Assembly (NCBI GenBank): GCA_030605835.1
Contig: JAUWHO010000023.1
Location: 1 to 64,000, forward strand
Origin: Candidatus Zixiibacteriota bacterium
Lineage (GTDB): Bacteria; Zixibacteria; MSB-5A5; DG-27
Length of the DNA stretch: 64,000 nt
Direction of reading: 5' to 3'
Position 1 is the first letter of the stretch. Each line of letters starts with the position of its first letter. A program made the translations under genes and the position numbers. Below are positions 1 through 64,000 of this stretch, one piece after another. Under the pieces are notes generated by a model that was not told where the DNA came from, ran no database searches, and worked only from the letters and a program-made list of their open reading frames with translations.

Positions 1-432
1 ACATGCATCCTCGGTGGGCGAGTGGCCGAGAAGCTGGTGTTCAATCAATATACCACTGGAGCCGGCGACGACATCGAACGAGCTACCGCCCTGGCTCGAA
101 AAATGGTCTGCCATTGGGGGATGTCGGAGAAGCTGGGACCCTTGACCTTCGGGAAGACGGAAGAGCAGATCTTCTTGGGGAGGGAGATTGCCAAGCGGAG
201 AGACTACTCCGAACAGACCGCCATCGAAATCGACCAGGAGGTCAAAGCCATCATCGGTAGAGCCGAGGGGAGGGCGACCGAGCTTTTAGGCGCCAACGTC
301 GACAAACTGCACCAGCTGGCGGAGGTGCTTTTGGAAAGGGAAATACTGGACGGAGAGGAAATAGACAAGATCCTGCGGGGGGAAGAGCTGGAACCGGCCA
401 AAGAGGTAACTCCCGGGAGTGGACAGAGCTAA
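1..432 (+). CDS. ftsH: ATP-dependent zinc metalloprotease FtsH, C-terminal part (5' end outside window)
   Basis: This is the tail of the membrane-bound AAA+ protease that degrades unneeded membrane and short-lived cytosolic proteins. The frame is open from base 1 and reads LGGRVAEKLVF, then TTGAGDDIERAT and ARKMVCHWGMS, all hallmarks of the FtsH peptidase domain. The AAA domain and the HEXXH zinc motif lie before the window. The C-terminus, rich in E and K after LLEREILDGEEIDKIL, is the usual variable tail. The stop overlaps the folE start by 14 bases, which suggests translational coupling and one transcript running into the folate genes. Confidence 0.93.
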   Translation, partial: TCILGGRVAEKLVFNQYTTGAGDDIERATALARKMVCHWGMSEKLGPLTFGKTEEQIFLGREIAKRRDYSEQTAIEIDQEVKAIIGRAEGRATELLGANVDKLHQLAEVLLEREILDGEEIDKILRGEELEPAKEVTPGSGQS

Positions 433-997
433 AGCAGAGAAGGCGGTGCGGGAGCTTCTGGAGTCCATAGGGGAGGACCCCGATCGTCCCGGGCTGAAGG
501 AAACCGCCCGCAGGGTTGCGGATTTCTATCGGGAGTTCTTCTCGGGACTCTCTCGAGACCCCCAGGCGGAGCTGAAATCGGGCATCTTTCAGAGCTCCGA
601 AGGATCGCCCACCACCGAGGGGGGGATGGTTGCCACCAAAGATATCAACTTCCATTCTCTGTGCGAGCACGATCTTCTCCCCTTTTTTGGAAAAGTCGGC
701 ATCGTTTACATTCCGGACGGAGGCCGCATTGCGGGGTTTTCCCAACTGGCCCGAACGGTGGAGATCTTCTCCCACCGACCCCAATTGCAGGAGCGATTGA
801 CCAGCCAAGTAGCGGACACCATCCAGGAGGTTTTAAGGCCAAAGGGAGTTTTGGTGCTGGTGGAAGCCGAACAGCTCTGTCTCAGCATGCGCGGCTTAAA
901 GAAGCCGGGAATAGTCACGGTCACTTCAGCGTTCACCGGGATCCTGAAAGAGGAAGCCACCAGGGCGGAGGCCTTAACGCTGCTTAAAGGGAGGTAG
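419..997 (+). CDS. folE: GTP cyclohydrolase I family protein with altered metal/catalytic residues
   Basis: FolE converts GTP to dihydroneopterin triphosphate, the first step of folate synthesis. The protein has 192 residues, close to the family norm, and uses a GTG start inside the end of ftsH. Family blocks are clear: GEDPDRPGLKETARRVADFY near the N-terminus, the CEHx zinc motif at 82-85, RPQLQERLTSQVAD, and EAExLCLSMRG around 149-159. It is unusual at two key sites. The second His of CEHH is Asp (D85) and the His two residues before the second zinc Cys is Gln (Q152). C82, H84 and C154 remain. From E. coli FolE knowledge, these positions are a zinc ligand and a catalytic His. It is probably a divergent FolE, but a changed reaction is possible. 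Confidence 0.85.
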   Translation: MDRAKAEKAVRELLESIGEDPDRPGLKETARRVADFYREFFSGLSRDPQAELKSGIFQSSEGSPTTEGGMVATKDINFHSLCEHDLLPFFGKVGIVYIPDGGRIAGFSQLARTVEIFSHRPQLQERLTSQVADTIQEVLRPKGVLVLVEAEQLCLSMRGLKKPGIVTVTSAFTGILKEEATRAEALTLLKGR

Positions 998-1072
998 AAA
1001 TCAGAAGACCGATGATCGTTGGGGCTTCCATATTATAAGCCCTAACTCACAGATTCCGAACTTTCCACAGAG

Positions 1073-1101
1073 TTGACTTAAAGGACCGGAGTTTTTATCT
1101 T
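1073..1101 (+). promoter_or_regulatory. Putative sigma-70-type promoter for the PhzF gene
   Basis: TTGACT and TATCTT are separated by exactly 17 bases and lie about 70 bases before the PhzF-family start, in the only sizeable gap of the ftsH-obg run. The -35 box matches consensus at 5 of 6 positions and the -10 box at 4 of 6. This is inferred from sequence alone. Confidence 0.45.
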
Positions 1102-1170
1102 GTGTTTGAGTGAGTTCTTGCTCACTTTCTCTGAAGTTAGATTTGGAGTTTAAGTCTTTCGTGGTGGCAG

Positions 1171-2079
1171 ATGAAATCTTACAAGTTCTTTCAGGTTGAC
1201 GTCTTTACCGAAACCCCTTTTGCGGGGAATCCGTTGGCGGTCATTCCCGAACCGGAGGACCTCTCGGAGGGCCTGATGCAGAAGATCGCAAGGGAGATGC
1301 ACCTATCCGAGACCAGTTTTGTTTTCCCTCCGGAGAGGCCCGAAGCCAATTTCAGATTGAGAATTTTCACTCCAACTCACGAGATTCCCTTCGCCGGCCA
1401 CCCGGTAATAGGCAGCGCGCACATTCTATCTACGGAGGGCTACTTCAAATTCGACGGAGGCAAACGTGTGCTCCGTTTTGAGCTCGGGATCGGCAGAATC
1501 GAGGTCACAAGGGGGAAGTTCTCCGGAGCAGAAGAGTGTCTGACCATGCGGCAGCCCCTTCCCAAGTTCGCCGACTACGGTGGCGACCGCAAACAGATAG
1601 TGGAACTGCTGGGGTTGAGCGCCACCTCGGAGTTGGCGGAGGATTTGCCCATAAAAGTGATTTCCACCGGCTCGCCGTTTCTGATGATTCCCCTGCGCTC
1701 GGAGGAGTCGTTGAAGAGAGTCAAGGTGAACTTGAGCATTCTGGAGAAAGTATCGGTAGTCGCAGGCACCACCGCGGTGGCGCCTTTCGTGGTCAACTAT
1801 CCCGGAGCTGGGGAGGTCACCACCAGGGTTTTTGCCCCCTTCTTTGGGGTGCCGGAGGATCCGGCAACCGGCTCCGCGGCCGGCTGTTTCGGGAGCTATA
1901 TGATCACGGTCTTCGGGCCCGGGAAGTCCAAGACCCGGGAGTTCACCATAAATCAGGGCGCAGAATTGGGGCGCCCGAGTCGCATCTTCGTCAGAGTTCA
2001 CCTGCAGGGCAAAGGCATCGTCGGGGTTGAGGTCGGAGGCTCGGTGGTGAAGGTCGCCGAAGGAGTTTTGAAATTCTGA
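1171..2079 (+). CDS. PhzF family isomerase/epimerase
   Basis: A 302-residue protein of the PhzF (diaminopimelate-epimerase fold) family. The N-terminus FFQVDVFTETPFAGNPLAV, the catalytic-Glu segment HLSETSF (E47), FTPTHEIPFAGHP, and the C-terminal-domain motif EDPATGSAAG (about residue 229) are all diagnostic. Length is normal for the family. The substrate cannot be read from sequence, since PhzF homologues outside phenazine clusters are mostly uncharacterised and no phenazine genes are nearby. It sits between folE and folP with its own likely promoter, so a pterin-related role is conceivable but unsupported by known family members. Confidence 0.85.
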   Translation: MKSYKFFQVDVFTETPFAGNPLAVIPEPEDLSEGLMQKIAREMHLSETSFVFPPERPEANFRLRIFTPTHEIPFAGHPVIGSAHILSTEGYFKFDGGKRVLRFELGIGRIEVTRGKFSGAEECLTMRQPLPKFADYGGDRKQIVELLGLSATSELAEDLPIKVISTGSPFLMIPLRSEESLKRVKVNLSILEKVSVVAGTTAVAPFVVNYPGAGEVTTRVFAPFFGVPEDPATGSAAGCFGSYMITVFGPGKSKTREFTINQGAELGRPSRIFVRVHLQGKGIVGVEVGGSVVKVAEGVLKF

Positions 2080-2113
2080 GGCTCAGATCAAGAGGCGTCA
2101 ACCTGGTTGGATT

Positions 2114-2956
2114 ATGCTCCCCAAGATAGTCCTGAAAAACAAGACCCTAGACTTCTCCCAACGAGCTTACATAATGGGGGTGTTGAACCTCACCCCGGAT
2201 TCGTTCTTCGACGGCCGGAGGTTCCCTGAGCCCGAGGCCGCGGTGCAGCACGCCTTTCGGATGGAGGCGGAGGGGGCTGACATCATCGACCTCGGGGGGG
2301 AATCGACCCGACCGGGAGCCCAGGCCGTTCCCTTGAAGGAGGAGTTCAGAAGGGTCCTGCCAGTTCTTAAGAGGCTGTCGGGAAGGCTGAAGGTGCCGAT
2401 CTCCATCGACACTTACAAATCTGAGGTGGCAGAGAGGTGCATCCAATGCGGCGCCGAGATGGTGAACGACATCAGCGGTCTCTACTTCGACCCCAGGATG
2501 AAAGAGATCGTTGCCCGCCATCAGGTCCCGGTAATCGTTATGCACATGAAAGGAACTCCCCGAGACATGCAGAAGGATCCACAATACCGGGATCTAATTG
2601 GTGAAATCCTCTCTTTCTTCAGAGAGAGCATCTCTCGAGCAGACGCCGCCGGAGTCCCCGCCGACAAGATCATCATCGACCCCGGGATCGGCTTCGGGAA
2701 GAGCTTCGCTCACAACCTTGATATCCTCAAAGGGCTCGAGAGCTTCAAGGTCTTGGGCAAGCCGATCATGGTGGGTGTTTCCCGCAAATCCTTTCTGGGG
2801 AAGATCTTAGACCTGCCGGTGGATGAGCGTCTGGAGGGCTCGATTGCGGCGGCTCTGTATGCGGTTCTCAGAGGAGCCAATATCGTCCGAGTTCACGATG
2901 TCGCCGCTACCGTCAGAGCCTTGAGGACCGTCGAAGCCATTCAAAGGGCAGCTTAG
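2114..2956 (+). CDS. folP: Dihydropteroate synthase
   Basis: FolP condenses 6-hydroxymethyl-dihydropterin pyrophosphate with p-aminobenzoate to give dihydropteroate. The 280-residue TIM-barrel protein shows the standard blocks in order: MGVLNLTPDSFFDG (the flexible pterin loop), DIIDLGGESTRPGA, ISIDTYKSEVA, NDISG, VIVMHMKGTP, IIIDPGIGFGKS, and the C-terminal GVSRKSFLG and RVHDVAAT. No key block is missing. It ends only 4 bases before the diadenylate cyclase start, so the two are surely co-transcribed. FolB and FolK, needed for the steps between folE and folP, are not in the window. Confidence 0.95.
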   Translation: MLPKIVLKNKTLDFSQRAYIMGVLNLTPDSFFDGRRFPEPEAAVQHAFRMEAEGADIIDLGGESTRPGAQAVPLKEEFRRVLPVLKRLSGRLKVPISIDTYKSEVAERCIQCGAEMVNDISGLYFDPRMKEIVARHQVPVIVMHMKGTPRDMQKDPQYRDLIGEILSFFRESISRADAAGVPADKIIIDPGIGFGKSFAHNLDILKGLESFKVLGKPIMVGVSRKSFLGKILDLPVDERLEGSIAAALYAVLRGANIVRVHDVAATVRALRTVEAIQRAA

Positions 2957-2960
2957 CCAG

Positions 2961-4735
<1,775 letters not shown>

Positions 4736-4739
4736 AGAA

Positions 4740-5837
4740 GTGAACCAGGAGAGCTTAAAATACCTCCTCGCGCTGGCGACGGTGCCAGACGTGGGACCGC
4801 TACGGTTTCGGTCGCTCCTCGGACATTTTCGGGGAGCAAGGGAGGTCTTCGAAGCACCCCGGAGGGAGCTGGCGGAACTGCCGCAGATAGGCCCCAAGAC
4901 CGCTCAAGAGATCAAAAGCTTCGACCGCTGGGACTTCGTGGAAAAGCAGCTGAGCTGGTCAAACGAGATCGGAGCTAAGTTCCTCAGTTTTGACGACGGC
5001 TTTTACCCCGCGAACCTGAAGAATATCCCCGATGCACCCCCGCTTCTGTATATGCGCGGCGAGGTCCTGCCCCAGGATGAAAAGGCGATAGCGGTGGTGG
5101 GGAGCAGAACCTTCACCAATTACGGCAGAAAGGCCACCGAGAAGATCGTCAGCCATCTGGCGGAGTTGGGGGTAACCATCATAAGCGGCCTGGCCCGGGG
5201 GATCGACAGCTGCGCCCATCGCTCAGCCCTGCAGGCTGGAGGTCGAACCATCGCCGTCTTCGGCTGCGGGCTGGATCGCATCTATCCCACGGAGAATGGA
5301 AAGTTGGCTCAAGAGATTCTCTCCTCTGGGGCCTGGCTGTCGGAGTTCCCTCTGGGCACCGAACCTGTGGGGGTCAACTTCCCCAGGCGGAACCGCCTCA
5401 TAAGCGGGCTTTCCCTCGGGGTGGTGGTCGTGGAGGCCGGCGAGAAAAGCGGGGCACTCCTCACCGCCAGAGAGGCCTTGGAGCAGAATAGGGAAGTATT
5501 CGCGGTCCCCGGGGACATCACTAAAGCCACCAGCCGGGGGACAAATTCCCTCATCAAGCAGGGAGCGAAGCTGGTTACCGGGTTGGAGGACATATTGGAG
5601 GAGTTGAGGGGTCTCGGGATCAAGAGCAGAGAGAGAAAAGCGCAGGAAGAGAGGCAGCTATCCCTGCCACCCGAAGAGAGAAAGCTTTACGACTCTCTGG
5701 GGGAGACCCCCTTGCACATCGACGAGCTTGCAGAAACCCTAAAGAGGAAGACCTCCCAGGTTTTGGCAACGCTTCTGGGGTTGGAATTGAAGGGCTTGGT
5801 CAGGCAATTGCCGGGGAAGAGATTTATCAGAGAATAG
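4740..5837 (+). CDS. dprA: DNA-processing protein DprA (Smf)
   Basis: DprA loads RecA on incoming single-stranded DNA during natural transformation. The 365-residue protein starts with GTG, 4 bases after obg. Residues 1-60 form a SAM/HhH-like helical segment (VPDVGPLRFRSLLGHF ... IGPKTAQEI). The Rossmann-like DprA domain then shows AIAVVGSRTFTNYGRK, ISGLARGIDSCAH, GCGLDRIYP, FPRRNRLISGLS and the AREALEQNREVFAVPG block. The last 65 residues form a winged-helix domain (LHIDELAETLKRKTSQVLATLLGLELKG). With the type IV pilin locus near 50 kb, it makes competence plausible, though no ComEA/EC is visible here. Confidence 0.95.
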   Translation: MNQESLKYLLALATVPDVGPLRFRSLLGHFRGAREVFEAPRRELAELPQIGPKTAQEIKSFDRWDFVEKQLSWSNEIGAKFLSFDDGFYPANLKNIPDAPPLLYMRGEVLPQDEKAIAVVGSRTFTNYGRKATEKIVSHLAELGVTIISGLARGIDSCAHRSALQAGGRTIAVFGCGLDRIYPTENGKLAQEILSSGAWLSEFPLGTEPVGVNFPRRNRLISGLSLGVVVVEAGEKSGALLTAREALEQNREVFAVPGDITKATSRGTNSLIKQGAKLVTGLEDILEELRGLGIKSRERKAQEERQLSLPPEERKLYDSLGETPLHIDELAETLKRKTSQVLATLLGLELKGLVRQLPGKRFIRE

Positions 5838-5847
5838 GCAGAGCTCC

Positions 5848-5877
5848 GTCGCCGGAGGCGACTCACCTTCGGCGGGA
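5848..5877 (+). repeat. 30-bp dispersed palindromic element, copy 1
   Basis: GTCGCCGGAGGCGAC is a perfect 6-bp stem with a GGA loop. It is followed by 8 variable bases and GGCGGGA. The same arrangement occurs on the other strand at 55344-55373, with 25 of 30 positions equal by my count. It lies in the short gap between dprA and the HPr gene. Confidence 0.6.
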
Positions 5878-5894
5878 AGCCTGCAGGTCAACGT

Positions 5895-6161
5895 TTGATA
5901 AGAAAAGAGGTAAAGGTCATCAATCACCTGGGAGTACACGCCCGCCCCTCGGCTATGCTGGTGCAGACCGCGACCAAGTTCGACTCCGAGGTGCAGCTCC
6001 ATAAGGGAGATTTGCGGGTGAACGCCAAAAGCATCATGGGAGTGATGATGTTGGCGGCGGAGATGGGAAGCACCATAGTAATCACTGCCTCGGGAGAAGA
6101 CGAAGCAGAGGCGGTGAAAGCTCTGGCGCAGCTATTCGCTGACAAGTTCAACGAGGAGTGA
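5895..6161 (+). CDS. ptsH: Phosphocarrier protein HPr
   Basis: HPr is the small phosphocarrier of the phosphotransferase system, accepting phosphate from enzyme I. The 88-residue protein contains GVHARPSA with the phospho-acceptor His15 at the canonical position. NAKSIMGVMMLAA has Ser46, the regulatory site for HPr kinase in other bacteria. The start is a TTG (N-terminus MIRKEVKVINHLG). Enzyme I begins 21 bases after its stop. No EII permease or HPr kinase gene is in the window, so a regulatory rather than transport role is possible. Confidence 0.93.
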   Translation: MIRKEVKVINHLGVHARPSAMLVQTATKFDSEVQLHKGDLRVNAKSIMGVMMLAAEMGSTIVITASGEDEAEAVKALAQLFADKFNEE

Positions 6162-6182
6162 GATCGGACTGGAGTCGAGAAA

Positions 6183-7958
<1,776 letters not shown>

Positions 7959-7961
7959 AAA

Positions 7962-9059
7962 ATGAAATCTCTCGACGATCTAAGCTACATCAAGAAAATC
8001 GACCCCCAGGGGATGTATGATTTGCTTCTCTCTTTCCCCGTGCAAGTGGACACGGCCTATGCAATTGGACAGAGATGTCCTCTGCCCGAGGTAAAGCCCT
8101 CCTCTGTGAAGAACATTGTAGTCGCCGGTATGGGCGGTTCCGCCATCGGCGGAGACCTGGCTCGATCCTATTTAGCAGAAGATTTGAAGATACCGTTTTT
8201 GATTTGTCGGAATTACACTCTTCCCGGCTTCGTGGGACCGGATTCGCTCGTGATCGCCTCCAGTTATTCCGGTAATACTGAAGAGACACTCGAAGCTTAT
8301 CAGCAAGCAAAAGATGCCGGCGCAAAGCTTCTGGCCATAACCACGGGAGGGGAACTGGCCAAGAAGGCAAACGCCGATGGAATTCCTCTGATTAAGATCC
8401 CCCCTGGGCTTCCGCCGAGGGCCGCGCTCGGTTATTCCTTTGTACCTTTATTGGTCTCTCTGTGGCGCTTGAAACTTGCCCCTGACAGATGTATGGACTT
8501 TTTCGAAGGCGAGCACATTTTGAAAGAGGGACTGGAGGAATACAAGATTGAGGTGCCGGCACAGGAAAACCTCGCCAAAGAGATAGCGACACAGCTTCAC
8601 CGGAAGCTGCCCATAGTCTATTCTGCCACCGACCATTTCGATGCCGTTGCGGTTCGCTTCAAGGGACAGCTTTGCGAAAACAGCAAGATGCTCTCCTTTT
8701 TCAACTTCTTCCCGGAGTTCAACCACAACGAGCTGGTGGGCTGGAACAAGCTCTACGACCTCTCCGCCGAAGGTGGATCCGACTCTGTCGGACAACCCCA
8801 CCTTGCGGTTGTAATTCTCAGAGACGAAGATGACCACCATCGCATCAAACGAAGAATGGAATTGGTAAAAGGGATAGTAGAAGACCTGCAGGTTCCTGTT
8901 TACGAGCTGGAAAGTAAGGGAAGTTGCCTTTTGGAGAGGATGTTCTCCCTGATTCAACTGGGGGATTTCATCAGTTTCTATCTGGCGATATTAAACGAGG
9001 TGGACCCAACGCCGGTAAAGGCTATCGATTATCTAAAAAGTGAGCTGGCAAAGAGCTGA
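7962..9059 (+). CDS. Bifunctional phosphoglucose/phosphomannose isomerase (SIS domain)
   Basis: This enzyme type interconverts glucose-6-P, fructose-6-P and mannose-6-P. The 365-residue protein has the N-terminal SIS domain with GMGGSAIGGDLARSYL, PLICRNY-like FLICRNYTLPGFV, and SSYSGNTEETLEAY (the sugar-phosphate serine cluster). The second SIS domain follows with IVYSATDHFDAVAVRFKGQLCENSK, FFPEFNHNELVGW (Glu and His expected in catalysis) and a C-terminal helix ending in PVKAIDYLKSELAK. These are standard for the PGI/PMI family of archaea and deep-branching bacteria. It forms the end of the ptsH-ptsI operon. Confidence 0.92.
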   Translation: MKSLDDLSYIKKIDPQGMYDLLLSFPVQVDTAYAIGQRCPLPEVKPSSVKNIVVAGMGGSAIGGDLARSYLAEDLKIPFLICRNYTLPGFVGPDSLVIASSYSGNTEETLEAYQQAKDAGAKLLAITTGGELAKKANADGIPLIKIPPGLPPRAALGYSFVPLLVSLWRLKLAPDRCMDFFEGEHILKEGLEEYKIEVPAQENLAKEIATQLHRKLPIVYSATDHFDAVAVRFKGQLCENSKMLSFFNFFPEFNHNELVGWNKLYDLSAEGGSDSVGQPHLAVVILRDEDDHHRIKRRMELVKGIVEDLQVPVYELESKGSCLLERMFSLIQLGDFISFYLAILNEVDPTPVKAIDYLKSELAKS

Positions 9060-9151
9060 TGTAATCTTTCCACTTATGTACCCACTGCTGTGACAATCAC
9101 TGTTGCCTATGTTGTTGGTTGCAGGTTACAGCAAGAAGTAGACTGGGAGCC

Positions 9152-10039
9152 GTGTTGGAGAAATTCGGATATGTTCTCATTTTCGTCGGTCTAGCAGCGG
9201 CACTCTGGCGGGTTAAGATCTGGCGAGAGAATATTTGGGCCTCCGTGGTTGTGTATTCTCTGTTTATATTCGTGGGTATCTTTCTCATAATGCAGGACCG
9301 CATTGTTGAAGTGACTGTCTCGCACCTTGGTGCTTTTAAGACGCTCGCCAAGGAGGCAACAGTAGAAGTAGACCAGATAAAACAGCTAAGACGGGATATG
9401 GAGGCTGGTATAGACTCGGTTGCTAGAGAGGCGACACAGGTCAGGCAACTTTACGAGGAGCTCGCAAACAAAACGGAGTTAGCAGACCGGAAGCTCCACT
9501 CGATCCGCAATGCACAGCAGGAGGCTTCCACAATCTTATCAGAGCTTCAGGAGGTGACGGAATTCAATGAGGCGGTTGTGGTTGCTCAGAACGGTGACAG
9601 AAGGGCGTTCGACAGGTTGAAAGCTTGGGCCAATGACCCATCATACCGCTTCTCAGCGCAAGCGGGAAGTGCTGTCAAATCCATTATGAATGACCACTGG
9701 GAACCTTACTATGTTGAGGGATTCACTTATCCGTGGCCTCCCGGCACAGACCATTCGAACATCTCGTTGGCAGAAGTTCGCCACAAGTATGCGTCTTCAC
9801 CTGAGTACAAGGTGCATCTCATAGAGTATGTCTGGTATCGTGAGGACTTGCCCACGAGGGATAGAATGCAGTTCCTCGTTGAGGTCATCGAAAACGACGA
9901 GAGTCTTGAGGCTGTTGAGTACGCGGGCAGGTATTTGATTCAAGGGGCGCGCGATATCAAACATCGCCTCGAAGTCTGCCCCATCGACGTAGAATTCCTA
10001 CTGGACTGGTGGGAAAACAACAAACACCAGTTCAAATAA
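9152..10039 (+). CDS. Membrane protein with coiled coil, function unknown
   Basis: I do not recognise this family. The preferred GTG start at 9152 has GGGAG five bases upstream. An in-frame TTG at 9119 is the alternative. Two hydrophobic segments occupy residues 5-50 (FGYVLIFVGLAAALW; IWASVVVYSLFIFVGIFLIM). A long heptad-rich stretch follows (about 70-155, with KQLRRDMEAGIDSV and ADRKLHSIRNAQQEAST). The C-terminal 130 residues are soluble, aromatic-rich and HEAT-like (RDRMQFLVEVIENDESLEAVEYAG). Base use looks less GC-rich than its neighbours, which hints at acquisition. It stands alone between two housekeeping operons. Confidence 0.7.
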   Translation: MLEKFGYVLIFVGLAAALWRVKIWRENIWASVVVYSLFIFVGIFLIMQDRIVEVTVSHLGAFKTLAKEATVEVDQIKQLRRDMEAGIDSVAREATQVRQLYEELANKTELADRKLHSIRNAQQEASTILSELQEVTEFNEAVVVAQNGDRRAFDRLKAWANDPSYRFSAQAGSAVKSIMNDHWEPYYVEGFTYPWPPGTDHSNISLAEVRHKYASSPEYKVHLIEYVWYREDLPTRDRMQFLVEVIENDESLEAVEYAGRYLIQGARDIKHRLEVCPIDVEFLLDWWENNKHQFK

Positions 10040-10097
10040 GAGTGCCCAATTAAACATTTGCTGAGATAAATCCCGGAACCGATATCGAGGATACCCC

Positions 10098-11072
10098 ATG
10101 AAAGCAATCATACCAGCGGCCGGCATTGGAACTCGGCTTAGGCCCCATACCTATACGGAACCCAAGGTGCTTCTGCACGTCGCTGGCAAGCCGATGCTGG
10201 CCCACATCTTGGATGAATTAGTCGAGCTGGGGATTGAGGAGGTCGTCATCGTCATCGGCCCTATGGGCGAAAAGATCGCAGATTTCGTGGAGAAGAACTA
10301 CAAGTTCAAGGCTCATTTCGTCAAACAGACGCAACTGCTGGGCCTGGGTCATGCCGTCAAAACGACCGCCAAATACTTCGACAACGAGCCACTCCTCATC
10401 GTCTTAGGCGATACCATCTTTGAAGCCGACTTGAAAAGCGTCATCAACTCCGAATATGACTCCATCGGCACCAAATATGTCGATGACCCCCGCAGGTTCG
10501 GAATCGCCGAGGTGGAAGACGGCTTCATCACTGAGCTGATAGAAAAACCTCCAAAGCCGAAATCACACCAGGCGCTGGTGGGGCTTTACTACATAAAGAG
10601 CACCGATCTATTGAAGGAGTGTCTTCAGGAAATCGTCGACAAGGATATGCGCACTAAGGGGGAATATCAGCTCACCGATGCTCTCCAGCTGATGGTGAAA
10701 AAGGGCGCCAAGATGACCACCTTCAACGTGGAAGGCTGGTATGACTGTGGAAATGTAGAAACGACGCTTGAGACCAACCGTAGGCTCTTGGCCAAATTGC
10801 CTCCACCGCGGGAGATCAAGGGTTCAGTCTTGATTCCGCCAACCTATGTCTCTTCCTCCGCGAAGATCGAGAACTCCATCATCGGCCCCGATGTCTCCAT
10901 CGCCGATGAGGCCACAATCAAGCACTCCATAATCCGTAATTCCATCATCAGCGAGGGTGCCTCGGTAAGCAACTCCATTCTGGAGAGTTCCCTAATTGGC
11001 AAGAATGCTCAGGTCTCAATGGCTTTCGGAGAACTCAACGTCGGCGATTCCTCTCAGGTGGGCCACGGCTAA
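10098..11072 (+). CDS. Sugar-phosphate nucleotidyltransferase with C-terminal left-handed beta-helix
   Basis: This enzyme activates a sugar-1-phosphate with an NTP. The N-terminal Rossmann-like domain opens with MKAIIPAAGIGTRLRPHTYTEPK (the GxGxRxxPxT nucleotide loop). It continues with GKPMLAHILDELVELGIEEVVIV, the LGDTIFEAD metal-site region, RRFGIAEVEDG and IEKPPKPKSH, and the sugar-site GWYDCGNVETTLE. After residue about 245, hexapeptide-like repeats (SAKIENSIIGPDVSIADEATIKHSIIRNSII) form a left-handed beta-helix, as in RmlA3/GlmU-like archaeal enzymes. Whether it uses UTP, dTTP or GTP cannot be decided. It probably feeds envelope glycan synthesis. Confidence 0.88.
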   Translation: MKAIIPAAGIGTRLRPHTYTEPKVLLHVAGKPMLAHILDELVELGIEEVVIVIGPMGEKIADFVEKNYKFKAHFVKQTQLLGLGHAVKTTAKYFDNEPLLIVLGDTIFEADLKSVINSEYDSIGTKYVDDPRRFGIAEVEDGFITELIEKPPKPKSHQALVGLYYIKSTDLLKECLQEIVDKDMRTKGEYQLTDALQLMVKKGAKMTTFNVEGWYDCGNVETTLETNRRLLAKLPPPREIKGSVLIPPTYVSSSAKIENSIIGPDVSIADEATIKHSIIRNSIISEGASVSNSILESSLIGKNAQVSMAFGELNVGDSSQVGHG

Positions 11073-11110
11073 TCCCGCCTGTTCTTTGTAACCATCCGTT
11101 CTTCTAAAGC

Positions 11111-11139
11111 TTGACTATTGAGTGTCGAATCCTTAGATT
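11111..11139 (+). promoter_or_regulatory. Putative sigma-70-type promoter for metK
   Basis: TTGACT and TAGATT are separated by 17 bases, about 90 bases before the metK start. No SAM or SAH riboswitch fold was recognised in the leader between this promoter and the gene. Confidence 0.4.
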
Positions 11140-11230
11140 AGATAACTTTTTCTGAAGGATCTAGACAAATCAAGGAGTGAGTATCTACCTTCAAGGGGGG
11201 AATCCAGCCAAACAGAATAGCGGAGATAAA

Positions 11231-12394
11231 ATGACAGATAACGGCTTCTTTTTCACCTCCGAATCGGTCACCGAAGGGCATCCCGACAAAGTCTGTGACC
11301 AGATCTCCGATGCGGTCTTAGACGATGTCTTGCGTCAGGATATAAACGGCCGGGTCGCCTGCGAGGCCTTCATCACCGTAGGGCTGGTGATCGTGGGAGG
11401 AGAAATCACCACCAGCGGTTATGTGGACATGAGCGGTCTGGTTCGTAAGGTAGTGAAGGAGATCGGCTACACCCACCCCAAATACGGCTTCAACTACGAC
11501 ACCTGTGCGGTCCTGAACGCCATCGGGCCTCAGTCTCCAGACATCGCTCAAGGGGTTAATATCGGAGGTGCCGGAGACCAAGGGTTGATGGTCGGCTACG
11601 CCACCAAGGAGACTGAGACACTTATGCCGCTGCCGATCTCTCTGGCACACAAGCTCTGCCAGAGGTTAGCGGAGGTGCGCCGCCGGGGAATTCTCCCCTA
11701 TCTCGGTCCTGACGGCAAATCGCAGGTCACGGTGGAATACAAAGATGGCAAACCGCTTCGAGTTGACAACGTGGTGGCCTCCTGCCAGCATACCGAGGAG
11801 ATCCTGGATGAGACCGGAAACCTCATAACCGAGGAGGCCAAAGAACAGATCAAAAGAGAGGTGATCTTCCCTGTTGTTGGAGAGGAGCTCCGGGACTCCA
11901 GGACCAAATATTTTATCAATCCCACCGGGAAGTTCGTCACCGGGGGACCGCAGTCCGACACCGGCATGACCGGTCGGAAGATCATCGTCGACACTTACGG
12001 GGGGATGGCTCCCCACGGCGGCGGAGCCTTCTCCGGAAAGGATCCCACCAAAGTTGACCGCTCCGCTTCCTATATGGCCAGGTATATCGCCAAAAACATG
12101 GTCGCCGCCGATCTGGCGGACGAATGCACCGTCCAGCTTGCTTACGTCATCGGGGTGAAGGAGCCGGTCAGCGTCATGGTGCACACCAACTGTGACGCTA
12201 AGATTCCCGACAACCGTTTAGTGGAGTTGATCAGAAAACATTTCGTACTCACCCCCCGGGAGATAATTGAATATTTGGATTTGCTCCGACCCATCTATCT
12301 GAAGACCGCCGCTTACGGACACTTCGGCAGGGAGGAACCGGAGTTCACCTGGGAGAGAACTGACAAGGTTAAAGACTTACAACGAGACGCCTAG
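11231..12394 (+). CDS. metK: S-adenosylmethionine synthetase
   Basis: MetK makes S-adenosylmethionine from ATP and methionine. I place the start at the ATG giving [32 protein letters not shown]. An upstream in-frame GTG at 11177 would add a non-homologous leader. Signature blocks include EGHPDK, GAGDQG (here [14 protein letters not shown]), the P-loop-like [19 protein letters not shown], and [28 protein letters not shown]. The 387-residue length is normal. ahcY follows after 18 bases, so the SAM-making and SAH-clearing steps of the methyl cycle are co-transcribed. Confidence 0.97.
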
Positions 12395-12412
12395 CCAAAG
12401 AGGGAAGCTCTG

Positions 12413-13672
12413 ATGAAAAAGAAGGATATCAAGGACATCAAACTAGCTGCCAAAGGCCGCCTGCGGATTGAATGGGCCGAACAGGATATGCCGGTCTTGA
12501 GGTTGATCCGCCAGAGGTTCAAAAAGGAGAAGCCCCTCCGGGGACTGAAACTGGCCTGCTGTCTGCACGTCACCACTGAAACCGCAAACCTGATGTCGAC
12601 CTTGAAGGCCGGGGGAGCTCAACCCTTTTTGTGCGCCTCCAACCCTCTCTCCACCCAGGACGATGTCGCCGCCTCCCTGGTGAAGGATTCTAAGATTCCG
12701 GTTTTCGCCATCCACGGCGAGAGCAACAGAGTCTACTACCAGCACATAATCGCCACCCTGGATGGTGAACCCTCCATCACCATGGACGATGGCGCCGACT
12801 TAGTCGCCACCCTGCACGGAAAAAGAAAAAAGCAAGCCGCGAATATGCTGGGAGGGACCGAGGAAACCACCACCGGAGTGATCCGTCTGCGAAGTCTGGA
12901 GCGGGAGAAGAGGTTGCTCTATCCCATAATCGCGGTCAATGACTCCAAGACCAAATACCTATTTGATAACCGTTACGGAACCGGTCAGTCCACCATCGAT
13001 GGGATTTTGCGCTGCACCAACAGGCTCCTGGCGGGCTCCAAGTTCGTGATCGCTGGCTACGGCTGGTGTGGGAGAGGCGTGGCCATGAGGGCTAAGGCGA
13101 TGGGAGCTGACGTCATCGTCACCGAGGTCAAACCCGTGAAAGCCCTGGAGGCCACCATGGACGGTCTACGGGTGATGTCAATGAATCAAGCCTGTAAGGA
13201 GGGTGATATCTTCGTCACCTTGACCGGGGATGTGAACGTCATAAGCAGAGACCACTTCCCGAAGATGAAAGATGGAGCGATTGTGGCTAACTCCGGTCAC
13301 TTCAACGTCGAGATAGATATTGAGGGCTTAAGGAAGCTCTCGCGCTCCAGAAGGAAGATGCGTGAGAATGTCGAGGAGTTTCGACTGCCGGGCGGCAAGA
13401 GGATATATCTTCTGGGGGAGGGACGTCTTATCAACCTGGCCGCTGCGGAAGGACATCCGGCCGCAGTGATGGACATGAGCTTCGCCAACCAAGCCCTGAC
13501 GGCGGAGTTCATCTGGAAAAGCAAGAAGAAACTGGAAAGGAAAGTCTATCCGGTGCCCACGGAGATCGATGACAACATTGCACGGTTGAAATTGACCTCT
13601 TTGGGAATAAGAATCGACAAACTCACGAAGGAGCAGCAGAAATATTTAGCAAGCTGGGAGCTGGGGACCTAG
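12413..13672 (+). CDS. ahcY: Adenosylhomocysteinase
   Basis: AhcY hydrolyses S-adenosylhomocysteine, the by-product of methyl transfer, to adenosine and homocysteine using bound NAD. The 419-residue protein has [31 protein letters not shown], the NNRYGTGQS-like [17 protein letters not shown], the Rossmann loop [30 protein letters not shown], and the C-terminal [25 protein letters not shown]. It lacks the ~40-residue insert of many bacterial forms and matches the shorter archaeal/thermophile type. The start ATG follows GGGAAG. Confidence 0.96.
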
Positions 13673-13717
13673 AGATTTCTCTCAGGTATCCTCTCTCAAG
13701 AAAGGGGTTAACAGACT

Positions 13718-14017
13718 ATGATACTCATTCTCTTCCGGGGAGTCATCGGTGCCTTGATCATCGTCTTCGCTTGGACAGATATCAGCGGGGCTCCGGTAAT
13801 ATTAACTGTATTAGGATTCGCCCTGGCCCTCTTCTATGGTAGATGTTGGCTACAGAAGTGTCGGATAGGAGGGGGAGCCCCAACAGTGTGTTACTGCAGG
13901 GCGATTATCGGCCTCTTAGTTGTCCTCTTTGCCTGGTGGCCCGTCAGTTGGGCAGCGATAGCCTTGACGGTGCTGGGAGGTGTTCTCTTAATCCTGTTCA
14001 GCAGAACCTGTCTGTAA
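13718..14017 (+). CDS. Small membrane protein with internal tandem duplication
   Basis: A 99-residue protein made of two similar halves. Residues about 5-45 (LFRGVIGALIIVFAWTDIS... ILTVLGFALALFYGRCWL) align with about 58-99 (YCRAIIGLLVVLFAWWPVS... ALTVLGGVLLILFSRTCL). Each half has two hydrophobic segments, so about four membrane passes are expected. It resembles small DUF2892-type (YgaP-like) membrane modules in pattern, but I cannot name a family. AAAGGGG precedes the ATG. It converges with mnmA across a hairpin. Confidence 0.65.
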   Translation: MILILFRGVIGALIIVFAWTDISGAPVILTVLGFALALFYGRCWLQKCRIGGGAPTVCYCRAIIGLLVVLFAWWPVSWAAIALTVLGGVLLILFSRTCL

Positions 14018-14050
14018 TCTCTAATTGACCAGTTCTCTTACTTCTAACGT

Positions 14051-14085
14051 TCCGTCAGGACCGAAGCGTAGCATGTCCTGACGGA
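14051..14085. terminator. Hairpin between convergent genes; member of the GTCAGGACCGAAG repeat family
   Basis: TCCGTCAGGAC and GTCCTGACGGA form an 11-bp perfect stem around a 13-base loop, between the stop of the small membrane gene and the stop of mnmA. There is no strong T-run on either side. The core GTCAGGACCGAAGCG is nearly identical to 53769-53783, and a related form sits at 54660. It is therefore both a plausible bidirectional terminator and a dispersed repeat. Confidence 0.55.
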
Positions 14086-14096
14086 CAGAATAACCC

Positions 14097-15194
14097 TCAC
14101 GACGAGACTTTCTCTATTATACCTCCCCCCAGAACTTCCTCACCATCATAAAATACCGCCGACTGTCCAGGGGTTATCGCCCTCTGAGGCTGGTCAAAGG
14201 CAACTTCAGCGGTCTTCTCATCGATGAAGCTAACCTTGGCGGGGGCAGGATTGTGTCGGTAACGAATCTTGACCTGACAGTCAAACTGCCTCTCCCGGAA
14301 ATCGGGATTGATGGTGTTGATCTTCCCAACCTCAAATTCCCTCGAGAACAGATCATCATCGCTCCCGACGTATAAGGCATTGGCAGAGGCATCGATTCTG
14401 ACGACGTAAAGAGGCGAACCGAAAGCTATCCCCAACCCCCCTCTCTGCCCGACGGTGTAGAATGCGCACCCTTTGTGTTCTCCGATTACCTCCCCGGAGA
14501 GGTTATAAACCGGCCCCGGCTTCAGATTGCTGGAACCGTTCTTCCCCCAGCGCCGCAGGAAAGCGATTATGTTCTTATCGGGAATGAAACAGACCTCCTG
14601 ACTCTCTCTTTTCCCCGCCACCTTTAGATGGCACTTTTTCGCAACTGCTCGCACTTCCCTTTTGGTCAACTCTCCCAGCGGGAACAGGGTGTGTCCAAGA
14701 TCCTGGGAAGTTAGTCCCCAGAGGGCATAAGATTGGTCTTTAGACCTATCTTTTCCCCTCTTCAATCTTTTCCCTTCCCAGATGCGAACATAATGGCCGG
14801 TCGCTAGAAACTCCGCATCCACTTGACGAGCCTTTTCCCACAAAACTTTCCACCTTATGATGGTGTTACACCGGACACAAGGGTTAGGGGTTCTGCCAGC
14901 TATATATTCATTGTAAAAGTCATCAATGATTTCCTCTTTGAACTCCCGGGAGAGGTTCAAAACGAAGTGCGGCACCTCGATCTGGGCACAAACCGATCTG
15001 GCATCCTGCATAGCTTCAAGCGAGCAACAGCGGCCGTCGGAGGCAATACTGCTCCCGACCTCAGCGAAGTCCCAGAGTTTCGTGGTCAGCCCAACGACCT
15101 CATAACCATCCTTCCTGAGAAGATAGGCGGCCACAGAGCTATCCACCCCCCCGGACATCGCCACCGCAACCCGGGGTCTTGTTTTCACTGACAT
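14097..15194 (-). CDS. mnmA: tRNA-specific 2-thiouridylase MnmA
   Basis: MnmA puts sulfur on U34 of the Lys, Glu and Gln tRNAs. The N-terminus holds the ATP PP-loop AMSGGVDSSVAAYLL (residues 12-26). The catalytic Cys pair is in NPCVRCNTIIRW and ESQEVCFIPD. The central FATGHYVRI-like segment is FLATGHYVRIW. The beta-barrel domain closes with PAKVSFIDEKTAEVAFDQPQRAITPGQSAVFYDGEEVLGGG. The length of 365 is typical. A cysteine desulfurase gene, its sulfur source, lies directly upstream on the same strand. Confidence 0.96.
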   Translation of the reverse strand: MSVKTRPRVAVAMSGGVDSSVAAYLLRKDGYEVVGLTTKLWDFAEVGSSIASDGRCCSLEAMQDARSVCAQIEVPHFVLNLSREFKEEIIDDFYNEYIAGRTPNPCVRCNTIIRWKVLWEKARQVDAEFLATGHYVRIWEGKRLKRGKDRSKDQSYALWGLTSQDLGHTLFPLGELTKREVRAVAKKCHLKVAGKRESQEVCFIPDKNIIAFLRRWGKNGSSNLKPGPVYNLSGEVIGEHKGCAFYTVGQRGGLGIAFGSPLYVVRIDASANALYVGSDDDLFSREFEVGKINTINPDFRERQFDCQVKIRYRHNPAPAKVSFIDEKTAEVAFDQPQRAITPGQSAVFYDGEEVLGGGIIEKVSS

Positions 15195-15290
15195 CTTGTA
15201 ATCAAGCTCTCGTTAACTGCGATGCGGAGACGCCCCGGAGTGGGGAAATGAGAGCCAGAGGAGTTGGAGGCTTGCCGCAGTCTACTGACA

Positions 15291-16457
15291 TCACCTGTTG
15301 AGGGACTCCACCGGGGACATGGCCCGCAATCTTTCTATAATCGGCGGCAGGGCTTTCAGAACGTAGTCAACATCTTTTTTAGTATTAAAGCGACCGAAGG
15401 AGAAGCGGACCGCGGACCTGGCGAGTTCTGGAGCTACCCCCATGGCTTCGAGCACATGTGAGGGCTCCGCGGAACCGGAGGTACACGCCGAGCCGGAGGC
15501 GACCGCCACTCCCTCCAGATCCAGGCTCAAGATGACGGCTTCGGCCTCCACCCCCTTAAAGGAGATGTTCAGGGTTCCAGGAAGCCGATTCTCGAAATCG
15601 CCGTTTAGAAGAATGTCCGGAATCTTCTCTTTCAACCCCTCGTAGAAGGAGATGCTCAAATCCATCAGGTATCGATATTCAGCATCGATCTCTTTGGAGC
15701 AAATCTCAATGGCCGCTCCCAAGCCCACGATGCCGGCGACGTTTTCAGTTCCAGCGCGGTAGTTTCTCTCGTGATGGCCTCCGTGAAAAAGAGGCGTGAT
15801 GCGAGTGCCGCTCCGGACATAAATGGCTCCCACCCCCTTGGGGCCGTATAGCTTGTGCGCCGAGAGGGAAAGAAGGTCAATTCCCATCTCCTCGACATCG
15901 ATCTTCAGCTTTCCGGTGGACTGGACGGTGTCGGAGTGGAAATAGACCCCCGCATCTCTGGCGGTCTTTGAAAGCTCCGCTATCGGCTGGATGGTCCCGA
16001 CCTCATTGTTGCCGTGCATGATAGAGACCAAGACGGTGTCCTCTCTGATGGCTTTCCTTAAGTCCTCGGGAGAAACTACTCCAGATCTATCCACTGGCAG
16101 GTAGGTGACCTCGAACCCTTGAGTCTCCAGGAAGTGACAGCTCTCCAATACCGCGTGGTGTTCAATGGAGGAAGTTATCAGGTGTCTGCCCTTGTCGCGG
16201 TTGGCAAAGGCTACACCCTTCAAGGCCAAATTATCAGACTCCGTCCCCCCAGAGGTGAAGTAGATCTCCTCCGGGTGACAGTTGAGCAGCCCCGCCACTT
16301 TCTCCCGACTGGACTCTATCGCGGTTTTCGCCTCCCGCCCGAAAGCGTGGATGCTGGAGGCGTTGCCAAAGTGAGTCTTTAGGTAGGGCAACATTGCCCT
16401 CACCACTTGAGGACACAGAGGCGTGGTGGCATTGTTGTCCAGGTAGACTTTCCTCAT
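15291..16457 (-). CDS. Cysteine desulfurase (NifS/IscS family)
   Basis: This PLP enzyme takes sulfur from cysteine and hands it to Fe-S assembly or tRNA thiolation. The 388-residue protein has MRKVYLDNNATTPL, FTSGGTESDNLAL, HAVLESC, HSDTVQSTGK, the PLP lysine in SLSAHKLYGPKGVG (K202) and the mobile-loop Cys in SGSACTSGSAEPSH (C325), typical of group I enzymes. Its start overlaps the Rrf2 gene stop by 4 bases (ATGA type). With no iscU/nifU in the window, delivery to MnmA next door is the best-supported role. It may also serve Fe-S clusters. Confidence 0.94.
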   Translation of the reverse strand: MRKVYLDNNATTPLCPQVVRAMLPYLKTHFGNASSIHAFGREAKTAIESSREKVAGLLNCHPEEIYFTSGGTESDNLALKGVAFANRDKGRHLITSSIEHHAVLESCHFLETQGFEVTYLPVDRSGVVSPEDLRKAIREDTVLVSIMHGNNEVGTIQPIAELSKTARDAGVYFHSDTVQSTGKLKIDVEEMGIDLLSLSAHKLYGPKGVGAIYVRSGTRITPLFHGGHHERNYRAGTENVAGIVGLGAAIEICSKEIDAEYRYLMDLSISFYEGLKEKIPDILLNGDFENRLPGTLNISFKGVEAEAVILSLDLEGVAVASGSACTSGSAEPSHVLEAMGVAPELARSAVRFSFGRFNTKKDVDYVLKALPPIIERLRAMSPVESLNR

Positions 16458-16903
16458 ATGGCCTCTGTTTTCTCACTTGCAGCAAGCTTCTTAGAATCCC
16501 GGAAGAGATCTCCCAAGGTGATGCCGTCCAAGAACCTGTCGAGGTTGTCCTCGACCCTTCTCCATAATCCACTGGCAACGCAGTTCTCTGACCCGACGCA
16601 GGTTTCCCGAGGACAACGATCTTTACTACAATCGGCGACTGCAAAGGGACCGTCCAAAACCTCTATAACCTCTAAGACGGTGATTTCATCTTTCGGCTTG
16701 TTGAGAAGATAACCCCCTTTTGAGCCCCTCACCGACTTAATAACGCCACCCCTGCGGAGTTTGTTGAGTAGCTGCTCCAGGTAACTTACCGGGATTTTTT
16801 GCTTCCGGGCGATACTCTTTATCCTGACCGGCCCCTGCTCGACGTTCAGGGCAATCTCAATTAAAGCCCTCACGCCGTATCGACCTCTGGTAGAAATATT
16901 CAA
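16454..16903 (-). CDS. Rrf2 family transcriptional regulator, IscR-like
   Basis: This is the first gene of the desulfurase-mnmA operon. The N-terminal winged helix reads MNISTRGRYGVRALIEIALN, then KSIARKQKIPVSYLEQLLNKLRRGGVIKSVRGSKGG (the recognition helix and wing). The cysteines C92, C97 and C102 in DCSKDRCPRETC match the Fe-S ligand spacing of IscR, with a further C108. So it likely senses Fe-S status and controls its own operon. The TTG start is supported by AGGAAGG six bases upstream. The length is 149 residues. Confidence 0.92.
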   Translation of the reverse strand: MNISTRGRYGVRALIEIALNVEQGPVRIKSIARKQKIPVSYLEQLLNKLRRGGVIKSVRGSKGGYLLNKPKDEITVLEVIEVLDGPFAVADCSKDRCPRETCVGSENCVASGLWRRVEDNLDRFLDGITLGDLFRDSKKLAASEKTEAI

Positions 16904-16940
16904 GGTTTACCTTCCTCTCTAATTTATAGAAAACAAACCA

Positions 16941-16969
16941 AATATAAAATCTACTACCCTTTCTGTCAA
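16941..16969 (-). promoter_or_regulatory. Strong sigma-70-type promoter of the Rrf2-desulfurase-mnmA operon
   Basis: Read on the minus strand, TTGACA, a 17-base spacer and TATATT lie about 40 bases before the Rrf2 TTG start. This is close to full consensus. AT-rich sequence downstream of the -10 box could hold an autoregulatory site, but no clear IscR palindrome was seen. Confidence 0.65.
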
Positions 16970-17008
16970 GCTTCATAGATTCAACCGCGACTGGGCCCCT
17001 AGTGTTTC

Positions 17009-17656
17009 TCAAATCCCACTCTTTTCAATCTCTACCACAAACTGGCGGCAGGTGGAGGCGATCTGGTCGGCGGAGACAATTGCGGATATGACCGCCACCC
17101 CAGAAGCCCCCGCGGATAGGACCGCGCCCACATTTTCGAGATTGATTCCTCCTATTACGAAAATCGGTATAGGAGATTGTGCCCTGACCTCCTTTATGAG
17201 GTTAATTCCCCGGGGGTAATCGATCTCTTTGGTATCGGTCTGATATATCGGCCCCAGCCCCAGGTAATCCGCACCCGCTTCTATGGCCTTTGTAGCTTGC
17301 TCTACATTGGAAGCAGACACTCCGATAATCTTGTCTCCTCCGAGCATCTCCCGGGCCTTTCTGCAATCGAGATCCTTTTGCCCCAGGTGGACACCGTCGG
17401 CATCGATTTCGGCGGCAATTTCGACCCGGTCGTTGATTACGAGAGGTATATCGTTCCTCCTGGTGACCTTCAGGAGTTCGGTGGCGGTCTGCTTGAATTC
17501 GTCATCGGGCAGGTGCTTTTCTCGATATTGAACCATGTCCACCCCCCCCCAGAGCGCCCTCTTTACCACCTCAATCTCCGACCTCCCCCGGGAGAGCCTG
17601 CTGTCAGTGATGAGATAGAGACGCACCTTCTTTAATAGGCCACTTCTTTCCCGCAT
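17009..17656 (-). CDS. thiE: Thiamine-phosphate synthase
   Basis: ThiE couples the pyrimidine and thiazole halves into thiamine monophosphate. The 215-residue TIM barrel shows LYLITDSRL, VDMVQYREKHLPDDEF (phosphate/pyrimidine contact), PLVINDRVEIAAEIDADGVHLGQKDLD, GVSASNVEQATKAIEAGADYLGLGPIYQTDTK, and PIFVIGGINLENV with the C-terminal GVAVISAIVSA. The 5' end overlaps the upstream peptidase gene by 25 bases. No other thiamine genes and no TPP riboswitch are visible here. Confidence 0.94.
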   Translation of the reverse strand: MRERSGLLKKVRLYLITDSRLSRGRSEIEVVKRALWGGVDMVQYREKHLPDDEFKQTATELLKVTRRNDIPLVINDRVEIAAEIDADGVHLGQKDLDCRKAREMLGGDKIIGVSASNVEQATKAIEAGADYLGLGPIYQTDTKEIDYPRGINLIKEVRAQSPIPIFVIGGINLENVGAVLSAGASGVAVISAIVSADQIASTCRQFVVEIEKSGI

Positions 17657-18393
17657 TTTGCAAACCTCTCCGCCGCCGCGACAAAGGCTTTGAACAATCG
17701 TCTGGTGGATTCTCTACGGGGCATCGCCTCCGGATGCCACTGCACTCCTAAGGTGAAGCTATCACCGCTCAACTCAATCCCCTCGATTACCCCGTCCGGG
17801 GCTCTGGCAACGGCCTTGAGATCCTTCCCCAGCCGATTCACGACCTGATGATGACTGCTGTTCACGTTCAAACTTGACTGCCCCAGTATTCTCCTCAGGT
17901 GGGAGCCCCTGTCGATCTCTACCCTGTGGTAGAGGTTATAATCCACCCGCCCTTTCTGGTAGTGCCTCAACGTCCGAGAGGGATAAAGCGACAAGTCCTG
18001 ATAGAGAGTGCCGCCCAGGGCCACGTTCAAGACCTGCGTTCCCCGACAGATGGCAAATATCGGCACCTTCCTTTTCATCGCCTCCCCAATCAACTCGATC
18101 TCCAGTCGGTCCCGGAAACTGCCTACTCTGCCGACGTTTTCCACCTTCCTCTGGCGGTAGTATTTTGGATGAAGATCGATGCCACCGGATAGAAGCAGCC
18201 CCGCTGACTGAGACATGAACTCTTTGGCCAATCTATGATCCTTCAGACCGGGGATTAAGACCGGGAAGCCTCCGGAGGATTCGACTAGCTCAAAATACTG
18301 TCTCTTGATGAAATCGAAGGAGAAGGGGGTCGGGAATTTTCTCCCTTGACCTTCGGGCTCTTCATTGATTGTGATTCCTATGAGTGGTCTCAT
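17632..18393 (-). CDS. Gamma-glutamyl-gamma-aminobutyrate hydrolase family protein (class I amidotransferase fold)
   Basis: A PuuD-like peptidase C26 protein of 253 residues. It opens with PLIGITIN, has LLLSGGIDLHPKYY, the nucleophile elbow FAICRGTQVLNVALGGTLYQDL (C116) and VQWHPEAM with the catalytic His and Glu. Family members cleave gamma-glutamyl amides. The real substrate here is open, because no putrescine-utilisation genes are near. It overlaps thiE and is 8 bases from the bamA/tamA-like gene, so it may simply share their transcript. Confidence 0.88.
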   Translation of the reverse strand: MRPLIGITINEEPEGQGRKFPTPFSFDFIKRQYFELVESSGGFPVLIPGLKDHRLAKEFMSQSAGLLLSGGIDLHPKYYRQRKVENVGRVGSFRDRLEIELIGEAMKRKVPIFAICRGTQVLNVALGGTLYQDLSLYPSRTLRHYQKGRVDYNLYHRVEIDRGSHLRRILGQSSLNVNSSHHQVVNRLGKDLKAVARAPDGVIEGIELSGDSFTLGVQWHPEAMPRRESTRRLFKAFVAAAERFAKCGKEVAY

Positions 18394-18401
18394 GACTTCC
18401 C

Positions 18402-20315
18402 TCAGAACGCGTAAAGGATGCTCAGATGGAACCTGCCTCCAGAGCTATCGCCGGCAGTTATTATCCGCCTGGCGTAATCGAAGCGCAAGGGCCCCACCGG
18501 GGTGAAAAAGACAATTCCCACTCCCCCGGTGAGCCGGAGGTCTTCCAAGTTGATATGTTCAGCTTCATACCAGAGGTTCCCGACGTCGAGGAAGAGCTGG
18601 CCTCCCAAACGCCAGAAGAGGTTTTTCCGGAACTCAATGTTTCCCACCGCCAGCACCTTGCCTCCCACGGGATCCCCGTAGAGGGTAGAATCGTCCGTAT
18701 TTGCACCGGTGTATACGGGTCCCAGGGTCGCCTCTCGGTAACCGCGAATAGTGTAAGCTCCCCCCAGAAAGAGGCGATCTTCGGAGGGAACCTCTTCCAC
18801 CTCCGTATCCCCGAACTCTGTCACCAGGCTCCCCTTAATGCGAGTCGCCAGCACTCCCCCGAGAAACCAGCGGTTGTAGCGAGCCCAGGAGAACTCATAT
18901 TTCAGCAGATCGATATCCCCCCCGAGAAAACCGCCGACATACTCAATCGAAAAATTCGTCAGGGAACCGCCACTGGGGGTGAAGATGTTACTGCGGCTGT
19001 CCTTGCTCAGATTCACAATCAACTTCCTTCTAACCTTAATCTCTTCTTCGGCTCTGAAGGTTGCCTGTTGATCCTCGGGGATGTCATGAACATGAATATG
19101 TTCATACTGATAGGTCAAGCCCACGAAATAGACCCGGTGCAACTCCCGACTGAGACCGAAGGAGGCGGAGAAATCATCGTAAACGTAATCACGGTGGAGC
19201 GGCAATTTGCCGGGCTCATAGGTGAAATCCAGGCTCAAGGGGGTCCGCGGCAGAATCCACCAGGGCCACAGGTAGGAAACCGAGAAGCGGTTGCGGTAGT
19301 TGTCCCAGTCCGGGATTATTTGAAAGCCAGAGGAGAAAGAGAGGCTCAGCCGGTGCCCGCGTCTCCAGATATTGCGGTTTCCCCATGCTACCGAGGTCTC
19401 GAAGGTGAGATCGCGCTCGTAGTCCTGACCGGCACCAAGCTTCAAATTCACGTAATTGGATTTTCTCTCTCCAACGGTCAACAGCATATCTGCCCTGAGA
19501 GGGTCGGGGGAGGCCTCCATCGGAGAGAGGGAAACATAGCTGAAAAGACCGGTGGAATACAGATACTGCTGGCTGTCGATGATCTTTCTGCGACGGTATA
19601 TCTCCCCCTCCTTGAAGGTGACCTCTCTTCTGGCGACGTCGTCGTGAGTCTTGTCCAGCCCTATGATTTCCAATCTCCCGAAATGGACAAGCTTCCCGGG
19701 ATCTATCGAAAAAGCTACCGTCGCGGATCTGAAATCTTCAGAGGTCTCCACCCCCACCTGCACCTCCGCATGAGGATAACCGTGGTCGGCGTAAATCTCT
19801 TTAATCCCCAGGGCAACCTGACGAAGCGCGGTCCTATCCAGAGGGGAACCCGGCATGATGGTCTTGAAATTCTTCCAGACCCGGTCGCTGAATTCCCCAA
19901 TATCCCCGATCAGCTTTATCTCTTCGATTGAAGTCTGGGGACCTTCGTAGATGACCACCTGTAATGGTACCCGATCTTCCCGGCTACCGGGCTCGGCCTC
20001 GACAGTGGAGGTGGCCTTAAGGTAGCCCTGAGAGTGATAGAAAGAATCAATGGAGGCGGCCTCAAATTGCAGCAGGCGCTCGGTAATTCTCCTCTTTTTC
20101 TGGAAGAGGTGATACCAGCGTTTCTCCTCCAACACCATCTGTTTTTTGATTTCCTCGTCACCGAAGTGATAGTTTCCGGTGATGTCTATCCTCTCGACGA
20201 TATTGGGAGCCACACTGCTGCCGGGGAGCTGCCCGGCTTGATTGCAGAAGGCCGCCGGAGCGGAAAGGAATAGCCCCAAAAGGAGAACCATCCCGAATCT
20301 ACGGGGGGCAATCAT
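18402..20315 (-). CDS. BamA/TamA family outer membrane protein (Omp85)
   Basis: A 637-residue Omp85 protein. Residues 1-24 form a signal peptide (MVLLLGLFLSAPAAFC). Three POTRA-like domains follow (IVERIDITGNYHFGDEEIKKQM; TSIEEIKLIGDIGEFSD; VHFGRLEIIGLDKTHDD). The barrel occupies roughly 290-637, with the lid-loop motif FLGGAYTIRGYREATLGP and a final strand ending in aromatic Phe (LHLSILYAF), as required for outer-membrane insertion. The tamB-like gene lies immediately upstream (6-base gap), so the pair probably acts as the TamA-TamB envelope system. BamA itself is a less likely alternative. Confidence 0.9.
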   Translation of the reverse strand: MIAPRRFGMVLLLGLFLSAPAAFCNQAGQLPGSSVAPNIVERIDITGNYHFGDEEIKKQMVLEEKRWYHLFQKKRRITERLLQFEAASIDSFYHSQGYLKATSTVEAEPGSREDRVPLQVVIYEGPQTSIEEIKLIGDIGEFSDRVWKNFKTIMPGSPLDRTALRQVALGIKEIYADHGYPHAEVQVGVETSEDFRSATVAFSIDPGKLVHFGRLEIIGLDKTHDDVARREVTFKEGEIYRRRKIIDSQQYLYSTGLFSYVSLSPMEASPDPLRADMLLTVGERKSNYVNLKLGAGQDYERDLTFETSVAWGNRNIWRRGHRLSLSFSSGFQIIPDWDNYRNRFSVSYLWPWWILPRTPLSLDFTYEPGKLPLHRDYVYDDFSASFGLSRELHRVYFVGLTYQYEHIHVHDIPEDQQATFRAEEEIKVRRKLIVNLSKDSRSNIFTPSGGSLTNFSIEYVGGFLGGDIDLLKYEFSWARYNRWFLGGVLATRIKGSLVTEFGDTEVEEVPSEDRLFLGGAYTIRGYREATLGPVYTGANTDDSTLYGDPVGGKVLAVGNIEFRKNLFWRLGGQLFLDVGNLWYEAEHINLEDLRLTGGVGIVFFTPVGPLRFDYARRIITAGDSSGGRFHLSILYAF

Positions 20316-20321
20316 AAGTCC

Positions 20322-23300
20322 TTAGAACTCCCAATTCATGCTCAGGTCAAAGTGGAAAAACCTGTTCCGGTCGTATTTTCCCTCCAGGGAGAGACGACGG
20401 CTCAAACGATACTCGGCCGCGATCTCCTGGGCGGAGGTGAGGGAGAGACGGCGAGAATAACGCAGATAGACGTTGGGGCTGATGTATTGACCAACGGTGA
20501 CCTCGGTGTCGCCCAAATCCAGGCTCTGATCTGTCGGAGGTTGGATTAAGAAAGTCTCCACCCCCAGAGTTCTGGCGGCTTGAGTCTCGAAATATTTAGT
20601 GAGGTAACCGCTGAAGATTCCTTGAGCTCTCTGGCCCAGAGCCTGGTCGTAGCCGACCTGAACACTGTCTTCGTACAGAGGCCGGTTCAGGGCAATCGAT
20701 TCTAAGATCTCCTGTTGACTCATCTCCCTCTGGGATGTTTCCCCTCCGACCGCGAAGTTCAGCTGCGGGGCGGATAAAGTGCCGGTAATATAAACGTAGT
20801 AGGTTCTCTCTCCCCGGGCGAATTTCTCCCTTTCAGAATAGACGGTGCGGATTTGGGTTTCGAAGTCCAACTGCGGGTCGATCTTGGCGATGTTGTCGAA
20901 GTTCATCTTGCCGGAGACGATGTCAAACCGGTTCCCGTAAATGAAGGCATTCCCGCGGATGGCCTCCAAGTCTCCCAAGATCTGGTAGCTCCCGAGGTGA
21001 CGACGAATCTTCAGCTTGCTTCTGAACTCCGCCTCCAGGTCAGTGTTCTTGATCCAGAGGTTGTTGTCGGCGATCACCTCCAGGTTCAAATCCCAGCTTG
21101 CGGAGTCAATAGCGGTCGGCAGCTCCCGGGTGTCGGGTTGCACCGCCGAGAAGGGCTCCTGATAGAGGAGCTGTTTGATCTCCACCACTCCCGAGACCTC
21201 CGGCGGCGCGAAACCCTTGATGGTTAAGTCGAAATCGGAGATGGCGCTGAAATCCACGTAGGCATGGGTGAGGGGAACATTCCTCCCGGAGAGCACCAGA
21301 TTGTAATTGAAGGTGTCAAGGTCTAAAACCTCCACTGTCCCGGAGAGGGCGATTTTGCCGACCTTCTCTTTGCGGGGGAACAGCGAACTCCAAAACCTCT
21401 GGAATATGCCGGCGGAGGCGGTCGGCTGCAAATCCAGGTTGCCATTGACTGCCTCCACATAGATGGTGTTGTTCTCCAGGCGCAGCTGCGCCTCTAAATC
21501 GTATATCGGCTCCAAGAAATCGGCCAGCTTTAAAACCCCGTTGCTGAGGTTCAATCTCCCCTCGAATTGCGGGCGCTTCAAGGTGCCAGAGACGGCCACG
21601 TCCGCCTGAAAATCTCCGAAGAGGTACTCCAGCTCCTCTATCAGGGTGCTGAACATGCTCAACTGCTCGCCCCGAGCCTGCAGGAAGAATCCGAGGGGCT
21701 TAGCCTCCAGACTCGGCGCCTCTCCCCCCAGAGAGAGGTTGACGGGGATGAAGCCGGAACCGCTGTAGTCCTCCACCTGGTGCCGCAATCTGATGTTATG
21801 GAAATCCAGAAGTTGATTACGGTAGCTCAGTTCCAGGTTCAAGACCCCCATCTCCACCCCCTCCAGGTTCAGGCTGTCGACTCGGAACGAGGCGGCCACT
21901 GTCGGGGAATTGAAATCGCCTCCGATCTCTCCGGAGAAGGAAACCTCCCCGAGAACGCTTAAAGAGGGGAGTAATAGACTGGTGAAGGGGAAGATGTCAA
22001 TCCCTTCCCCCTTTAACGTCAAATCAAAAGTCTGGTCTTTGCCCAACTTCCCGCCTATGGAGACCTCCCCCCCGCCAACGGTGAACTGGCACTCTTTTAG
22101 CTCGATATCCTGCTCTCCCAAGAGAATCAACTGTCGCCCCCGAGAGTATATTGGAGTCTGATCGAAAAAGAGATTGAGGTATTTCAGAGACAACTCCGCG
22201 GGGAACTGCCTCTCCTCCAGCCTGCCGGCGAACTCCAATTTCACATCGTTGCCAGTAACCGTCACGGAGTCGAAATGATAAAGCTCGCCGTCAACTCCAA
22301 TGAAGGCCTCAACTGCAGCTACAGGAATAGACCAGGCCAAGCCTCCGCCGGATTGGAGACGAACCTCCCCCCGCCTCTGTGAGAGGAAGCTGTCCAGTGA
22401 CAGATCCAGAAAAAGATCCGAACTGTAGAATTCGTAAGCCCAGCAGGAATCCGAGCGGAGATGTCCGCGGAGGGTGAAATCCTGGGTTTCCCCGCTCAGG
22501 CTGAACTCCGCCCAGGCCCTACCACCCAGATCGGTTATGAAGATCTGCTGGTCGAAGTCATTCAGGTCGTGCAGTTCTGCATATCCGCTCAGATCGATGT
22601 TTCCATCATATTCTAAGTAGCCGTTGACGCCGACCTTGGTGTTCTTGTAGGTGGCTTCGAATCCGCTCTGGAACTGTAATCTCTGGGTGCTTATAACCAT
22701 ATCTCCAGAGGCAGCCTGAAAGCTGAATTCGTCGATCCTCCCCGCTTCTAAGTCGCAGGAGAGCTGCATCTCCATCTCTCTCTTGCTCAAGCCTCGACCC
22801 CTCATCTCCACATAACCGGAGAAGTCACTCTCGAGCTTCCCAGAGATCACCTTCACAAGATTCAGGTGTCGAGTTTGCCCCCGGAAAGCGTACGTTACCG
22901 GCCTGGTGGCTAAGTCGAGGTACCCATTTCCGGACATCGGCGCCTCGAAAATGCGCCCCTCCAGGGAGGCAAAGCTTATCCTCCCCTCAGAGAAACTATA
23001 GTCAATCTTCACCCTCTCGAGTTTCTTCCCCAAGAACAGTCCGTCGATTACGGCCTCACCCCCAAACTGCTTCAGATCACCGCCAACCTCCCCGTCGACC
23101 GAGACAACCCCGGTCAGATTCGGCTTTATGAACTTCGAGATCTCAGCAAAGGAGACCTTATCCCCTTTCACCTTGAAAGAGAAATTGGGGGATGGAAGCT
23201 GATTGAGACTTCCGCTCAAGGCAAAATCGGACTCGCCGGTTTTGATCTGCAGTTTGTCAACGCAAAGCAGATCTTTTGCGATTTTGATATTCCCAGACAG

Positions 23301-23915
23301 CTTCTTGAGTGTGAACCCGTTCGTCAAGGATCTGAAGGAGAGGCTGTCGATATCGAGCCGGAGAGTGTCGACTTCTCCCTTGAGCTTTGCAGAGAGATTG
23401 ATGAACTGAAAATCGGAGGCAGCCTGATGATCGGCAAACGAGAAAGCCCCCTCTCTAATTTCCAACGAGTCCACCGCGAGGGACGGGTAGCCCTTGGCGC
23501 CATCATCTCTGGCCAGAGATTCCAACTTGGAAGGTAGAATCAGCCGGCCTTGCTGGTCTTTTTCCAGGACTATCTCGGGATGGTCGATCAAGATCGCCGC
23601 GAATCTCCACCGGCCTCTGATCAAGTCCTTGAGTTGATAGTGCAGCTCCAACCTCTCTATATGACCGCTTCGATGCCACTTTCCGTCTCTGGAGAAGCAG
23701 AGCTCGACATCTGACACTCTCAGAGCGGGCCAGATTCTGCGGTCGAGTTTACCAACCGTTACCCTGAGACCGTACTTTTTCTCGAGGTTTTTTCTGATGA
23801 AACCGTTCAGCTGATCCTCGGGGAGGTCGGTCCCGAAGTAGAAGGAGGCGATAATCCCCAGGACAATCACTATTGAGAGCAAGAGTCCGAAAGTGACTTT
23901 CAAACCAGAGGGCAT
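20322..23915 (-). CDS. TamB/DUF490 family inner-membrane-anchored translocation protein
   Basis: A 1197-residue AsmA/TamB-like protein. One N-terminal membrane anchor (LLLSIVIVLGIIASFYFG, residues 11-28) is followed by a long beta-rich periplasmic body of repeated amphipathic strands, as in the lipid- or protein-conducting grooves of TamB and AsmA-like proteins. The C-terminal DUF490 region is clear: DLEAIRGNAFIYGNRFDIVSGKMNF, a span around LNFAVGGETSQ, and an end in LEGKYDRNRFFHFDLSMNWEF. It pairs with the downstream Omp85 gene. Family work links such proteins to outer-membrane protein assembly and phospholipid transport. Confidence 0.9.
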   Translation of the reverse strand: MPSGLKVTFGLLLSIVIVLGIIASFYFGTDLPEDQLNGFIRKNLEKKYGLRVTVGKLDRRIWPALRVSDVELCFSRDGKWHRSGHIERLELHYQLKDLIRGRWRFAAILIDHPEIVLEKDQQGRLILPSKLESLARDDGAKGYPSLAVDSLEIREGAFSFADHQAASDFQFINLSAKLKGEVDTLRLDIDSLSFRSLTNGFTLKKLSGNIKIAKDLLCVDKLQIKTGESDFALSGSLNQLPSPNFSFKVKGDKVSFAEISKFIKPNLTGVVSVDGEVGGDLKQFGGEAVIDGLFLGKKLERVKIDYSFSEGRISFASLEGRIFEAPMSGNGYLDLATRPVTYAFRGQTRHLNLVKVISGKLESDFSGYVEMRGRGLSKREMEMQLSCDLEAGRIDEFSFQAASGDMVISTQRLQFQSGFEATYKNTKVGVNGYLEYDGNIDLSGYAELHDLNDFDQQIFITDLGGRAWAEFSLSGETQDFTLRGHLRSDSCWAYEFYSSDLFLDLSLDSFLSQRRGEVRLQSGGGLAWSIPVAAVEAFIGVDGELYHFDSVTVTGNDVKLEFAGRLEERQFPAELSLKYLNLFFDQTPIYSRGRQLILLGEQDIELKECQFTVGGGEVSIGGKLGKDQTFDLTLKGEGIDIFPFTSLLLPSLSVLGEVSFSGEIGGDFNSPTVAASFRVDSLNLEGVEMGVLNLELSYRNQLLDFHNIRLRHQVEDYSGSGFIPVNLSLGGEAPSLEAKPLGFFLQARGEQLSMFSTLIEELEYLFGDFQADVAVSGTLKRPQFEGRLNLSNGVLKLADFLEPIYDLEAQLRLENNTIYVEAVNGNLDLQPTASAGIFQRFWSSLFPRKEKVGKIALSGTVEVLDLDTFNYNLVLSGRNVPLTHAYVDFSAISDFDLTIKGFAPPEVSGVVEIKQLLYQEPFSAVQPDTRELPTAIDSASWDLNLEVIADNNLWIKNTDLEAEFRSKLKIRRHLGSYQILGDLEAIRGNAFIYGNRFDIVSGKMNFDNIAKIDPQLDFETQIRTVYSEREKFARGERTYYVYITGTLSAPQLNFAVGGETSQREMSQQEILESIALNRPLYEDSVQVGYDQALGQRAQGIFSGYLTKYFETQAARTLGVETFLIQPPTDQSLDLGDTEVTVGQYISPNVYLRYSRRLSLTSAQEIAAEYRLSRRLSLEGKYDRNRFFHFDLSMNWEF

Positions 23916-24211
23916 ATCTATAATATACTCTTAGGCCACCTCGCAGTTCTTTTGAGACAGCGAAATCATAATAGCAAAATGCCCTCTAAAATCAAGACGA
24001 ATTGTGACTCACCATCTTGCAGATGGTGAGTAGTGAATGGTGAATGGTCAATGGTGAACAGTGAATGGTAAATAGTAAATAGCCCCCAACCCCTATCGCC
24101 TACCTCCTAACCCCTGTTTCCTGTCTCCTGTTCCCTGTTCCCTGTTTGCCGTTTGCTACTTCCCCAATTGACGAGACTGTATTATACTATTGCAAAACTC
24201 GTAGGCAGGAT
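23916..24211. repeat. Intergenic region with palindrome and degenerate short tandem repeats
   Basis: This 296-base gap between divergent genes holds a perfect 10-bp-stem hairpin (24008-24030; CTCACCATCT, TGC, AGATGGTGAG). A run of 7-base-like units follows (GTGAATG, GTGAATG, GTCAATG, GTGAACA, GTGAATG; about 24028-24083). Then comes a pyrimidine-rich run of CCTGTTT/CCTGTTC units (about 24110-24150). No gene is visible. Fragments of the first repeat type recur near 45255 and 52137. Confidence 0.6.
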
Positions 24212-25195
24212 ATGGACACCTTGACTCACGCCCTGACCGGCGCCGTCATTTCCAATTTGGGTTTCAAGAAGGATACTGCCGCTGTTACCTTCACGCTGGT
24301 GACGGCCTCGGTTCTGCCGGACATAGATTGGGCCTCTCGATTTTTCGGCATCGCCGCATATTTGAAGTATCATCGGAGCTTCACCCACTCCCTCCCGGGA
24401 GTCATTTTTCTAGCGATGATATTGACCTTGATCGTGAAGCTTTTTTTCAGGAGGGCGGATTCGAGAATGACATTTCTTCTATCATTCTTCGGAGGCCTTT
24501 TCCACCTTCTCATGGACTTGATCAATCCATACGGGACTCAGGTTTTTTACCCCTTCCTCTCAGAGAGGTATGCCTGGAACTGGGTGACGGTGGTGGATCT
24601 CTTCATCACCATGCCTCTCATCATCTGTCTGCTCTTGATACGCTACCTCCGATTATCTCCTGTCAAGACCGCTTCGGTGGCACTGGGGTTTGTGATTCTG
24701 TTCATCTCTAGCAAAGGGATCTGCCACCAGATAGCCTTAAAGGAGTTAGAAGAACTCTCCCGACCACTGGAAGAGACGTTCAAGGTGGCGGTCTATCCCG
24801 ACTTCTTCTCTCCCTTCGTCTGGAACGGGGTGGTAGAGACCGATCGAGCTTACCGGATTGTCCGCCTCAACATCTTAAGATCTGAATGGTCAAATCCTCA
24901 AGACTATATAAAACCAGAGAGAACCGAATTCACTCAATTGGCAGAGAAATCCCTCTTGGTCAAAACCTATTTGAAATTTGCCCGACATCCGCTCCTGTAT
25001 TACCAGGAGGTTGATGGCTACCATTTTGTCAGCTGGCAGGATTTGAGCTTCGGTCTGAGGGGGAAAAGAGGGTTAGTGGCGTTAGTGATCTTGGACGATA
25101 GTGGGGAAATCCTGTATGAGCATTTCTCCTTCATTGATCCGAAGCTCCGTCCCGAACGGGTGAAAAGGCTAATTGAGAAGATTGCGAATCGGTGA
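24212..25195 (+). CDS. Membrane-bound metal-dependent hydrolase (YdjM/DUF457 family)
   Basis: A polytopic membrane protein of 327 residues from the ATG that gives MDTLTHALTGAVISNLG. An earlier in-frame start at 24146 lies in repeat-derived sequence. Conserved His/Asp groups expected to bind metal are present: DTLTHA, LPDIDW, HRSFTHS and FHLLMDLINPYGT. About five hydrophobic segments follow in the N-terminal 180 residues, then a soluble C-terminal domain of about 150 residues. E. coli YdjM is LexA-controlled, but the true substrate of the family is unknown. The gene converges with the sorting-domain protein. Confidence 0.85.
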   Translation: MDTLTHALTGAVISNLGFKKDTAAVTFTLVTASVLPDIDWASRFFGIAAYLKYHRSFTHSLPGVIFLAMILTLIVKLFFRRADSRMTFLLSFFGGLFHLLMDLINPYGTQVFYPFLSERYAWNWVTVVDLFITMPLIICLLLIRYLRLSPVKTASVALGFVILFISSKGICHQIALKELEELSRPLEETFKVAVYPDFFSPFVWNGVVETDRAYRIVRLNILRSEWSNPQDYIKPERTEFTQLAEKSLLVKTYLKFARHPLLYYQEVDGYHFVSWQDLSFGLRGKRGLVALVILDDSGEILYEHFSFIDPKLRPERVKRLIEKIANR

Positions 25196-25211
25196 TTTCC
25201 CCAAAAAGACA

Positions 25212-25234
25212 GGGCGGAGAGTTCATCTCCGCCC
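25212..25234. terminator. Bidirectional terminator hairpin
   Basis: GGGCGGAGA, loop GTTCA, TCTCCGCCC form a 9-bp GC-rich perfect stem between the stops of two convergent genes. An A-rich stretch (CCCCAAAAAGACA) on the left serves the minus-strand transcript and CCAATTT lies on the right. Confidence 0.7.
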
Positions 25235-25268
25235 CAATTTCCACTGAAATCGACCCGAAGGTCAAATC

Positions 25269-27353
25269 CTACTTCACCAAAATCATCCTTCTCACCTCGG
25301 AGAGGTCCCCGGCACTCAACTTGTAGAAGTAGATTCCGGAGGAGACCCGGGAGGCATCCCAGACCGCGCTCCTGCGCCCAGCCTCCTGGTGGGAGTTCAC
25401 CAAGGTCTCGACCAGCTGTCCCTGGAGATTGTAAACCTCCAGCTTCACCCCTGTGGGTTCCGACAGCTCATAGCTTATGGTGGTGGCGGCATTGAAGGGG
25501 TTGGGGTAGTTGCCGATGAGCCCGATGCCAACCGGCAGAAGCTCTTCTGAGAACTCCAGTCGATCTTGCTCCGGAAGGATGAGGGGCCCGCTTCCTTCGC
25601 TTTCTCCCGGCTGTTTGGCAAACTGGAAGTAAGAGGAGTCCAGCACCGTCCAGGGGTACTCGCCAACGTAGGCGATGTAGTCGTAGTATCCCGGAGGCAC
25701 ATACCCTGGGACCCTCTCCCGGACCTTGGTGTAGATGAGAGTGTCGTTCGCAGCTATAACCAGATCCTCTACCAGTCTCACCGGACCGTAATAACCTCCG
25801 TCGGGGAGATGCACCTTGGTCCACAGATCGACTGTCTGAGGCTCCGGCTCCTGGTTGTGGACACCTACCCAGTAGGAGAAGCGTCCACCTTCCGGAGGAA
25901 TAACCACCGGACGATTATAGGCACCTATCTCAATGTCCAGCGATGGCGGCGGGTATACGAATGGGTTTGGATAGGCAAGATAGAGCACCGGATTCTCCGT
26001 ATCCTGACCCTCCCCGTTGGGCGCTCCTCCGGCGTCTTTATCGTTGATGAAGACGACGTGGAGGCTGTCGTCCACAACCTCTGCCAGGGAGGACCACATG
26101 TCGCTGTCGCACTCCCCGGTGAGACACTCCGGGGAGGGGGAACGGGTGATATTGACGGGAATCCCCCAGCTGGCTCCACCATCGGAGGAGCCCACCATCC
26201 AGAGCTCTCCGTTGGCGTAGTTTCCGGCGGAGCAATCCGCGGAATCGAAACGGGTGTAAACCAAAAAGAGGTTATTGTCGGCATCGACTCCAAGACTCAT
26301 CTTCGCAAAGGAGAGGTTCCAGCCACCGGGGCGGCAGCCAGGAAACTTCCACTGGCTGTGATTGGCGATCTGGGTTATCCCGGTCTCTTCGCTCCAGTGA
26401 AACAGCCAGGCATGATCCTGTATCCAGCCGAAGCGATTAACGTGAGAGGTGTTCCAGACGATGTGGAGCTTGCCCTCATTGTCGTAAATGGCATCGTTGT
26501 CAGTGTAAGCAACCAGGCTGTCGGTGTCGAATTCGTAGTTGGTGATGTTGACCTTGTTGCCCCAGTCCCAGTTGACTCCGTCCTCCGACTCGATATAATA
26601 GACCTCGTTTTCGGCCTGAATGGGATCATCTATGAAGGGGCGGTTATACACAATCGCCACCTTGTCGTCAACTGGAGAGGCGGCGATGTTGTGGCCATAA
26701 ACTAGAGTGGAATCAAAATCCAGGGGGTCAGTCCAGGTGTTTCCGCCATCAGAGGAACGGGTATACATCAAATCCATGAGGCCGGAGGGGAAGAACTGGA
26801 CTTCCAGCGATACTTGGTGAATCCGGTTCTGCCCGTCCACGGCGACATACGGCCAGCCGAAAAACCCAACATTCGGGATGTAGTCGGGCGGATAGTATTC
26901 CGTGAAATTACCGAAGCCGCGACCGGCATCGACCGCCGCAATGAGGAAAAGCCCGGCATCGACGTTATGATAGACGACCACCGCTCGATTGTCGGAGAGC
27001 AGATCCATGGTCGTGAATCCTGCCCCATTAAACATGTTGACCTGCACCCCCCCGGTCCACTGCCAACTCCCATACTCGTCCCGGAAGTTATAGTAGATGT
27101 GTCGTTGCCGATTCCAGCGTTCCGGGGCGTTCGTCCAACAGAGGTGAACTCCCCCGAGGGGGTCCTTGACGATCCGATTACCGCTGGAGCCACTGGTCTG
27201 GTAATCGTAATGGGTGATTCCCACCTGATATCCGGGAGAGCTGGTGAGGGTTGTCGGGAACCTATCCTGTCCTGCCAAGCTCACAGTTGCCACCAGAAGA
27301 AAAACTCCAACCACGAAAACCCCTGAAAGAACAAGTTTCTTGCTCATAAGCAC
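25269..27353 (-). CDS. Secreted BNR/sialidase-like repeat protein with C-terminal T9SS-type sorting domain
   Basis: A 694-residue exported protein. Residues 1-28 form a signal peptide (LVLSGVFVVGVFLLVATVSLAG). The body carries beta-propeller-like segments of the BNR/Asp-box kind: RSSDGGNTWTDP, EDGVNWDWGNKV, SSDGGASWGIPVNI. The last 90 residues are a typical Por/FlgD-like sorting domain: GLIGNYPNPFNAATTISYEL, GVKLEVYNLQGQLVETLV, WDASRVSSGIYFYKL. This C-terminal signal is common in FCB-group bacteria and supports that assignment. Despite the propeller look, no sialidase catalytic residues could be assigned, so the function is open. Confidence 0.85.
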   Translation of the reverse strand: MLMSKKLVLSGVFVVGVFLLVATVSLAGQDRFPTTLTSSPGYQVGITHYDYQTSGSSGNRIVKDPLGGVHLCWTNAPERWNRQRHIYYNFRDEYGSWQWTGGVQVNMFNGAGFTTMDLLSDNRAVVVYHNVDAGLFLIAAVDAGRGFGNFTEYYPPDYIPNVGFFGWPYVAVDGQNRIHQVSLEVQFFPSGLMDLMYTRSSDGGNTWTDPLDFDSTLVYGHNIAASPVDDKVAIVYNRPFIDDPIQAENEVYYIESEDGVNWDWGNKVNITNYEFDTDSLVAYTDNDAIYDNEGKLHIVWNTSHVNRFGWIQDHAWLFHWSEETGITQIANHSQWKFPGCRPGGWNLSFAKMSLGVDADNNLFLVYTRFDSADCSAGNYANGELWMVGSSDGGASWGIPVNITRSPSPECLTGECDSDMWSSLAEVVDDSLHVVFINDKDAGGAPNGEGQDTENPVLYLAYPNPFVYPPPSLDIEIGAYNRPVVIPPEGGRFSYWVGVHNQEPEPQTVDLWTKVHLPDGGYYGPVRLVEDLVIAANDTLIYTKVRERVPGYVPPGYYDYIAYVGEYPWTVLDSSYFQFAKQPGESEGSGPLILPEQDRLEFSEELLPVGIGLIGNYPNPFNAATTISYELSEPTGVKLEVYNLQGQLVETLVNSHQEAGRRSAVWDASRVSSGIYFYKLSAGDLSEVRRMILVK

Positions 27354-27748
27354 CTTTCTGGAAACTAGACTACCTTCTATTCTCTCGAAAACAGCAAAAA
27401 GTCAACCTGCCCAACGAAGCACTAGCGAAGTTTTACACTACTAATGTAAGCTTAAACCCACATCAGTCAAGTGTTTTTTTAGCACTTCTGAGCACTTAGA
27501 TATCCGATCAGTTGAACTTTTCAGCTTCTTCCACCTCCCCACCTCAAAAGGGCTGTTCCCCGGCATCCTGTTCGAGAATAAGGCAAGTTGCCTCTTGCTC
27601 CAGATAGACTTGCGCACGGTTGTGGTTATCTTTGCGAGGATGCTCACCTTTGAGGAGATGGAGTGCAAACCGGTTGACAAATCTTTGAACAAAATCTATA
27701 TTGTCCGCTAAATAAATAGACCGTTTCGCTTTTTCAGTAGGAGGCAAC
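27354..27748. other. Divergent intergenic region, no gene seen
   Basis: A 395-base region between the sorting-domain protein (minus) and the aldehyde dehydrogenase (plus). It is AT-richer than the genes and holds the dehydrogenase promoter at its right end. A possible TTGACT at 27399-27404 (minus) lacks a convincing -10 box. Short open frames here have no recognisable content. Confidence 0.5.
27674..27702 (+). promoter_or_regulatory. Strong sigma-70-type promoter for aldehyde dehydrogenase gene
   Basis: TTGACA, a 17-base spacer and TATATT lie about 47 bases before the GTG start. The -35 box is full consensus and the -10 box matches 5 of 6 positions, so a well-expressed gene is likely. Confidence 0.65.
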
Positions 27749-29242
27749 GTGCCCGAAGCCAAAGTTTACAATAATTTCATTAATGGCGAGTGGGTGCCCT
27801 GCAAGTCCGGGCGCACCTTCGAGAACCGCAATCCCGCGGACACCCGGGAGGTAGTGGGCATCTTTCAGAAATCCGCTGCCGATGATGTCAACGCCGCCGT
27901 CGCCGCCGCAAAAGAGGCATACAAAAAGTGGAGGTTGGTTCCCGCCCCCAGAAGGGCTGAAATCCTCTTCCGGGTCGGCAAGATGCTGATCGACAAGAAG
28001 GAGGACTTCTCCCAGGAGATGACCCGGGAGATGGGGAAAATCTTGAAGGAGACCCGCGGCGATACCCAGGAGGCCATCGATATGTCCTTCTACATGGCCG
28101 GAGAGGGTCGTCGCCAGTTCGGACAGACCACCCCCGCAGAACTCCCCAACAAGTTCATGATGTCGGTCAGGATGCCGATGGGGGTTTGTGCTTTAATCAC
28201 CCCCTGGAATTTCCCCATGGCGATCCCCTCCTGGAAGATCTTGCCCGCTTTAGTCTGCGGGAACACCCTCGTCATCAAGCCTGCAACTTACACTCCCCTT
28301 TCGGTTTACAACCTGATAAAGGTTCTGGACGAGTGCGGGGTTCCCAAGGGCGTGGTCAACATGGTCACCGGCTCGGGATCCGAGGTCGGTGAACCCCTGA
28401 TGCGACATGACGATGTCAGCCTGGTCTCCTTCACCGGCTCTACCGAGGTGGGAAAGGCCGTCTCGGAGGCTTGTGCTCCAACTTTCAAACACACTAACCT
28501 GGAAATGGGGGGTAAAAACGCCATCATGGTGATGGACGATGCCATCGTCGATCTGGCGGTGGAGGGAGCTCTGTGGGGAGGCTTCGGCACCACCGGACAG
28601 AGATGCACCGCTGCCAGTCGGGTGATCTGCCACAAAGCGGTCTTAAAGGAGTTCACCGACAAGTTCGTCGAGAGAGCCAAAGCCTTGAAGATCGGTAACG
28701 GCCTGGACGAAACCGTGGAGATGGGGCCTTCCATAAGCGAAGACCAGCTCCAGACCGTGATGCGATACATCGAGATCGGGATCAAAGAGGACAAAGCCAA
28801 GCTCCTGTGCGGAGGTAATCGATTGACCAAGGGTGAATACGCCCACGGTTACTTCCACGATGCGACCGTCTTCGGAGAGGTGGATCCCAATATGAGGATC
28901 GCCCAGGAGGAGATCTTCGGGCCGGTGGTGACGATCATCCCCTGTGACAACTTGGAACATGGGATCGAAATCTGCAACGGTACCCAGTATGGTCTCTCCG
29001 CCTCCGTCTATACTCAGGATGTCAACAAGGCCTTCGTGGCGATGAGGGACGTCTACACCGGCATTTTCTATGTCAACTCCTCAACGATCGGCGCCGAGGT
29101 GCATCTCCCCTTCGGCGGCACCAAGCAGACCGGCAACGGCCACCGCGAGGCCGGGACCGCCGCCCTGGATGTCTTCTCGGAATGGAAGGCGATCTACATC
29201 GACTTTTCCGGGAAGCTCCAGAAGGCCCAGATAGACGACTGA
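27749..29242 (+). CDS. NAD(P)-dependent aldehyde dehydrogenase
   Basis: A 497-residue aldehyde dehydrogenase. It shows [21 protein letters not shown], the [15 protein letters not shown] segment at the oxyanion/NAD site, [11 protein letters not shown], the general-base Glu in LEMGGKNA (E252) and the catalytic Cys in [12 protein letters not shown] (C286). EEIFGPVV and the [17 protein letters not shown] ending follow. It resembles the branch with alpha-ketoglutaric-semialdehyde and aminoadipic-semialdehyde (ALDH7-like) enzymes, but the substrate cannot be fixed. It is transcribed alone from a strong promoter and ended by a hairpin terminator. The GTG start follows AGGAGG. Confidence 0.92.
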
Positions 29243-29272
29243 GTCATCTTATCAGCATTGAGAACTTGAGTG

Positions 29273-29307
29273 AGTGCGGGAGAGGTTCAATCTTTTCCCG
29301 CACTTTT
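29273..29307 (+). terminator. Rho-independent terminator after aldehyde dehydrogenase
   Basis: AGTGCGGGA and TCCCGCACT form a 9-bp perfect stem with a 14-base loop and a TTTT tail, about 30 bases after the stop. Confidence 0.75.
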
Positions 29308-29359
29308 GGATAGGCGGTATCACATGCCCTTCGAGTAATTTCAGGTAAGGGGACTAATT

Positions 29360-29806
29360 ATGCAGGATGAAAGAACGTTGATCGGCGAAAATGAAAAGAT
29401 CTACATTGAAATACTTGATGTGATGCGGAATGAAGCAGGCCAGCTCTCGCGACTAGCAATCACATTGTCGTCGGGAAGCATCGTATTGAGCGCTACACTT
29501 CTGAGAGATATTTCCTCAGGCCACCATCCGTTATTCTTGATTTTCTCTTGGTCAGTCTTACTCATATGTATGGTCCTCGCTGCTTACATCATTCATTTTG
29601 TCCCGAAATTCTACTACCAGTTTCTGGGGCTACTCTGGCAAGACAGGTCTTCCGAGAAGTACGGAGAGATTCTCCGTGCTAATAGGGAGCTGGCCGAGAA
29701 ACTTGCAAAAAAATACGAAAGAATGAAGTTTTTCATGCTATCCTCCCTCTTTTTGGGTATGTCGTTTCTGGTTGCCTTCGCAGTCATGAACATCTGGGAT
29801 CCCTAG
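29360..29806 (+). CDS. Membrane protein of unknown function, three predicted passes
   Basis: This 148-residue protein is not one I recognise. A soluble N-terminal helix (RTLIGENEKIYIEILDVMRNEAGQLSRL) precedes two close hydrophobic segments (ITLSSGSIVLSATLL; LFLIFSWSVLLICMVLAAYII). A charged amphipathic stretch (SEKYGEILRANRELAEKLAKKYERM) and a last membrane segment (FFMLSSLFLGMSFLVAFAVM) follow. AAGGGGAC precedes the ATG. It looks less GC-rich than its neighbours and stands alone, so it may be an accessory gene. Confidence 0.65.
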   Translation: MQDERTLIGENEKIYIEILDVMRNEAGQLSRLAITLSSGSIVLSATLLRDISSGHHPLFLIFSWSVLLICMVLAAYIIHFVPKFYYQFLGLLWQDRSSEKYGEILRANRELAEKLAKKYERMKFFMLSSLFLGMSFLVAFAVMNIWDP

Positions 29807-29881
29807 CCGTCAACGTTAAGCTCGAACTACTTCTGATACGTGAACCATCGAGCAGCAGGTGAATTCATAACCACCAACCTT

Positions 29882-29902
29882 GGGTCGGGTGAATTCCGAC
29901 CC
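29882..29902. repeat. Intergenic palindrome
   Basis: GGGTCGG, loop GTGAATT, CCGACCC form a perfect 7-bp GC-rich stem in the gap before the DUF488 gene. There is no T-run, so it looks more like one of the dispersed palindromes than a terminator. Confidence 0.5.
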
Positions 29903-30009
29903 CTGCGATTATTTCTTGAGGGTTCCGTTGCCGGAGTTCAAGCCCCTCAGGCAAAAATCTATATCTCTATTGATATGATTCCAAAAGATCATTATGGTAT
30001 CAGTTGAAT

Positions 30010-30510
30010 ATGGAACAAAAGCCTACGATATTCACCATCGGCTACCAGGGGTATTCGCTACTGGGACTGGTCGACATCTTGAAGGAACAAGGGATTGATG
30101 CCCTCGTCGATGTCCGCTACGATGCCTATTCTAAGAGACCCGAATTCTGCAAGGGTAGGCTCCGAAGTGCAATGCAAGAGGCAGGGATCGAATACATTCA
30201 TCGACCCGAACTTGGCACCCCCACCCAGCTTCGCAAGAAGATCACCAACGCCAGAAGCGGCCAGGAGGTCTTCAAGCTCTATTTCGAGCGGATCTCCAAG
30301 GTGAACGTCAGATACGTTGAGGCGATAGCTGAACTTGCCAGTCAGAGGAGAGTGGCCCTGATGTGCATGGAGAAAGAGCCCGAGAGGTGTCACCGGAAGA
30401 TTCTCGCGGATTTTCTATCCAGGAAATTCCGGTTTGAGGTTGTGCATCTGGCACCGTCGAGAGAAGCCAAGGCCAACGCAGAAGGCCGGCAGCTCTCCTT
30501 CAATTTGTGA
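30010..30510 (+). CDS. DUF488 family protein
   Basis: A 166-residue DUF488 protein. The family opening TIGYQGYSLLGLVDILKEQGIDALVDVRYDAYSKRPEFCK is clear, as are the LGTP motif and the C-terminal VALMCMEKEPERCHRKILADFL with its Cys-His pair. The biochemical role of DUF488 is not established. The ATG at 30010 is preferred to an in-frame TTG two codons earlier. The OsmC gene follows after 74 bases, perhaps in the same transcript. Confidence 0.85.
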   Translation: MEQKPTIFTIGYQGYSLLGLVDILKEQGIDALVDVRYDAYSKRPEFCKGRLRSAMQEAGIEYIHRPELGTPTQLRKKITNARSGQEVFKLYFERISKVNVRYVEAIAELASQRRVALMCMEKEPERCHRKILADFLSRKFRFEVVHLAPSREAKANAEGRQLSFNL

Positions 30511-30584
30511 GGCCGAACTCCTCCCAGGAACAACAAGAAGCCCGGAACATTCATTATCAGAAAACTTGAGGAAGTGGAGGAACA

Positions 30585-31031
30585 ATGTCCGAAATCAAGA
30601 TAAAATGGGCGGGAGACGATCAGTTTGTGGCCTCAGATCAGAAGGGACATTCGGTCGTCATGGACATCCCGGTCGAAAAGGGTGGCGGCGGAACCGGCTT
30701 TAGGCCTTCTGATCTTCTTCCGGTGGCATTGGGGGGTTGCTCTGCCGTCGACGTTGTCAGGATTCTGCAGAAAAAGAGGCAGGATCTGAAGAAATTGGAG
30801 GTCTCCGTCAGTTGGGAACAGGAGCAGGAATTCCCGCAGTATTTCAAAAAGATCCACCTCAATTACCGCATCACTGGTAACGGGATCAAAAAGGAGACCG
30901 TTGAGAGAGCCATCCAGCTCTCGGAGGAGAAATACTGCTCCGTAGGTGTCACCCTCAAACCCAAGGCAGAAATCACCTCAAGTTACGTAATAGAAGAGGC
31001 GGAGTGGTCTTTGCCGAAGAAAGGTCCCTAA
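30585..31031 (+). CDS. OsmC family protein (peroxiredoxin-like)
   Basis: A 148-residue OsmC/YhfA-type protein that likely reduces organic hydroperoxides through paired cysteines. C52 lies in ALGGCSAVDVVRIL and C118 in SEEKYCSVGVTLKPKAEI, the two conserved positions. GFRPSDLLPVALGGC is the hallmark of the YhfA-like branch, in which antioxidant activity is less certain than in Ohr. GGAGGAAC precedes the ATG. A GC-rich hairpin just after the stop may end the transcript. Confidence 0.9.
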   Translation: MSEIKIKWAGDDQFVASDQKGHSVVMDIPVEKGGGGTGFRPSDLLPVALGGCSAVDVVRILQKKRQDLKKLEVSVSWEQEQEFPQYFKKIHLNYRITGNGIKKETVERAIQLSEEKYCSVGVTLKPKAEITSSYVIEEAEWSLPKKGP

Positions 31032-31034
31032 AAT

Positions 31035-31061
31035 GAGAACGCCCCCAGAGGGGGCGCTCTC
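31035..31061 (+). terminator. Hairpin after the OsmC gene
   Basis: GCCCCC, loop AGA, GGGGGC form a strong stem that extends outward with GAGA/TCTC pairing. It lies a few bases after the stop. No T-run follows, so termination is plausible rather than certain. Confidence 0.5.
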
Positions 31062-31589
31062 GAGGAGGAGAGGTGATGAGCATCCAGAGTTAGTCAAAAG
31101 TGCAAGCTCTCCCGTCCTTTGCTCTCAGAAGATTACAACGCTAATTTCTCCTTCACTGCCCTCCAAAAACCCTGCTCAAGGGTTTTCTACTGCGGAATCG
31201 GCCTGATTTCACCATATCCAGGAGCAGTTTAAAAACACCACCATCTCGCTCAAACCGATTCCGTGACGGTCATACACACCAGTATAAGAACGGATGAGTT
31301 GCCCCTCAGGAACCTAAAAAATGTCCTTACCGTGAAGTCATTACAATCACTAATCTGCCGATGATTTGACAGAACTCGGCCAGACTGACCATCCAAGCGC
31401 GTCCGACCAAACTCAGAGTCGGTCTCAAAAACGATAGGGGAAACCTTGAGCCAAGATCTGCCACCTCAACAGCCTCAAGCCATCGCAATGTTGATTATTG
31501 ATTTGACAAAAAAACGCCAAGATGTTAGCTTGAAAAAGGTGGAAGGTCGATAGATTTCTAACAACTCCGACAGTCAGGAGGTTGCCACT
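31062..31589. other. Long intergenic region, no gene seen
   Basis: About 530 bases without a supported gene on either strand. The right end has TTGACA at 31503-31508, 17 bases before a weak TAGCTT, which is a possible promoter for the small charged gene and ligA. No tRNA, CRISPR or clear structured RNA was recognised. Confidence 0.45.
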
Positions 31590-33963
<2,374 letters not shown>

Positions 33964-34021
33964 GTTGTTCGCGGAATGAGTCGAATTCAAGCATGAGCGA
34001 AGTCGTTTCTCTACAATTCTT

Positions 34022-35167
34022 ATGAAGAAGAAAGAAAAAAGGGAAGAACGGAAAGATTTCAGCGAGCAATCCTTCCCGAAGAGGGATCCTTCCGCAGAGA
34101 AGAAGCTGGTGGACAAGACCTCCCAGCTTCTGAGCCTGCACGCCCTGGCGATGCCTCTTTTGGCTTTGTCGGCTACGGCGGCCTTCTGTTATTTCGCCAG
34201 CCCGATAGTGGTGCCCCTGGTGGCAGCTGTCTCATGTGCATTCATCTTGAGTCCGGCAGTTAGCTTCCTCAAGAAGATCAAAATCCCCCACCTTCTGGCG
34301 GTGGTCATAGTCATGCTCATTGCAGTGGGGATTTTCTTTGCGATCATCTATCTTTTGGGTCAACAGCTCCAAAGCCTGGCTGTTGATCTGCCTAGCTATT
34401 TGGAGGGTCTCACAAAGCTCTCGGTGGATTTGAAAGAGCGCGCCGGAGTGATTCAGGAGAGGTTCCCCAACCTCATCCCCGACATTGAGAATCTTGAGGT
34501 CAAGCCCTCAGCCTTAACAGACGCCAGCAAATACCTTTTCAAGGGGATAAGCTCGGCGGTCTCTTTTCTGTTCTCCTCTTTCCTGATAATATTTTTGACC
34601 TTCTTCATCTTGTACGACCAGGAGATTTTCAGAAAGAAACTCGCCCGGGCCTTTGGGAAATCTCAGGAGGGGGTGACCCAGGACATCCTCTTAGAGATCA
34701 ACAATCAGATTCGGGGATTCATGGTGGTCAAATTCATCGTCACGGTGGCGCTCACCGTTGTTTTCACGGTTGGTCTGCTTCTGCTCAAAGTGAATTACGC
34801 TTACATCTGGGGACCTCTGGCGGCACTCTTGAATCTCATCCCCTATGTCGGCTCCTTCATCGGCGCCGTCCCCCCCATCATCGTGGCCGGCATTCAGACT
34901 AAGGCGGTCATGCCGATGGTATGGGTGGCGGTCTTTTTCGCGGTGGTTCAGGTTCTGGAGTCGAACCTCATCACGCCGAAGTTGACCTCCGACACCGTCG
35001 ATTTGAACCCTCTGGCGGTGCTGGTGGCCTCCATGTTCTGGGGACTTCTGTGGGGAGCGATCGGGGTGATCCTGGCGATTCCGATCACTGCCGCCATCAA
35101 GGTCATATGCGACCACGTCGAGAGCTTAGAGCCGATCGGGCTGTTCTTAGGAGGCAAGCGGGAATAG
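34022..35167 (+). CDS. AI-2E family transporter (PerM/YdiK-like)
   Basis: A 381-residue polytopic membrane protein. After a charged 30-residue cytoplasmic leader come paired hydrophobic segments (LLALSATAAFCYFASPIVVPLVAAVSCAFILSPAV; LLAVVIVMLIAVGIFFAIIYLLG), a soluble loop, and the conserved C-terminal half: LLLKVNYAYIWGPLAALLNLIPYVGSFIGAVPPIIVA and then LVASMFWGLLWGAIGVILAIPITAAIKVIC. This is the family pattern. Members export AI-2 or act as ion antiporters, so the substrate is unknown here. Confidence 0.9.
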   Translation: MKKKEKREERKDFSEQSFPKRDPSAEKKLVDKTSQLLSLHALAMPLLALSATAAFCYFASPIVVPLVAAVSCAFILSPAVSFLKKIKIPHLLAVVIVMLIAVGIFFAIIYLLGQQLQSLAVDLPSYLEGLTKLSVDLKERAGVIQERFPNLIPDIENLEVKPSALTDASKYLFKGISSAVSFLFSSFLIIFLTFFILYDQEIFRKKLARAFGKSQEGVTQDILLEINNQIRGFMVVKFIVTVALTVVFTVGLLLLKVNYAYIWGPLAALLNLIPYVGSFIGAVPPIIVAGIQTKAVMPMVWVAVFFAVVQVLESNLITPKLTSDTVDLNPLAVLVASMFWGLLWGAIGVILAIPITAAIKVICDHVESLEPIGLFLGGKRE

Positions 35168-35323
35168 GTCCTCTCAGATTTCAACGAGGTAATTTGGAGA
35201 TTTGCTCCAGAGTTTTTCTGTCGATTCTCTCTAGTCGGTGCTGCGTGACTGCTTTGAGGGATAGTTTTTCACGGTTCGTTTCTTTGGTGCCCTCATCATT
35301 TCATTAACCTCTCTTAGTTTCTG

Positions 35324-36250
35324 TTGAAACCGAAGTTAGAAAGACTTACCGATTCCCTGCGGGGGTTTTTGGGTTTCGCCTGGAGCCTGATTAAGGGGAC
35401 TTTCGTTCACACCTTTTACGTGGACAACGTCTCTATCATGGCGGCAGCGATCTCTTTCTACGCCATGCTGTCAATTATACCGCTTCTTCTGATCTTCGTC
35501 GCCATTTCCGGTTACGTCCTTCAGTCCTCAGAGGTGGCCTTTCAGAAGGTATTGAATCTTCTTCTCAAAGTTATCCCGGCCTCGGCTTCGGACATAACCG
35601 GGTTTCTCTCCGACTTCGTCAACAAGAAGGCGGTCTTCGGGATCATCGGTATCGGCGGACTCACCTGGGCGGCCTCCCGAATCTTTTCGGTGGTTGAGAA
35701 TTCCCTGAACATCGTCTGGCGGGTGGACAAAGGGAGGCCTTATTTGAAAAGCAAGCTTCTCTCGATAGTCTTGGTGCCCCTCTCGGTTGTCGTTCTGGTG
35801 GCCTCAGTTCTCCTGACTGCGGTTTACACCATCGTAACCCATCAGACCATACCGCTTCTGAACTTGAGCCTGCAGGAAATCGGCTATACCACCAAGATTC
35901 TGCAGATCGGTATCCCCCTCTGTTTGGGAATACTGTTTTTCTTTCTCCTCTACAAGATCGTCCCCCACCGCAAAGTCCCCAACTCCGCGGCTCTGGTGGG
36001 GGCACTGTTCGCCGGAATTTCCTGGGAGGTGGCCAAGCTGCTCTTCGACCTCTACATCAAGCATTATACCAACCTGGAGAGGATTTATGGCTCCTTCGGC
36101 ACCTTGGTGGTGGTGCTTCTTTGGATTTTCTACTCCGCTTTCATAGTGCTGGTGGGAGCGGAGTTTGGAGCCACTTTCGAGGAGGTCAGCAGAAAATACA
36201 AATTCTTCGAGATCTTCAAAAGATACCGAAAGACTTCGGAAATCAAATAA
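35324..36250 (+). CDS. YihY/virulence factor BrkB family membrane protein
   Basis: A 308-residue protein with six hydrophobic segments. Family blocks are VDNVSIMAAAISFYAMLSIIPLLLIFVAISGYVL near the N-terminus, IIGIGGLTWAASRIFSVVENSLNIVWRV, KIVPHRKVPNSAALVGALFAGISWEVAKLLFDLYI, and YGSFGTLVVVLLWIFYSAFIVLVGAEF near the end. The family was once called RNase BN in error, and its function is unsettled. The start is TTG. It follows the AI-2E transporter on the same strand after about 155 non-coding bases. Confidence 0.88.
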   Translation: MKPKLERLTDSLRGFLGFAWSLIKGTFVHTFYVDNVSIMAAAISFYAMLSIIPLLLIFVAISGYVLQSSEVAFQKVLNLLLKVIPASASDITGFLSDFVNKKAVFGIIGIGGLTWAASRIFSVVENSLNIVWRVDKGRPYLKSKLLSIVLVPLSVVVLVASVLLTAVYTIVTHQTIPLLNLSLQEIGYTTKILQIGIPLCLGILFFFLLYKIVPHRKVPNSAALVGALFAGISWEVAKLLFDLYIKHYTNLERIYGSFGTLVVVLLWIFYSAFIVLVGAEFGATFEEVSRKYKFFEIFKRYRKTSEIK

Positions 36251-36311
36251 TCTTGGGGGACCCAGGGTAAGGGCGAGCCAGAAGCTGGCAACTACTACGG
36301 CGGTCAGGTTA

Positions 36312-37019
36312 TTAACATTCCATTTGCATTATTTCGTCGTAATTCTGATATATCATTCTATCGAATTGAATCCCGGATATTTTTAGTGGTTTACAGAGTT
36401 TGCTGATTAAATCCGTCTCTATCTCATCGTATATATCAGGTTGACTTGCAAATCCCTTGGGAAGTTTTATGCAGACCTTTTCCAAAACCTTCTGAACTCT
36501 AACGTCCAATGCTATCGCATCTCTCACCAAACCTAGCCCCATTAGCATGTCCCTCGCACCTTTGCTCTTAACATACTGAAAGATCTTCATAAGGTATCTA
36601 ACCTTTCTCTTACTTTCGTTTCTCCCCGTGAATTCTGCAATTCTCTTCAGTAGTCCCCTGGGGCCAGCTTTGAACCCCTTCAATATCTTAAGATTATGGG
36701 TTAGGGCTTCTGTTTTTCTGTTTACGTATCGTGTACCAACCTCACGAAGAACACGGTGGATTGACTTCTTTACTTCATTTTCATCTTTCATCTTGGTCAA
36801 TCTGTGGTATGATACGGACCTTTTAAGCCGGGCACTTGAATTGAATACTTCTGCCGGACGTGAACTCCCAACAACAATGACTTGGATTACAAACCGCAAC
36901 CATATCTGATTACTCGTCATCCTCTTCCAGTTATCAGGCTTAGGTACCCTGGTCTTCTTGAGGAACTTTTTCTTGATGACCCTGAATTTATGAATATGAT
37001 TATTGGTAACCTTCAACAT
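36312..37019 (-). CDS. HhH-GPD-like protein (DNA glycosylase superfamily, distant)
   Basis: A 235-residue basic protein. The central part (about 130-190; LKRIAEFTG..., VKSKGARDMLMGLGLVRDAIALDVRVQKVLEKV) looks like the helix-hairpin-helix and Gly/Pro-Asp loop of endonuclease III/OGG-type glycosylases, with ALDVRV where the catalytic Asp normally lies. I cannot see an iron-sulfur Cys loop. So it is a plausible but distant family member. The DNA is clearly AT-richer than its flanks, like the small gene next to it, which suggests acquisition. Confidence 0.6.
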   Translation of the reverse strand: MLKVTNNHIHKFRVIKKKFLKKTRVPKPDNWKRMTSNQIWLRFVIQVIVVGSSRPAEVFNSSARLKRSVSYHRLTKMKDENEVKKSIHRVLREVGTRYVNRKTEALTHNLKILKGFKAGPRGLLKRIAEFTGRNESKRKVRYLMKIFQYVKSKGARDMLMGLGLVRDAIALDVRVQKVLEKVCIKLPKGFASQPDIYDEIETDLISKLCKPLKISGIQFDRMIYQNYDEIMQMEC

Positions 37020-37077
37020 GTTCTATGCGGACGTATTCGAGGACCCGTTCAGTGAAGTGTCAGTTCTTGATACGATT

Positions 37078-37314
37078 TTAACTTCTATATATCCGGAAGT
37101 CCGTCGCCCTTATTATTACGAAATCTATTTTATGTTCTTTTAATAATTCAGGAGATCTTCGGTGTCCATTTGCTTCCAGAAGTGCGACTAGCTCCCTGCT
37201 CTTCTTGAACATCAAATCGAATCTCTGCTCAGTCGAGAGGGACAGAAGCCACGACAGTTCGAATTCGATCTCCTTCTCTTCGTCGTGGTCGTCTGATTTC
37301 AATATAGGTCCCAT
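37078..37314 (-). CDS. Small hypothetical protein
   Basis: A 78-residue, acidic protein. The central part (EFELSWLLSLSTEQRFDLMFKKSRELVALLEANGHRRSPELLK) looks like a compact helical domain, with the pattern I associate with small partners of nucleotidyltransferase-type genes. No such partner is next to it. The C-terminal 15 residues (IDFVIIRATDFRIYRS) look unlike the helical part and may reflect decay. It sits 58 bases before the HhH-like gene on the same strand. Confidence 0.5.
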   Translation of the reverse strand: MGPILKSDDHDEEKEIEFELSWLLSLSTEQRFDLMFKKSRELVALLEANGHRRSPELLKEHKIDFVIIRATDFRIYRS

Positions 37315-37371
37315 GTTCCTTCAGCTGGAATCTAGAAGTAGCCCCTTAGATTCGATGAAGGGGAGCGCTTT

Positions 37372-38601
37372 TCAAGATTTCTTCGGCAGGTTCTCTTTAA
37401 TGACTTGTCCTAACCTTCTTATTCCCTCGACGATCTTCTCCGGGGAGGCGTTGGAGAAGTTGAGGCGCATGGTATTTTCACCCTTAGTCTGAGCGTAAAA
37501 CGGGGAACCGGGAACGTAGGCCACCTTTCTCTCAACAGCCTTGTCCAGAAGCTGAGCGGAGTTCATTCCCTGGGGCAACTCCACCCAGAGGAAAAGACCT
37601 CCCTCGGGCTTGGTCCAGTTGACCTCCTCCGGGAAATGCTGCTCCATGGCCTCCAGCATGATCTGTCTTCTCTCGCTGTAGGCAACCTTCAACTCCTCGA
37701 TGTGCCTATCCAGGGCGCCATCTTTGGCAAACTCGGCTATGACGTATTGGCAGAAGGTGTTGGTATGCAGGTCGGTTGACTGTTTCACCCTTTCGAATAA
37801 CGCCATTATCTCCTTAGAGGCTGATATCCAGCCGATCCTTAAGCCCGGGGAGATGATTTTGGAGAAGGTCTGCAGTTGAATCACATAATCCCCCCCGATG
37901 GACTGGATGGAGGGAACGTCTTTGCCGGCGTAACGCAACTCCCCATAAGGATTGTCCTCAATAATCGGGACCTGGTAGCGCTTGGCAATCTCCACCAGTT
38001 GGTGACGCCTCTCCTCCGATAGGGTGATTCCGGAGGGGTTCTGGAAGTTCGGGACGATATATATGATGCGAGGTTTGGATTCCTTTACTTTATCTTCCAG
38101 CTGGTCAATCAGTACCCCATTTTCATCCATAGGCACGGAAACATATTTGGCGCCGTAGAAATTGAAGGCCTGGATAGCTCCCAGATAAGTGGGGATTTCG
38201 GTAATTACCACACTTCCCGGCTCCACGAAAAGTCGTCCCACCAAATCCAACCCCTGCTGGGAACCTGCCGTCACCTGGATGTTGCCTTCGTCGACCTCGA
38301 ACCCCTGTTTTGAAACCCTCTCTGCCAGAAAACGCTTGAGCGGGGGAACGCCGGTAGTCAGAGAATACTGAAGGGCAGCAGGCCCGATCTCCTCCAGCAC
38401 CTTCCGGCAGGCTTTCCTCAAACCATCAATAGGGAAAAGCTCCGGCGCCGGCAAGCCTCCCGCGAAAGATATAATCTCCGGCAGGGAGGTAACCTTCAAG
38501 ATGTCCCTGATTATGGAGCTTTCAAGCTCTAAGGCACGGCCGGCAAAAGTCCATTGGGAGACGAGACTCTCCGCAGTCTTGCTTACATTAGAGGTCACCA
38601 C
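37372..38601 (-). CDS. PLP-dependent aminotransferase, class I/II (2-aminoadipate/LysN-like)
   Basis: A fold-type-I aminotransferase close to the LysN/MocR-domain branch. It has IISFAGGLPAPELFP, LQYSLTTGVPPLKRFLAERV, VTAGSQQGLDLVGRLF, YIVPNFQNPSGITLS, EDNPYGELRY, the PLP lysine in QTFSKIISPGLRIGW, and GGLFLWVELP. I prefer the GTG at 38601, which has AAGGA nine bases before it. A TTG at 38634 is the alternative. The enzyme class handles aminoadipate, aromatic or branched amino acids, so specificity is open. It is transcribed alone. Confidence 0.9.
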   Translation of the reverse strand: MVTSNVSKTAESLVSQWTFAGRALELESSIIRDILKVTSLPEIISFAGGLPAPELFPIDGLRKACRKVLEEIGPAALQYSLTTGVPPLKRFLAERVSKQGFEVDEGNIQVTAGSQQGLDLVGRLFVEPGSVVITEIPTYLGAIQAFNFYGAKYVSVPMDENGVLIDQLEDKVKESKPRIIYIVPNFQNPSGITLSEERRHQLVEIAKRYQVPIIEDNPYGELRYAGKDVPSIQSIGGDYVIQLQTFSKIISPGLRIGWISASKEIMALFERVKQSTDLHTNTFCQYVIAEFAKDGALDRHIEELKVAYSERRQIMLEAMEQHFPEEVNWTKPEGGLFLWVELPQGMNSAQLLDKAVERKVAYVPGSPFYAQTKGENTMRLNFSNASPEKIVEGIRRLGQVIKENLPKKS

Positions 38602-38652
38602 AAGATGGGTTCCTTCAAGATATACGCCAAGCAAGTTACATTTTTCACAAGA

Positions 38653-38681
38653 AATATCTCAAAATCTCACACCGATGTCAA
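38653..38681 (-). promoter_or_regulatory. Sigma-70-type promoter for the aminotransferase
   Basis: On the minus strand TTGACA, a 17-base spacer and GATATT lie about 50 bases before the preferred GTG start. Confidence 0.55.
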
Positions 38682-38873
38682 GGAAAATCGTTCACCCGAC
38701 AACCAGTTCGTTGGTGGCTGAAAGCCCATGATCTTACCGTTCGGTGCACCTCCCGACGCCCATTCCCCCCCCAGTTTTTTTCAATCAAATCGATACCCTC
38801 CCGATAATGACCCCAGGATTTCTGTCGATAATTATCCGGGAGGATTACACCACAAACTCAGGGGTGTGGCATA

Positions 38874-40523
38874 ATGTCTGAGCCCATGACAGAGCTTTTG
38901 GCGACCATCCCGATTTTCGCCCGCTTCAGCGACCAGCAACTGGATAACATCTCCAGACTGATGGAGAAGAGGCGCTATCCCGCCAATCACCTTCTCTTCG
39001 AGGAGGGCAGCCCGGGGGACACTTTCTACGTGATTATCTCCGGCGAGGTCGAGATTCAGAAAAAGTCCGCGGAAGGGCCTGACAAGGTCACTCTGGCGGT
39101 GAGGGGGGCCGGAGATTTCTTCGGGGAGATGGCACTAATCCAGAATGCTCCCCGCTTTGCCAGTGCCAAAATCGCCCAAGAGTGTCAGATGTTGGAACTG
39201 CCCAAGCAGAGATTCCTCTCTCTTCTGGGCTCAAATCCGGTCCTGGCCAATCAGATAATGGGAGCTTTGTCCTACCGACTGCGGGAGTCGGACCTGCATC
39301 TCATAGAGGACTTAAAAAAGAAGAATCGGGAACTGCGGGAGGCTTACGACCTCCAAATGAAATTAGCCTCCGATCTTAAGCAGAGCAATCAACAGCTTCA
39401 GGAGGCCAAGGAGTTTCTGGAGAGAATTATCTCCACCACTCCCAACGCCATCGTGGTCACCGACCCGGAGAAAAGAATAGTAACCTTCAACCAGACTGCC
39501 ATCAGATTTTTCGGATACTCTCTGGAGGAGATAAAGGGGATCGATTTCATCTCCCTGTTCGCCACAAGTGCTCAAAGCTCACTTCAGGAAAGCATCGACC
39601 AGACGATAAAAGAGAGCCTTTTGGTTCGGAAGGAGGTCACTGCTCAGAGGCGAGATGGGACTTACTTTTTAACCCAACTCACCGCCACCGGAGTCCAGGA
39701 CGAAAGGGGAGAGGTGGTCGGGGTTCTGGGCATAATCGAGGATATAACCGAGGAGAAAAACTTAGAAAGGCAGGCTCTGGAACTGGAGCAGATGGCCTCC
39801 CGAGGAGAGATGGCCGCTGAGGTCGCCCATGAACTCAACAACTACATCAGCATCTTGGGAGGGAATCTGGAGCTTCTGCCCTACGTTATGGCCAGAGGGG
39901 ACTATCTCCAGATTCAGGAAAAAATCAAGGCGATGCAAGAGGCGATCCAAAAGATGACTATTTTCACCGAGAACCTGATGAGCCTCTCTCAACAGAAGGT
40001 CAATTTCGTTCCCTGCAATCTGAGCCTCTTTCTGGATAACGAGCTGGCATTCATCAAACCCCAGGCGCGTTTCCGCCAGGTCGATTTCGGGACTTCCTGG
40101 GACCCAAACCTCCCGACAATTCAAGCCGACCCCAACCGCCTGCAACAGCTCTTCTACAATCTGTTCAACAACGCCGCCGCAGCTCTCTCGGAGGTTGAAT
40201 CCAGAAAGAGAGAGATCTCAGTCTCAACACGCTTTCTGCCTCAGCGGGAGATGGTGGAGATAAAGGTAGCTGACACTGGCAGGGGAATTAAAGCTGAACA
40301 CCTCGACTCTGTATTCGAGAAACGGTTTACCACCAAACCAAAGGGGCACGGCTTTGGGCTTCTGACGATCAAGCGAGTTGTGGAGGTTCATGGGGGAGAG
40401 ATCTCGGTGGACTCCAAGGAGGGAGTGGGCACCACCTTCACAGTCCTCTTGCCGGTCAAGCCGCCAGTCGAAACGTTGAAACCTAAAGAATTCACCTCTC
40501 CGGAGAAAGTCAGGACTTCCTGA
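38874..40523 (+). CDS. Sensor histidine kinase with cyclic-nucleotide-binding and PAS domains
   Basis: A soluble 549-residue kinase. Residues 8-130 form a CRP-type cyclic-nucleotide-binding domain. Its phosphate cassette FGEMALIQNAPRFASA keeps the key Glu (E85) and Arg (R94), so ligand binding is plausible. A coiled coil (140-180) leads to a PAS domain (about 183-293). The dimerisation helix has AAEVAHELNNYISILGG (phospho-acceptor H319). The ATPase domain shows DPNRLQQLFYNLFNNAA (N box), DTGRGIKAEH (G1), FEKRFTTKPKGHGFGL and GVGTTFTVLLP. No receiver or membrane segment is present, and no response-regulator gene is adjacent. It is 8 bases from the next gene and forms an operon with a nucleotide cyclase. 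Confidence 0.9.
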   Translation: MSEPMTELLATIPIFARFSDQQLDNISRLMEKRRYPANHLLFEEGSPGDTFYVIISGEVEIQKKSAEGPDKVTLAVRGAGDFFGEMALIQNAPRFASAKIAQECQMLELPKQRFLSLLGSNPVLANQIMGALSYRLRESDLHLIEDLKKKNRELREAYDLQMKLASDLKQSNQQLQEAKEFLERIISTTPNAIVVTDPEKRIVTFNQTAIRFFGYSLEEIKGIDFISLFATSAQSSLQESIDQTIKESLLVRKEVTAQRRDGTYFLTQLTATGVQDERGEVVGVLGIIEDITEEKNLERQALELEQMASRGEMAAEVAHELNNYISILGGNLELLPYVMARGDYLQIQEKIKAMQEAIQKMTIFTENLMSLSQQKVNFVPCNLSLFLDNELAFIKPQARFRQVDFGTSWDPNLPTIQADPNRLQQLFYNLFNNAAAALSEVESRKREISVSTRFLPQREMVEIKVADTGRGIKAEHLDSVFEKRFTTKPKGHGFGLLTIKRVVEVHGGEISVDSKEGVGTTFTVLLPVKPPVETLKPKEFTSPEKVRTS

Positions 40524-40531
40524 GTGGACCC

Positions 40532-40894
40532 ATGGACCCGATACTGTATCTACTTCTAGGACACTACTTAGGCGATTTCGGGATGCAATCCGACGAGACC
40601 GCCGGCAATAAGAGAAATTCTATCGTAGTCTTAACCAGGCATGTTGTCACCTACACCTTGAGCATCGCCGCGGTCTTGCTCATATACTATCTGGTCGAGA
40701 GCCCCGCGCAATTCGGCTGGGAGTTCATCGGAGTATGCCTGCTGGTCATCTTCGTCATACACTGGATTCAGGACTATTCCAAACTCCACCTCCTCCCGGA
40801 CACCAAGCAAACGTATTACTTTGACCAGGTGATACACGTAGCGCTGCTCTATTTCGTCCGCATTATTGGCTACAAGAGCGGATATATCTCGTGA
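40532..40894 (+). CDS. DUF3307 family small membrane protein
   Basis: A 120-residue membrane protein. The opening LYLLLGHYLGDFGMQSDETAGNKRNSIVVLTRHVVTYT with its Gly-His-Asp and Arg-His positions is typical of DUF3307. Three to four hydrophobic segments follow, with HWIQDYSKLHLLP and FDQVIHVALLYF. The function of the family is unknown. It lies between the kinase and the cyclase, overlapping the cyclase start by 4 bases (GTGA), so it is translated together with the cyclase and may anchor it or modulate it. Confidence 0.82.
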   Translation: MDPILYLLLGHYLGDFGMQSDETAGNKRNSIVVLTRHVVTYTLSIAAVLLIYYLVESPAQFGWEFIGVCLLVIFVIHWIQDYSKLHLLPDTKQTYYFDQVIHVALLYFVRIIGYKSGYIS

Positions 40895-43800
40895 AAATGG
40901 GAGGTTTAAGCCAGCTCCCCTTACTGGAGTCGGTAAGCAAATATCTGCCAAGGTTGCTAATCCGGCAGCAATTGAAACGACCCCCGGGGCAATCTGTTTT
41001 CGGAGACTTTCTCGAGGGCAGCCTCCTCTTTGCCGACATCTCTGGATTTACCGCCATATCGGAGAAGCTGGCGGCCTCCGGCAAAAGGGGAGCGGAAGAG
41101 CTAACCTCCATAATGAACCGGGCCTTCGTCAGCCTCACCCGGATCATCTTCCGACACCGTGGTGACATTCTCAAATTCGGCGGGGATGCGGTGTTGGTGT
41201 TTTTCCACGACGACCGTCACCCTCTCGATGCCCTCCGTTGCGGGAGAGCTTTGCAGGAGTATATGTGCAAAAACCGCCTGGTGGAAACCAGCCAGGGGGG
41301 TTTCCCCCTGGAGTTACACCTGGGAGTGCACTCCGGAACCCTGTTGTCCGCCAGCGTCGGGGAGGTCAAAGGCAAGCTGGAACACATCGTTCTCGGCCGG
41401 GACGTCAATCTCACCTTTCGAGCGGCTGATCAGGCGGCAAGCGGGGAGATGAAAATCACCCCAGCCTGCTACGAGAGAGTGTCAGACAATGTGGAGGTCC
41501 AACCCGGCTCTGAAGACCTTCTCCTGGTGAGAAAGGTGCTTGAAGCGCCAACTCCGCCTCTTCAAGCAGACCCTTGCCCACAGAGGGGTGATCCTCTGGC
41601 CCTCAAGGCTTATCTCCCGGTAGGTATCTACGACAAGCTCCAGGCCCTTCAGGAAATCAGAGGGGTGGAGGCAGAACACCGCCGCGTCACGGTGATGTTC
41701 GTCAACTTTCACGATTTCAGCGATTTCATAGAAAAGCTAGCAGGGAATCAACCCGGAGAGATGAGAGCCGAATCCAAAGAAGAGCTCCTGCGACTCCTCA
41801 ATCTCTACTTCACCCAGATGCACAGAATCATAAGCGACCACGGGGGGGTCTTAACCCGCATCGACACCTACTCGAAGGGGGACAAAATGCTCATCCTCTT
41901 CGGAGCTCCGGTCTCCCACGAAGATGATGAACTGCGGGGCCTGCATTGTGCCTTAAAGATGAACTCAGAGCTGGAGAAGATAAACCGGGAAAACAGATTC
42001 AGAATCTGGCAGAGAATCGGCATCAACAGCGGACACGCATTCTGCGGGGACGTCGGAGGTAGCCTGCGCAAGGAGTACACCGTCATGGGCGACGACGTCA
42101 ATTTGGCCGCCCGGCTGATGTCCAAGGCCGAACCGGGGCAGATTCTGGTTGGCCAGAACACTCACCTGAAGGCTCTGGAACGTTTTGATTTCTCCCCCCT
42201 CCCCCCCCTGAAGGTGAAGGGGAAGAAAGAACCGCTGAAGGTTCACTCCCTGGAGGCAAAGAGAAGCACTACAGCAACCAGACGAAGTGCACCCTCGGCG
42301 GAGGTGAAGTTAATAGGCAGAGAGAAGGAGGTTGAGACCCTTCGGCAGACCATTAAAGAGGTCCTCTCAGGGAGGGGGGAGGTGATCTTGGTCACCGGCG
42401 AGGCCGGGATGGGAAAATCCCGCCTCACTCAAGAGTTGAAGAGGTTAGCAGAACAGCAGGGGCTGGGCGGATTTGAAACCGCATGCCAATCTTATGGCAG
42501 GTCTATCCCCTATCTGCCCTGGAGTTCTCTTCTCCGGGAGCTTTTGGAAATCGGTCCGGAGGCCAAGAAGAGAGAAGTAATTGCCAAACTGAAGGAGAAA
42601 CTGTCCCGCTTCGACAATCCGGATTGGTATCCCCTTCTGGGCTCGCCTCTGGGAATGGAATTCCCCGACAACGATACCACCACCCCCTTGGAGGGGAGGC
42701 TCCGTCAGGACAAGACCTTTCAACTGATCGCCGGAGTTTTAGAGGACCGACTGAGAAGCTCCAGATTCTATATCATCTTCGAAGACCTCCACTGGATTGA
42801 CGAGGTTTCCCATCTCCTTTTGAAATTCATAATCGAGAATCTCAACGACTCCCCGTTGTTGTTGGTGCTGGTCTCCCGCCCTCATGAGTCCCTTGCCTGG
42901 TGGACAAGAAAAAAGCCCCGTCTCCTCAATCTGAAAGAGCTCGCCCCCTCAGAGGCACATCATCTGGTCGAATCACTCTTGAAGACCGATAAACCCCCGG
43001 AGGAGTTGACAGAACTGGCGGTCGAGAAATCTCAGGGGAATCCATTCTTCTTAGAGGAGATAATCCACTCCCTGCTCGATTCTAAGATTCTGGTCAGGAA
43101 TCCAGAAACTGGCGGTTACGAGCTTCAGGGCTCAATATCGGAGATAAACCTCCCCGACAACATCGAGGGAGTAATCCAGAGCCGTATCGACCTTCTGGAC
43201 GAAACCTCCAAGCAGGTGCTCAAGGTCGCCGCCATCCTGGGAACAGGTTTCTCCTTCGAGGCCCTGAAGGTCATCTTCCCTTATTCGCTCTCAGAAGAGA
43301 TGCTCGAAAGCCACTTGGGTAAGTTGTCCCGTTTGGACTTAACCCCTCTTGACCGCCCCGCACCCTACCTGGAATACATTTTCAAACATATCATGACCCA
43401 GGAGGTGGCATACAATTCCCAGCCCTTCGAGAAGAGACGAAGACTCCATCAGAAGGCCGGGGAGTACTTCCAGGAACGCCACCGGCACGATCTGGCCTCC
43501 GCATACGAGGTCTTAGCCTATCATTTCAGCCGCAGCCCGGCTCGGCACAAGGCGTTTGAGTATCTGCTTTTGGCCGGGGAGAAATCCCAAAGGTCCTTCG
43601 CCAACAAGGAGGCCATCCTATATTTCTCCTCCGCCGAGGAAGTCTGGGAAAAGGAGAGGGATTCCCTCGAAGAGGGGCAGATTGGCAAGATCGAGACTCT
43701 CTACCGGCAAAGAGGGGAAGTCCTCAAGTTATTGGGAGAATACGACACTGCCAGCTCCGATTTCCAGAAGCTTCTTAGCTACTCGAGGCAGGTTGGAGAG

Positions 43801-45129
43801 AAGAGCAGTGAGGGGCAAGCTCTGAACCTGCTGGCGGAGATCTGCTGGCTACGAGGAGAATATCCGCCGGCACTAAAGCTCTGTAACGCTGCTCTGGAAC
43901 TAACTTGCGATCTCAGTGAGACCAGCGTTCGTGCCCTCGCCCTCTATGGCCTGGGCGAGGTTGAGAGGCGCAGGGGTCATTTCGACGTCGCCTTGAGACA
44001 CCTCGAGAGCGCTTTAGGGCTCTTCGAAGAAATGGAAGAAGAGGATAGTCAGGCTCGAACTCTGAACAATATCGGGATTTCCTACTGGAGCAAGGGGGAG
44101 TTGAAGGAGGCTTTGAAAGCTTTCCAACAGGCGATGGAGATCCGCCGCAGTCTTGGGGACAGGCCCGGAGTGGCCACCGCCCTGAACAATATCGGATTAA
44201 TCTACAGTGTCATCGGGCCTGCACCGAAGGCTCTGAAGTCCTTCACAGAAGCCGCCAAAATCTTCCAAGAGATCGGCGACACCAGAAGTAGATGCTATTG
44301 TCTGGGAAATGTCGGCTTCATTTTGAGAAGCAGCGCCGACTATTCCGCGGCGTTGGAGGTCTACCTGGAAGCTCTTGCGGTCTTGGAAAAAATCGGGGAC
44401 GAACTGGGGTCGGCATACACCTTGAATAACTTAGGGGATGTCTACCAGGACCTCCACGACTTGGAATCGGCTTTCGAGTATCACCGAAGAACCCTAAAGC
44501 TGGCAAAGAAGATCGACGATTCCGAGCTGATAAGCGAGGTTTTAGCAAACCTCGGCAACGATGAGCTGCTTGCCGGAAACCGAGCGGAGGCTAAGAAGAA
44601 TCTGACGGAGAGTCTGGGTTTGGCGGAGAAGATCGGGGCCGGACAGATGCAACTGAAAGCCTTGACCGGTCTTTTGGACCTCTCCGTGACCAGCGGTGAA
44701 TATGAGCAGGCCAAAGGGTATTGGTCGAACTTCGAACGGCTTTTAGAAGACCAGGATGCCTTGGAGTATCTCCCCAAGGCCAAGCTCTGTAAAGGGCTTC
44801 TGGAGATGAACCTGGGAGAAGTGGAGGCCGCAGAAGAAAGCCTCCGGGAGGGGTGGGAAATCGCTGAGAAGACTGGAAACAGACGCGCCGAATGGGAACT
44901 CCACTTCGCTTTGGCCAGATTGTACCAGCAGAAGACCAGCCAGATCGGTGATGGTTTCCTGCAGCTCTCAAGTGACGAGCTAAAGACTGCCAGAGTGATG
45001 ATTCAGGAAACCGCGGAAAAAATCTCTGACCAGAAGTTGGAGAGATTATTTCTGACCTCCAGAGAAATTTCCACGATCCTGGCCGCCGAGGAGAAACCCA
45101 AGCCACAGAATAGAAAGAGAATCTCTTGA
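40891..45129 (+). CDS. Soluble-adenylyl-cyclase-like protein: two class III cyclase domains, AAA/NACHT-type ATPase and TPRs
   Basis: A 1412-residue protein with the layout of mammalian soluble adenylyl cyclase (ADCY10). Cyclase domain 1 (about 35-215) has both metal aspartates, D49 in LLFADISGFT and D99 in GDILKFGGD, plus K95. Domain 2 (about 262-455) has Asn (N272) in place of the first metal Asp (VMFVNFHDF). It keeps K329 in YSKGD and N404/R408 in DDVNLAARL. That unequal pattern, metal site from one domain and base/transition-state residues from the other, is what sAC shows. The ATPase follows with Walker A GEAGMGKS (503-510) and a Walker-B-like FYIIFEDLHWIDE (about 625). At least eight TPR-like repeats fill residues 870-1390. 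Product (cAMP most likely) is inferred. Confidence 0.9.
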   Translation: MKMGGLSQLPLLESVSKYLPRLLIRQQLKRPPGQSVFGDFLEGSLLFADISGFTAISEKLAASGKRGAEELTSIMNRAFVSLTRIIFRHRGDILKFGGDAVLVFFHDDRHPLDALRCGRALQEYMCKNRLVETSQGGFPLELHLGVHSGTLLSASVGEVKGKLEHIVLGRDVNLTFRAADQAASGEMKITPACYERVSDNVEVQPGSEDLLLVRKVLEAPTPPLQADPCPQRGDPLALKAYLPVGIYDKLQALQEIRGVEAEHRRVTVMFVNFHDFSDFIEKLAGNQPGEMRAESKEELLRLLNLYFTQMHRIISDHGGVLTRIDTYSKGDKMLILFGAPVSHEDDELRGLHCALKMNSELEKINRENRFRIWQRIGINSGHAFCGDVGGSLRKEYTVMGDDVNLAARLMSKAEPGQILVGQNTHLKALERFDFSPLPPLKVKGKKEPLKVHSLEAKRSTTATRRSAPSAEVKLIGREKEVETLRQTIKEVLSGRGEVILVTGEAGMGKSRLTQELKRLAEQQGLGGFETACQSYGRSIPYLPWSSLLRELLEIGPEAKKREVIAKLKEKLSRFDNPDWYPLLGSPLGMEFPDNDTTTPLEGRLRQDKTFQLIAGVLEDRLRSSRFYIIFEDLHWIDEVSHLLLKFIIENLNDSPLLLVLVSRPHESLAWWTRKKPRLLNLKELAPSEAHHLVESLLKTDKPPEELTELAVEKSQGNPFFLEEIIHSLLDSKILVRNPETGGYELQGSISEINLPDNIEGVIQSRIDLLDETSKQVLKVAAILGTGFSFEALKVIFPYSLSEEMLESHLGKLSRLDLTPLDRPAPYLEYIFKHIMTQEVAYNSQPFEKRRRLHQKAGEYFQERHRHDLASAYEVLAYHFSRSPARHKAFEYLLLAGEKSQRSFANKEAILYFSSAEEVWEKERDSLEEGQIGKIETLYRQRGEVLKLLGEYDTASSDFQKLLSYSRQVGEKSSEGQALNLLAEICWLRGEYPPALKLCNAALELTCDLSETSVRALALYGLGEVERRRGHFDVALRHLESALGLFEEMEEEDSQARTLNNIGISYWSKGELKEALKAFQQAMEIRRSLGDRPGVATALNNIGLIYSVIGPAPKALKSFTEAAKIFQEIGDTRSRCYCLGNVGFILRSSADYSAALEVYLEALAVLEKIGDELGSAYTLNNLGDVYQDLHDLESAFEYHRRTLKLAKKIDDSELISEVLANLGNDELLAGNRAEAKKNLTESLGLAEKIGAGQMQLKALTGLLDLSVTSGEYEQAKGYWSNFERLLEDQDALEYLPKAKLCKGLLEMNLGEVEAAEESLREGWEIAEKTGNRRAEWELHFALARLYQQKTSQIGDGFLQLSSDELKTARVMIQETAEKISDQKLERLFLTSREISTILAAEEKPKPQNRKRIS

Positions 45130-45385
45130 GGGGCTGTGTTCGTTGAGATACGTTTATTCAAGGGAATAGGAGTCAGAGCCTGAATTCAAACCCCCACCAA
45201 CCTGTCTGAGAACTCCAGCTTCACCGAAACCGACAAAGACTATTTACTCTCTGCCATTCACTATTAACCATTCCGCAACGCACGGTGAAGGTGTTGACAC
45301 CTCGAGAAGAGAAATCTATCTTGGAGGTGAGATATCATCTGATTGATCCTGCTGGAGGTTTGGCGCGAACGAAGATCTGAAATGG

Positions 45386-45826
45386 ATGCGACTTGCCCTC
45401 TCGGAGGCAGAGAGGGCCTATGAGCAGGGGGAGGTTCCTGTCGGCGCGGTCGTGATTCAAAAGGATCGTATCCTCGGTCGGGGTCATAATCGCATCGAGA
45501 AACTGAACGATCCCACCGCCCACGCCGAGATAATAGCCATAAGCGCCGCCGCCGAAAGCCTCGGTCATCCCCACCTGAAGGGGGCGACCATCTATGTGAC
45601 CATTGAACCCTGTCCCATGTGCGCTGGTGCGATAGTTTTGGCAAGACTTGAAAGGTTGGTTTACGGGGCCAGGGATCCGAAAACTGGAGCCTGCGGAACT
45701 CTATATGATATTACCAACGATTTGAGATTGAATCATCGAGTGAAGGTATCAAGCGGCGTATTGGAGAATGAGTGTTCGCAGATGTTATCCAGTTTCTTCA
45801 GGAAGCTCCGTTCGAAGACTCCTTGA
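45386..45826 (+). CDS. tadA: tRNA-specific adenosine deaminase
   Basis: TadA converts A34 of tRNA-Arg(ACG) to inosine. The 146-residue protein has the zinc site H46-A-E48 in DPTAHAEIIAI and C76/C79 in EPCPMCAGAI, with E48 as proton shuttle, and the family end YDITNDLRLNHRVKV...ECSQMLSSFFRKLR. The frame is homologous a few codons upstream of this ATG (EDLKW), and GGAGG lies at 45354-45358. A non-standard start a little earlier cannot be ruled out. The next gene follows within 15 bases. Confidence 0.92.
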   Translation: MRLALSEAERAYEQGEVPVGAVVIQKDRILGRGHNRIEKLNDPTAHAEIIAISAAAESLGHPHLKGATIYVTIEPCPMCAGAIVLARLERLVYGARDPKTGACGTLYDITNDLRLNHRVKVSSGVLENECSQMLSSFFRKLRSKTP

Positions 45827-45837
45827 GCTTAAGCCAT

Positions 45838-46398
45838 ATGGAAAACCAGGAAACGATAAGAGACATAAGGAGGGCACTGGAGAGAGGACTGCGAAGGACA
45901 ACTAACCTCGGAATGCTCATGAACCTTGGGATTCCGGCGGTTCTCTTTGTGCTTGCGGTAGTTTTTCTGTCCCCGGGGGTCTCGAAGGCGGCGTTGGAAC
46001 CCTCTAGTTTCAATCTGATTTTCATTATACTTATTGCGGTCTCGGCGGCTGACATCGGAGTTGGCCTCTTTTTGAAGAGAAGATTATTGTCCCCACAAAA
46101 CATCTTCAAAAAGGCTTCTGCTGCAACTGAGATCACCGCCGAGGTTAGATTCATACAGGCCGCCATAGTGATATATGCGATCAATCTATCCCCGACTATC
46201 TACGGTTTTGTTCTAATCTTTTTAGGAGGGAAAATCGAGAACTTCCTGCTCTTTGTGGCGTTCACTTTGATCGGGTTTCAGCTTGCCAGACCCCGGTCAG
46301 GCGATGTGGAGAAGTTGAGCCAGTACTACTCGAGGAATTCCCAGTCTCAAGGGGCTGCCCGGGGAAAAAGCATTGACCCGCTCAAGGACTTTCATTAG
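45838..46398 (+). CDS. Hypothetical membrane protein
   Basis: A 186-residue protein from the ATG that follows tadA by 11 bases. A charged N-terminal helix (QETIRDIRRALERGLRRTTNLG) precedes four hydrophobic segments (GIPAVLFVLAVVFL; NLIFIILIAVSAADIGVGLFL; FIQAAIVIYAINLSPTIYGFVLIFLGG; FLLFVAFTLIGFQLA). The tail is hydrophilic and ends GKSIDPLKDFH. I recognise no family. The last 11 codons and stop are copied in slightly changed form about 115 bases downstream, before the tRNA-Ser gene. Confidence 0.72.
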   Translation: MENQETIRDIRRALERGLRRTTNLGMLMNLGIPAVLFVLAVVFLSPGVSKAALEPSSFNLIFIILIAVSAADIGVGLFLKRRLLSPQNIFKKASAATEITAEVRFIQAAIVIYAINLSPTIYGFVLIFLGGKIENFLLFVAFTLIGFQLARPRSGDVEKLSQYYSRNSQSQGAARGKSIDPLKDFH

Positions 46399-46449
46399 AT
46401 ATATATTATATTGAGCTATCGGAGAGGTGCCGGAGCGGTTGAACGGGAT
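46361..46449 (+). repeat. Direct repeat unit 1: gene end plus 5' part of a tRNA-Ser (pseudo-tRNA 46421-46449)
   Basis: This stretch, from the last codons of the membrane gene to the D-arm of a tRNA-Ser-like sequence (GGAGAGGTGCCGGAGCGGTT onward), recurs at 46480-46563 with roughly 75-80% identity by eye. In this copy the tRNA breaks off after the D-arm and runs into a GC-rich hairpin, so it cannot fold as a tRNA. Confidence 0.65.
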
Positions 46450-46455
46450 CCGCCT

Positions 46456-46474
46456 GCCCCGCCACAGGCGGGGC
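46456..46474. repeat. GC-rich perfect palindrome at the tRNA break point
   Basis: GCCCCGCC, loop ACA, GGCGGGGC form an 8-bp perfect stem exactly where the truncated tRNA-Ser copy stops matching. It could be a small inserted element or a terminator. There is no T-run. Confidence 0.55.
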
Positions 46475-46479
46475 CACTG

Positions 46480-46563
46480 GTGGAAAAACCGTTGACCCAC
46501 TTAGGAATTTTGATTAGATATGCATTGAGCTTCCGGAGAGGTGCCGGAGTGGTTGAACGGGAC
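46480..46563 (+). repeat. Direct repeat unit 2: copied gene end plus tRNA-Ser 5' half
   Basis: In the frame of the upstream gene this copy reads GKTVDPLRNFD and stop, against GKSIDPLKDFH and stop in the real gene, showing that gene-end sequence was duplicated. It continues into the intact tRNA-Ser gene. Confidence 0.65.
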
Positions 46564-46622
46564 GGTCTCGAAAACCGTTGATCCTTCGGGGTCCCTGGGT
46601 TCGAATCCCAGCCTCTCCGCCA
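46535..46622 (+). tRNA. tRNA-Ser, anticodon CGA
   Basis: A class II tRNA of 88 bases with encoded CCA. The acceptor arms GGAGAGG (46535-46541) and CCTCTCC (46612-46618) pair fully. The anticodon stem ACGGT/ACCGT closes loop CTCGAAA with anticodon CGA at 46569-46571, reading UCG. A long variable arm (TTGATCCTTCGGGGTC region) and the T-arm CTGGG TTCGAAT CCCAG follow. The discriminator is G. Confidence 0.95.
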
Positions 46623-46819
46623 TTTTCTTATACTGCTTCCATTTGAGCTAGATAGCCTCATGAGTTTTTCCAATTTGTGGAACAGAGAATATTAATCTAC
46701 AGGATTGGTCACATACTTGGCTGGAATAATGTAAAACTCTGAGTCGTTTCTTACAAGAAGATATCTTATGAAAGGGAGTCAGTTGAAATTCATCTAATTG
46801 CTGAAGGTGGATAAGGACT

Positions 46820-47194
46820 ATGTTTGAAATCTTGTTCTGGATATACTTGGTCAATTCCGTATCACTCATAAACCATGAAATCGACTCAGCCTATTGGAAA
46901 GAGTGGGACCTGTTCAGACTGCCCGGCGGTATCCCTGGATTCTTGATAATACATCTCCCTCTTGTGTTTTTGATCTTGTATGGACTGATTCTAGTCTTTC
47001 AGCAGACTTTCGCTGGTTTGATGTTTTCATTAGCATTAAGTCTTGCTGGTATATTTGCCTTTACAATTCACATGTTTTTTATTAGAAGAGGTAGATTTGA
47101 ATTCAACGTGCCCATTTCGTTGTTCATACTGACAGCCACCTTAATTGTATCCATAGTTCAAGCGATAATGAGTATTTACTTGCTGAGAATTTGA
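46820..47194 (+). CDS. Hypothetical four-pass membrane protein
   Basis: A 124-residue protein I do not recognise. Hydrophobic segments are LFWIYLVNSVSLI, FLIIHLPLVFLILYGLILVF, GLMFSLALSLAGIFAFTIHMFF and ISLFILTATLIVSIVQAIMSIYLL. A conserved-looking HEIDSAYWKEWDLFRLPGG loop lies between the first two. GAAGGTGG precedes the ATG. The DNA is AT-rich compared with the housekeeping genes, as are the next two genes, which fits an acquired block after the tRNA-Ser gene. Confidence 0.65.
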   Translation: MFEILFWIYLVNSVSLINHEIDSAYWKEWDLFRLPGGIPGFLIIHLPLVFLILYGLILVFQQTFAGLMFSLALSLAGIFAFTIHMFFIRRGRFEFNVPISLFILTATLIVSIVQAIMSIYLLRI

Positions 47195-47348
47195 ACCGCC
47201 ATTGTATAACACAGCATATCTGGTTTCGCTCCCAAAGGTCCCCCAACCCCAATTGCTCATTTCTTTTGCGACTTCTGAGATACCGAGAAGGCCGCGTGAA
47301 ATTGCCTGGAGTCCAAGAGTCGCTTAAATTAGGGATGTTAGAATTCTA

Positions 47349-47825
47349 ATGAGACATTCACTAAAAGTAGGATTCAGCTTCGGCTTAACCTCGGGGATAA
47401 TTACAACGCTCGGACTAATGGTGGGCTTACATTCTGGCACCCACTCGAAGCTTGTGGTCATCGGTGGGGTCTTGACAATAGCCATAGCGGATGCATTTTC
47501 AGACGCACTGGGCATACATGTTTCTGAGGAGTCCGAGAATAGACATACGACAAAAGAGATATGGGAATCAACAATCTGCACTTTCGCGACCAAGTTCATC
47601 TTCGCAGTGACATTTGTCATTCCGATCCTGCTTTTTGAGCTTACAACTGCCATTATCGTGAGTATAGTCTGGGGGCTGTCTCTATTGGGAGTTTTCAGCT
47701 TCTACATTGCCAAAGGGCAAAGGGTCAATCCTTGGAGAGTGATCACAGAACACTTGCTGATCGCACTGGTGGTCATAATTACAACTCATTATGTCGGTGA
47801 CTGGATAGCAAAAGCATTGAGCTAA
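47349..47825 (+). CDS. VIT1/CCC1-family-like membrane protein
   Basis: A 158-residue membrane protein with the first-helix pattern of the vacuolar iron/manganese transporter family: FGLTSGIITTLGLMVGLHSG, then IAIADAFSDALGIHVSEESENR, where VIT proteins have SDG/MxxGxYxxxxSE. Three further hydrophobic segments follow. The family's cytoplasmic metal-binding insert is missing, so it is a short form. Fe/Mn handling is inferred from the family only. The codon and base use are AT-rich. Confidence 0.7.
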   Translation: MRHSLKVGFSFGLTSGIITTLGLMVGLHSGTHSKLVVIGGVLTIAIADAFSDALGIHVSEESENRHTTKEIWESTICTFATKFIFAVTFVIPILLFELTTAIIVSIVWGLSLLGVFSFYIAKGQRVNPWRVITEHLLIALVVIITTHYVGDWIAKALS

Positions 47826-47960
47826 GGCCACACCGCCGTTGTGCTCGTGCAACTGCCGGCGAGAGGAAAACCAAAGACTTGACAGGTACCGCATATTCGC
47901 CAACTTCTTTTGTCCGCAAAACCATAGATGAAATTGGCTGGATGCCCAGGAGGAATAAAG

Positions 47961-48755
47961 ATGTCAGAAAAAGAACCTAGAGATATTGAAGGTGTAAGAA
48001 TGAGGTGGGACGAGCATGCTAATAAATATGATGAGTGGTACGAGACACTCCAGGGCGCTGTTGAACATCACGTGGACTGGGACCTTTTGAAGGCATATCT
48101 ACCTGAGAACAGAGATGCAAAGATCTTAGATGCGGCTGGGGGCACTGGGAGGATAACGCTCCCCTTGGCGAAGATGGGGTATTCAGTCACTTTATGTGAC
48201 ATCTCCCCCGGGATGCTAAATGTAGCTAGGCAAAAATTGCTAAAAGATGGGGTCTTAGATAAAGTAGAGATCTTAGAGTGCGATGTCTGCAAACTCCGTT
48301 TTGCCGATGAGAGTTTCGATTTTGTCCTCTGCTGGGATGGGATGATCGAGGCTGCAGAAGAGCTTATACGAGTGACAAAGCGAGGAGGAAGGATTTCAAT
48401 ATTTCTAATGAACAAATGCGGTGGTGCTATTAGTAACTTTTGCGAAGACCCCGATTCCGCTCTTGCCTTACTTAGATCAAAATCGAATTATCTCTACGAT
48501 GATAAAGAGAAACACAAAGCTGTCAGCGCGGAAGAAGCAAGGAAGTTGTGTGAAGCAGAGGGGATCAGAGTTATTGACATATATGCTGTTTGTGGCTGGA
48601 TGGATGTGCTTCATATCCCAGAAAAAATCGGAAAATCTCGCAATTGGGATGAGAAATTCTTCAGACAGGCAGCTGAGATGGTGTTAAGACTGACTAAAGA
48701 GCCTTCTGTTAGAGGAATGTCAAGGCACCTGGTTCTATATGGAGAGAGAACTTGA
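47961..48755 (+). CDS. Class I SAM-dependent methyltransferase
   Basis: A 264-residue methyltransferase. The ATG at 47961 is chosen because AGGAGG stands eight bases before it. An in-frame ATG at 47928 lacks this. Motif I is ILDAAGGTGRITLPLA, followed by the acidic CDISPGML, EILECDVCKLRFADESFDFVLCWDGM (motifs II-III) and a post-motif RVTKRGGRISIFLMNK. It matches the UbiE/Coq5-like fold group. The substrate cannot be assigned. It is the last gene of the AT-rich accessory block. Confidence 0.85.
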   Translation: MSEKEPRDIEGVRMRWDEHANKYDEWYETLQGAVEHHVDWDLLKAYLPENRDAKILDAAGGTGRITLPLAKMGYSVTLCDISPGMLNVARQKLLKDGVLDKVEILECDVCKLRFADESFDFVLCWDGMIEAAEELIRVTKRGGRISIFLMNKCGGAISNFCEDPDSALALLRSKSNYLYDDKEKHKAVSAEEARKLCEAEGIRVIDIYAVCGWMDVLHIPEKIGKSRNWDEKFFRQAAEMVLRLTKEPSVRGMSRHLVLYGERT

Positions 48756-48865
48756 GAGGAATGTTAGGCGGCAAGACGAAAAACGTTAGTGCTCGGAGGG
48801 TAGTCGGCCCCTTCCCCTAACAGCGGATAGAAGGCTCTGTTTCGGAGCCGTGTAATTGAGCAGTG

Positions 48866-49024
48866 CTAGTATTCGTATCTCAGGCCCAAGCGGACTTCGT
48901 TGGAAGTGTACTCTAACCTATGCGCAAGAGACTCTTCTGCCAGAGTAACAGTCTTAGTGTTGTAATAATAATCCAGCTCCAATCTCACCTTCTTGAGCGG
49001 AGAGAGGGCAGCTCCGAAACGGAT
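48866..49024 (-). pseudogene. 3' remnant of an outer-membrane beta-barrel protein gene
   Basis: Fifty-two codons in one open frame, with no start codon, read IRFGAALSPLKKVRLELDYYY and end RLGLRYEY and stop. Alternating hydrophobic strands and a final aromatic residue are typical of an outer-membrane barrel C-terminus. It overlaps, in another frame, the end of the pgsB remnant, so the two gene pieces look joined by a deletion near 49024. Confidence 0.6.
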
Positions 49025-49242
49025 TTCACAATTATGCGGGGCTTGCTGCCGGTGGTCCTAGTCAAAACCCTCTTGCCTCCGGCTCGCAAGCCAGCGCCTA
49101 TCAGACGGGTCACTGAAGATTTGCCCCGGGAGCCGTTGATGTGAATTCTGACCGGAATCGAATCTAAGTTCCGCTGGTGATTCCGGTGTTCCCAAAAGCC
49201 GTAGATCATGAGAAGCAGGATGAGAGCGAGTACAATCCACAT
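48985..49242 (-). pseudogene. pgsB: 5' remnant of poly-gamma-glutamate synthase subunit PgsB/CapB
   Basis: An 85-codon frame starting ATG. It has an N-terminal membrane segment (MWIVLALILLLMIYGFW) and then IPVRIHINGSRGKSSVTRLIGAGLRAGGKRV and TTGSKPRII. That is the nucleotide-binding P-loop start (NGxRGKSSVTRL) of PgsB/CapB, an amide ligase of about 400 residues. Homology stops after SKPRII, and the frame closes after 14 unrelated residues. Nothing of the rest of pgsB or of pgsC is nearby, so this is a decayed capsule or polymer gene. Confidence 0.7.
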
Positions 49243-49740
49243 ACTGAAGAGGCCACTAATTCTCTATCTACAAGAAGGATATATAAGAGAATCAGCCGCG
49301 TTTATCGACCGCTTTCTGCAAAAGCGAGATACCATACAGGCTCAACCGCCCCGGTAGATAAGATCACAGGCAGCTCCAAAATTGTAGCGATTCACAACCG
49401 GCCTCGAGTCAATCTTCAGGATGTAGAAGATTTGGTCAGGTCTGTCGATACTGCTCGGGACTGTCAAAAAAGAGGCTGAGAAACGATATTGCGATCTGCA
49501 AAAAAACCGGCGAAAACGGATTTGACCGCGAGTTGAAGAAAGGGGAGCTGAGGGAGCAAGCCTCGCCGAGCGAATTGAATCTATTGTCTCCCGAAAAGAT
49601 AAGCCAGGGCCCGAATCCCGGTTTCCAAGTGGGAAGTAGTCTGCACAAAGAAACGCCTATGCAAAGGTGAAAAAAGTCCGGGCGCAGACGATAGGTTCTT
49701 ATGACCATAAGTTTTTCAGCGTTTCAAGGAGAGCTGACCG
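49243..49740. other. Long leader and promoter region of pilin gene 1
   Basis: About 500 bases without a supported gene. The right 250 bases resemble the regions before pilin genes 2 and 3. Shared pieces are a TTGCGATCTGCAAA-type site (49489-49502), ATTGTCTCCCGAAAAGATAAG (about 49583) and the -24/-12 promoter. Confidence 0.5.
49630..49646 (+). promoter_or_regulatory. Sigma-54-type promoter of pilin gene 1
   Basis: TGGGAAGTAGTCTGCAC: GG at 49631-49632 and GC at 49643-49644 are separated by exactly 10 bases, the -24/-12 rule. The GG lies 110 bases before the ATG, as in the other two pilin genes. Confidence 0.65.
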
Positions 49741-50214
49741 ATGGTAAGGAAATCGGGGTTCGCTCATGAACAGAGAGGTCTTACCTTCATCCGCTTGTTG
49801 CTGGTGATTGTCATTCTGGGAATTGCTGCCTCGCTGGCAGTTCCGAGCTTTAGGGCTATCGTCATGAAGGCCACACAGCAGACAATCGCTCCGATCTACA
49901 AGGCTCAGCAGCAAGCACAGGTGAGGCGGACTCTGAAGGATGTTTACGCCGCCCAGAGACTATACTGGCTAGGAACCAATACCTACGGTTGCGACGGCGC
50001 GACCGCCTCTGCTTCCAACCCCGACGGTTTCGCAGCCCTAAGCGCTCAAATCATAGACGACACGAAATACACTTACACCATGGTGGCCGACAGCAGCACC
50101 TTCACCTGCACCGCCACCGCCACCGCCAACTTGGACGATGACCCCACCGATGATATATGGCAGATCGATGAGACCGGCACCTTGGTCTGTGTCAGCAACG
50201 ACTCAGGATCTTGA
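49741..50214 (+). CDS. Type IV pilin-like protein 1, with Arg in place of Glu5
   Basis: A 157-residue pilin-like protein. A short basic leader ends QRG, followed by mature LTFIRLLLVIVILGIAASLAVPSF, a class III (IVa) signal helix. Standard pilins have FTLIE; here position 5 of the mature chain is Arg (R18 in the precursor). The C-terminal domain matches pilins 2 and 3: YGCDGATASASNPDGFAAL, YTYTMVADSSTFTCTATATANLDDDP, W.ID..GTL. GGAG precedes the ATG. Missing Glu5 usually harms assembly or methylation, so this could be a minor or defective pilin. Confidence 0.88.
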   Translation: MVRKSGFAHEQRGLTFIRLLLVIVILGIAASLAVPSFRAIVMKATQQTIAPIYKAQQQAQVRRTLKDVYAAQRLYWLGTNTYGCDGATASASNPDGFAALSAQIIDDTKYTYTMVADSSTFTCTATATANLDDDPTDDIWQIDETGTLVCVSNDSGS

Positions 50215-50633
50215 ACTCCAGAGCAGACAAGAGGGGGCTCGGGGGGCTACTGCTTCACAGCAACCCAACTATCCCGCGGCTGCGAGTTAGGCCCCTGTTC
50301 CGAGGTTAGGAGAGGCTAAAGAATGGCTGGGTTCCCCTACCGTAATTGAGCTGGGCGAACGATAGAATAATATCGGATCCCCTTGTATTTGGTAGCCGCG
50401 ACCAAATGACGGAACTAAGGCGACGGCGCCAAAAACTGGAGTATGGGAGAAACCACACTACAAACCAATTGTATCTGTTGTCTCTCAGAGAGATAGGCGG
50501 CGGCCGAAATTCACGGTTCTAGTCGGAACGTAATTTGCACATGGAAAAGCGAAAGCCGGGGTGAAAAAAGGGCCACACCCAGACGATACCTTTTAGTGAC
50601 GATCAGTTTTGACGTCCAAAGAAGACGGGAGTG
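50215..50633. other. Leader and promoter region of pilin gene 2
   Basis: About 420 bases without a gene. The right half holds TGTTGTCTCTCAGAGAGATAG (about 50476-50496), shared with the other leaders, and the -24/-12 promoter. A perfect inverted repeat ATTTGGT/ACCAAAT (50386-50406) is a possible regulator site. Confidence 0.5.
50524..50540 (+). promoter_or_regulatory. Sigma-54-type promoter of pilin gene 2
   Basis: CGGAACGTAATTTGCAC: GG (50525-50526), 10 bases, GC (50537-50538). With AACG after the GG and TTGCA at -12 this is the best match of the three to the TGGCACG-N4-TTGC consensus. The GG is 109 bases before the ATG. Confidence 0.7.
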
Positions 50634-51068
50634 ATGTTGAAGAAACTGAGATTCGCACATCAACAGAGAGGCTTTACCCTCATCGAGTTGATGATGGTGG
50701 TTGTCATCATCGGCATCCTCACTGCATTGGCAATCCCCAGGTTTACAAGCGCCGTCAGCAAAGCCAAGCAACAGTCAGAAGTCAAGCAGCTCTTAAAGCA
50801 GGTTTACACCATGCAGAGAGTATACTGGCAAGAGAAGGACACCTACGGCTGTGACGGAGCAACGGCCTCCAGCACCAGCCCCGACGGTTTTGGGACCATC
50901 GGCGTTCAAATCATGACCAACGCCAGATACACATATAGCATGGTGGCCGACAGCAGCACCTTCACCTGCACCGCCACCACCAACTTGGATGATGATGCCA
51001 CGATCGACACCTGGACCATTGACCAGAGTGGAACGCTGACCAATACAATCAACGACGTCAACAGCTAA
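50634..51068 (+). CDS. Type IV pilin 2
   Basis: A 144-residue type IVa pilin. The leader MLKKLRFAHQQRG is cleaved before FTLIELMMVVVIIGILTALAIPRF, with normal Phe1 and Glu5. An amphipathic helix follows (SKAKQQSEVKQLLKQVYTMQRVYWQEK). The C-terminal domain YGCDGATASSTSPDGF ... STFTCTATTNLDDDATIDTWTID is close to pilin 3. Two Cys in the tail probably form a disulfide. A GTG one codon upstream is an alternative start. It is likely a major pilin or its paralogue. Confidence 0.94.
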   Translation: MLKKLRFAHQQRGFTLIELMMVVVIIGILTALAIPRFTSAVSKAKQQSEVKQLLKQVYTMQRVYWQEKDTYGCDGATASSTSPDGFGTIGVQIMTNARYTYSMVADSSTFTCTATTNLDDDATIDTWTIDQSGTLTNTINDVNS

Positions 51069-51591
51069 TCGTAACTTCAGCTGGAGGGAGAGAACAAGAC
51101 TGCTTGGGGGCTGTGTTTTCTACGCACATCCGCTGATCACAAGGGACCCAAGGTAACTCCTTGATCTGACCAGAATTGAAACTAGTCTCCTTAAGCGGTA
51201 AAGAGGCAGTCAGGAGTTGGATAAATATTCCGATATTAATGCAAGGAACGAAACACCCTCAGTTCCCGAGGTAAGCAGAAGTCCAGCAGATGACTGGGCA
51301 ACGTGGAGACTTGGTACCAATGATTCTGAGAGAGGATTTCGCAATTCGCAAAAAAGGATATCGAAACCGGGATGGTTACGCTCCAAAAGAGAGACAGAGC
51401 ATAGGAGACAGCCCACTCAAGCGAACTATATCCATTGTATCCCAGAGAGATAGAGGCCCATCGAGATTTAAGCCTCCAGCCGGTATGTCATTTGCAGATA
51501 CAGGGAGCTAAGAACAGGAGGTGAGAGAGAGTCACAAGAAAGAGCGTTTGACGAAAACAATAACCTTCAAAACTCAAAGGAGAGGTGCAAT
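51069..51591. other. Leader and promoter region of pilin gene 3
   Basis: About 520 bases without a gene. It shares with leader 1 a TTTCGCAATTCGCAAA-type site (51337-51352) at almost the same distance from the promoter (145 against 144 bases). It shares with leader 2 the block CCCAGAGAGATAG (about 51440). Confidence 0.5.
51481..51497 (+). promoter_or_regulatory. Sigma-54-type promoter of pilin gene 3
   Basis: CGGTATGTCATTTGCAG: GG (51482-51483), 10 bases, GC (51494-51495), with TTGCA at -12. The GG is 110 bases before the ATG. Confidence 0.68.
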
Positions 51592-52023
51592 ATGTTAAGC
51601 AAAATGAAGTTCAACTACAACCAGAGGGGTTTTACCCTCATCGAGCTGATGATCGTAGTGGTCATCATCGGAATCCTGGCGGCTCTTGCCATCCCCCGTT
51701 TCATGCAGGCAACTACTAAGAGCAAGCAGTCGGAGGCAAAACAGCTCTTGAAGCAGGTTTACGTCATGCAGAGGACCTACAAGCAAGAGAATGACACTTA
51801 CGCCTTGAACGGAGCTAGCGCCTCTGCCAGCGCCCCCACCGGCTTTGCCCTCATCGGTGTGGAGATCATGGCCAGCGCCAGATATGGCTTCGGCATGGTG
51901 GCCGACAGCACCAGCTTCACCTGCACCGCCACCGCGAACTTAGACGATGACGCCACGATTGACACCTGGACGATCGATGGGGCGGGAACGTTAACCAACA
52001 CCATCAACGACGTCACCGGCTAA
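51592..52023 (+). CDS. Type IV pilin 3
   Basis: A 143-residue type IVa pilin. The leader MLSKMKFNYNQRG precedes FTLIELMIVVVIIGILAALAIPRF, a textbook N-terminal helix. The mature domain carries TKSKQSEAKQLLKQVYVMQRTYKQENDTYALNGASAS, and a C-terminal part nearly equal to pilin 2 (FTCTATANLDDDATIDTWTIDGAGTLTNTINDV). A strong AAAGGAGAGG ribosome site and a downstream terminator suggest it is the best expressed of the three. One Cys of the tail region is replaced (YALNG against YGCDG), so its disulfide pattern differs. Confidence 0.95.
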   Translation: MLSKMKFNYNQRGFTLIELMIVVVIIGILAALAIPRFMQATTKSKQSEAKQLLKQVYVMQRTYKQENDTYALNGASASASAPTGFALIGVEIMASARYGFGMVADSTSFTCTATANLDDDATIDTWTIDGAGTLTNTINDVTG

Positions 52024-52348
52024 CGGATGCTCCAGATAGGGAGAAAGAAGGGGACTGCTCCAGCAGTCCCCTTTTCTATTTCCCAGGTAGCTTCTCACCC
52101 AAATGAGACTTCCCCCATGCCAGATTCCCCGAATTGGTGAGTAGTGAACAGCCCGCTTCGCTCACTCTGCTGTTTCTGGATTGGATTCTCACGGAGACTG
52201 TCGATAAGAAATCAAAGGCCGGCTTATAGCCAAGCAGCTCTGGTCACCTTTGTTTTCAGTTTTGGTTTTGCTTTCGGTATTGCAGAATGACGAGTTGCCG
52301 TCTATCTTGAGAAAGAATCGTCAGACATATTTGAGAGTGCAACCATAG
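52024..52348. other. Region between pilin 3 and prepilin peptidase
   Basis: A 325-base region that contains the pilin terminator and a short TGGTGAGTAGTGAACAG fragment (about 52137) of the repeat type seen near 24030. Otherwise nothing is recognised. Confidence 0.45.
52048..52076 (+). terminator. Rho-independent terminator after pilin 3
   Basis: AAGGGGACTGCT and AGCAGTCCCCTT form a 12-bp perfect stem with a 2-base spacer in the loop, followed by TTTCTATTT, 25 bases after the pilin stop. Confidence 0.85.
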
Positions 52349-53131
52349 ATGCAGAGCCTCCCCTTCTTGCCAATTATCGTCTTTCTCTCCGGCCTGGCCC
52401 TCGGCAGCTTCCTTAATGTGGTGATATATCGTCTTCCCAGGGGAAAATCGCTCATCCGTCCCAGTTCGACCTGCCCCTCCTGCGGCAAACCGATCCGCTT
52501 TTACGACAACATACCGGTGATCTCATTTTTGGTCTTGAGGAGGCGCTGTCGTCATTGCGGGGAGAAGATCTCCTGGCGCTATCCTCTCGTTGAACTTCTG
52601 ACCGCGATTCTGTTCACTCTAGTGGCGTCAACATATGGCTTCTCCCTCCAAAGCTTCGGCTATATCCTCTTGACCGCTATGTTGATTGCCATAACCTTCA
52701 TCGACCTCGAGCACTTCATCATCCCAGACTACGTCACTATTCCGGGAGCGATTCTGGGACTGATTCTCGCGGTTTTCTCGGGCCACATAGCTATCCTAAA
52801 TGCGGTGATTGGCCTTCTGGTCGGAGGAGTTTCCTTGCTACTAATAGGTGTAATCGGCGACAAGCTTTTCAAAAAGGAGAGCATGGGTGGGGGGGATATA
52901 AAGCTGTCCGCTCTCCTTGGAGCTTATCTCGGTTGGCAGCAAGTTATCTTTGTGCTGGTCTGCGCCTCTTTTTTGGGAGCGGTCATAGGTCTGGCGGGAA
53001 TTCTGATCTCAAAGAGGATCAAAGAGACTCGGCTCATCCCCTTCGGTCCCTTCCTGGCGCTGGGGGCTTTGGTGTCAATCTTCTTCGGGCAGTATCTGAT
53101 CGATCTTTACGTGAATACCTTTCTCAGGTAA
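52349..53131 (+). CDS. pilD: Prepilin peptidase / N-methyltransferase
   Basis: PilD cuts the pilin leader and methylates the new N-terminus. The 260-residue membrane protein has a cytoplasmic zinc-type four-Cys domain (C42/C45 in CPSCGK, C67/C70 in CRHCGE). The two catalytic aspartates of the GXGD class are D119 in FIDLEHFIIPD and D183 in GGGDIK. About seven hydrophobic segments complete the fold. Placement directly after three pilin genes ties it to their processing. Confidence 0.95.
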   Translation: MQSLPFLPIIVFLSGLALGSFLNVVIYRLPRGKSLIRPSSTCPSCGKPIRFYDNIPVISFLVLRRRCRHCGEKISWRYPLVELLTAILFTLVASTYGFSLQSFGYILLTAMLIAITFIDLEHFIIPDYVTIPGAILGLILAVFSGHIAILNAVIGLLVGGVSLLLIGVIGDKLFKKESMGGGDIKLSALLGAYLGWQQVIFVLVCASFLGAVIGLAGILISKRIKETRLIPFGPFLALGALVSIFFGQYLIDLYVNTFLR

Positions 53132-53134
53132 ATT

Positions 53135-53434
53135 CTATACAGTCGGCGGAAGTTGCTGACTACAGTGGGTAATTAGTAACAGATAAACCACTTTCCCGCT
53201 GATCTTGTACACAATTCTATAATTCTGATAGATGAGCTCTCTGATTTCTGGATTGCTGTATTCGGGCACGATTCTGCCGATGGAAGGGAAGTCCTTCAAA
53301 TTCTCAACGAGCATCAATATCTTCTTTGCAAAATTGCTGGCGTAATAGACCGAGTCTTCAGAGATATATTTGACAACATCTTCAAAACTGCTTATGGCAT
53401 CTTCAGTCTATGCAATTTTCTCTATTTTATCCAC
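53135..53434 (-). pseudogene. ParE/RelE-family toxin with in-frame TAG stop
   Basis: From a GTG at 53434, inside the end of the antitoxin gene, the frame reads MDKIEKIA, stop, then TEDAISSFEDVVKYISEDS...YYASNFAKKIL...LVENLKDFPSIGRIVPEY...IRELIYQNYRIVYKISGKVVYLLLITH. This is a complete 99-codon ParE-type toxin except for TAG at codon 9 (53408-53410), where this family usually has Trp. A TGG-to-TAG change is the simplest reading. Without suppression only a fragment starting inside could be made, so the toxin is probably dead. Confidence 0.7.
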
Positions 53435-53607
53435 TTGGACATCCTTTTCTGCGTTTCCTCGTGGGAGATAACCTTGCCCTCTTCAATCTGCATCATGCTC
53501 CTATCAACTTTCTGCCTGAAGTAGATTTCTGCCATGATTTCATCGTAGCCGACTTCATCCGGCAGATTACTTATCATCTCGATTACTTCCTCTTTTATCT
53601 TTGACAT
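53422..53607 (-). CDS. Antitoxin-like protein paired with ParE-type toxin
   Basis: A 61-residue acidic protein (MSKIKEEVIEMISNLPDEVGYDEIMAEIYFRQKVDRSMMQIEEGKVISHEETQKRMSKWIK). The helix EIMAEIYFRQKVDRSMMQIEEGKVISHEE is the common small antitoxin pattern of ParE/RelE pairs. AAAGGAGG lies before the ATG. It overlaps the toxin frame by 13 bases. It may remain as a relic after loss of the toxin. Confidence 0.72.
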   Translation of the reverse strand: MSKIKEEVIEMISNLPDEVGYDEIMAEIYFRQKVDRSMMQIEEGKVISHEETQKRMSKWIK

Positions 53608-53678
53608 TTAGTTACACCTCCTTTCAGTCTATTATAATGGAGAATCGCTGTTATGAAAGCAAAACAGGTGGTCTGCCC

Positions 53679-53798
53679 GGGGCGGGAGTTCAACTCCCCG
53701 CCGAGCTGTGATGTTTTCTGGTGTAGGGCTGGGGCTTGTCCCCAGCCGTGGCTCTGTGTAAGGGTTCGGTCAGGACCGAAGCGACAGCGCGTGCTGTC
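53679..53798. repeat. Cluster of four intergenic palindromes
   Basis: In 120 bases there are four hairpins: GGCGGGAGTT/AACTCCCCGCC (53681-53702), GGCTGGGG/CCCCAGCC (53727-53747), TTCGGTC/GACCGAA (53765-53780) and GACAGC/GCTGTC (53783-53798). The third shares GGTCAGGACCGAAGCG with 14055-14068. The open frame crossing this block is not credible as a gene. Confidence 0.6.
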
Positions 53799-53870
53799 CA
53801 TGAACAAACCGGTTGACATGGAAGTGGACTGCCATTAACTTGCGCTTGGATTTGGAGGAGTAAGGAGAAA

Positions 53871-54644
53871 ATGAAGAAGGGGATGATATTCCTAAGCCAC
53901 GTCCACGAGGATGCCAAACTGGCCAAAGTAGTGAAGGATTGGCTGACAGAGAAATTCGCCGGTAGTATCGACGTCTTTGTTTCGAGCGATCCCAAAAGCC
54001 TGCGTGGAGGGGATGATTGGTGGGACAAGCTTCGTGAGAAGCTGCGGAATGCCGATTTCATCCTCATCCTGTTGACGCAGAGATCTGCAAACAAAAGGTG
54101 GGTCTATTTCGAATGCGGAGGCGGGTATTTTCTTGAGAAGACAGTAATCCCCATATGCCTCGGACACATTACCAAGGCAAACCTTCCCCTGCCTATTAGT
54201 CAATTGCAGGCGTATGAGCTGGAAGACTCGGAGGATGCGAAAGCTCTGTTTGAGCAAATCCGTGAGACGTTCGACCTCGACGCTGAAGATAACGGCAGGG
54301 AGGTGGCGACGAAATTAGCCCAAGTTGAAAAGGCACTCCGCGAATCTCAGCCAAAAACTAAAAGCGATGTTCAACCCCTCAAAAGTGCTGACGAAATTTC
54401 GGACGCCGATGCCAGAAACATACTTGAAGCGTGGGTACGTGATAGCTCTGGAGAACTCATTTATTTCGCAAAGGTTGATCAGAAGTTAGGATTACCTCCC
54501 GGCACTGCGAAACGATTTCTGGTAAAAGCTGCCTACAAGTGTGGTTTTGGAGTTGAAGAAGAGGGCGATACGACCCTGCTCCTCAAGAGAGAACCGCCAA
54601 CGATGGTATCGATTCGACAGCGCAGGCCATCTGGTGGAATGTAG
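53871..54644 (+). CDS. TIR-domain protein with C-terminal winged-helix-like domain
   Basis: A 257-residue protein. Residues 1-140 form a TIR domain: GMIFLSHVHEDAKLAKVVKDWL, VFVSSDPKSLRGGDDWWDKLREKLRNADFILILLT, and RSANKRWVYFECGGGYFL, where W77 and E81 match the catalytic-Glu region of TIR NADases. A linker (about 140-170) leads to an 80-residue domain (ISDADARNILEAWVRDSSGELIYFAKVDQKLGLPPGTAKRFLVKAA) of winged-helix look. GGAGGAGTAAGGAG precedes the ATG. TIR proteins of bacteria often act in anti-phage defence, but no partner gene of a known system is adjacent. The DNA looks acquired. Confidence 0.82.
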   Translation: MKKGMIFLSHVHEDAKLAKVVKDWLTEKFAGSIDVFVSSDPKSLRGGDDWWDKLREKLRNADFILILLTQRSANKRWVYFECGGGYFLEKTVIPICLGHITKANLPLPISQLQAYELEDSEDAKALFEQIRETFDLDAEDNGREVATKLAQVEKALRESQPKTKSDVQPLKSADEISDADARNILEAWVRDSSGELIYFAKVDQKLGLPPGTAKRFLVKAAYKCGFGVEEEGDTTLLLKREPPTMVSIRQRRPSGGM

Positions 54645-54654
54645 GGTCGTTTAA

Positions 54655-54755
54655 GATTCGGTCAGGACTGAAGTCCCGCTTATTGCGGTATGTGTCCTTG
54701 ACCGCAAGAAAGCGCTAGGACTCGTCCGCTTTCGGCGGACTCTGGTCCTGGCGGA
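54655..54755. repeat. Palindrome-rich gap after the TIR gene
   Basis: TTCGGTCAGGACTGAAG (54657-54673), a third copy of the GGTCAGGACCGAAG family, pairs loosely with GTGTCCTTGACCG. A second hairpin AGGACTCGTCCGC/GCGGACTCTGGTCCT follows. The TIR gene is thus bracketed by members of the same repeat family. Confidence 0.55.
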
Positions 54756-54770
54756 ACTGTTTTCCCTTGC

Positions 54771-55334
54771 TTAAGCCTCTATCTTATACTTCTTAACTCC
54801 CTCGATAAAGAGATTCCCGCCGTAGCAGTCCTGGGCGACATTGACCGGGAAGTCTTTGACCATCAGTTTGCGGATCGCCTCCGCCCCCAAATCTTCGTAG
54901 GCTACCACCTCGGAGGCAGTAATCCTCTGAGCAATCAGAGCCGCGGCCCCACCGGTGGCGGTGAAATAGACGGCTTTATATTTTTTCATCGCCTCCACCA
55001 CCTCTGATCCCATCTCACCCTTGCCAATCATCCCCTTCAGGCCCGCAGCGATCAGCTTGGGAGCATAAGGGTTCATTCTCCCGGAGGTGGTCGGGCCTGC
55101 GGAACCGATGACCTTTCCCGGCTTTGCAGGTGAGGGGCCGACATAGTATATTATCTGACCAGTTGGGTCAATCGGGAGCTTCTCCCCCTTTTCCAAGAGT
55201 TCGACCAGTTTCTTATGAGCGGCATCCCGGGCGGTGTAAACTGTCCCCGAAAGGAGAACGATGTCCCCGATGCGCAAATCCGTAACCTCTTTATCGGAAA
55301 GGGGGGTGGTCAATCTTTTCTGTTCGGTAGCCAT
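54771..55334 (-). CDS. Fumarate hydratase class I, beta subunit
   Basis: The C-terminal half of the Fe-S fumarase, as a separate 187-residue subunit. It has LSDKEVTDLRIGDIVLLSGTVYTARDAAHKKL, GQIIYYVGPSPAKPGKVIGSAGPTTSGRMN, MIGKGEMG, YFTATGGAAALIAQRI and the ending EDLGAEAIRKLMVKDFPVNVAQDCYGGNLF. Together with the alpha subunit it interconverts fumarate and malate. The gap to the alpha gene (about 50 bases) is occupied by a dispersed palindrome that also supplies the GGGAGG ribosome site. Confidence 0.94.
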   Translation of the reverse strand: MATEQKRLTTPLSDKEVTDLRIGDIVLLSGTVYTARDAAHKKLVELLEKGEKLPIDPTGQIIYYVGPSPAKPGKVIGSAGPTTSGRMNPYAPKLIAAGLKGMIGKGEMGSEVVEAMKKYKAVYFTATGGAAALIAQRITASEVVAYEDLGAEAIRKLMVKDFPVNVAQDCYGGNLFIEGVKKYKIEA

Positions 55335-55343
55335 AATCGTTCC

Positions 55344-55373
55344 TCCCGCCAGAGGCAGGTCGCCTCCGGCGAC
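55344..55373 (-). repeat. 30-bp dispersed palindromic element, copy 2
   Basis: On the minus strand this reads GTCGCCGGAGGCGAC, eight variable bases, GGCGGGA, as at 5848-5877. It lies between the two fumarase subunit genes, just before the ribosome site of the second. Confidence 0.6.
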
Positions 55374-55385
55374 ACTTTATTTCAA

Positions 55386-56228
55386 TCAGATGGTGATCTC
55401 CTTATGTCGGGCAGCGTGGCAGTTGAGGTTCACTGCCGCCGGATAGCTGGCGATGTGACAGGGGTGAGCCTCGATGTGAACTGCCAGCGCGGTAGTTCTG
55501 CCTCCCAAACCCTGCGGCCCCACCCCGCTTCTGTTTATCTTCTCCAGAAGCTCGGCCTCCAGCTCGGCGTAATAGGGATCGGGATGCTTTGAGCCGATCT
55601 CCCTTAAGAGAGCCTTTTTGGCCAGGAAGGCGCACTTCTCGAAGGTGCCGCCGACTCCGACGCCAACAACGACCGGAGGACAGGGATTGCCCCCGGACTT
55701 CTCCACCCGCTCGACAACGAACCTCTTCAGACCTTCGACGCCGTCGGCAGGTTTCATCATCTTCACCTCGCTCATGTTCTCAGAGCCGCCTCCCTTGGGC
55801 GCCACAATTATCCTGATTTTGTCGCCGGGGACCATTTCGAGATGAATAACTGCCGGAGTGTTATCGCCGGTGTTCTTTCTCCTGATGGGATCCTCGACGA
55901 TCGATTTCCGGAGATAGCCATCGGTGTAACCCTGCCTGACGCCCTCGTTGATGGCCTCGTTGAAATCACCGTCGACTACACGAACCTCCTGTCCCAGCTC
56001 CACGAATATCACCGCGAAGCCGGTGTCCTGACATATCGGTACCTCCTCCTTGGCGGCGATCTCGGCGTTCTCGACTATCTGCTGCAGGATGTCCTTGCCC
56101 AGAGGGGACTCCTCCTTTTTCAATCCCTCCTTGATGGCATTCAGGACGTCCTCGCCGAGGTAGTAGTTGGCCTCCATACAGAGTCTCTTCACTGCGGAGG
56201 TGATCTCTTTAGTCTGCAACTCTCTCAT
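55386..56228 (-). CDS. Fumarate hydratase class I, alpha subunit
   Basis: The N-terminal half of the Fe-S fumarase as a separate subunit of 280 residues. The ATG at 56228 is preferred because GGAG stands seven bases before it and homology begins at RELQTKEITSAVKRLCMEANYYL. A TTG 11 codons earlier is the alternative. Cluster-binding cysteines are in VPICQDTGFAVIFVE, GGNPCPPVVVGVGVGG and the C-terminal AHPCHIASYPAAVNLNCHA region. The start overlaps the ElbB-like gene by 20 bases. Confidence 0.93.
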   Translation of the reverse strand: MRELQTKEITSAVKRLCMEANYYLGEDVLNAIKEGLKKEESPLGKDILQQIVENAEIAAKEEVPICQDTGFAVIFVELGQEVRVVDGDFNEAINEGVRQGYTDGYLRKSIVEDPIRRKNTGDNTPAVIHLEMVPGDKIRIIVAPKGGGSENMSEVKMMKPADGVEGLKRFVVERVEKSGGNPCPPVVVGVGVGGTFEKCAFLAKKALLREIGSKHPDPYYAELEAELLEKINRSGVGPQGLGGRTTALAVHIEAHPCHIASYPAAVNLNCHAARHKEITI

Positions 56229-56907
56229 ACGGTTCTCCAGATAGTTTGGAAAGTTCGACAAGACCTCTTACGATGTTTTCCATCCCTTCGGACAGTTTCA
56301 CCAATCTCTTCTCGACTAAAGCCCCCGCGGTGGTCACCAGGAGGTTCTCATGGTCTATTAAGACTTCCCCGGAGGTGGTGGGGATTACTTGCGCCCCTAA
56401 TTTCTCTAAGAGATGGCTGAGTTGAGCATCTGCGCCGACGGTTACAGTTGGGGGCTCGACCGCGAGCTTCTTCAGACAGTTGATCAGGATGGCGACCCCC
56501 AATCCGCAGGCCGCAATCGGTCTTTTGCGCCGATACATTTTGCGCACCAACCCTCGCAGAGTCAAATCCACCTTGAAATGCTCACTCCTGGTTCTGAAGT
56601 CGCTGAAGTGCGCCAGCCCCCCCCTGCCACCAGGGAGGATCAGGCTCCAGAAGCTCTGGTCCTCCACCTCCTGAAGGGGTAACACCTTCCCGCGGCAGAG
56701 GAGTTTGGAGCTCTCCAGAGGACTCGGGGGGGAGTCCAGCTCCCTGCCTGCAGGTCCATCTGAAAGATTCGCGCTGATATTGGTAATCGGTCGGCGACAC
56801 TTCTCTAAATGGTAAGATAAGAAGGCCACCTCCCAGATGTCGGTCCCCTTTTCGTAGCCACACCCGGCAAGAAAAATGGCGGTCCACTCTGGATGCTTCT
56901 CAGTCAT
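56209..56907 (-). CDS. ElbB-like DJ-1/PfpI superfamily protein
   Basis: A 232-residue protein that aligns with E. coli ElbB across its length. It has FLAGCGYEKGTDIWEVAFLSYHLEK at the start, SLILPGGRGGLAHFSDF, the nucleophile-elbow Cys in PIAACGLGVAIL, VGADAQLSHLLEKLGAQVIPTTSGEVLIDHENLLVTTAGA and a C-terminal helix. ElbB-type proteins have weak glyoxalase activity and have been linked to isoprenoid synthesis, but the role is unclear. It is the first gene of the fumarase operon. The ATG at 56907 is taken as the start. Confidence 0.82.
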   Translation of the reverse strand: MTEKHPEWTAIFLAGCGYEKGTDIWEVAFLSYHLEKCRRPITNISANLSDGPAGRELDSPPSPLESSKLLCRGKVLPLQEVEDQSFWSLILPGGRGGLAHFSDFRTRSEHFKVDLTLRGLVRKMYRRKRPIAACGLGVAILINCLKKLAVEPPTVTVGADAQLSHLLEKLGAQVIPTTSGEVLIDHENLLVTTAGALVEKRLVKLSEGMENIVRGLVELSKLSGEPYERVAD

Positions 56908-57008
56908 TCTGGGAGTCAAAAAAAGAATCCGGGACTTTCATGCTTTCGCAAATATAGGCAAAAATCCCGGAGAAGTAAAGTCGGTGATGTTAACGTGGAC
57001 GACTGAAC

Positions 57009-57260
57009 TCAGACGGTAACGTGGACGATCTTTTTATCTTTTCCCTTGCGGGCGAAATGGACCTTGCCGGTTATCTTGGCAAACAGGGTATGATCCTTCC
57101 CCATCCCCACGTTGGTGCCAGGGAAAATCCTGGTCCCCCGCTGGCGGGCAATGATGCTTCCGGCAGCGACTAACTCGCCTCCGTAAGCCTTCACTCCCAA
57201 TCTCTGTCCGTGCGAGTCCCGCCCGTTTCTGGAGGAACCAACACCTTTCTTATGAGCCAT
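57009..57260 (-). CDS. rpmA: 50S ribosomal protein L27
   Basis: L27 lies at the peptidyl-transferase centre. The 83-residue protein reads [43 protein letters not shown] and is fully typical. There is no N-terminal extension of the Firmicute type needing cleavage. In most bacteria rplU-rpmA-obg are together. Here no L21 gene precedes it and a divergent sulfatase gene starts about 230 bases away. GAGAGGAGG before the ATG is a strong ribosome site. Confidence 0.96.
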
Positions 57261-57488
57261 AGAGCCTCCTCTCTTTCCTATCTACGCTCAAATCTAATGA
57301 ATGTATCGGAGAAATCAAGTCTTTTTTGAGGAATTCTTCGAGGTCGGAAGTGATTCAGGGCTCCGGCATTGATGCTAAGTCTGTGCCCCAGTCGGAAGTC
57401 TACATTCTTGTTGCGTTTCGGTTTGTTGGGGGTTAATTTCAGATCAGGACGATTGTCGTCTGAAAAACTCAACGGCTGAGCTTCTTTG

Positions 57489-59303
57489 ATGAAAGCCAAA
57501 AAGAGCATAAGAAACATAGATTACATCAGATTCGGATTCCTCGGCGGGTTGTGGGGAGGGTTTTTCACCGGTTTGGGAGAAGCCTTCATAAAGGTCTTCG
57601 CCCAGGAGCTGCACGGTGTCTCCATCTTCTTCTTCGGTTTACTCTACTACGGGCTGTTTGGCGCCTTGCTGGGCTTACTTCTGGGCTTGCTGGTGTTCTT
57701 ATATGCCACCGTCACCGGCAAAAAGCCTCTGGCGACCAACTTCGTTTTCGTCACCTCCGGGCTGTTCTTCGCGGTGATGTTCACCTGGATACTGCATGCC
57801 ACTCTCTTTAAGAGTCTGGTGCCGATCGATCCTTTAAGCAGGTGGGGCTACGTCTCCTTCGTCTTAGAGGCGATGATACTCTACGGGCTTTTCGTCTTGC
57901 TCTCGAGGCTCATCTCAAGGAAGGTTTTGGGGAGTTTCTCTCTGGACTTCGAATCCAGCCTGGGGCTTTACATTCTTCTCTTGCTTCTGACCGGAACCGT
58001 GGCGGTCTCTCCCTTCTTTGACGGCGGGGAAAACCTCAAAGCCGATAACTCCTACATCCCGCAGTCAGATAAGCGTCCCAGTGTGATTCTCATATTGGTT
58101 GAGGCTTTGAGGTATGATCGCCCTGGGCTCTACAAGGGGCCGGCGAAAACCCCGAATCTCGAAGGATTGGCCAGCGAAGGGATTTTGTTTGAGAACATGA
58201 TCGCTCAGGCTTATTGGATCAGAGCCTCCACCGCCAGTTATCTGACCTCCCTGTATCCCTTCTCCCACGGGGTCTTGACCGGACTGCAGATTCTCCCGGA
58301 AGGACTAATCACTCTACCGGAAATCTTACGACAAAAAGGATACCTCACCGCCGGGATTATCAACAATCCGAATCTGTCGGAGAGCTTTAACTTCCAACAG
58401 GGTTTCGATTACTACCGCTACCTGCGCCCCCGGGAGGCTCTCTGGGCCACGGAAGATGCCATCTATCTGAAAATATATCCCAGATTGCGTGAATGGTATT
58501 TGAGAAACATCCTCCGAAAGGAGGTCGTGGACTTCTATTATCGAGATGCAGAGTTCACCACTCGGGAGGCGATCAGTTGGCTTGAGAAAAACTCCGGCCG
58601 AAAGTTCTTTTTGCTGCTGGATTACCGCGATCCCTGCTTCCCCTATTTCTTTCATCCCTATAACGGCAAAGCCATTTCATCATTGATACTGGACCCGGAA
58701 AAGAGAGATTTCTACCTCCAAGCTTACGACAGCGAGATCGAACATTTGGATACCAGTTTGGGGTATCTGTTCGAATACCTTAAGGAAAAAGATCTTTACG
58801 ACAACAGCCTGATTGTTCTGGCCTCCAGCCACGGGGAGGAGTTTTTCGAACACCGAGGCTGGGGACACTACGCCACTGCTTACGAGGAGTTAGTTCACAT
58901 ACCCTTGATCATCAAATTGCCTCACGGTGAGAGAGAGGGGGTTGTATGTGAGCAAATGGCCCGTTCGGTCGATATTCCCCCGACAATCTTGACTCAGGTG
59001 GGTTTAGAAGTCCCGATCTGGATGCAGGGAGTGGACCTGTTCGACCCCGATCGGAGCGAGGCCTTCGCCTTCGTGGAGGGGAGCCTCGGGAACCTCAAGG
59101 TGGCCGCGATCCGCGATGAACGCTGGAAACTCGTAAGAGCCGACCGAGGCAACCATCGGGACTTACCGCAGGTGGCCCTCTACGATCTGGAAAACGACCC
59201 CGGGGAACTGCTAAACCTGGCGGGCAAAACAGGATATGAAACCATTCAGGATAGCTTAGAGCAAGTTCTGCGCACCCATATGGGTTATCTGAAGATGGAA
59301 TGA
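57489..59303 (+). CDS. Membrane-anchored sulfatase/phosphoryl-transferase family protein
   Basis: A 604-residue protein with about five N-terminal membrane segments (residues 12-185). An extracytoplasmic alkaline-phosphatase-superfamily domain follows: RPSVILILVEALRYDRPGLY, KTPNLEGLASEGILFENMIAQAYWIRASTASYLTSLYPFSHGV, SLIVLASSHGEEFFEHRGWGHY (metal-binding His cluster), and DERWKLVRADR and LYDLENDPGELLNLAGK near the end. The layout recalls LtaS/EptA-type enzymes, but the last block is the classical sulfatase C-terminus. The usual CxPxR formylglycine site is absent, so phosphoryl transfer or hydrolysis by Ser/Thr is likelier. Confidence 0.85.
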   Translation: MKAKKSIRNIDYIRFGFLGGLWGGFFTGLGEAFIKVFAQELHGVSIFFFGLLYYGLFGALLGLLLGLLVFLYATVTGKKPLATNFVFVTSGLFFAVMFTWILHATLFKSLVPIDPLSRWGYVSFVLEAMILYGLFVLLSRLISRKVLGSFSLDFESSLGLYILLLLLTGTVAVSPFFDGGENLKADNSYIPQSDKRPSVILILVEALRYDRPGLYKGPAKTPNLEGLASEGILFENMIAQAYWIRASTASYLTSLYPFSHGVLTGLQILPEGLITLPEILRQKGYLTAGIINNPNLSESFNFQQGFDYYRYLRPREALWATEDAIYLKIYPRLREWYLRNILRKEVVDFYYRDAEFTTREAISWLEKNSGRKFFLLLDYRDPCFPYFFHPYNGKAISSLILDPEKRDFYLQAYDSEIEHLDTSLGYLFEYLKEKDLYDNSLIVLASSHGEEFFEHRGWGHYATAYEELVHIPLIIKLPHGEREGVVCEQMARSVDIPPTILTQVGLEVPIWMQGVDLFDPDRSEAFAFVEGSLGNLKVAAIRDERWKLVRADRGNHRDLPQVALYDLENDPGELLNLAGKTGYETIQDSLEQVLRTHMGYLKME

Positions 59304-59388
59304 GCCGGACCGGCTGAAGCGAAATCGAAGCGATAGACTTTGGTCGACGGTGAAGCGAGAACTGTCAACCACAAAGCGGAGGTATAAC

Positions 59389-60633
59389 GTGAAATCTGTC
59401 CTCAAATTAGTGGCAATCTTTGTGGCCCTGATTTTGGTAATCGGGTGTGGTGGCAAAGGCAAGATCGTGAGAGACCGCCCCACCATTATGCTTACCCAGG
59501 CACAATTCGTTCAGAAGACCGACGAGGAGGGGAAAACCGGTCCGGTTCCCGGAGCCGCCAAGTTGATCCTCATGTATGCCACCGATGGGGAGTGGAAAAC
59601 CGAGGTTCTTGAGGATCCCGAGAGCAACGTCTTCCACAAGGCCCTCTATTTCGAGCCGGAGGTGGGTCCCCCGGGGATTGTGACCATCGGTGCCAACGCC
59701 GCCGCCCTGAAAATCTGGAGGCTGAAAAACGGTGAATGGCAGGCCACTACCTTGTGGAAGACCACTTTCGGCGGCAAGGAGAATCGTCTCCGCGACATCG
59801 AAATCGCGGATGTGACCGGTGATGGCTCCCCGGATCTTGTAATTGCAACCCACGACCAGGGGGTGGTTGCGGTAGTCGAGCAGAAGGAGGGGACGTTTGA
59901 AGCCCGGGAGCTGTGTCGAGAGACGGAGACCTTCGTTCACGAAATCGAGGTCGGGGATGTGGACGGCGACGGCGTCGTGGAGATATTCGCCACCCCGAGC
60001 GCTCCCAACAAGCTCGACGGCTCCATCCAGCCGGGCGAAATCCTGATGTTCAAATACGACGGCGAGAACTTTAAGCAAAAGGTCGTGGAGGAATTCCCCA
60101 CCCGTCACGTCAAGGAGGTGCTCTGTTACGACTTTGAAAAGAGCGGGCGACCGGTTCTCTTCGCGGCTTTAGAGGGGGAGGAGTTGGGAGGCAAGAAAGC
60201 CGGCTCCGGCAAGACTAAGATAAAGATGTATCGCTTCACGGGGGGGGAGATCACTAGCGAGGACATCGTCGAGCTTCCTGGAGGGCTGTGCCGCTTTCTC
60301 ACCGGTGGGGATCTGGATGGTGATGGCAAACCAGAGATCTTAGCCTCCACTTACAAGAACGGAATCTGGATGTTGAAGTATCAGGACGGAAAGTGGGGAA
60401 AGAAACTCATTGATGCGGAGTCCTCCGGATTTGAGCACGCCACCTTGATTGCTGATTTGGACGGCGACGGACTCAAAGAAATCTACGTCGCCGCCGACGG
60501 TCAGAAAGCTGTGAGAAAATATCACTTCGATGGCAGCGCGTTTCAGAGAGAGGAAATCTTGAAATTAGAGGGGAACTACATCACCTTCAATATTATGCCG
60601 GGACCACCTGTGAAAGCTGAGGGGGTTTCATAA
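59389..60633 (+). CDS. VCBS/FG-GAP repeat lipoprotein
   Basis: A 414-residue lipoprotein from the GTG at 59389, which has GCGGAGG six bases before it. The signal peptide MKSVLKLVAIFVALILVIGC ends in the lipobox with Cys20 as lipid site. The body is a beta-propeller of FG-GAP type with calcium-binding loops DVTGDGSPD, DVDGDGVVE, DLDGDGKPE and DLDGDGLKE at regular spacing. It could bind glycans or protein partners at the envelope. Its position after the sulfatase-like gene suggests joint envelope function. No enzyme motif is present. Confidence 0.88.
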   Translation: MKSVLKLVAIFVALILVIGCGGKGKIVRDRPTIMLTQAQFVQKTDEEGKTGPVPGAAKLILMYATDGEWKTEVLEDPESNVFHKALYFEPEVGPPGIVTIGANAAALKIWRLKNGEWQATTLWKTTFGGKENRLRDIEIADVTGDGSPDLVIATHDQGVVAVVEQKEGTFEARELCRETETFVHEIEVGDVDGDGVVEIFATPSAPNKLDGSIQPGEILMFKYDGENFKQKVVEEFPTRHVKEVLCYDFEKSGRPVLFAALEGEELGGKKAGSGKTKIKMYRFTGGEITSEDIVELPGGLCRFLTGGDLDGDGKPEILASTYKNGIWMLKYQDGKWGKKLIDAESSGFEHATLIADLDGDGLKEIYVAADGQKAVRKYHFDGSAFQREEILKLEGNYITFNIMPGPPVKAEGVS

Positions 60634-60930
60634 AGCCCACGTTTGTTCGTCACGGACCCCGGTCCGTGACGCATATAGGTTTCGATGAGGGCATCTCTTA
60701 CGAGCCCCTGGCCGGGCAGGCGTAGGGCCGATACCAACAGGCAGGGGAGCGCGGAGCATCCACGTTCCTATCCTGAACGGGACTCTCAATATCAGGAGTA
60801 AATGAACGATAAAGCTAAGTGCTGGCGTAGAAAACTTACTAACGCTGGGGCAGAAAACTCTCTAACGCTGAGGTAGAAAACTCTCTAATGCTGGGGCAGG
60901 GGTTGTACCCCTGCCCCTAAGTTCCTAGAT
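60634..60930. repeat. Intergenic region with palindromes and a 23-bp tandem repeat
   Basis: A 297-base gap. CGTCACGGACC/GGTCCGTGACG (60648-60671) is an 11-bp perfect stem. From 60821 four units of exactly 23 bases (starts 60821, 60844, 60867, 60890) share GCTGGGG...AGAAAACTCTCTAA. The last changes into the hairpin GGGGCAGGGG/CCCCTGCCCC (60893-60917), 13 bases before the next start codon. No gene is visible. Confidence 0.65.
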
Positions 60931-62643
60931 ATGAAAGAAACGAAACTGATCGTGATCGGCCTCGATGGCGCCACCTTCGACCTGATCGACCCATTCATAC
61001 AGGCGGGGGAATTGCCCAACCTGGAGAGGTTAATCTCTGGGGGCGCTAGAGCACCACTCAAAAGCACCACACCAGCGGCTACCTTTCCGGCCTGGACCTC
61101 CTTTGCCACCGGGGTCAATCCCGGCAAACATGGGATTTTCGATTTCACCAGGATGAAACCGAACAGTTACGGAATCGAGTTTTTGAACTCCACCCACCGT
61201 AAATATCCCGCCTTCTGGGAGGTTTTGAGCAAACTCGGTAAGAGAGTCTGCGTAGTTGCTCTACCCGGCACTTATCCACCAGAAGAAGTCAACGGAGTTA
61301 TGATTTCCGGCTTCGATTCTCCGGTGGCGACCGAAATCGATGCCTCCTTTGTCTATCCGAAGGGGCTTTTCTATGAGCTCAACTCAAAGTTCGGCCGTTT
61401 CCCCTTCGCCGATTTCCAGGAGTTAGTAATCGAGGAGGGCTGGCACGACCTCGCCTTCGAGAAGCTCCTTTCCGGACTGAGACGGAAGAGGGATATAGCC
61501 CTGCATCTATTCAAAAAGGAGAACTGGGACCTTTTCCTAATCCTCTTCGGGGAGGCTGATACCGTGTCGCATCATTTCTGGTGCGCATCCGATGAGGCTT
61601 CGCCGAGATTTGTTCCAGAGTTGGCAAGCAAGCACAGGGAGGCTATAAAGAAAATCTACCGGGAGCTGGACAACACCATCGGGGAGTTGGTGGATAGAGC
61701 GGGGGAGGAGTATTATGTTCTCCTGGCCTCCGACCACGGTTTTGGGGGCGCCGGGGATAAGATCTTCTACATAAACAGATGGCTGGAAAAGGAGGGCTTC
61801 TTGACCTTCAGGGAGGCTGGAGGTCCTTTCTCCGCTAACGTCGACACTCTCAAGAAAAGGGGGATGCGACTCATTCCTCCGAAGGTTCAAGAATGGCTCA
61901 TGCGCTCTCCTTTGAAACACTTGGCTGCCAATTTGGAAGCCAGATCCCGCTTCGGCATGATTGACTGGGAGAGGACAAAAGCCTTCAGCGAGGAGCTGAA
62001 CTACGCCCCCTCGATTAGAATCAATCCAGAAGCAAAGAGGCCAAAGGGGATCGTCAAAGAAGACGAATATGAAAGCTTATGTGCGGAAATCATACAGAAG
62101 CTGGGCGACTTCAAAGACCCCTTCACCGGAGAGAAGATCGTAAAGAGAGTCCATCGCCGGGAGAAGCTTTATTCCGGTCCTTTCGTTCCTGAGGCCCCCG
62201 ACCTCATAGTGGAGCTGGAGCTGGACAATGGCTATTCGTACTCCTGCTTGAAAACCTCTCCTTCAGAAAATCCTCCTCCGCTCCGAAAGATGGAGAGGCG
62301 GGAATACATCGGTGCCAAAGGGAGAAGCATGAACGGCAGTCACCGCCCGGAGGGGATCTTTATCTTAAAGGGGGAGGGGGTGAAATCCGGCTCCTGGCTT
62401 GAAGAAGCGGAAATCATTGACATAACTCCCACCCTGTATTATCTTCTTGATGTTGAAATCTTCAAGGATATAGACGGTTCTGTCCTAGTCTCCGCTTTCG
62501 AGGAGGAATTCAGAAATCGAAATAGGGTTAAATATGCTGAAATGGCTGGGGGTTTCGGTTTCAAAATCAGGGAACGACCCTATACGGGAAAGGAGGCAAG
62601 GGAGGTCGAAGAGCGCCTCCGTGCCCTCGGATACCTGGAGTAA
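60931..62643 (+). CDS. Alkaline phosphatase family protein (type I phosphodiesterase/nucleotide pyrophosphatase-like)
   Basis: A 570-residue soluble enzyme without a signal peptide. The metal Asp is in LIVIGLDGATFDLID (D12). The Thr nucleophile is in FPAWTSFATGVNPGKHGIFDF (T56). LILFGEADTVSHHFW and LLASDHGFGG carry the remaining Asp/His ligands, and RPEGIFILKGEGVK with EIIDITPTLYYLLD forms the C-terminal block. The family includes nucleotide pyrophosphatases and phosphonate hydrolases as well as many uncharacterised members in archaea and FCB bacteria. No clear ribosome site precedes the ATG, since a palindrome occupies that place. It overlaps or abuts a glycosyltransferase gene. Confidence 0.88.
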   Translation: MKETKLIVIGLDGATFDLIDPFIQAGELPNLERLISGGARAPLKSTTPAATFPAWTSFATGVNPGKHGIFDFTRMKPNSYGIEFLNSTHRKYPAFWEVLSKLGKRVCVVALPGTYPPEEVNGVMISGFDSPVATEIDASFVYPKGLFYELNSKFGRFPFADFQELVIEEGWHDLAFEKLLSGLRRKRDIALHLFKKENWDLFLILFGEADTVSHHFWCASDEASPRFVPELASKHREAIKKIYRELDNTIGELVDRAGEEYYVLLASDHGFGGAGDKIFYINRWLEKEGFLTFREAGGPFSANVDTLKKRGMRLIPPKVQEWLMRSPLKHLAANLEARSRFGMIDWERTKAFSEELNYAPSIRINPEAKRPKGIVKEDEYESLCAEIIQKLGDFKDPFTGEKIVKRVHRREKLYSGPFVPEAPDLIVELELDNGYSYSCLKTSPSENPPPLRKMERREYIGAKGRSMNGSHRPEGIFILKGEGVKSGSWLEEAEIIDITPTLYYLLDVEIFKDIDGSVLVSAFEEEFRNRNRVKYAEMAGGFGFKIRERPYTGKEAREVEERLRALGYLE

Positions 62644-62650
62644 AGAAGGG

Positions 62651-63346
62651 TTGCCTCGTCCCATCAAGCTCTCGGTGATCTTCCCGGCTTACAACGAGGA
62701 GCAAAACATCGGGAAGGCTGTCGATTCCGCTCTGCAGGTGCTGGAAAAGATTGCTGACGACTACGAGGTGATAGTTGTCAATGATGGCTCCAGGGACTCT
62801 ACCGAGAAGATTGTCCAGCAGATCTATGGCCACAACGGCCTCGTTCGCCTGATCTCTCATCGGCGGAACATCGGTTACGGGGGAAGCCTCCGTTCTGGAT
62901 TGGAGGCTGCAAAGTATGACCTCATCTTCTTCACCGACGCCGACCTGCAATTTGACCTCAAGGAAATCTTGAACCTCTTGAGATGGATTCAGGAATACGA
63001 CCTCGTCATCGGTTACCGCCTCAAGCGCTCGGAGGGTTTCAGGAGAAGATTCTACGCCTGGGGCTGGGGACTGCTGATTCGATTGCTTTTCGATCTGAAG
63101 GTAAAAGATATTGACTGTGCGTTTAAGCTTTTCCGGAAGGAGGTATTCGACAAGATTTCTGTAAGCTCTCTGGGGGCCTTTATAAACAGCGAGATTTTGA
63201 TCCGGGCAAAGAAATGCGGGTTCACTGTCAAGGAGGTTCCGGTTTCACACTATCCCAGATTGGCCGGAAAGGGTTCCGGGGCTCGCCTCAGAACAATCTA
63301 CAAAGCGTTCCACGAGCTTTTTAAGCTCTACCGGGAATTGAAATGA
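62651..63346 (+). CDS. Glycosyltransferase family 2 (dolichyl-phosphate-mannose-synthase-like)
   Basis: A GT-A fold transferase of 231 residues. KLSVIFPAYNEEQNIG, YEVIVVNDGSRDSTEKI, NIGYGGSLRSGLEAAKYDLIFFTDADLQFDL (DXD motif) and the C-terminal IDCAFKLFRKEVF/AFINSEILIRAKKCGFTVKEVPVSHYPR are typical of DPM1-like enzymes that charge polyprenyl phosphate or act directly in envelope glycan synthesis. I prefer the TTG seven bases after the upstream stop, with GGAG before it. An ATG at 62534 inside the phosphatase gene would add 39 unlike residues. No membrane segments are present at the C-terminus. Confidence 0.88.
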   Translation: MPRPIKLSVIFPAYNEEQNIGKAVDSALQVLEKIADDYEVIVVNDGSRDSTEKIVQQIYGHNGLVRLISHRRNIGYGGSLRSGLEAAKYDLIFFTDADLQFDLKEILNLLRWIQEYDLVIGYRLKRSEGFRRRFYAWGWGLLIRLLFDLKVKDIDCAFKLFRKEVFDKISVSSLGAFINSEILIRAKKCGFTVKEVPVSHYPRLAGKGSGARLRTIYKAFHELFKLYRELK

Positions 63347-63363
63347 CGGTCACTTTCTCGGTG

Positions 63364-63416
63364 CCGTCAGGTGTTACCACCTGACGGTCAGGAGTCAGGG
63401 GGAAACTCCTGACTCC
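63364..63416. repeat. Two adjacent intergenic palindromes
   Basis: CCGTCAGGTG/CACCTGACGG (63364-63387; 10-bp perfect stem) and GGAGTCAGGGG/CTCCTGACTCC (63391-63416; 10 of 11 pairs). They may end the glycosyltransferase transcript, but they resemble the other dispersed hairpins and lack a T-run. Confidence 0.55.
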
Positions 63417-63476
63417 ACTGATAGGAATTATCGCTAACGAACACGCAAATTTCAACCTTAGATTTGGAGGTGTGAA

Positions 63477-64000
63477 ATGAAATCCTTTCTAACAATTATT
63501 TTGGTGCTTTTTGCCAGCGCAGCCCTGGCACAGCCGGTCGAGGAGTGGGTGGCGCGCTACAACGGGCCGGGAAACGACAGGGACTACGCTCTTGCCCTAG
63601 CTTTAGATGCCTCCGGGAACGCCTACGTCACCGGGGTAAGCTACGGCTCTGGCACTAACGACGATTACGCCACCATCAAATATAGCTCCAGCGGCAACCA
63701 GCTCTGGGTGAGGCGTTACAACGGGCCGGGAAACGGCGTGGACTGGGCTCGTGCTCTGGCTTCAGACGCCTCCGGCAACGTCTACGTCACGGGGCAAAGC
63801 GAGGGCTCTGGCACGGACTTCGATTACGCGACCATCAAGTATGGCTCCAGTGGCAGTCAGCTCTGGGTGGCTCGTTACAACGGGCCGGGAAACTACTGGG
63901 ACTACGCTCTTGCCCTAGCTTTGGATGCCTCCGGTAACGTCTACGTCACCGGGGCAAGCTGGGGCTCTCACACTAACGAGGATTACGCCACCATAAAGTA
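63477..64000 (+). CDS. Secreted SBBP-type beta-propeller repeat protein (3' end outside window)
   Basis: The frame starts at the ATG with GGAGG seven bases upstream and is open to the window end. A signal peptide (MKSFLTIILVLFASAALA) is followed by near-identical 53-residue repeats: RYNGPGN..DYALALALDASGNVYVTG.S.GSGTN.DYATIKY.SSG.QLWV. The repeat period is exactly 159 bases (AACGGGCC at 63561, 63720 and 63879), and the DNA itself is highly similar, which points to recent duplication. The pattern matches SBBP (beta-propeller) repeats of exported FCB and Planctomycetes proteins. A C-terminal sorting domain is expected beyond the window. Confidence 0.88.
   Translation, partial: MKSFLTIILVLFASAALAQPVEEWVARYNGPGNDRDYALALALDASGNAYVTGVSYGSGTNDDYATIKYSSSGNQLWVRRYNGPGNGVDWARALASDASGNVYVTGQSEGSGTDFDYATIKYGSSGSQLWVARYNGPGNYWDYALALALDASGNVYVTGASWGSHTNEDYATIK

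Follow-up and report, generated by a model that had tools for sequence, protein, structure and literature searches.

Can a bacterial cAMP signal be made by one protein and sensed directly by a histidine kinase encoded in the same operon? Bacterial cAMP is taught as acting via CRP, and an operon in which cAMP is passed on to a histidine kinase would represent a different wiring from the CRP route. The question is raised by three adjacent genes in the window, by which we mean the whole 64,000-nucleotide stretch of DNA that was analysed, contig C51 of a 2.68-Mb draft genome from Zixibacteria, an uncultured bacterial phylum. The initial annotation described the genes as tightly packed, with an 8-base gap and a 4-base overlap, and this layout holds exactly: the gap between kinase and DUF3307 genes is 8 bases, the DUF3307 and cyclase genes overlap by 4, and all three lie on the + strand. 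Their features are as follows.

38874..40523, + strand: CNB-PAS histidine kinase gene (549 aa, ATG start)
38970..39233, + strand: cyclic-nucleotide-binding (CNB) domain of the kinase, with the phosphate-binding cassette
39126-39128 and 39153-39155, + strand: cassette Glu85 and Arg94 of the kinase CNB domain
39411..39752, + strand: PAS domain of the kinase (Pfam)
39828..39830, + strand: candidate phospho-acceptor His319 of the kinase
40128..40460, + strand: HATPase_c domain of the kinase, with N, D and G boxes
40532..40894, + strand: DUF3307 membrane protein gene (120 aa, four long helices)
40891..45129, + strand: sAC-like class III cyclase gene (1412 aa, GTG start; C1, C2, AAA_16, TPR)
41002..41508, + strand: cyclase C1 domain, with metal Asp49/Asp99 and Lys95
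41674..42246, + strand: cyclase C2 domain, with Thr397, Asn404 and Arg408, also Lys329/Lys332
42307..42867, + strand: cyclase AAA_16 ATPase domain, Walker A GEAGMGKS at residue 503
43813..44670 (approximate extent), + strand: cyclase TPR repeats (Pfam)

In Pfam, the kinase matches cNMP_binding (8.5e-23), PAS and HATPase_c (8.8e-25), with a weak HisKA match (22.3 bits, under the 26.9 cut-off). The small membrane protein matches DUF3307 (PF11750) at 1e-14, scoring 55 bits against a curated cut-off of 23 bits, and the cyclase carries two Guanylate_cyc domains (3.8e-36) followed by AAA_16 and TPRs.

Conservation of the three-gene operon

The proposal of a self-contained operon depended on the three genes being conserved together in relatives. 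A DUF3307 search found a single copy in 25 of 58 relatives and, across the phylum, in 32 of 133 genomes; in about three quarters of Zixibacteria no DUF3307 was detected. Using tblastn with the three window proteins, we found the order kinase-DUF3307-cyclase, on the same strand and with operon-like spacing, in 30 of the 31 DUF3307 loci examined (a count that leaves out G070), and the proposal passes on this point. Twenty-nine of the 30 reach the cyclase, the contig of L025 ending before it; the single exception among the 31, L026, has SatD followed by DUF3307. The distance from kinase stop to DUF3307 start ranges from about -13 to +19, and that from DUF3307 stop to cyclase start from about -14 to +28 when the nearest plausible start is taken, automatic start choice being unreliable in a few loci. 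The protein distance matrices correlate (kinase/cyclase r=0.94, kinase/DUF3307 0.81, DUF3307/cyclase 0.81; Mantel p 0.001), indicating that the three genes are inherited together.

Chance adjacency was ruled out by the recurring order and spacing, by this co-divergence and by the small number of cyclase and CNB proteins per genome. In G017, G048 and G073, all near-complete trio genomes, the operon cyclase is the sole PF00211 protein, and G071 and G000 hold one further such protein; with 3-5 CNB proteins per trio genome searched, a lone PF00211 protein puts the co-location far from chance. In several trio genomes, then, no class III cyclase is present other than that of the operon.

Outside Zixibacteria, the only candidate trio was L051, which we rejected: this contig of 3,175 bases belongs to a genome labelled Calditrichaeota, its DUF3307 is a near-match to that of L050 and 38 other genomes of the Calditrichaeota phylum lack DUF3307, so that L051 is probably mis-binned. 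A search for DUF3307 on plasmids gave no match. Taken together, and judged at the level of sequence, the trio is genuine and conserved, and selection acts on it to keep both the making and the binding of cyclic nucleotides.

Cyclase active site and kinase CNB domain

The initial annotation likened the product of the last gene to soluble adenylyl cyclase (sAC), and this is borne out by two class III domains followed by AAA_16 and TPR regions and by a best PDB match to human ADCY10 that extends across both catalytic domains (1.8e-30). D49, K95 and D99 are kept in 28 of 28 relatives, T397 in 25 of 25 and N404/R408 in 24 of 24, which satisfies the composite active site of two metal Asp in C1 and Asn plus Arg in C2 and leaves none of the sAC-type metal or transition-state residues lost. 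Of the C1 residues considered with regard to stimulation by bicarbonate, Lys95 is invariant (28/28) and Arg177 is variable. The adenine-binding Lys of sAC corresponds by alignment to K329, which is present in the window and its genus and variable across the family; K332, three residues further on, is found in 23 of 24. Since K329 is not conserved in the family, the base specificity of the cyclase is not certain. Close catalytic relatives of sAC have been described in cyanobacteria (PMC3838963).

On the kinase side, Glu85 and Arg94 were found at the positions first assigned to them in the CRP-type N-terminal domain, and both are kept in 28 of 28 relatives together with the entire phosphate-binding cassette. 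The domain qualifies as a CNB domain, a beta-barrel with the cassette Gly-Glu ... Arg-x-Ala; binding itself is predicted only. By sequence it matches PKG/PKA, and its AlphaFold2 model (pLDDT 87) is nearest to M. tuberculosis CRP (MtbCRP) and GlxR, cAMP complexes included (E ~1e-13). Modelling is thus in line with the receptor role originally proposed, given a CNB fold closest to cAMP-binding CRPs and a cassette kept in 28/28; there are no binding data. As to the catalytic part, H319 is His in 27 of the 28 relatives with a letter there (Cys in L011), and N433, D467, G469, G491 and G493 of the N, D and G boxes are kept in 29 of 29, which meets the definition of a histidine kinase (phospho-His plus N, D and G boxes). 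The core is nearest to the AtoS-type kinase family, under that model's cut-off.

From these features we infer that a cAMP-to-histidine-kinase route is the best-supported reading. Instead, the CNB domain could sense another ligand (cGMP or another nucleotide) while the cyclase product acts elsewhere, for example on CRP-like proteins. The genomes do carry further CNB proteins, CRP-sized ones included, and the lack of conservation of K329 fits such an arrangement, as does the residue after the cassette Arg: this position is Ala in PKA and Thr in PKG, and F95 of the kinase is neither. However, kinase and cyclase are adjacent and co-diverging, the cassette is fully kept and the fold is closest to cAMP receptors, and we consider a different ligand improbable. 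The direction of signalling might also be reversed, with the co-transcribed kinase taking its signal from DUF3307 or its PAS domain and the cyclase being an output under kinase control. Sequence gives no signalling direction and the PAS domain is there, but Pfam shows neither REC nor any other phospho-receiver domain in the cyclase and the CNB cassette is strictly conserved, which leaves this arrangement very doubtful.

DUF3307 inside and outside the operon

Thirteen DUF3307 residues are invariant in 29 of 29 sequences (H11, D15, Q19, D21, K27, H37, H77, Q80, D81, K84, D98, Q99 and H102), and the cyanobacterial and Pseudomonadota proteins retain most of them. AlphaFold2 predicts four long helices with high confidence (pLDDT 94, pTM 0.85), with the conserved residues at the end of helix 1, the start of helix 2, the end of helix 3 and the start of helix 4. 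Provided that the helices span the membrane one after another, the model would place these residues on one face, a placement made without measured distances. The two loops of that face carry a mean of 5.8 Lys+Arg versus 1.8 on the other face, and because of this excess the positive-inside rule predicts the conserved face to be cytoplasmic. A search of the PDB with the fold gave no match (best E 0.63), and in BFVD only phage DUF3307s matched; PHROG 2470 annotates the phage copies as host-takeover membrane proteins. In the literature searched, DUF3307 is named only in a jumbo phage annotation.

Beyond the Zixibacteria operon, we observed a recurrent link of DUF3307 to cyclic-nucleotide genes that is new here. 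In a Salinisphaeraceae locus (L063), DUF3307 has an sAC-like cyclase on one side and a MASE7 cyclase on the other; in cyanobacteria, a CHASE2 cyclase gene overlaps DUF3307 (L113), or DUF3307 separates a CHASE2 cyclase from a pair of CNB genes (L112). ABC transporters with a CNB domain adjoin it in L118 and L120, and an oxidoreductase with CNB domains in L119. In Pseudomonadota, SatD adjoins DUF3307 in 17 of 30 loci, and profile comparison gives an alignment of SatD to class III cyclases that spans the two metal-Asp motifs (probability 90-92%, P about 1e-6), a kinship that we treat as a lead from sequence comparison and not as proof. An eighteenth SatD match, at L071, is weak; the L071 locus carries two cyclases. 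No such neighbour was seen within the stretch read for about a dozen alphaproteobacterial copies or for L117 and L121, and no formal background stands behind the counts of this survey.

Given these recurrent neighbours well beyond the operon, "tether", one of the roles first suggested for DUF3307, may be too modest. It is tempting to speculate that DUF3307 is a signal-ending enzyme, an integral-membrane, metal-dependent cyclic-nucleotide phosphodiesterase, or else a membrane cNMP receptor; as a signal-ending enzyme it would give the operon synthesis, sensing and removal. The 13 invariant residues are polar and include H/D pairs spaced HxxxD, HxxxD and DxxxH, in the model they sit at the ends of all four helices sharing the predicted cytoplasmic face, and both the repeated occurrence of DUF3307 near cyclases, SatD and CNB proteins and the host-takeover annotation of the phage copies are in keeping with such a function. 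Yet no known hydrolase fold in the PDB is matched, metal binding is only inferred, SatD as the commonest partner has no shown cyclase activity, and the dozen or so alphaproteobacterial copies lack a cyclic-nucleotide neighbour in the stretch read. An enzymatic or receptor role therefore remains possible but unlikely on present evidence.

Going further, DUF3307 might serve bacteria and phages alike as a general component of cyclic-nucleotide signalling: a membrane protein of four helices whose cytoplasmic-side His/Asp site would bind or hydrolyse what class III cyclases (and SatD) produce, and with which jumbo phages would disturb the nucleotide signalling of their hosts. We offer this only as a speculation, which we would at present rather doubt than believe. 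If true, the Zixibacteria operon would be a case that joins maker, sensor and DUF3307 component in one transcription unit. The linkage gives an uncharacterised family of many bacteria and phages its first testable function, in cyclic-nucleotide signalling.

Candidate output and comparison with known systems

By eye and from similarity clusters, without a receiver-domain search, we noticed no response regulator adjoining the operon in 23 trio loci. The partners of AtoS-type kinases are NtrC-type sigma-54 activators, of which each genome holds about 8-25, none assignable to the kinase. The best phyletic match is the NtrC regulator G000:C17:16597, which shares 71% identity with its orthologues in G017 and G071 and lacks an orthologue in the trio-less G016 and G009; we did not assign it as the orphan partner because it lies in an operon with its own GAF kinase. 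The motif filter used for this matching missed 15 of 64 fetched regulators.

A lipoprotein family without a Pfam match forms a tandem array after the operon in families f7, f14 and f15 and at L042 and L050; in G071-G074, G057 and G049, all or most genomic copies of the family are in the post-operon array. A sigma-54 -24/-12 element (GG-N8-[TC]TGC[AT]) precedes 25 of 34 lipoprotein genes versus 4 of 95 control genes from the same stretches (p=2.8e-15). This p value treats as independent tandem paralogues and near relatives that are not, and the pattern was chosen after part of the lipoprotein set had been seen. Upstream of the kinase gene, no such element stood above shuffles. The sigma-54 lipoprotein array following the operon in several families is new here, and its promoters suggest, as far as sequence can, that the output of the operon is NtrC-type. 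In G000, G017 and G048 the lipoprotein genes are located elsewhere and not beside the operon, so that the array may not be the common output. Combined with the AtoS-type core, the sigma-54 lipoprotein genes provide a testable output, cAMP-kinase-NtrC-sigma-54-lipoprotein, in part of the phylum at least.

We thus regard it as reasonably probable, with every biochemical step inferred, that in this conserved Zixibacteria operon an sAC-like class III adenylyl cyclase is linked to a two-component system in which the kinase senses cAMP, the output is NtrC-type and DUF3307 is a membrane partner. The cyclase, through its C1 metal Asps and C2 Asn/Arg, would make cAMP on an input received via C1/C2 and the AAA-TPR part; cAMP would bind the kinase CNB domain and alter autophosphorylation through the coiled-coil/PAS linker. 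The kinase would then phosphorylate a response regulator, probably of NtrC type, whose gene lies elsewhere; together with sigma-54, this regulator would switch on genes that in several families include the lipoprotein array just downstream. DUF3307 would be dedicated to the system as its membrane partner; with a conserved, His/Asp-rich site facing the cytoplasm, it would hold the system at the membrane and set, read or remove the cyclic nucleotide. Directly observed are the conservation, order, spacing and co-divergence of the genes, the active-site and cassette residues, the folds and the sigma-54 elements. Several points count against the mechanism: CNB domains can bind other ligands, and L011, in which the phospho-His is lost and the ATP lid altered, has kept CNB domain and cyclase despite that loss. 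To these are added the variability of K329, the NtrC-type activators of which none is assignable, the genomes whose lipoprotein array is not beside the operon and the many Zixibacteria genomes without a detected DUF3307. We found no publication on the trio system in the literature searched, most subscription literature being outside its scope.

The operon resembles several known systems in part. Like ADCY10, its cyclase has collinear C1 and C2 domains followed by a large ATPase/TPR-type C-terminal part and retains D49, K95, D99, T397, N404 and R408; it differs in being encoded beside a presumed receptor kinase and DUF3307, in keeping the adenine Lys within the window's genus but not family-wide, and in the unconserved C1 Arg177. 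With the SatD-DUF3307 pair of Pseudomonadota it shares a DUF3307 beside a class III cyclase-like protein, whereas the C-terminal part of SatD is HTH-like, SatD shows no clear Asn/Arg pair, and no kinase belongs to the SatD-DUF3307 gene pair.

Pycsar defence likewise combines a class III cyclase with a CNB-domain partner. Were the operon a Pycsar-like anti-phage system, its cyclase would sense phage and the cNMP would activate a partner effector. PADLOC PycC models do match the cyclase and PycTIR models the CNB part of the kinase, and DUF3307 is carried by phages. These matches, however, reflect only the cyclase and CNB domains that both systems have; an intact histidine kinase, and not a TIR or membrane toxin, occupies the place of the effector, and the operon has been kept over many families with its genes diverging in step. 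The operon does not qualify as Pycsar, there being no toxic CNB effector (TIR or transmembrane) and no PADLOC match for DUF3307, and a defence role appears scarcely tenable.

A further system is the cGMP module of Xanthomonas campestris, where a guanylate cyclase is encoded next to a CNB-GGDEF protein and the output is c-di-GMP. Both pair a class III cyclase with an adjacent CNB enzyme that converts the cNMP into another signal; the operon differs in its histidine kinase output, and no DUF3307 is known in the Xanthomonas module. Finally, transcription control by cAMP-CRP shares the CNB fold and phosphate-binding cassette found in the kinase. In the operon, by contrast, the CNB domain is joined to a histidine kinase core instead of a DNA-binding domain, and its output would therefore be phosphotransfer.

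NtrC-type regulator and lipoprotein array

One genome with the kinase, DUF3307 and cyclase trio encodes a regulator of the NtrC type (the sigma-54 activator class) together with a GAF kinase.

L143:204-3303 (G000:C17), GAF kinase and NtrC-type regulator

This regulator shares 71% identity with its orthologues in two further trio genomes, G017 and G071, and an orthologue is absent from the trio-less G016 and G009. In G017, NuoE-like genes come next. As a separate observation, sigma-54 promoters occur on a tandem lipoprotein family whose genes, in several families, are clustered directly 3' of the operon.

L035, L039, L042, L044, L049, L050, L054, tandem lipoprotein family, 3' of the cyclase
L125-L136, further loci of this family
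L132:4343-6229, minus strand, lyase of the fumarase/aspartase type that carries a CNB domain at its N-terminus, close to the array of genome G074

The lyase is possibly a metabolic enzyme under cyclic-nucleotide control. In the window, a tRNA-like sequence lies beyond a 208-aa ORF, with its partial duplicate directly 5' of it (46416-46673).

The operon copies at L011 and L051

In one lineage (L011:48-1496), the kinase of the operon no longer has its phospho-His, and its ATP lid is altered; its CNB cassette remains intact, as does the cyclase. It is possible that this kinase serves as a pseudokinase receptor. The trio fragment on L051, a 3,175-base contig titled Calditrichaeota, nearly matches L050 and is probably mis-binned.

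DUF3307 beside SatD and in phages

SatD adjoins DUF3307, and the alignment of SatD with class III cyclases covers both metal-Asp motifs.

L026:187-837, SatD gene
L079-L099, further loci with SatD genes

SatD might represent a family of the cyclase fold that has gone unrecognised and whose C-terminus is HTH-like. Among the compared loci, L114 looks like a phage contig, and DUF3307 is carried by phages (BFVD A0A6J5RHJ6 (phiKZ Orf197-like), A0A1L7N193 and A0A8S5PQC1).
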